Position numbers and translations under genes: made by a program. A DNA stretch of 20,107 nucleotides from a virus: positions 1 to 20,107 of IMG/VR virus record IMGVR_UViG_3300038424_000044. The stretch is one strand, 5' to 3'. Below are positions 1-20,107 of the stretch, piece by piece; position 1 is the first letter of the stretch, and every line of letters starts with the position of its first letter. The notes under the pieces are model-generated. The model was given only the letters and a program-made list of their open reading frames with translations. It was not told the origin of the DNA and ran no database searches.

Positions 1-40
1 AGGAAACTCCCCTTCTACTTTTGAGTACCTATGACTAACT

Positions 41-721
41 ATGACAAATTATCTGATCATTAATATTATCAACGGTAAGGTTTACGTCGGCAAGACCGTA
101 GATAGCCTTCAGAGAAGGTGGAACCGACACAAATGGGATGCATGTAATGGTAAGAAGACCTACCTTCATCGCGCTATGCGCAAGTATGGCATCGAGAACT
201 TCTCAGTCATGCCTGTCATGCCCTTTTTCAACACAGACGCAGATTTGAAGAAACAGGAAATTGAACTAATTGCAGATTTCCACGCGAACGATCCGAAGTG
301 TGGTTACAACCTCACTAAGGGTGGGGACGGTACGACAGGTTACAAACCGTCTGCCGAGACGCGGTCTCTTTGGTCAACAATCCGCACAGGCGTCAAGTTT
401 TCAGACGAAACGCGGCAACTGTTGAGTGAGTTCCATAAGGCCAACCCCAATGCTATGCAGTTTGTTAAGGGCCAAACGCCGTGTAACAAAGGTAAGAAAG
501 CTTCACCTGACGCAATACGCAACCAGAGTTTATCTCACGAAGGTAAGCCATGGTCGGATGTTAAGCGAGAGAAACACAAGGCAAAAGCTGACTTATATGC
601 TGAGCGAAAGAAGCTACGGCGAGCAGTCTATAATGAGAAACGAAGAGCAGCAAGGCGCATTGCGGGCATAGATACGACCAGAGTACGTAATGCGAAAGGT
701 CAATTTGAGGTTACAGCATAA
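41..721 (+). CDS. GIY-YIG homing endonuclease with NUMOD3-type DNA-binding repeats
   Basis: The 226-aa protein reads as a free-standing homing endonuclease that would nick or cut DNA and spread its own gene. The N-terminal GIY-YIG nuclease fold shows NGKVYVGKT at residues 11-19, with Tyr4 and Tyr15 in the places of the two signature tyrosines. It also has the catalytic-type arginine in QRRWNRH (24-30), a candidate metal-binding Glu at 73 or 75, and the family hallmark GYNLTKGGDG at 88-97. Residues 101-165 hold NUMOD3-like segments (KPSAETR, KFSDETR), and the C-terminus is strongly basic. The start at 41 is the first ATG after an in-frame stop at 32-34; the ribosome site is weak. It sits just ahead of the head-tail connector genes, a common place for such insertions. 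The family is clear; the target site is not known. Confidence 0.88.
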   Translation: MTNYLIINIINGKVYVGKTVDSLQRRWNRHKWDACNGKKTYLHRAMRKYGIENFSVMPVMPFFNTDADLKKQEIELIADFHANDPKCGYNLTKGGDGTTGYKPSAETRSLWSTIRTGVKFSDETRQLLSEFHKANPNAMQFVKGQTPCNKGKKASPDAIRNQSLSHEGKPWSDVKREKHKAKADLYAERKKLRRAVYNEKRRAARRIAGIDTTRVRNAKGQFEVTA

Positions 722-723
722 CT

Positions 724-918
724 ATGACACAGGTAAAAATCAAAGTTCTAAAACGGTTTCACGAGAGGTTCGTGCAATATATTCCCGGTGCAACCGTCGC
801 CGTCACAAAAGAGGCTGCTGCGCGATGGGCTGCTCAGTCTCTGGTAGAAATCATCGACCAGCCACAACCCGAGTTCGCAGTCAGTACCAAAGACTCAAAA
901 GCACGCAGCAGAAGGTAA
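724..918 (+). CDS. Small unknown protein before the head-tail connector
   Basis: This 64-aa protein starts two bases after the endonuclease stop. The N-terminal half resembles small phage proteins of the form 'vkvLkxFhgxyxpGxxvxvtxexAxxwxxxglvexi', with PGATVAVTKEAAARWA at residues 21-36. I recognise this layout from short genes placed between capsid and connector genes, but no function is established to my knowledge. The last ten residues are charged (KDSKARSRR). A longer overlapping frame at 690-926 was rejected because it overlaps both neighbours and lacks this pattern. Its place suggests expression with the head-completion genes. Confidence 0.6.
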   Translation: MTQVKIKVLKRFHERFVQYIPGATVAVTKEAAARWAAQSLVEIIDQPQPEFAVSTKDSKARSRR

Positions 919-922
919 TAGC

Positions 923-1564
923 ATGAGCGTTTCACTAAAAAGGGTCATAACGGGTACCGAAAGCATCTCCCTCGACGAGGCGAAGCTGTTTTTGAAACAG
1001 GACGCCACAGACGATGATACTTTAGTATCAGGGTTGATCACGGCTGCTCGAGAACGCGCCGAACTGCTCACAGGCAGAACTCTGATTGCATCCACCTGGA
1101 CCTACAATCTCGACGCTTTCCCGTATGCATATCCCCACCTGACGGCTCCGGCGCGTACATCATACCCCAGCTATGTGCAGTCGTGGGTGGATTCGCAGTG
1201 TATCTACCTGCCGCGTGCACCACTTATTGAAGTTACGTCGCTGCAGTACTTGCAAGACGGCGGAAACCCTACCGTCTACACGACGCTGGACCCATCTCGC
1301 TACGTTGTCGATACAGCGTCAGAACCGGCGAGAGTCTGCCCGGTGTACAACCAATTCTGGCCCGTCGCGCTTTCTTACCCTTGTTCGGTACAGTTGACTT
1401 ACACGGCTGGCTACACCAGCAGTGTACCTGAAATCATTCTCACGGTGATGAAAATCCTGATTACCTATTTTTATGAGAATCGTGACGATTCTATGGACAC
1501 CCCGGTTGTTGTGGAGCGACTATTAGCAGGCAGCCGAGTATCTGCCTTAGGGCTACGGGCTTAA
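923..1564 (+). CDS. Head-tail connector protein (phiE125 gp8 / HK97 gp6-like)
   Basis: This 213-aa protein matches the phage connector family that forms a ring below the portal and joins the packaged head to the tail. Family features are visible in order: the N-terminal SLDEAKLFLKQD (residues 14-25) followed by an acidic DDDT turn, the helix with TAARERAELLTGRTL, the PRAPLIEVTSLQYL strand pair, an arginine-proline turn followed by Y-x-x-FWPVAL, VQLTYTAGYT, and the C-terminal helix ending YFYENRDD. The length of about 200 aa is normal for this family. The start lies four bases after the previous stop, and the next gene begins four bases after this stop, so it belongs to the head-tail joining cluster. 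Confidence in the family is high; the exact ring position in this phage is inferred from relatives. Confidence 0.85.
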   Translation: MSVSLKRVITGTESISLDEAKLFLKQDATDDDTLVSGLITAARERAELLTGRTLIASTWTYNLDAFPYAYPHLTAPARTSYPSYVQSWVDSQCIYLPRAPLIEVTSLQYLQDGGNPTVYTTLDPSRYVVDTASEPARVCPVYNQFWPVALSYPCSVQLTYTAGYTSSVPEIILTVMKILITYFYENRDDSMDTPVVVERLLAGSRVSALGLRA

Positions 1565-1567
1565 ATC

Positions 1568-1921
1568 ATGATCTCTAAATATACGAGGACGGGTGACAAG
1601 CGGAAGCGCCTGACATTTTTATCCGGCGCCGATACTGGCACTGACAGCCTAAATAGCCCGGTGCAGACGTGGACTCCTTATTATACTTGTTGGGGTGCTG
1701 TAGAAGTCAGTCGCGAGCAGATGCAGTATGCCCCCAGCGAGTTCGTGGCTGAATCCGTATACTTCATCTCCATCCGCTATCCTGGGGGAAGAATAACCAT
1801 TGCACCACAGGACCGCATCATCTGTGAGGGCATAACCTACGTGATACAAGCTATTGCTGATATAGAGCAGTGCCATAGAGAGTTAAAAATTATAGCGTAC
1901 GTGCTCGATGAGGTAGCGTAA
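1568..1921 (+). CDS. Phage head closure / head-tail adaptor protein (SPP1 gp16-like)
   Basis: This 117-aa protein has the size and pattern of the head-tail joining (stopper) family, a small beta-barrel that closes the connector channel. Visible family traits are an N-terminal basic strand (KRKRLTFLSG), the segment with W-x-x-YYTCWGAVE followed by SREQ, the strand YFISIRYPGGRITIAPQDRI, and a C-terminal GITYVIQAIADIEQCHRELKI-type strand pair cut here to its pattern. It is flanked by the connector and the DUF3168-like gene, the usual order in HK97- and SPP1-type siphoviruses. The stop abuts the next ATG directly (gcgtaa/atg), which suggests coupled translation. Confidence 0.8.
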   Translation: MISKYTRTGDKRKRLTFLSGADTGTDSLNSPVQTWTPYYTCWGAVEVSREQMQYAPSEFVAESVYFISIRYPGGRITIAPQDRIICEGITYVIQAIADIEQCHRELKIIAYVLDEVA

Positions 1922-2305
1922 ATGATCCAAGGCGGAATTGTAAATTACCTTCTTTCAGACACAATCCTGCACGGACTTATAGGCGGTAGGATATATCCAG
2001 TGATCATGCCTGTGAACGCCAACACCTTCCCGGTCATCGTGTACAGCACCATCAGCGCAAGCAACGCCGTCAATCTCGATCTGACGGCTGTGTCATTCTC
2101 CCGTATCAGTTTCGATTGTCGCGGTAAATCATACGCTGACGCCAAGAACGTCCAGGCGAGACTCCACGTCCTGCTTGACGGCTACATGGGAAACTTGGGT
2201 GACGGAACAATTGTTAAATTTACTGAGTCAGTCAGTGAAATAGACCTGTACGATTCTCAGGCACTGATTTACCGCGCAAACACCGACTTCGCATTCACAC
2301 TCTAA
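1922..2305 (+). CDS. Tail terminator / tail completion protein, DUF3168-like
   Basis: This 127-aa protein matches the DUF3168 (tail completion, SPP1 gp17-like) pattern. It has a short N-terminal helix with LLSDTILHGLIGGRIYPV, then VNANTFPVIVYS, the strand with SFSRISFDCRG, a helix SYADAKNVQARLHVLLDGY, and a C-terminal strand with DLYDSQALIYRANTDFAF. The fold caps the tail tube and docks it on the connector. Its place between the head closure gene and the major tail protein is canonical. It is followed by a 53-base spacer holding the ribosome site of the next gene (GAGAGGAAAAAA), but no clear promoter. Confidence 0.78.
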   Translation: MIQGGIVNYLLSDTILHGLIGGRIYPVIMPVNANTFPVIVYSTISASNAVNLDLTAVSFSRISFDCRGKSYADAKNVQARLHVLLDGYMGNLGDGTIVKFTESVSEIDLYDSQALIYRANTDFAFTL

Positions 2306-2358
2306 GTTTCACGCAGTACCCAATCACAAACCCTAGCCCCTTTGAGAGGAAAAAAATA

Positions 2359-2796
2359 ATGTCTTATAATGGCAGTAAGGCCGTAACTGGTGCAGGTTCT
2401 ACCCTGTCCATCGGCACCACACCCGTCCTAATTGGAGAAATCACTTCACTGAAGCTGTCTGGTCGCAAGTTCGGGACCGATAACGCCACCAATATGTCCA
2501 GCACCGTAGAAGAATTCATCGCGACTATCGCCGACATGGGCGAATGGGCCTGCGACTTCAACCGTGTATCCTCTGATGCCGGCCAGATCGCTTTAGAGGC
2601 AGCGTTCGCCGCTGGGCAGTTGAATCCCTTCACAATTCAGCTAGAAAAAACCCCTACCCAGACTACTTCAGGCGATTCATACACCTTCAAGGCTTTGATC
2701 ACCGAGTGTGATTACAGCTTTGAACCTACCAAGAAGCAGGTTGGTTCTTGCAAACTGAAGATCAGCGGCGGTCTAACGCCGGTAACAGGTAGTTAA
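2359..2796 (+). CDS. Major tail tube protein
   Basis: This 145-aa protein has the hallmarks of the siphovirus tail tube subunit, which polymerises into the hexameric tube around the tape measure. Visible are an N-terminal strand (GSTLSIGTTPVLIGEITSL), the DNATNM-SSTVEEFIATIADMGEW stretch typical of TP901-1/lambda-V-like tube proteins, and a C-terminal strand pair with FKALITECDYSFEP and GSCKLKISGG. It has a strong ribosome site (GAGAGGA) nine bases before the ATG. The gene is followed at once by a hairpin and T-tract, as expected if this subunit must be made in far greater amounts than the chaperones behind it. Confidence 0.85.
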   Translation: MSYNGSKAVTGAGSTLSIGTTPVLIGEITSLKLSGRKFGTDNATNMSSTVEEFIATIADMGEWACDFNRVSSDAGQIALEAAFAAGQLNPFTIQLEKTPTQTTSGDSYTFKALITECDYSFEPTKKQVGSCKLKISGGLTPVTGS

Positions 2797-2810
2797 TACC
2801 ATTCTCGAAG

Positions 2811-2840
2811 GGGCGGGTAAAACCGCCCTGAGGTTTTTTT
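2811..2840 (+). terminator. Attenuator-like hairpin plus T7 between tail tube and chaperone genes
   Basis: GGGCGG (2811-2816) pairs with CCGCCC (2823-2828) around a 6-nt loop, extendable by one G-U pair, and is followed five bases later by seven T residues (2834-2840). The next ATG starts at 2841, and its Shine-Dalgarno bases TGAGG (2829-2833) lie between the stem and the T-tract. The layout suggests partial termination after the tail tube gene, with readthrough for the chaperones. The 5-nt gap between stem and T-tract is longer than in an ideal intrinsic terminator, so efficiency is probably partial. Confidence 0.6.
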
Positions 2841-3197
2841 ATGGCGAAAAAAGTATTTGTAGACCCAACACTCCCGAAAGTATCAATTGAAGTAGATGGT
2901 GTTACATATTATTTGTGCTTTTCGTTTAATGCTATATGCCAAGCGGAAGCCTCCACTGGACTGAACTTACTTAATGCACTGGATTTCCGTTCCGTTGATG
3001 CCACAAAGCTACGAGCACTGCTTTTCTCTGCCCTATTGAGAATTCAGCCTGATACCACCCTCGAATCTGCCGGTTCTCTGCTCAACCTGAAGACCGCTGG
3101 CATGATTACTAGGGCGCTGACTGAGGCATTTACTGAGTCTCATCCGGAGCCTAACAAGGACGTAGACCAAAGCCCAAACGCACCAAAGCCGGAGTAG
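2841..3197 (+). CDS. Tail assembly chaperone, short form (lambda gpG-like)
   Basis: This 118-aa protein is the zero-frame product of the tail assembly chaperone pair, which binds the tape measure and recruits tube subunits. It opens with a short beta unit (PTLPKVSIEVDGVTYYL), then a helical body from about residue 28 to 98 (FNAICQAEASTGLNLL, KLRALLFSALL), typical of the chaperone core. It ends in a charged proline-rich tail that overlaps the -1 frame. The gene sits between the tube and, after an inserted fibre group, the tape measure. Near its end the heptamer C CCA AAC (3173-3179) would divert some ribosomes into the second frame. The ribosome site TGAGG precedes the ATG by seven T residues. 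Sequence alone is divergent; the assignment rests mostly on position and the frameshift. Confidence 0.8.
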   Translation: MAKKVFVDPTLPKVSIEVDGVTYYLCFSFNAICQAEASTGLNLLNALDFRSVDATKLRALLFSALLRIQPDTTLESAGSLLNLKTAGMITRALTEAFTESHPEPNKDVDQSPNAPKPE

Positions 3198-3210
3198 AGC
3201 TCACTTCGGC
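3173..3210 (+). promoter_or_regulatory. -1 programmed ribosomal frameshift signal (slippery heptamer plus hairpin)
   Basis: The heptamer C CCA AAC at 3173-3179 is in the correct phase of the 2841 reading frame for the X XXY YYZ rule. After an 8-nt spacer, GCCGGAGT (3188-3195) pairs along all eight positions with ACTTCGGC (3203-3210), including one G-U, around a 7-nt loop. The zero-frame stop TAG (3195-3197) lies at the top of this stem. The -1 frame is open from 3155 (after a stop at 3152-3154) to 3550, so the shift must happen in exactly this overlap. Spacing and geometry match known -1 frameshift sites; the efficiency cannot be read from sequence. Confidence 0.85.
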
Positions 3211-3550
3211 ACAACAGTGGTTGGCCTACTGGTCTTGTGCGCGGTACAACCTGCACCTGAACGATGCCGAGTTCATGGCAATGACACCACGCCAGTTTGA
3301 CGCTCTGCTGAAACGTCACAGAGAACAGATTGAACACCAAGAACTGCTCAATGGAATATTGGCGTCGGTAATAGTCAATTTCTCGCTTGGTGCTCCCAAA
3401 GTCGGCAAGGCACCAGTTGATTTCATGCCTAGTCAATGGCGAAAAAAAGTTGAGAAGCAGCCCCGTAAACCAAGAGTCAACCGCCAAAGTATTAATAACT
3501 CTATTCGCGGGTTCCTACAAGGGCAGCTAATCGCGAGACAGAAGGGATAA
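3179..3550 (+). CDS. Tail assembly chaperone, frameshift extension (lambda gpT-like part of gpGT)
   Basis: This segment is the -1 frame joined to the 2841 gene by frameshifting. The predicted fusion is 113 aa of the short form plus 123 aa from here, about 236 aa in all. After the shift the frame reads RTKAGVELTSAQQWLAYWS, then a compact helical domain with LNDAEFMAMTPRQFDALLKRH, matching the short 'W..A...g.....F..mtp.ef..L' domain seen in the second chaperone frame of many siphoviruses. There is no credible independent start: the first in-frame candidate is TTG at 3221, lying after the conserved tryptophan region has begun and without a ribosome site. The stop overlaps the next ATG by one base. 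The longer product is expected to hold the tube subunits on the tape measure. Confidence 0.8.
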   Translation, partial: RTKAGVELTSAQQWLAYWSCARYNLHLNDAEFMAMTPRQFDALLKRHREQIEHQELLNGILASVIVNFSLGAPKVGKAPVDFMPSQWRKKVEKQPRKPRVNRQSINNSIRGFLQGQLIARQKG

Positions 3551-5016
3551 TGGCTAACACTACACCAATTCTAGGTCTAACTCTACCGGCTACAGGAGAT
3601 CCCTCGTGGGGCACGGTTCTCAACTCCGACCTGACTATCATTGATACAGCTGTCGGGGAAAAGGCTAATACTGCATCGTTAGCTACAGTCGCAACCTCTG
3701 GCAGCTACAACGATCTTTCAAGCAAGCCTTCTATTCCCGCCGCGCAGGTCAATAGTGATTGGAACGCTAGTAGCGGTGTAGCGCAGATATTGAACCAGCC
3801 GTCGCTGGCGACCGTCGCAACTAGTGGGTCTTACGCTGATCTTTCAAGTAAGCCGACGATCCCCGCTGCGCAAGTTCAGACAGACTGGAATGCAGCTACC
3901 GGCATCGGTGTGCTGCTCAATAAGCCTTCTCTAGCCACGGTCGCAACGTCTGGTTCTTATAACGACTTATCCAGTACACCGACAATACCGACCGTGCCTA
4001 CTTCGTGGGCGTGGTCTACGATCACCAAGACGCCTACAACTTTAAGCGGCTACGGCATCACAGATGCCCTTGGGTTGCAGGGCAAAGCTGATACTGCTGG
4101 CACGGCGGATACCGCAACCAACGCTCTGTCGTTGGGCGGTGCACTGGCGAACACGTATGCACCGCTGGCGTCACCAACCTTCACAGGCGCGCTCACAGCC
4201 ATCCAAGCATCGTTGAATGAGCTAGTCATAACTGCGCTGGCTACACCTGTAAATTCAGCATTCTCATCTGCCCATAACTCTGGCTCTTTACACCATGCAA
4301 CGCCCTATTATTATCGGGTTGCTGCTACGGACGGTTTTGGCACAACGGTGGCTTCTGCTGAAACCTCCACTACCACTGGTTCTGGTGCCGACGATTATGT
4401 GGTTACAGTCAATTGGGCACAGGTTGCAGGCGCAACGGGATACAAAGTCTACGGTAGAACGGCTGGCGGCGAGTTGCTCATGGCAACGATTGTCGGCGGT
4501 TCAACATTGACCTGGATTGATACAGGCTCAGTAACTCCGTCTGGTGCTTTGCCAGCCGCCGCCACGACAGGTGTTATACAGCTAGGTGGCTCAACCAGTT
4601 CCTATCCGATGTTGAATCGGTCTGGATCTAGCATAAATGTAAAATATGCTGACAACAGCGGCTTTGCACCTTTGTATGGTTCTGTTCTAGGTGACGGTGC
4701 TGGCAACAGTCTTATAGGCGCAAATGGGGCACTGGTAGCCAGCGGCAAGGTGTTTGGTTTTAGTTCAACCTCACTTGCTACTGGGGCTCTTGACACTGGT
4801 TTGTCTCGTGGTGGTATTGGTGTCGTAGCAGTTGGCAACGGCACGGCGGCTGATAATAGTGGCACGTTGAAAGCAACAAAGGTCAATCTGGCACCAACCA
4901 CACCGGCGTCATCTTCCGCTGCTGGCAATCAAGGTGACATCGTAGCCGACGCTAACTACATCTATGTTTGCACGGCTGCTTCCACTTGGAAGAGAGCAGC
5001 ACTAGCAACGTGGTAA
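3550..5016 (+). CDS. Tail fibre-like protein with three 42-residue repeats and an FN3-like domain
   Basis: This 488-aa protein looks like a fibre or receptor-binding structural protein. Residues 5-35 (LGLTLPATGDPSWGT-type start) are the common beginning of phage fibre proteins that carry an attachment unit. Residues 43-162 hold three tandem copies beginning SLATVATSGSY. Residues 165-173 (LSGYGITDA) and 201-214 (NTYAPLASPTFTGA) are known tail-fibre motifs. Residues about 228-336 look like a fibronectin type III-like sandwich (HHATPYYYRVAATD ... ATGYKVYGR), and the C-terminus (GDIVADANYIYVC...W) is shared by many fibre tips. Its place between the chaperones and the tape measure is unusual for a fibre gene. 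The bacterial ligand cannot be deduced. Confidence 0.75.
   Translation: MANTTPILGLTLPATGDPSWGTVLNSDLTIIDTAVGEKANTASLATVATSGSYNDLSSKPSIPAAQVNSDWNASSGVAQILNQPSLATVATSGSYADLSSKPTIPAAQVQTDWNAATGIGVLLNKPSLATVATSGSYNDLSSTPTIPTVPTSWAWSTITKTPTTLSGYGITDALGLQGKADTAGTADTATNALSLGGALANTYAPLASPTFTGALTAIQASLNELVITALATPVNSAFSSAHNSGSLHHATPYYYRVAATDGFGTTVASAETSTTTGSGADDYVVTVNWAQVAGATGYKVYGRTAGGELLMATIVGGSTLTWIDTGSVTPSGALPAAATTGVIQLGGSTSSYPMLNRSGSSINVKYADNSGFAPLYGSVLGDGAGNSLIGANGALVASGKVFGFSSTSLATGALDTGLSRGGIGVVAVGNGTAADNSGTLKATKVNLAPTTPASSSAAGNQGDIVADANYIYVCTAASTWKRAALATW
3676..4035 (+). repeat. Tandem 126-bp coding repeat in the fibre gene
   Basis: Three direct repeats start at 3676, 3802 and 3928, exactly 126 bp (42 codons) apart; the third is shortened and diverges after about 20 codons. 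Each begins with codons for SLATVATSGSY followed by N/A-DLSS-K/T-P. DNA identity is lower than protein identity because of many silent changes, so the units are old or under selection for the protein sequence rather than a recent duplication. Confidence 0.85.
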
Positions 5017-5035
5017 AGGAACTCAAGTATTCCGG

Positions 5036-5050
5036 CTGCATAGTATGCAG
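5036..5050. repeat. Short inverted repeat in the gap before the 5065 gene
   Basis: CTGCATA (5036-5042) and TATGCAG (5044-5050) are perfect reverse complements around a single G. The motif lies in the 48-base gap after the fibre gene and ends two bases before the AGGGG ribosome site of the next gene. It may be a weak hairpin or a protein-binding site; no T-tract follows, so it is not a terminator. Confidence 0.35.
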
Positions 5051-5064
5051 TAGGGGCATCTGGC

Positions 5065-5331
5065 ATGGCTAATTACGGGTACAACAATGGAGGTTACGGC
5101 GAAGGCGGGTACAATTTTTTCATGATTGGCGAGCCTGCTGTTGTCGTTGCGGTCAGTGTTGCCAGGACAATCTCCCAGACCATGACGGCCACACGTTTGA
5201 TCCAAGCGATAGCCGTATGCTCCAAACAGGCTGACTTAAATCAGATCATGCCGTTTGCTCGCCTACTCAGGGCAACAGTCATCTGCGCCAAGCAAACAAC
5301 CACCTTAATGAACTCCGGTTCGACACCGTAA
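5065..5331 (+). CDS. Small Gly/Tyr-rich N-terminus protein, unknown
   Basis: I do not recognise a named family for this 88-aa protein. It opens with a glycine-tyrosine-asparagine-rich stretch (NYGYNNGGYGEGGYNFF, residues 3-19), similar in style to short proteins found beside phage fibre genes. Then comes a mixed helical region with two related segments, ARTISQTMTATRLIQAIAVCSKQ and ARLLRATVICAKQTTTL, given here in their parts, suggesting an internal duplication. The start is supported by AGGGG eight bases upstream. The next gene follows after 19 bases, so it is part of the fibre group inserted between the chaperones and the tape measure. Confidence 0.55.
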   Translation: MANYGYNNGGYGEGGYNFFMIGEPAVVVAVSVARTISQTMTATRLIQAIAVCSKQADLNQIMPFARLLRATVICAKQTTTLMNSGSTP

Positions 5332-5350
5332 GCAAACAAGAGGCAGAAAT

Positions 5351-5662
5351 ATGTCAGTCCAAACAGTCGTCTGCGGAGACACCGCAACTACTATATCAGT
5401 CACCTGTACCAATGTGGACGGGTCGGTCATTGACTTGACCGGCGCCAGCGCGACGATTGAGTGGGTTATCAACGGCGGTGCGCTTGTGTCAAAAACGATG
5501 TCTATTCCAGCGCCGAAAACCGGCGTATGTTGCTACACTTTCGCTACGGGTGATCTCGCAACAGCGGGCCAGTTGCTCTACCGAGTGATAATCACATTTG
5601 CTGGCGGCGCAATTCTCACCACTCCTCAGAGTGGCTGCCTCAATATCATAGCGGTTCTTTAA
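5351..5662 (+). CDS. BppU N-terminal-like (Ig-like) baseplate/fibre accessory protein
   Basis: This 103-aa all-beta protein matches the short phage domain related to the N-terminus of baseplate upper protein BppU. It has DTATTISVTCTNVDGSVIDL (residues 10-29), TGASATIEWVINGGA, SKTMSI, then VCCYTFATGDLATAGQLLYR and VIITFAGGAILTTPQSG. The usual pattern 'dtaptitvtlkdadGspvdLtGasv.f ... G.v.Y.wt.gDl.tpG.y...~v.f.dG...t.P' is followed closely. In relatives this domain hooks fibres to the tail, which suits the fibre gene just upstream. Cys residues at 8, 19, 56 and 57 and near the end are more than usual for this fold. Confidence 0.6.
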   Translation: MSVQTVVCGDTATTISVTCTNVDGSVIDLTGASATIEWVINGGALVSKTMSIPAPKTGVCCYTFATGDLATAGQLLYRVIITFAGGAILTTPQSGCLNIIAVL

Positions 5663-5676
5663 GCTAGGTATAAATA

Positions 5677-6108
5677 ATGAGCGACGATATTGTTACCCTA
5701 GATGGGCTGGAAGAAATTGAACAGAAATTGAAAGCCTTAGGCCCTAAGCTGGCAACCAAAGCCCTGAAAGACGCGCTGATGGCGGGCGGTGAAGTGTTTC
5801 AAGCCGCGATAGAAGCCCGCGCGCCATACGGCCCACACTGGTTTAAGTTCACACACGAGGTAGTCTACGGAGCTCTACGGCAAAGCATCGATATCAAGAC
5901 TGAAATGATGGTCTTGGAAGATGGTGGAATGGTGCGGGTAGGGCCTGATCGCAGAGTTTTCTGGGCCAAGTTTGCTGAGTTCGGCACCTGCCGTGAGGCG
6001 GCGGTTCCTTTTATCAGACCAGCCTTTGAAGAAAGTAAGATGGCCGCGCTCGAAGCGTTTTGTAACACGATGGCAGATCACCTGCCAGACACAGTAAGGG
6101 GTTTGTAA
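5677..6108 (+). CDS. HK97 gp10-family phage protein
   Basis: This 143-aa protein shows the HK97 gp10 pattern: an N-terminal helix (GLEEIEQKLKALGPKLATKAL), a second helix with GGEVFQAAIEARAPY, a strand containing SIDIKT, the core segment VGPDRRVFWAKFAEFGT, then PFIRPAFEESKMAALEAF. The family has a role in head-tail joining or tail completion. In most siphoviruses the gene lies between head closure and DUF3168; here it is placed directly before the tape measure gene, with its stop overlapping the next ATG by one base (TAATG). Nothing in the sequence shows damage. Family identity is strong; its working place in this virion is uncertain because of the moved position. Confidence 0.8.
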   Translation: MSDDIVTLDGLEEIEQKLKALGPKLATKALKDALMAGGEVFQAAIEARAPYGPHWFKFTHEVVYGALRQSIDIKTEMMVLEDGGMVRVGPDRRVFWAKFAEFGTCREAAVPFIRPAFEESKMAALEAFCNTMADHLPDTVRGL

Positions 6109-8447
6109 TGTCAACAACTACTGATATAGGCGCAATCTCTGTATCGTTGCGTGCTGGTGGTGTGGCCAGTTTTTCTTCAGACATCGACAAAGCCTTTGCC
6201 AAGGCCAAAGACTCAGCCAAAGACTTCAAGTCCGCGATGCAGAGAGAAGTCAAAGAATCCAACGCTTCACTGGCATTGCTGGGCGAAGAGTTGGGTGTCC
6301 GTCTGCCGCGACACCTGCGTGGCTTCGTCAGCCAACTGCCCGGCGTTAGCAAGGCTATGTCCGCCGCGTTCGCTGGCGTTGCTGTCATTGCTATTGCCGA
6401 AGTGCTGGTCAAGGCTGCTGAGAAAGCATACGAACTAGCCAAAGCATTTGACATATCGGGTGAGGCTGCTAAAAAGAACGCTGACGCGTGGAAAACGTTG
6501 CAGACTAGCCAACTCAGGTCAAATGAACAAATTGAGTTAACCAATGCCAAGTTGGATGTTGAAATTGCCAAGTTGGAGCATAAACCCGTCAACAACTTAA
6601 AAGTTGCCCTGCTGGAAGCACAAATTGCCGCAGGGTCTCTTTATGAGAAATTACACAAAGCCAATCTTGAATCTATCAAGTTGCTGAAAGACAGCCAACC
6701 TAACTGGTTCATACGTTTACTTAGTGGCGGAGCCGCACAGACCAACACTGGAGTCACCGACATCTTAGAGGGGGCTAATAGTGCCACCGTTGGTGGGCAT
6801 GATGTAGGCATGCCAAAACAAGACCCATTAAAAGAGCAGCGTAACAACATTGATGTTACGATCACACGTCTCAAGACGTTACAACAGTCATGGAAGGATG
6901 CGAATCAGGCGGCTATCACATCACCCTCCGCTGGATCACCCGTCTACTCCGAAAGCCAATTAGACGCTCTCCAACAGGAAATATATCAAAAACAGGCGCA
7001 GCGGCGTGGTATTGACGATGAGATAGCGAATTCTGAAAAGCGAGCCACGGTTAATTCTCAGACCGCACTCAACGAAAACAGATCGGCGTTGGAGAAACTG
7101 GCGGAACAGTATCGGGAATTCCGTCTCGCAATGGCGGCGGCTGTAGACAAAATGTCTATCAAGCCAGAATCTAATGACTTCGTAGCCAAGGCAAGGGAAC
7201 TTCAGGCGAAAGCAACCGCTGAAATTAACAAAGCGTTTGAGAAGGAAGCAGAAAATCTGAATAAGGTTCATGCTTCCACCGCACAAGTTACCGCCGACCG
7301 TGAAAAAGCAATTGCCTCCGTCAACCGCATGACGGACGCTTTGATCCAACACAATGCACAACTGGCAATAGAAGAAACACACGCCTCTATCCTTAAACTA
7401 GCGGGCATTGAAACCACACCCAAGCAAGACACCCGAGCGGAGATGGCTGTTGGTATTTCCAACATCATTAATCCAAATTTCGTGCCAGCGATGCCAAAAC
7501 TGGTTGGCACTACACAAGAGCAGGAAATAGCGAAGTTCAATAACAACCTAAAAGAGCAGGCAGCGTTGCTGTCTAAGGTTGACGTAGCGGTTCTCACCAC
7601 GCAGGAAAAACTTAATGTCTACGCCGCTGAGTTACAAAGTCTTGGTAACAAGGGTGAAATTAGTTGGGAGCAGCAGACAAAGGCGTTGCAAGTCTACGCC
7701 GAAGAGTTGGAGAAGACCGAAAAACGGCACATGAACTCCGTTAGCGGGTTCTTCAACACCTTCGTTGACCAGTCACGGCAGTATGGCAAAGAAGCCGCAC
7801 AAACACTTGACCAAGCGTTTAGCGGGTTCAACGACAACCTAACCAAGATGCTGTTAGGTCAGAAGACCAGTTGGAAGTCGCTCTTCGATAGTCTTGCTGG
7901 CAGCACGATGAAGATAGGTTTGAAAGGTATTGAGGGGAACCTAATATCCAAAATCCCCGGTATGGGTGGGTTGAAGATGCCGCAAATGATTCAGGCATCA
8001 ACTGTCACGGTTACCGCTGCTTCTGTCAACGTCGGCGGTGGGCCAACTGGTGGTAGTGGCGCAGGTGGTTTAGCTGGTCTATTTGGGGATGGTGGTGCTG
8101 GTGGAGGATTAACGTCTGGTTTTAGCAGCATTGGAGACTTTGGTGCTGCCGCAGGTGGCGGAGACATTGACCCATATGGTATGACGCTGGTTGGCGAGAA
8201 AGGTCCCGAGCTTTTGACGGGTATGGCTGGTCATGTCCACAGCAACGCCGACACAAAGAAGATGTTGGGCGGTGGAGATACGCACAACTACAACTACACG
8301 ATTGACGCCCGTGACACCAATCCTGCGGACACTGAAATGCGGGTCAGAAAAGCCATAAAAGAATCACACATGACAGCGGTTCAGCAATCGTTAAGCGCGC
8401 ATAAGGAAATGCAGTCGCGCCGTCCAGCTAGTTCGTCCGGAAGGTAA
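6108..8447 (+). CDS. Tail tape measure protein
   Basis: This 779-aa protein is the longest candidate for the tail length ruler, which lies inside the tube and leaves with the DNA. It is helical throughout, with heptad-rich stretches at about residues 20-75 and 300-560 and one hydrophobic segment at about 84-103 (SAAFAGVAVIAIAEVLVKAA). The C-terminal region is typical: glycine-rich linkers at about 650-690, GMTLVGEKGPELLTG (a hallmark of tape measure C-termini), and the NYNYTIDARDTNPADTEMR-type strand and helix. The length-to-tail rule of about 0.15 nm per residue would give a tail near 115-120 nm. It starts one base inside the previous stop and ends two bases before the next gene. Confidence 0.9.
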   Translation: MSTTTDIGAISVSLRAGGVASFSSDIDKAFAKAKDSAKDFKSAMQREVKESNASLALLGEELGVRLPRHLRGFVSQLPGVSKAMSAAFAGVAVIAIAEVLVKAAEKAYELAKAFDISGEAAKKNADAWKTLQTSQLRSNEQIELTNAKLDVEIAKLEHKPVNNLKVALLEAQIAAGSLYEKLHKANLESIKLLKDSQPNWFIRLLSGGAAQTNTGVTDILEGANSATVGGHDVGMPKQDPLKEQRNNIDVTITRLKTLQQSWKDANQAAITSPSAGSPVYSESQLDALQQEIYQKQAQRRGIDDEIANSEKRATVNSQTALNENRSALEKLAEQYREFRLAMAAAVDKMSIKPESNDFVAKARELQAKATAEINKAFEKEAENLNKVHASTAQVTADREKAIASVNRMTDALIQHNAQLAIEETHASILKLAGIETTPKQDTRAEMAVGISNIINPNFVPAMPKLVGTTQEQEIAKFNNNLKEQAALLSKVDVAVLTTQEKLNVYAAELQSLGNKGEISWEQQTKALQVYAEELEKTEKRHMNSVSGFFNTFVDQSRQYGKEAAQTLDQAFSGFNDNLTKMLLGQKTSWKSLFDSLAGSTMKIGLKGIEGNLISKIPGMGGLKMPQMIQASTVTVTAASVNVGGGPTGGSGAGGLAGLFGDGGAGGGLTSGFSSIGDFGAAAGGGDIDPYGMTLVGEKGPELLTGMAGHVHSNADTKKMLGGGDTHNYNYTIDARDTNPADTEMRVRKAIKESHMTAVQQSLSAHKEMQSRRPASSSGR

Positions 8448-8449
8448 CT

Positions 8450-8725
8450 ATGGCTACTACAGTATCAGCTAGTTCGATACAAGACTGTTCTGGGAATCTG
8501 GTGAGCGGGACGATTAATTTTCAAGTTACTGCACCCTTTCAGTCTTCAGGATTTGTTGTTGAGGGCATTACGGCGGCGATCAGCAACGGTGCTGTATCGG
8601 TAAGCGTAGAGCCGGGCACTTACAACGTCGTCATAACCGACACGGTCACGGGCAACAGCGTGTCACTGAAAAACGTAGTCATTACATCGGGCGGTCTTAA
8701 TTTGGACACCTACAGCAGTTTTTAA
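8450..8725 (+). CDS. Small beta-rich tail protein, paralogous to the start of the next fibre
   Basis: This 91-aa protein starts two bases after the tape measure stop. It has SIQDCSGNLVSGTINFQVT at residues 9-27 and YNVVITDTVTGNSVSLKNVV plus GGLNLDTY near the end. These match residues 10-29 and 78-107 of the next protein (IQDASGNLLAHGEISFQPT; YTVTITDTTTGTNVVLVNVV; GGINFDAW). The pattern is that of a carboxypeptidase-regulatory or Ig-like beta-sandwich in which G-x-Y-x-V-x-I-x-D marks an edge strand. Such short domains attach fibres to tail tips in other phages; that role is inferred. I see no catalytic motif. Confidence 0.6.
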   Translation: MATTVSASSIQDCSGNLVSGTINFQVTAPFQSSGFVVEGITAAISNGAVSVSVEPGTYNVVITDTVTGNSVSLKNVVITSGGLNLDTYSSF

Positions 8726-8734
8726 GAGGCGGAT

Positions 8735-10438
8735 ATGAGTTGGGTAAACATCACAGGCACTAAAATTCAAGATGCATCAGGAAATTTGCTGGCACACGGG
8801 GAGATCAGCTTCCAGCCGACAGACGGAAAAGGCAACCCTATTCCCGCACTGGCGGCATCAGGCGGTCTCATGATTGAGGCTTCCTCGGCAGCGATCACGA
8901 CTGGCGTTATCGACAGCGGATACCATGTGTCGCCGTCCTCCACCTCTGCCCCAACCAATCTCAATTACACCGTCACGATTACGGACACGACCACTGGAAC
9001 CAATGTAGTCTTGGTAAACGTGGTTGTGCCCGATGGTGGTATCAACTTTGATGCTTGGGACCCGAGTATGAACTTGCCAGCCATTCCACAAGTGCTGGTG
9101 TCTCCCGTAGTAGGAACTTCACCCTTGCCTTCGGGTACAACGGCAACGACTAATGGGGTTGACGATAACACCGCCAAAGTGGCGACTGATGCTTTTGTGC
9201 TTGCCCAAGCGGCTTCGGCTAATCCATTAGTGGACGGAAGTGTGAGTGCGGGCACAAGCACACGATTTGCAAGAGCAGACCACGTTCACCCGATAATTTC
9301 AGCCTCGGCCCTGACCACAGGCAACCTGCCAATCGCCCAGATACCAACTGGCGGAAGTTCTACCACCTTTCTGCGTGGTGATAATGCGTGGGGGACGCCA
9401 TCTGGTGCGGGTAATGTCACGGGTCCGGGTAGCTCGGTAACTGGTGACTATGCCGTCTTCAGCAACACTACAGGTGAAGTGCTCGCCGACGGTGGTCAGC
9501 CCACCATGCGCAACCGCATCATCAACGGAGATATGCGGATTAACCAGAGAAATTCTGGTGCTTCACAGACGATTACGGCTGGTGCAGCTCTCGCTTATAC
9601 GGTAGATCGCTTCTATGCTTACTGCACGGGGGCGAATGTCACGGGACAACAGGTTGCGGGCAGCGCATCTTCACAGTATCGCTATCAGTTCACTGGCGCA
9701 GCAAGTGTTACAGCCATTGGATTCGCTACCAGACTAGAAGCGAACAACACTTACGATCTTAACAACACTTCAGCGATATTTTCAGTAGACTTAGCAAATT
9801 CCCTGTTAACCTCAGTGACGTGGAAAGCATATTACGCAACCACTGCTGACACATTCGGCACGCTGGCATCACCAACGAAAACGCAGATTGCCACAGGAAC
9901 GTTCACGGTATCAAGTGCGCTCGCTAGGTACAGCGCCAGCATCAACGTCCCGTCTGCCGCAACGACGGGCATTGAAGTAGTGTTCAGCGTGGGTGCGCAG
10001 ACCTCTGGCACCTGGACTATAGGCAACGTCCAGCTTGAAGCTGGCACCGTCGCCACTCCGTTTGAGCGCCGTCCTTATGGGTTGGAGTTGATGTTGTGCA
10101 AGCGTTACTTACCCTTGTGGACAGGGACAGGAGCCGACGATAGCTTGGGCTCGGGCCAAGCAGCTTCGGGAGGGCAAGCCTTTGTCGATTTCATATTCGA
10201 TGTTGTTCCCAGAGTCCCCCCAACAGGAGTTGCGACTACAACGCTAAGCACTTTGTCTCTTTGGAATGCCGCCGCCGGCGACGTGGCTGTCACAGGCTTG
10301 GGAATACATATAGCAGGATATCGCAGTGTGTCGCTCCAAGTGTTGGTCACGAGTGGCTTGGTTGCTGGCAATGCCACCAAGCTTGTGCAGGCAGGATCAA
10401 CACCGGCACAGATTTACTTTACCGGGTGTGAACTGTGA
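8735..10438 (+). CDS. Large tail fibre / receptor-binding protein
   Basis: This 567-aa protein has a modular fibre layout. Residues 1-108 form a beta domain shared with the preceding small protein. Residues about 163-186 (NPLVDGSVSAGTSTRFARAD, then HVHP) and 196-221 (GNLPIAQIPTGGSSTTFLRG, then DNAWGT) are shaft motifs widespread in phage fibres. From 258 on comes the tip: NRIINGDMRINQRNSG opens a carbohydrate-binding-like jelly roll, ending with IGNVQLEAGTVATPFERRPY (429-448) and ELMLCKRYLPLW, a signature of fibre C-termini in many proteobacterial phages. A further 100 residues follow that end. It has a ribosome site GAGG six bases before the ATG. It probably contacts a surface glycan; the ligand is unknown. 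Confidence 0.82.
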   Translation: MSWVNITGTKIQDASGNLLAHGEISFQPTDGKGNPIPALAASGGLMIEASSAAITTGVIDSGYHVSPSSTSAPTNLNYTVTITDTTTGTNVVLVNVVVPDGGINFDAWDPSMNLPAIPQVLVSPVVGTSPLPSGTTATTNGVDDNTAKVATDAFVLAQAASANPLVDGSVSAGTSTRFARADHVHPIISASALTTGNLPIAQIPTGGSSTTFLRGDNAWGTPSGAGNVTGPGSSVTGDYAVFSNTTGEVLADGGQPTMRNRIINGDMRINQRNSGASQTITAGAALAYTVDRFYAYCTGANVTGQQVAGSASSQYRYQFTGAASVTAIGFATRLEANNTYDLNNTSAIFSVDLANSLLTSVTWKAYYATTADTFGTLASPTKTQIATGTFTVSSALARYSASINVPSAATTGIEVVFSVGAQTSGTWTIGNVQLEAGTVATPFERRPYGLELMLCKRYLPLWTGTGADDSLGSGQAASGGQAFVDFIFDVVPRVPPTGVATTTLSTLSLWNAAAGDVAVTGLGIHIAGYRSVSLQVLVTSGLVAGNATKLVQAGSTPAQIYFTGCEL

Positions 10439-11067
10439 GCATCATCGGCACTTTCAACGGCTGGAATATTATCTCGATGCCGAGCTTGCCTGCATGGAAG
10501 CAATTGGACTTTACCGCCCACGATGCCGTAGCAGCAACTCATTCACCATTCACGTCACAAACCCAGATGCAATACTGGGTAGGGGGTGACTACTGGACAA
10601 TAAACGCAGCACTACCCTCAATGAAGAACGCAGACGCAGACGCTTGGGTGGCATTCTTGCTTGAATGCCGAGGCATACTGAACACATTTCAACTTGGTGA
10701 CCCGTCAAAGACTAAGCCGTCAGGGCGTCCACAGGGAACTCCCGTAGTCTTCGGCACGAACGCTGCTGGCACTACCATACTCAATACCTGTGGCTGGAAG
10801 CCGCTCTCCAATAACCTGCTTATGCCAAGAGACTATATCCAAATTGGATACCGTCTTTACAACGTGTTGAGCCCTGTAAATTCTGATTCTGGTGGTTATG
10901 CGGCGATTACGATTTGGCCCAGCTTGCGCGAAGTGGTGACAAATGGAACTGCTATGACATTCACCAATTGTAAGGGACTCTTCCATCTGGTGTCCAATGA
11001 CCGGGAGTACACATTCCGAGAAACCAAGATTGTAGGGCTTGCATTTAAAGCGGTCGAGGTCAGGTAA
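10435..11067 (+). CDS. Distal tail-like minor tail protein
   Basis: This 210-aa protein begins with GTG overlapping the fibre stop as GTGA. It follows a pattern I recognise from siphovirus tail-tip clusters: QMQYWVGGDYWTINAALPSM (residues 44-63), a helix with ADAWVAFLLECRG, FQLGDPSK, WKPLSNNLLMPRDYIQIGYR and LYNVLSPVNSDSGGYAAITI, then WPSLREVV. In relatives this gene lies directly upstream of the hub protein, the peptidase and the gpJ-like tip gene, as here, which is the lambda M/L-type position. A distal tail (Dit-like) ring role is inferred from order and length. No enzyme motif is visible. Confidence 0.65.
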   Translation: MSIIGTFNGWNIISMPSLPAWKQLDFTAHDAVAATHSPFTSQTQMQYWVGGDYWTINAALPSMKNADADAWVAFLLECRGILNTFQLGDPSKTKPSGRPQGTPVVFGTNAAGTTILNTCGWKPLSNNLLMPRDYIQIGYRLYNVLSPVNSDSGGYAAITIWPSLREVVTNGTAMTFTNCKGLFHLVSNDREYTFRETKIVGLAFKAVEVR

Positions 11068-11071
11068 TCAT

Positions 11072-11632
11072 ATGTCACGTAATCTTGATTCAACGACTGC
11101 CAATATTTTGAAAAATAACGTTGTCTATCCTTGCTTCCTAGCGAAATTATTGTGGGCTACTGAGCAGGTTTACGTTTGGACAGGTGTAGGAACTCTGCTA
11201 TGGAACGACCATAACTATCTCGGGGTCGGCGTGTTTGGATCAATTTCCACGGTTGGAGAAACCAATACCGTAGAGGCACAAGGTATATCGATAACGCTAT
11301 CAGGCATACCAACTGATTTATTTACGACCAACATGACGGATTTGTCCAGCGGCGGGACCGCTTCCATTTATTTAGGATTTTTTAACAATACTGCCGGGGG
11401 TTTAATCGGCACCCCTATCCCCGTGTATATGGGCTTGCTGGATCAGCCAAGTATTGAAGTAGCCGGTGACAAAGTATCAATTACGATAGCTGTAGAGAAT
11501 CGGCTGACTGACCTTAACCGCAGCCGTGGCGGGCGGTATACAGACGCTGACCAACGCAGCAGGTATCCAAACGACGGCAGTTTCCGCTGGGTTCAATATT
11601 TGCAGGACACGAACATCAATTGGCACGGATAA
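11072..11632 (+). CDS. Minor tail protein / tail hub component
   Basis: This protein of 186 aa uses ATG 11072, seven bases after CAGG, rather than the in-frame TTG at 11039, which lies inside the upstream gene. The pattern is one seen in tail-tip clusters: PCFLAKLLWATEQVYVWTGV, a GVGVFGSISTVGETNTVEA-like stretch, GISITLSGIP, YLGFFNN, and the C-terminal RYTDADQRSRYPNDGSF followed by QDTNINW. The family resembles the DUF2163-type first half seen next to NlpC/P60 peptidases in gene transfer agent-like tails. It probably forms part of the hub under the tape measure. The next gene begins three bases after the stop. Confidence 0.65.
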   Translation: MSRNLDSTTANILKNNVVYPCFLAKLLWATEQVYVWTGVGTLLWNDHNYLGVGVFGSISTVGETNTVEAQGISITLSGIPTDLFTTNMTDLSSGGTASIYLGFFNNTAGGLIGTPIPVYMGLLDQPSIEVAGDKVSITIAVENRLTDLNRSRGGRYTDADQRSRYPNDGSFRWVQYLQDTNINWHG

Positions 11633-11635
11633 AAC

Positions 11636-12070
11636 ATGGTACAACGAGAACAAAATTGGGAAATGTTACTGCACAACTTTGTGGAGTCAAGAAAGAAGCA
11701 GCCATTTAAATATGGTATTAACGACTGCGCTCTGTTTGTGGCTGACGCCATTCAAGCAATGACTGGCACAGATGTAGCGGCAGACTTCCGTGGCAAGTAC
11801 ACCGACATGCTAAGTTCGCTGGCGATCATTAAGCAAGTGACGGGTGGCACGACCGTGGAAGACGTTGCTGTGTTTGAGTTCGCTAAGTCGGGCATTAAGG
11901 AGCTTTCAACAGTCAAGTTAGCCCAGCGTGGCGATGTAGTTTTATGCAATAACGAAGGCGCACCAGCGTTAGGTATAGTCTACCTTAATGGAATAGACGG
12001 TTTATTTGTGGGTACTGACGGATTATTCAAGGTAGCCGTGCTGGCTTGCCGCAGGGCATGGAGAGTGTAA
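11636..12070 (+). CDS. NlpC/P60-like (DUF6950-type) tail peptidase
   Basis: This 144-aa protein matches the short phage NlpC/P60-related pattern: W-x-x-LLHNF, then PFKYGINDCALFVADAIQAM (residues 23-42), where Cys30 is the likely nucleophile, TGTDVAADFRGKY, LAQRGDVVLC (117-126), GIVYLNG, and a terminal CRRAWRV. In the tail tip such proteins cut peptidoglycan peptides during DNA entry, like lambda gpK. Tyr148-type catalytic His is not obvious: the usual 'GH' after the GDVV strand reads GIVYLNG here. It may therefore be a divergent or inactive member. Order before a gpJ-like gene matches lambda K-I-J. Confidence 0.65.
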   Translation: MVQREQNWEMLLHNFVESRKKQPFKYGINDCALFVADAIQAMTGTDVAADFRGKYTDMLSSLAIIKQVTGGTTVEDVAVFEFAKSGIKELSTVKLAQRGDVVLCNNEGAPALGIVYLNGIDGLFVGTDGLFKVAVLACRRAWRV

Positions 12071-12071
12071 C

Positions 12072-14720
12072 GTGGCGAAAATAGCAATTGGGATGGCCCT
12101 TGTAGTGGGTACGGCGGTGGCGATGGAAGTGCCCGGAGTAAATGCTCTACTTCCGTCTATGCTTGCACATATGCTTCCGGCGATACTATCCATGGGGGGA
12201 GCCATGGTATTGTCTGGCATCGCGGATGAGCTGCGTGGCGGGCCCAGCAACTCGATGAGTGTGCGCTTACCTGCTGCGCCGCGCCAGACCATATACGGTC
12301 AGTGCCGGGTGTCAGGGTCTGTAGTGTATGAAAGTTGTTTGGGAAACCAACACCACCTGAATCAGATCATAGCGTGGGCAAGCCATCCTTGCTATTCAAT
12401 AGACAGTATCTATCTCGACGGTCGTCAATCAGATGTTCCCTTGCCTTCAGTCGGCACACCACAAGCAGGCGGACAAGACAGTGGTGGATCACGCACTGAT
12501 GACTGTGGAAATAGTTATAACTTTGGCGACAATCTTTGGATTTACTCAACCATTGGTAGTCCAGAAGGTTATTGGTTTCCACAACTGAGTGGTAGTTTGG
12601 GCAGTGACTATCACTGGGATAACACCTGCACGCTGAATAATATCTGTGCGTCTTACGTTAACTGTGGTTACAACTCTGGTGTGTATAGTGGTCCACCGGG
12701 CGTCAAGGCAACCATCCACGGTAAATATGATATCTACGACCCACGAACAGAGACTTATGGCTGGACGCAGAATGCTGCCTTGATTATCGCCGACGTTCTT
12801 TGTAACAAAGATTATGGGTTGGGATGCGATTATGCAACCGAGATAGATGAGGCACAATTAATTGCTGCCGCGAACCTATGCGATGAACAAGTCACTATTG
12901 CTGCTACTTATCAGTCGCCGCAAACATGGCGGTCTGGTTATGCGTATCAACTTGGAAATACAATCATCGATAGTAATGGATATTTACAAACTTGTATTGG
13001 TCAGAGCGGTGCTGATGTTCCTCCCACCAGCGGTGGATCACACCCCACTTGGAATGATGCCACGTCTGCAATCACATATGACCACGAGATCAATTGGCAG
13101 TGTGATGGTTACGCTGGTGTCAGTCCACCGACAACAGAATCAAGATACACCATCAACGGTTTCTTTGATTGGTCCCGAACTCCCGGTGACATTCTGGACG
13201 GAATGTTAATGTCTTGTGAAGGCAGGTTGACATACTCGGGCGGAGTCTGGAAGATTTTCCCGGCTGCGTGGTATGGGACGGGTTTGGAGTTCGATGAGAG
13301 TATGCTTACGGGGTCTATCAAATGGAGCCCGAAGAGAAAATATCGCGACTTAGTCAACGCCGTTAGAGGAACATTCATTTCCCCGGTCTATCCCTATGCC
13401 GTCGTGGGGTTTAACCAGGATCAAAAAGACCCCAACATTTTTTCCGGGGAATGGCAACCTGCTGATTTCCCAGAGTATGCACAAGACGCGTTGCATGGCT
13501 ATGCGTCAGACACTAACTTGGCGCAAGATGGAGGATACAAGCTGCATGTTGACCGGCGCTACCCATATGTTACAAGCGTTTCTACGGTGCAGCGGCTCGC
13601 AAAAATCTTCTTAATGCGTAATCGTCAGCAAGGTACAGGCACGCTGACGATGAATCTTGCTGCGTATCAAGCTCAACCGTCAGATGTGTTCCAGATGACC
13701 TCTGCGATCATGGGGTGGGATCACAAAAACCTGGAAGTGCAGAGTTTACGATTTATCCCATCTATTCCTGAAGATGAGAAGACAGGCCCGTCTTTGTCGG
13801 TGGAAATGGATGTATGCGAGAGTGATCCTTCGGTTTATTCATGGAGTGCGGTTGAGGAAATGGGAGTGGAGGACACTATCAGTCCCGTGGCATTGGATAG
13901 TCTTCAAGTGGATGCCCCCACCGGCCTGACGCTTACTTCAGGCTACAGCACGGCTGTAATCGGCGTTGATGGTGTGCTCACACCCCGGATACTGGCAACA
14001 TGGACGGAACCCGACGACCCGTTTATTACGACAGGCGGCTCCATTATTGTGCAGATGCAACAGGTGGGTGGTGCATGGTCAACCGTCGCTACCGTCAGCG
14101 GCACAACTGTGCAACTTTACATACCGGGTGTCGTGTGCGGGCAACAATACAATGTGTCTGTCGTGGCGGTTAGGTCTAACGGTGCTTACTCTGCTACAGA
14201 AGTGGTAGGCCCACTAACGGTGAGCACGACTTATAGCACAATAAATAGCAACGGCATACTGTCCAATATTCCCAGAAACACGACCAACAACCTGACATTG
14301 GACAGCGTAACGGCTACCACTTCAGTCACTGTGCGGCTCTATGGGCCGGGCGGTGTTGGGACGAGCGGAACCGTCTATCAGGGTTCAGATATTGAATACT
14401 CGCCAATAGGCCCGTGCACATGGACGGGGATGTTGCCAAACACTGGATATTATTGCTACTACAACCCACAAACCACACTCTTCTATCTTGTCACCAACGC
14501 TACAACGGCGGTAGATGATTTTTATATTCCGATTGGATCATTGTTGACGTGTAATTTGGCCGGCACTGGCGGCGTTATCGGTGGCGGAACAGGCGGCGGA
14601 ATTGGTGCTACGATGCCTTGTTATGCATCAGTATCTGGTGACAGTGGTGGCACTGACGGTGGTGGCGATGCCCCCAGTGGTGGTGACGCAGGTGGGAGCG
14701 GTGGCGGTGGCGGTGAATAA
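12072..14720 (+). CDS. Tail tip attachment protein, gpJ-like
   Basis: This 882-aa protein starts with GTG one base after the previous stop. Two hydrophobic stretches (residues 4-18, 33-50) are followed by RQTIYGQCRVSGSVVYESC (71-89), typical of the start of gpJ-like tip proteins. The Phage-tail_3-like core with SRTPGDILDGMLMSCEGRLT (368-387) and a DHKNLEVQSLRF-type strand follow. Residues about 286-350 are an inserted module (W-x-SGYAYQLGN, DSNGYLQTC, PTWND, INWQCDG) common in phage and bacterial surface proteins. Residues 613-720 resemble a fibronectin type III domain. Residues 831-882 are a glycine-rich tail. Thirteen cysteines lie between 78 and 382, unusual for a tail protein. It is the likely central fibre for host adsorption. 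Confidence 0.82.
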   Translation: MAKIAIGMALVVGTAVAMEVPGVNALLPSMLAHMLPAILSMGGAMVLSGIADELRGGPSNSMSVRLPAAPRQTIYGQCRVSGSVVYESCLGNQHHLNQIIAWASHPCYSIDSIYLDGRQSDVPLPSVGTPQAGGQDSGGSRTDDCGNSYNFGDNLWIYSTIGSPEGYWFPQLSGSLGSDYHWDNTCTLNNICASYVNCGYNSGVYSGPPGVKATIHGKYDIYDPRTETYGWTQNAALIIADVLCNKDYGLGCDYATEIDEAQLIAAANLCDEQVTIAATYQSPQTWRSGYAYQLGNTIIDSNGYLQTCIGQSGADVPPTSGGSHPTWNDATSAITYDHEINWQCDGYAGVSPPTTESRYTINGFFDWSRTPGDILDGMLMSCEGRLTYSGGVWKIFPAAWYGTGLEFDESMLTGSIKWSPKRKYRDLVNAVRGTFISPVYPYAVVGFNQDQKDPNIFSGEWQPADFPEYAQDALHGYASDTNLAQDGGYKLHVDRRYPYVTSVSTVQRLAKIFLMRNRQQGTGTLTMNLAAYQAQPSDVFQMTSAIMGWDHKNLEVQSLRFIPSIPEDEKTGPSLSVEMDVCESDPSVYSWSAVEEMGVEDTISPVALDSLQVDAPTGLTLTSGYSTAVIGVDGVLTPRILATWTEPDDPFITTGGSIIVQMQQVGGAWSTVATVSGTTVQLYIPGVVCGQQYNVSVVAVRSNGAYSATEVVGPLTVSTTYSTINSNGILSNIPRNTTNNLTLDSVTATTSVTVRLYGPGGVGTSGTVYQGSDIEYSPIGPCTWTGMLPNTGYYCYYNPQTTLFYLVTNATTAVDDFYIPIGSLLTCNLAGTGGVIGGGTGGGIGATMPCYASVSGDSGGTDGGGDAPSGGDAGGSGGGGGE

Positions 14721-15331
14721 TGCTGACTGACATTCAGTATCAGCAGTTGTGGCGATGGGGACAAACCTACATCGACACCCGTTGTATCGAGCGCCGCGAC
14801 AAGGGAAATGAGTTGCCAGGCTTGATTGAAGGAACCAAATACCGCTGGCAAATACTTCCCCGTCGCGGACTTTACGACCCCGAGTTTCTGAAAGTGGTGG
14901 TAGCAATGTTCGAATATCGGATATCTAAAGATATAGGACACACTAATTTTCAAATGGCTGGCGTAGAGTCCGCTGCCGTACCATTACTGATTGGCGCCTC
15001 ATTGATGTTGGGGATCCCAAGCTTTAGCGTCCGAAAAGAGCGGAAAACCTATGGTTTGTTGAACTGGATTGAAGGAACACCGAAACCGGGTGTTCAGGTG
15101 ATGTTGGTGGACGACCTTTGCAACTCACGACGGTCGCTGCGGCACGCATACGACATCTGTTTGGAGCATGGACTGCCGATCTTTAATTACGCATTCGTGC
15201 TAATGAACAAAGTAAACAAGGCAATACATAGCGAGGAAAGACGTAGGACGGATATGTATCTCCCGCCAACGATCAACGTAATATATTTGTATGACCTTGA
15301 TGATTTTAAACTGTCCAACCCAAGTCATTAG
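14720..15331 (+). CDS. Orotate phosphoribosyltransferase-like protein with altered PRPP loop
   Basis: This 203-aa protein follows the type I phosphoribosyltransferase fold in the PyrE order. AGVESAAVPLLIGASLMLG (80-98) corresponds to the hood-adjacent helix. RKERKTYG (105-112) lines up with the RKExKxHG active-site loop of PyrE, keeping Arg105, Lys106 and Lys109 but changing the His to Tyr111. VMLVDD (127-132) is the strand and acidic pair of the PRPP motif. The phosphate loop after it, usually T-x-G-T/G-x, reads CNSRRSL (134-140) and lacks the glycine. The C-terminal strand NVIYLYDLDDF matches the PyrE end. Its ATG overlaps the gpJ-like stop by one base. It may bind a nucleotide or PRPP in an altered way, or be non-catalytic. 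A role in virion structure is unlikely. Confidence 0.75.
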   Translation: MLTDIQYQQLWRWGQTYIDTRCIERRDKGNELPGLIEGTKYRWQILPRRGLYDPEFLKVVVAMFEYRISKDIGHTNFQMAGVESAAVPLLIGASLMLGIPSFSVRKERKTYGLLNWIEGTPKPGVQVMLVDDLCNSRRSLRHAYDICLEHGLPIFNYAFVLMNKVNKAIHSEERRRTDMYLPPTINVIYLYDLDDFKLSNPSH

Positions 15332-15340
15332 GAGTTAACC

Positions 15341-15721
15341 ATGGCTGTTCATATTGTAAAAACCGAATTGTTAATCAACGAGAAACGGGAGCGTATTGTG
15401 TTGATGGACGATTTCGGCAGTTCTCACGATATTTTTGTTCCTGTTTTACTTGGTTCTACGCGGCAGCAAGTCATCCAAGACCATGTCACATTAATGGAAA
15501 ACCACCAAGCGGCGATGGAGACTTACGCCAAAGACAATGGACACGATATTTCTGCTCAAAAGGTCGCAGGAACTGCAAGAAAGCAAAAACTGATCGAGCA
15601 AAACAAACCGCAACCTTTTGTTCCAACGCCTGCGCCCACGCCAATAACTCCAGCTCCCGTCGCTGTCGAGAACCCGGCCCCAGCATCTACACAACCATTA
15701 AGAGGTAGCACCAATGCCTGA
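15341..15721 (+). CDS. Unknown protein with proline/alanine-rich C-terminus
   Basis: This 126-aa protein has a clear ribosome site (AGGAG, seven bases before ATG). Residues 1-40 form a beta-rich start (IVKTELLINEKRERIVLMDD), residues 45-90 a helix with many charged residues, and residues 92-120 a Pro/Ala/Thr-rich linker (PTPAPTPITPAPVAVENPAP). I do not recognise a family. The layout resembles small cytoplasmic or virion-linked proteins with a flexible tail. It overlaps the next gene by eight bases, so it belongs to the same operon as the membrane protein cluster downstream. Confidence 0.6.
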   Translation: MAVHIVKTELLINEKRERIVLMDDFGSSHDIFVPVLLGSTRQQVIQDHVTLMENHQAAMETYAKDNGHDISAQKVAGTARKQKLIEQNKPQPFVPTPAPTPITPAPVAVENPAPASTQPLRGSTNA

Positions 15722-15983
15722 TCTGGAAAGTAAGTCCCCTAAGTGGGTTGACAAGGTGGTTGTGTGGTTCGTCATCGGTATCCTTTCGCTGTTCATCACT
15801 GTAGCGGTTGTCCAGACAAAGGTCGGGGCCGTGGAAAATCGACAAGCAGTGGATGAACAAGATCGGAGACAGAATTTGAATGAGATGGTCACTCATCAAC
15901 AATTTGACCAGTTCGAAAAAGACTTGTACCTGCGCTTAGATCGCATGGAAAAATCCATCGACAGACTTAGTCCCAAGCGCTAA
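15714..15983 (+). CDS. Membrane protein with one TM helix and coiled coil (holin/XhlA-like candidate)
   Basis: This 89-aa protein has one membrane helix at about residues 15-34 (VVVWFVIGILSLFITVAVVQ), preceded by a basic cytoplasmic stretch. A heptad-patterned coiled coil runs from about 36 to 86 (e.g. DQFEKDLYLRLDRMEKSIDRL). The TM-then-coil order fits inner-membrane spanins or haemolysin XhlA-like lysis helpers. Start ATG lies inside the end of the previous gene; the stop overlaps an ATG (TAATG), but the next gene probably starts further on. The lysis role is inferred from position behind the tail genes. Confidence 0.6.
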   Translation: MPDLESKSPKWVDKVVVWFVIGILSLFITVAVVQTKVGAVENRQAVDEQDRRQNLNEMVTHQQFDQFEKDLYLRLDRMEKSIDRLSPKR

Positions 15984-16015
15984 TGCACACTGTGCACAAC
16001 AAAGGAAATTACTAT

Positions 16016-16246
16016 ATGGACCTCACCACCCGATCTGCTGCGATAGCTATCCTGATATTTCTCAGCCTGGTATTCGCCACCGGCCTGGGCTTCGCTTACT
16101 GGCTGGCCTTGGCACTTGAGATCAAAGTCATATTCGGCAGTATGTTGTCCGGCGCTTATTCATCGTTGATGTATGCACTGAATAGCGACAGCGGCGCGCC
16201 TAAACCCAGGTTGGCCGAAGTCCCGGCTGATCCAAAAGTAGTATAA
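16016..16246 (+). CDS. Two-TM small membrane protein (holin candidate)
   Basis: With ATG 16016 the product is 76 aa; this start has AAGGA nine bases upstream. An alternative ATG at 15983 in the same frame adds 11 residues (HTVHNKGNYY) with no good ribosome site. Two hydrophobic segments are seen, residues 8-33 (AAIAILIFLSLVFATGLGFAYW) and about 36-56 (EIKVIFGSMLSGAYSSLMYA), followed by a short charged proline-rich tail. Size, two TM helices and position fit a class II-like holin, but no family-specific motif is present. Confidence 0.6.
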   Translation: MDLTTRSAAIAILIFLSLVFATGLGFAYWLALALEIKVIFGSMLSGAYSSLMYALNSDSGAPKPRLAEVPADPKVV

Positions 16247-16248
16247 CC

Positions 16249-16923
16249 ATGAACTGGGATAACAAGGCATTTCTAGTTGCCGCCTTGGTGACACTTATGC
16301 TGTCCCTAAGCTTTATGTCGGTGTGCTACGGTATGCTGGCACTCTCCGGAAGGAACACAGCCAATACAGCAACCGCCGTGTTGTGGGGAATTGATTGGAC
16401 GGTGAGGGACGTTGATAAAGCCGTCAACATCATGCGCAGCGAGACTCACCACCTAATTCTAGAAGCGGCCCTGACAGCTAAGGCAGCCCGGCAGTCTTCG
16501 GAAAATGAACTAGCGTGGCAGAAGAAAGAACTTCCCATCATCACCAAGAAAGTCAACGCGCTGTTAGACAACGGAAACAAGATAGCGGCGGACGTTGACG
16601 CGACTGTGAAGACGGTCAATGAATCCCTGAAGCCTGTAGTGCCTTTGCTAGAAGCGGCCACCAATGCGACGAAGGAAGTTACTACGGCAGCCCAAACCGC
16701 TAACAAGGTGATCGGCGACCCGAACATTCCTTTGGCTATAAATCATGTGCAGGGTATGACGACTTCGGGCGATAAGATTCTGAAAGATGCTGCGGATTAT
16801 ACACACCAATTCGTGCATCCAGAGCCCGCGCATGGTTGGCACAAAGTAATGCGCATATTTAGTACTGCTGGAGAAGTCGGTCTGAAGATGCTTGAAGCTT
16901 TGTACTATGGTCACGGTATTTAA
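16249..16923 (+). CDS. Membrane-anchored helical protein, unknown (spanin-like candidate)
   Basis: This 224-aa protein has an N-terminal membrane helix at about residues 8-32 (FLVAALVTLMLSLSFMSVCYGM) and then a long helical ectodomain. That region contains repeats of the sort seen in DUF948-like and methyl-accepting-type coiled proteins: KKVNALLDNGNKIAADVDAT, VKTVNESLKPVVPLLEAATN, then GDPNIPLAINHVQGM (about 156-170). It starts two bases after the previous stop. It could be an inner-membrane spanin with an over-long periplasmic coil, or a superinfection protein; the sequence does not decide. No chemoreceptor signalling hairpin is visible. Confidence 0.55.
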   Translation: MNWDNKAFLVAALVTLMLSLSFMSVCYGMLALSGRNTANTATAVLWGIDWTVRDVDKAVNIMRSETHHLILEAALTAKAARQSSENELAWQKKELPIITKKVNALLDNGNKIAADVDATVKTVNESLKPVVPLLEAATNATKEVTTAAQTANKVIGDPNIPLAINHVQGMTTSGDKILKDAADYTHQFVHPEPAHGWHKVMRIFSTAGEVGLKMLEALYYGHGI

Positions 16924-16957
16924 CCACAAACTAAATTAAGAAGTCGATAGGAGAAGT

Positions 16958-17371
16958 ATGTCTCTAGCTACAGAAGAAAAGAAGTTCGTCAGTGTAATGG
17001 AGCTTGTCGGTAAGGACGCCCTGAAGGTTTTAGGCGTCGTGAAAGAGTATCTGCCCGAAGCCGCCGCTTTAGCGTCGGTTCTATTCCCACAGGATGTCGC
17101 AGCCATCACTGGCGTGGTCAACTCCATTGAGTTGGTTCAAAACGCTGTTGTGTTGGTTGAGCAGAAGATGGCAGCCGCAGGAACACCGACTGGTACAGGC
17201 GTTCAGAAGCTTGCCGAAGTGACTGCTTTGGTTGGCCCGGTCGTGACGCAGTTGCTCACCGCTGAGAAGATTCCTTGCGATGCAGCGTTCTTGACGAAGA
17301 TGATCAACGCAGTTGTGGCGATCCTCAACGTTAAGCCCGTCGCGGTTCCGGCACCTGCACCCGCCGCGTAA
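16958..17371 (+). CDS. Unknown helical protein, last gene of the late operon
   Basis: This 137-aa protein has a good ribosome site (AGGAGA) before its ATG. It is almost entirely helical: residues 1-28 are charged, 30-72 amphipathic/hydrophobic (EAAALASVLFPQDVAAITGV), and then comes a segment GTPTGTGVQKLAEVTALVGP (75-95) that I have seen in small proteins of prophage ends. The C-terminus is a Pro/Ala tail (PVAVPAPAPAA). No enzymatic motif. It is followed by a 16-bp palindrome and a strong terminator, so transcription from the tail genes probably ends here. Confidence 0.55.
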   Translation: MSLATEEKKFVSVMELVGKDALKVLGVVKEYLPEAAALASVLFPQDVAAITGVVNSIELVQNAVVLVEQKMAAAGTPTGTGVQKLAEVTALVGPVVTQLLTAEKIPCDAAFLTKMINAVVAILNVKPVAVPAPAPAA

Positions 17372-17382
17372 TGACGTTACTT

Positions 17383-17398
17383 TACTGCACGTGCAGTA
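17383..17398. repeat. 16-bp perfect palindrome
   Basis: TACTGCACGTGCAGTA is a perfect 16-bp palindrome in the 77-base gap between the converging operons, 12 bases before the terminator hairpin. It may be an operator or part of the transcription end; no protein can be assigned. Confidence 0.55.
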
Positions 17399-17410
17399 GA
17401 AACAACAAAA

Positions 17411-17448
17411 GCCCAGGCCAGAGATTGAGTTCTCTGCCTGGGCGTTTT
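17411..17448. terminator. Bidirectional intrinsic terminator between converging operons
   Basis: GCCCAGGC-c-AGAGA (17411-17424) pairs with TCTCTGCCTGGGC (17431-17443): 13 base pairs with a single bulged C and a 6-nt loop. On the + strand it is followed by GTTTTCT; on the minus strand by TTTTGTTGTTTC. Apart from the bulge all pairs are Watson-Crick, so it works on both strands, as expected between the + late operon and the minus accessory operon. Confidence 0.9.
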
Positions 17449-18180
17449 CTAGTCTATTAGCCTGCACGAGGCGCCTTTGGATTTACTTTTGCAGTTTTCC
17501 AAAGCAATGTATTTTACCTTATCCTCCGTAAACCTATCACCATATGCGTACCCACACTGCCCATTATCCGAGATGGCGAATGCCTTAGGCGACGGCGCTT
17601 GATTGAAAATGGTTCGACCAATTTCGCAGCCCTTACTCAACACTAAGGCCGGGTGCGTATTGGCACCAACAGCAATAGGTGTATCAGGATTGACGATGTA
17701 AGCCATAACTTCTGTACCCTTTGGAATCGTAATATCCTTTCCTTTAATCATCAAAAAGAAAGGTGCGGCGGGCCAGAAAACAAGTGCCGAACCAATCACT
17801 GCACCTGTTACGGCTCCCCCATGTCCACCTCCGCTAATCTCCTTGGTTGCTCGCAGAGGTAGTTTGTCGCCGTTTGGCATGCTCACATAGTTGATGGCGA
17901 TTTCAAGTCGTCCTGCACGTCCTGCCCATTTCTTTGGTTCTGCTAGAGTCACCGTGCCCTGTGCCGAAGAACCTTGAGCGATCCTGATTTCACCATTCAA
18001 GACTACATTTTCCAATACCTTGAAATCAATGATATCTCCAGTTTTAGCACTGGCAGAGGAAACGGCTTCAGTGCTTCTAAGCTGGACAGGCGTACCGTCT
18101 GGAATTTGGTGTTTATCTTGCCCCACGGCCAACGTCGCCAGGAACATCAGTGTGAGTACCACCATTGTGATGCGTTTCAA
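17449..18180 (-). CDS. Secreted protein, acidobacterial-type domain plus DUF4189-like end
   Basis: This 243-aa protein uses a TTG start; AAGGAGA lies seven bases upstream and there is no better ATG. Residues 1-21 are a signal peptide (two basic residues, VVLTLMFLATLAVGQ). Residues 26-165 carry a domain I know from many Terriglobia proteins: IPDGTPVQLR, KTGDIIDFKVLE, GTVTLAEPKKWAGRAGRLEI, LRATKEISGGGHGG, a second hydrophobic stretch about 124-146, and GKDITIPKGTEV. Residues 198-243 resemble a DUF4189 end (AISDNGQCGYAYG, ALENC, CRLID) with cysteines 209, 230, 239. It is last in the minus operon, after the 18192 gene. A lysogenic conversion role in the envelope is inferred, not shown. Confidence 0.7.
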   Translation of the reverse strand: MKRITMVVLTLMFLATLAVGQDKHQIPDGTPVQLRSTEAVSSASAKTGDIIDFKVLENVVLNGEIRIAQGSSAQGTVTLAEPKKWAGRAGRLEIAINYVSMPNGDKLPLRATKEISGGGHGGAVTGAVIGSALVFWPAAPFFLMIKGKDITIPKGTEVMAYIVNPDTPIAVGANTHPALVLSKGCEIGRTIFNQAPSPKAFAISDNGQCGYAYGDRFTEDKVKYIALENCKSKSKGASCRLID

Positions 18181-18191
18181 TTGTAATCTCC

Positions 18192-18440
18192 TTACCAGGG
18201 GTTTTTGTCTTGCTTAGCTTCATCAAAGCCAAACCCCGGCTCGACAGCTTCGGATGGAAGTGCCTCTGCTATCTGGGCAATTTCCTTAATGCCGCCATCC
18301 GCCTTGAGTTCCCAAGCCCGAAACTGACGGCAGGCTTCGTTGTCATGGGTGCTTACGGTCAGGACTTCTCCGTAAGCCATTGTGCCGGTTTTTTCTCGGG
18401 CAACTATCGTGCATTCGCAACCGAACGGTGTATAAATCAT
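18192..18440 (-). CDS. Small unknown protein of the accessory operon
   Basis: This 82-aa protein starts at an ATG preceded by GGGGAGGAA. The first half is beta-rich (CECTIVAREKTGTMAYGEVLTV), like a small barrel; the second half is acidic (EIAQIAEALPSEAVEP) and ends NPW. Its ATG overlaps the stop of the gene upstream as ATGA, and its own TAA is part of the TAAGGAG that serves as ribosome site for the secreted protein. I do not recognise a family. Confidence 0.65.
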   Translation of the reverse strand: MIYTPFGCECTIVAREKTGTMAYGEVLTVSTHDNEACRQFRAWELKADGGIKEIAQIAEALPSEAVEPGFGFDEAKQDKNPW

Positions 18441-18622
18441 TTCCTCCCCTTCCTGACGTTGATGGTTTTGACTCCCGCCGTGCGTGCGGCTGTTCTAAAC
18501 TTCTCCGCGGCGCTCGCAGTTTTGAAAAAAAAGGGATATGCACGTTCAACCGTGTGTACAACCTCGATGTGCGTGCATCCCAGTGCCTCAGCGTGGCACC
18601 ACAATTTCCTCACATTTTTCAC
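18437..18622 (-). CDS. Small basic unknown protein of the accessory operon
   Basis: The start at GTG 18622 overlaps the upstream stop as GTGA and has a purine stretch (GGAAAGAG) upstream, giving 61 aa. A longer in-frame version from GTG 18667 (76 aa) would overlap the zinc-protein gene by 49 bases and has no spaced ribosome site. The protein is basic, with HIEVVHTVERAYPFFFKTAS and AAEKFRTAARTAG, and ends in INVRKGRK; one helix flanked by strands is likely. Family unknown. Confidence 0.6.
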   Translation of the reverse strand: MKNVRKLWCHAEALGCTHIEVVHTVERAYPFFFKTASAAEKFRTAARTAGVKTINVRKGRK

Positions 18623-18927
18623 AGCGAACTCTTTCCACCCAGGAAACACAGAACGCGCTTTAACCACCCCCTACGAGTGACAATTCCCCGCATTGCAGCA
18701 CGCAAGATCATCATCTCAGCGGTCGCGTGATTTTCCATCACCGCTGCTAGACGATCGCATGAGCAAATGGAATCGCACTGATCGCAAAATTGATCACCGC
18801 AAGTAAAACAACCGCCTAACTCATCCTCACAACAGGCTCTACCGCAGGATGGGCAGGAAACCGGAGCAGGAAAAGCCAACGTCTTGTTGCTCCCAGACTT
18901 GTAGTCTGGTATTCTTAGACTAGACAT
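18619..18927 (-). CDS. Cysteine-rich zinc-binding protein (zinc ribbon/RING-like)
   Basis: This 102-aa protein has ten cysteines between residues 25 and 57, in CPSCGRACC (25-33), CFTCG (40-44), CDQC (48-51) and CSC (55-57). This density fits two zinc sites, as in a double zinc ribbon or a small RING-like unit. After it comes a helix (AAVMENHATAEMMILRAAM) and a basic end (RRGWLKRVLCFLGG). GGAGA lies nine bases before the ATG. Such proteins often bind nucleic acid or another protein; the partner here is unknown. It sits between a winged-helix protein and two small unknowns in one operon. Confidence 0.6.
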   Translation of the reverse strand: MSSLRIPDYKSGSNKTLAFPAPVSCPSCGRACCEDELGGCFTCGDQFCDQCDSICSCDRLAAVMENHATAEMMILRAAMRGIVTRRGWLKRVLCFLGGKSSL

Positions 18928-18931
18928 GGAA

Positions 18932-19255
18932 TTACGTCTCCAAGTGTGAATTTGCGTAGTGGCTCAAGTCTTCCACTACTCCCAACGACTCTAGAGCTGC
19001 CACAACTCTGACGGATTCGGTATAGCTCAGGCTGAACTTTGCCATTACGTCGTAGCAGGAAGCGAAACCTTGAGCCTTGACGTGGGCAATTTGGGCGCTG
19101 TAAATCTCTCCCATGCGCTCAGTTGGGCAAAGTCGCACGCCGTAAGTCGTCACCATTTCCGGCGCTTCGCCGCGTTCCGTTCGGAGTTGCTCCAAAAGCA
19201 GGTCGATCTTCCGCGTGATTGGGGTGGGTGTATTATAGAAATCAGCCATTTCCAT
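18932..19255 (-). CDS. Winged-helix protein (FtsK gamma-like fold)
   Basis: This 107-aa protein starts at ATG 19255 (AGGAG four bases away) or ATG 19249 (ten bases away); both are plausible. Residues 15-45 form a helix with RKIDLLLEQLRTERGEA. Residues 62-98 show a short winged-helix pattern, SCYDVMAKFSLSYTESVRVV then AALESLGVVED, close in form to the 'S.s.LQrrf.IGY.rAarli..Le..GiV' motif of the FtsK gamma DNA-binding domain. It may be a DNA-binding regulator of the cargo operon or of the prophage. The helix-turn-helix reading is moderate; the target is unknown. Confidence 0.6.
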   Translation of the reverse strand: MEMADFYNTPTPITRKIDLLLEQLRTERGEAPEMVTTYGVRLCPTERMGEIYSAQIAHVKAQGFASCYDVMAKFSLSYTESVRVVAALESLGVVEDLSHYANSHLET

Positions 19256-19289
19256 CTATCTCCTATGATGGGGTATGTTGGTTTGGTTA

Positions 19290-19331
19290 GCGTCCCGTGA
19301 GTGTCTAGCACTTGCGGGACGCGTTTCTGTT
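19290..19331 (+). terminator. Long hairpin with T-rich flank, active form only in + strand RNA
   Basis: GCGTCCCGTGAGTG (19290-19303) pairs with CACTTGCGGGACGC (19309-19322) around the loop TCTAG: 14 pairs including two G-U. The two G-U pairs exist only in + strand RNA; in the minus RNA they become A-C and C-A mismatches. On the + side it is followed by GTTTCTGTTTTATTTC, a fair T-tract, while on the minus side there is no T-tract. It is therefore best read as a + strand terminator lying between two minus genes, possibly shielding the operon from antisense reading. Confidence 0.5.
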
Positions 19332-19772
19332 TTATTTCTTCGGAAATAAGCCTTCCGCCGTTCGCTTGGCAAGCTCGCTCGCTTGCGCACTTTGGTCAAT
19401 AATTGTCTCTACCGTTCCCTTGCAAATCTCGCTCACTAGCGCGCCTTGGTCATTTGCCTCTATATCATCCCATTCAATAGTTACAACCCTGTCCCCGTCG
19501 TCACAAACCGCGAATAGCATGTAAAGTTGTTTTGGAAAAGCATTAGCTATAGGTGTGAGGTAATCGATAAGTTCCTTCGCTGTTAGCTTCGCTGGGTTCC
19601 TTGGCGTCTCGATCACCAACATCTCAGTTTTGGGTGTCATTATTTTTTTCCCTTTCGTTTTTGACCACCTTGCATTGACTGCTTTACGACCAGCCTCTGA
19701 CAACTCTTCCTTGGTTTTTCCCGATACTCTGCGCTTGCCAAGTGCAACGGCAGCGGGGTTTTTCTTAGCCAT
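19332..19772 (-). CDS. First gene of the accessory operon, small protein with basic N-terminus
   Basis: The start is ATG 19772, with GGAGG five bases upstream; a more upstream start at 19805 would lie over the promoter. The 146-aa protein begins with a lysine/arginine-rich segment (residues 2-42) including ALGKRRVSGKTKEELSEAGR and KAVNARW, a pattern also seen in small DNA-associated proteins ('alGrkGG.kra...ls.eerseiarkAa.aRW'). The rest, from about 48 to 146, is a mixed alpha/beta unit with TAKELIDYLTPIANAFP and VVTIEWDDIEAND. I do not recognise the function. Confidence 0.65.
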   Translation of the reverse strand: MAKKNPAAVALGKRRVSGKTKEELSEAGRKAVNARWSKTKGKKIMTPKTEMLVIETPRNPAKLTAKELIDYLTPIANAFPKQLYMLFAVCDDGDRVVTIEWDDIEANDQGALVSEICKGTVETIIDQSAQASELAKRTAEGLFPKK

Positions 19773-19788
19773 AATTACCTCCAATATC

Positions 19789-19818
19789 AATATACGAGCG
19801 GTCATATGCCTTGGTCAA
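19789..19818 (-). promoter_or_regulatory. Sigma70-like promoter of the accessory operon
   Basis: On the minus strand TTGACC (complement of 19813-19818) is followed after 18 bases by TATATT (complement of 19789-19794), both one mismatch from the consensus TTGACA/TATAAT. Transcription would begin about 19782, some ten bases before ATG 19772, right at its GGAGG. It fits expression of the cargo genes from the integrated prophage. Confidence 0.65.
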
Positions 19819-19880
19819 GAGGAAAATAACCTTAGTGGCTGTTTTGGTGGCTGTTGGTTCCATACTATCGTGCGGCTGTG

Positions 19881-19967
19881 TGCAACGGGGTGCAAACGTT
19901 TTATCGTTGTAAACACTGCCAAACAAGCAGGTCTGCAACATTCTGCATTATAGTGCAACTCTGTGCA
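19881..19967. promoter_or_regulatory. TGCA motifs at 10-bp intervals beside the attachment site
   Basis: TGCA occurs at 19881, 19891, 19934, 19944, 19954 and 19964. Two pairs or sets are exactly 10 bp apart, placing the motif on one face of the helix; three copies read TGCAAC. The set lies between the cargo promoter and the tRNA fragment. Integrase arm sites and excisionase sites are usually short direct repeats in this position, so that role is a reasonable inference; no protein is assigned. Confidence 0.5.
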
Positions 19968-19981
19968 GAACCCAGTAAATA

Positions 19982-20041
19982 GGACTTAAAATCCGCAGAC
20001 CCGAAAGGGTTGTGGGGGTTCGATTCCCCCTCCCGGCACCA
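19982..20041 (+). other. Prophage attachment site: 3' part of tRNA-Leu(UAA)
   Basis: The 60 bases contain the tRNA part from the anticodon stem on: GGA-CTTAAAA-TCC (anticodon TAA at 19987-19989), a long variable arm with ACCC-GAAA-GGGT, the T arm GGGGG-TTCGATT-CCCCC (20014-20030), the 3' acceptor strand TCCCGGC, discriminator A and encoded CCA (20039-20041). The bases before 19982 (cccagtaaata) do not match a D arm and no GCCGGGA acceptor strand is found. This is the usual mark left when a phage integrates into the 3' half of a tRNA gene. The complete tRNA should lie at the other prophage end, near the integrase, outside the window. Confidence 0.85.
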
Positions 20042-20107
20042 TCACACTGGTAACAGTAAATAAATCAACAACATAGTGAAAACTGTGCTACGCTTCTTAC
20101 CGCAACT
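20042..20107. other. Probable host DNA past the attachment site
   Basis: This short stretch past the CCA has no open frame of note and no tRNA. It is too short to identify a host gene or the host itself. Confidence 0.4.

Follow-up and report, generated by a model that had tools for sequence, protein, structure and literature searches.

Cyanophages are known to carry pyrE as an auxiliary metabolic gene (PMC5083919, PMC9983427). The product of cyanophage P-SSM2 (PSSM2_043) is, like the protein described here, a phage-borne PyrE-class enzyme, and differs from it in having a canonical EDVTTTGGS loop, in scoring 129.7 bits (over the cut-off) and in grouping with cellular PyrE. Departures from the canonical loop occur in bacteria: the OPRT of B. 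cenocepacia (PDB 4ohc) reads EDLTTDSRSK at the phosphate loop, without Gly. The window analyzed here is a virus record of 20,107 bases, possibly a fragment. It contains an open frame of 203 codons for a phage protein of OPRT fold and PyrE lineage, in which the phosphate loop is conserved and non-canonical. On balance, we favor the reading that the product of this gene is a PyrE-type nucleotide enzyme that is active and has a loop specific to phages. The features on which the comparison draws are as follows.

12072–14720, plus strand: gpJ-like tail protein with a Gly-rich C-terminal tail (...GGDAGGSGGGGGE), matching phrog_5616 (1.8e-65) and phrog_31, central tail fibre J (7.1e-25).
14720–15331, plus strand: PyrE-like type I phosphoribosyltransferase (PRTase), 203 aa, from sequence, profile, PDB and predicted-fold matches.
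14837–14875, plus strand: hood region, residues 40–52, KYRWQILPRRGLY, from sequence and family alignments.
14960–14989, plus strand: pyrophosphate-loop region GVESAAVPLL, residues 81–90, from alignments.
15032–15055, plus strand: catalytic loop RKERKTYG, residues 105–112, with Lys106, Lys109 and Tyr111, from alignments.
15098–15136, plus strand: PRPP motif VMLVDDLCNSRRS, residues 127–139, with the acidic pair D131 D132 and the Gly-less loop N135–S139, from alignments.

The stop codon of the gpJ-like frame (TAA, 14718–14720) and the start codon of the PRTase (ATG, from 14720) overlap as TAATG, confirming the direct overlap described in the initial annotation. Elsewhere in the window, an ORF at the left end (41–721) resembles a GIY-YIG endonuclease by eye, and a small membrane protein at 15714–15983, which may be holin-like, weakly matches phrog_1625 (bacteriocin production or immunity, 0.00097).

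The proposed identity as a PyrE-like type I PRTase was upheld by profile, sequence and structure comparisons. The protein matched the NCBIfam models NF001729 (E 2.4e-10) and TIGR00336 pyrE (E 1.8e-9), weakly matched Pfam PF00156 (0.028), and matched the PDB sequences of B. cenocepacia OPRT 4ohc (E 2.9e-7) and human OPRT (5.5e-7); the relation to PyrE is far above chance. An AlphaFold2 model built from an alignment of 42 relatives (mean pLDDT 96.0, pTM 0.91) was compared with known PRTase structures, a check that had been suggested at the outset, and OPRT came out on top in both programs used. OPRT chains ranked first in Foldseek (4ohc, 3.3e-12), and VIA-align aligned M. tuberculosis OPRT with a Z of 20.0 and an rmsd of 2.0 over 165 residues. 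In the first 21 rows from Foldseek and the first 12 from VIA-align, every entry was OPRT, UMP synthase or the unnamed PRTase 2p1z, and Z values to OPRT, APRT and PurR chains ranged from 14 to 20 over 156–190 residues, as expected of a PRTase fold. The best viral-structure match, at 36% identity, came from an uncultured phage and is annotated as PyrE. On the predicted model the OPRT fold is settled, and the claim of function stands apart from it. The TIGR00336 equivalog cut-off was missed (37.6 versus 106.8 bits), and all family members tested fall far below it (phage relatives, 26–48 bits), which counts against an active PyrE. Because both this cut-off and the classical loop signature failed, the protein was not filed as a strict PyrE.

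The motifs reported initially, RKERKTYG, the strand VMLVDD (residues 127–132) with its acidic pair and the Gly-less CNSRRSL, were all found in the protein. As in OPRT, the catalytic loop contains both Lys residues and an aromatic residue before Gly (K106, K109, Y111 and G112). Tyr111 had been regarded as an anomalous replacement of the active-site His; Tyr is ordinary at this position, being present in human UMPS (RKETKDYG), Leishmania UMPS (RREAKIYG) and P-SSM2 PyrE (KGYG), and B. cenocepacia OPRT has Phe. A His-to-Tyr change was thus rejected as a departure from active enzymes. In the pyrophosphate loop, Glu83 is invariant across the 16 nearest relatives; the two classical PyrE have Thr here, and NF001729-type OPRT also has Glu (GGET). 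The hood aligns with the SGxxSxxYxxxRK stretch of OPRT and reads YTWxFYLRRGL in relatives; the window copy is altered, with WQILPRR instead of WMFYLRR, a sequence difference that may weigh against activity. In the loop DDLCNSRRS the third position of the 5′-phosphate loop is Arg137 rather than Gly, so the classical PRPP signature is absent.

Relatives were recovered by a viral scan with the conserved core (residues 71–150), which gave six members first; the set then grew to about 80 loci. When 50,697 phage records were searched at the protein level with the window PRTase, and with that of one relative (L002), no match came up, and neither a first viral scan using poorly conserved PRTase peptides nor a gpJ-based scan found anything. 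The nearest relatives are 64% (L008), 55% (L045, whose Geobacter MAG contig also carries tail genes) and 52% (L002) identical and form a clade with the window PRTase (support 100/100), each member lying beside virion or tail genes. A scan with these four as query yielded no new member, so the tail clade stays at four.

After sequences were collapsed at 90% identity, none of the 47 Gly-less-type sequences from phages or prophages had Gly at the third loop position. Gly occupied it in all nine ‘B’ copies of tandem pairs, in all five CPR or other bacterial members and in both classical PyrE of the set. The 16 nearest sequences all have N135, S136 and S139; loop types across the family include NSSxS, NSKxT, NSTNS, GSQxT and a one-residue-longer SxxHKTA. 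A subfamily with this longer phosphate loop, DD(L/F/V)(T/I)S(T/P/D)xHKTA, comprises L042 and L090–L103. Among the 47 Gly-less members, Lys109 is present in all, Tyr111 in 46 and the D131/D132 pair in all except the L036/L039 ‘A’ copies; Lys164, found where other OPRTs have the ‘DR’ Arg, does not vary among the nearest sequences (16/16). Ratios of dN/dS were 0.045–0.224 in pairs of relatives close enough to compare, values that cover relatives only, the window copy having no relative near enough for the comparison. The phage family and a CPR sister group form their own clade in the tree (100/100), separate from the NF001729/Burkholderia-type group.

These data bear on whether the gene is a degenerate host pyrE acquired by a phage, as the missing third-position Gly and the changed hood of the window copy could suggest. 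All 47 phage relatives of this type lack the same Gly; this uniformity and the low dN/dS in relatives mean that the loop is a maintained family trait. The frame is open in the window copy, and family and sister group have their own clade. Decay was rejected for the family, and as an explanation it is hardly credible. The description ‘PRPP loop lost’ is accurate in that the loop has no Gly and misleading in the word ‘lost’, since Gly-less is the family norm.

In CPR bacteria, a related PRTase with the loop INTGGS is fused to a PQQ-type beta-propeller (L050, 413–4239; L051, 333–4147; L052, 4193–9551; also L047 and L048). The L052 fusion has a YcaO gene (4.5e-43) and a nitroreductase/SagB-like gene (7.4e-15) as neighbors, and the L050 and L051 fusions have genes of similar appearance next to them; these loci look like an undescribed peptide-modifying cluster.

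The absence of Gly was next weighed against chromosomal enzymes. A pattern search of 398 Pseudomonadota genomes found the TTDSRS loop in three (G344, G346 and G271), labeled Burkholderia-type because their protein is nearly identical to 4ohc; the loop of a fourth match is TTDGRSK. In G344 and G346 the TTDSRS OPRT is the only pyrE-class match (other matches, 25–27 bits), while G271 has a second. From this sole-copy status we infer that the Burkholderia-type TTDSRS OPRT is functional. Other members of the NF001729 group read TDGGS, TDGRS and, once, TDCKS; among individual chromosomal OPRTs collected, Ser (TTDSRS; L284, L285 and L287) or Cys (STDCKS; L267) replaces the loop Gly. Since Gly-less chromosomal OPRTs exist, a missing Gly alone does not imply another ligand or lost PRPP binding, and the earlier deduction from the loop of a different ligand, a decoy or a regulator found no support. 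The phage family is separate from the Burkholderia-type group in the tree, so Gly was replaced independently; this independence, and the difference in sequence between NSxxS and TDSRS, may also be held against an active phage enzyme.

Genomic context adds to the case for metabolism. PRTase genes lie between nrdA and nrdB in L010 and L014, and in L018 and L011 as assigned by sequence; in L017 the gene lies between a UvsX-like recombinase and a DnaB-like helicase, in L021 beside an exonuclease and in L035 near a clamp-loader gene, and other members are in tail or other virion modules. The spread of contexts, RNR operons above all, points to nucleotide metabolism. Tail-gene proximity was rejected as the defining context in view of the RNR, recombinase, exonuclease and clamp-loader neighbors. 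The ‘tail operon’ placement proposed initially stands insofar as tail or virion adjacency accompanies the Gly-less loop in related phages, at least four of them (window, L002, L008 and L045); the family also occurs in several other settings, among them RNR operons.

We favor an active enzyme because of the OPRT fold, the PyrE lineage and the PyrE-annotated viral-structure match; because Lys109, Tyr111, D131/D132 and Lys164 are conserved and relatives show purifying selection; because relatives sit between nrdA and nrdB; and because chromosomal Gly-less OPRT loops exist, including the solved 4ohc. The protein would most likely form the usual OPRT dimer. The acidic pair D131/D132 would hold the ribose of PRPP or of the nucleotide product, Lys106 and Lys109 of the mobile loop would hold pyrophosphate, and the hydroxyl- and amide-rich N135-S136-x-x-S139 would replace T-x-G-x-S on the 5′-phosphate. 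Phosphoribose would then be transferred to a pyrimidine-type base, probably orotate, and the benefit to the phage may be a raised or redirected UMP/dNTP supply during infection. Against this reading, the one host genome bin for a close relative (G021, for L045) already encodes a separate, normal PyrE (129.3 bits, over the cut-off).

Part of the family may be non-catalytic. Ten loci (L006, L027, L028, L035–L040 and L043) contain a tandem pair of one Gly-less (A) and one Gly-loop (B) copy, for example at 9138–10453 in L006 and 7486–9020 in L043. The A copies read CNSTNS or similar and the B copies INSGSS or similar (IGSGKT in L043); in one group (L036, L039 and L040) the A copy is without the acidic pair (GEM), which suggests a prozyme–enzyme arrangement in those phages. 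By extension, the window protein could be a non-catalytic PRTase-fold ligand binder, either a regulator like PurR or PyrR or a prozyme that would form a mixed dimer with an active phage or host PyrE and lend its mobile loop to the partner's active site. The title of PDB entry 1oro assigns the E. coli OPRT loop to the neighbor's active site, and inactive PRTase paralogs have precedents in yeast and Trypanosoma, although in T. brucei a mixed APRT dimer with activity was not observed (PMC8836349). Window-clade members keep the DD pair, Lys109 and the loop Tyr and are single copy in the records examined, which are fragments, such that a partner copy may lie elsewhere. A non-catalytic partner or regulator is an unlikely reading, less likely than an active PyrE-type PRTase.

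A different lead comes from the neighboring genes. The gene just upstream of the PRTase ends Gly-rich in the window, L002, L008, L045, L031, L042, L092–L094 and L102, and the downstream neighbor carries a Gly/Asp-rich stretch in L229, L231, L237 and L242–L244. The Gly-rich regions adjoining the PRTase in the tail clade are:

Window, 14600–14720.
L002, 8660–9779.
L008, 7900–8017.
L045, 7900–8004.

These stretches are long and Gly/Asp-rich (GGGDGGGDGGG) and occur, before or after the PRTase, on otherwise unrelated virion-module proteins, among them gpJ-like proteins and the tail protein phrog_376. A Gly-rich C-terminal end was found in 12 of the 1,359 ORFs of at least 120 codons in the loci collected at that stage; ten of the 12 lie directly upstream of a PRTase, with one locus counted twice and L092–L094 near-identical, and an eleventh lies one gene further upstream in L002. 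Among loci selected purely for PRTase homology, immediate neighbors on both sides were Gly-rich in 14/96 cases versus 5/512 for the other genes (p 1.5e-8, an optimistic value because loci within one clade are not independent). A reverse scan by Gly-rich DNA pattern alone reached three further PRTase loci (L134, L161 and L175) among 80 examined, and four gpJ relatives in phage records have neither a Gly-rich tail nor a PRTase. The PRTase could thus be a virion-linked enzyme that acts on, or travels with, the adjoining Gly-rich virion protein. RNR-, recombinase- and exonuclease-linked members are without a Gly-rich neighbor, however, and the same pattern would arise if the genes simply shared a late operon or if repeat DNA served as an insertion site; we know of no chemistry that connects a PRTase with a Gly-rich virion protein. 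Virion linkage is improbable in our estimate. So, to the same degree, is the joint reading of a PyrE-superfamily phage branch with NSxxS, often as a mixed Gly-less/Gly-loop pair, that would be functionally tied to a Gly-rich virion protein in several unrelated modules and would act on or ride the particle rather than serve ordinary pyrimidine synthesis. At L163 (3316–4373), a small GNAT-like ORF overlaps the stop of a preceding gene for a Gly-rich protein, a layout matching that of the PRTase (GNAT unconfirmed by Pfam), and the L031 PRTase (5087–6277) has a C-terminal extension of ~160 aa that is GNAT-like by eye, in which Pfam finds nothing.

A counter-defense or toxin–antitoxin role, in which the protein would mimic or oppose a PRTase-fold or nucleotide-depleting host defense, was also considered. 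Faint matches appeared in distant relatives, of L161 to PsyrT (1.4e-4), of the L006 A copy to ShosT (0.0093) and of the L006 B copy to Pfam PRTase-CE (0.022), and may reflect only the common PRTase fold. PADLOC returned no match for the window PRTase up to E 1, including to the defense PRTases of PsyrTA/ShosTA, and none for the tail-clade sisters L008 and L045, and RNR-operon placement fits metabolism better. The suggested action against a nucleotide-based host defense is left unsupported, and we regard it as very unlikely.

Among the papers searched, nothing turned up on a phage Gly-less PyrE-like family or its Gly-rich linkage; the present analysis defines this family, which annotation pipelines miss (Pfam below cut-off) or label PyrE. 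Two branches, the phage family and a chromosomal OPRT, have independently replaced the textbook Gly of the PRPP loop. If the phage proteins are active, this Gly is dispensable; if inactive, they form a clean set of natural PRTase prozymes. RNR-operon linkage, tandem pairs and Gly-rich virion neighbors offer testable leads on how phages use PRTases.

Compared with known systems, the family is closest to OPRT (PyrE; TIGR00336 and NF001729; PDB 4ohc, 5hki and 2wns), which it resembles in fold, hood, RKExKx(Y/H)G loop, acidic pair and overall length; it differs in its Gly-less NSxxS 5′-phosphate loop, sub-cut-off scores and own clade, and in a pyrophosphate-loop Glu that it has in common with NF001729 types. 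PurR and PsyrT/ShosT have extra domains; these regulators and toxins share the type I PRTase fold, and faint profile matches in some relatives, whereas the window PRTase has neither their extra domains nor a PsyrT/ShosT match. The Burkholderia-type OPRT (4ohc and 9e5g; G344, G346 and G271), the best PDB match by sequence and by Foldseek, shares the Gly-less loop and the GGET motif, and is set apart by being chromosomal, by T-D-S-R-S rather than N-S-x-x-S, by Phe for the mobile-loop Tyr and by its place in the NF001729 clade.
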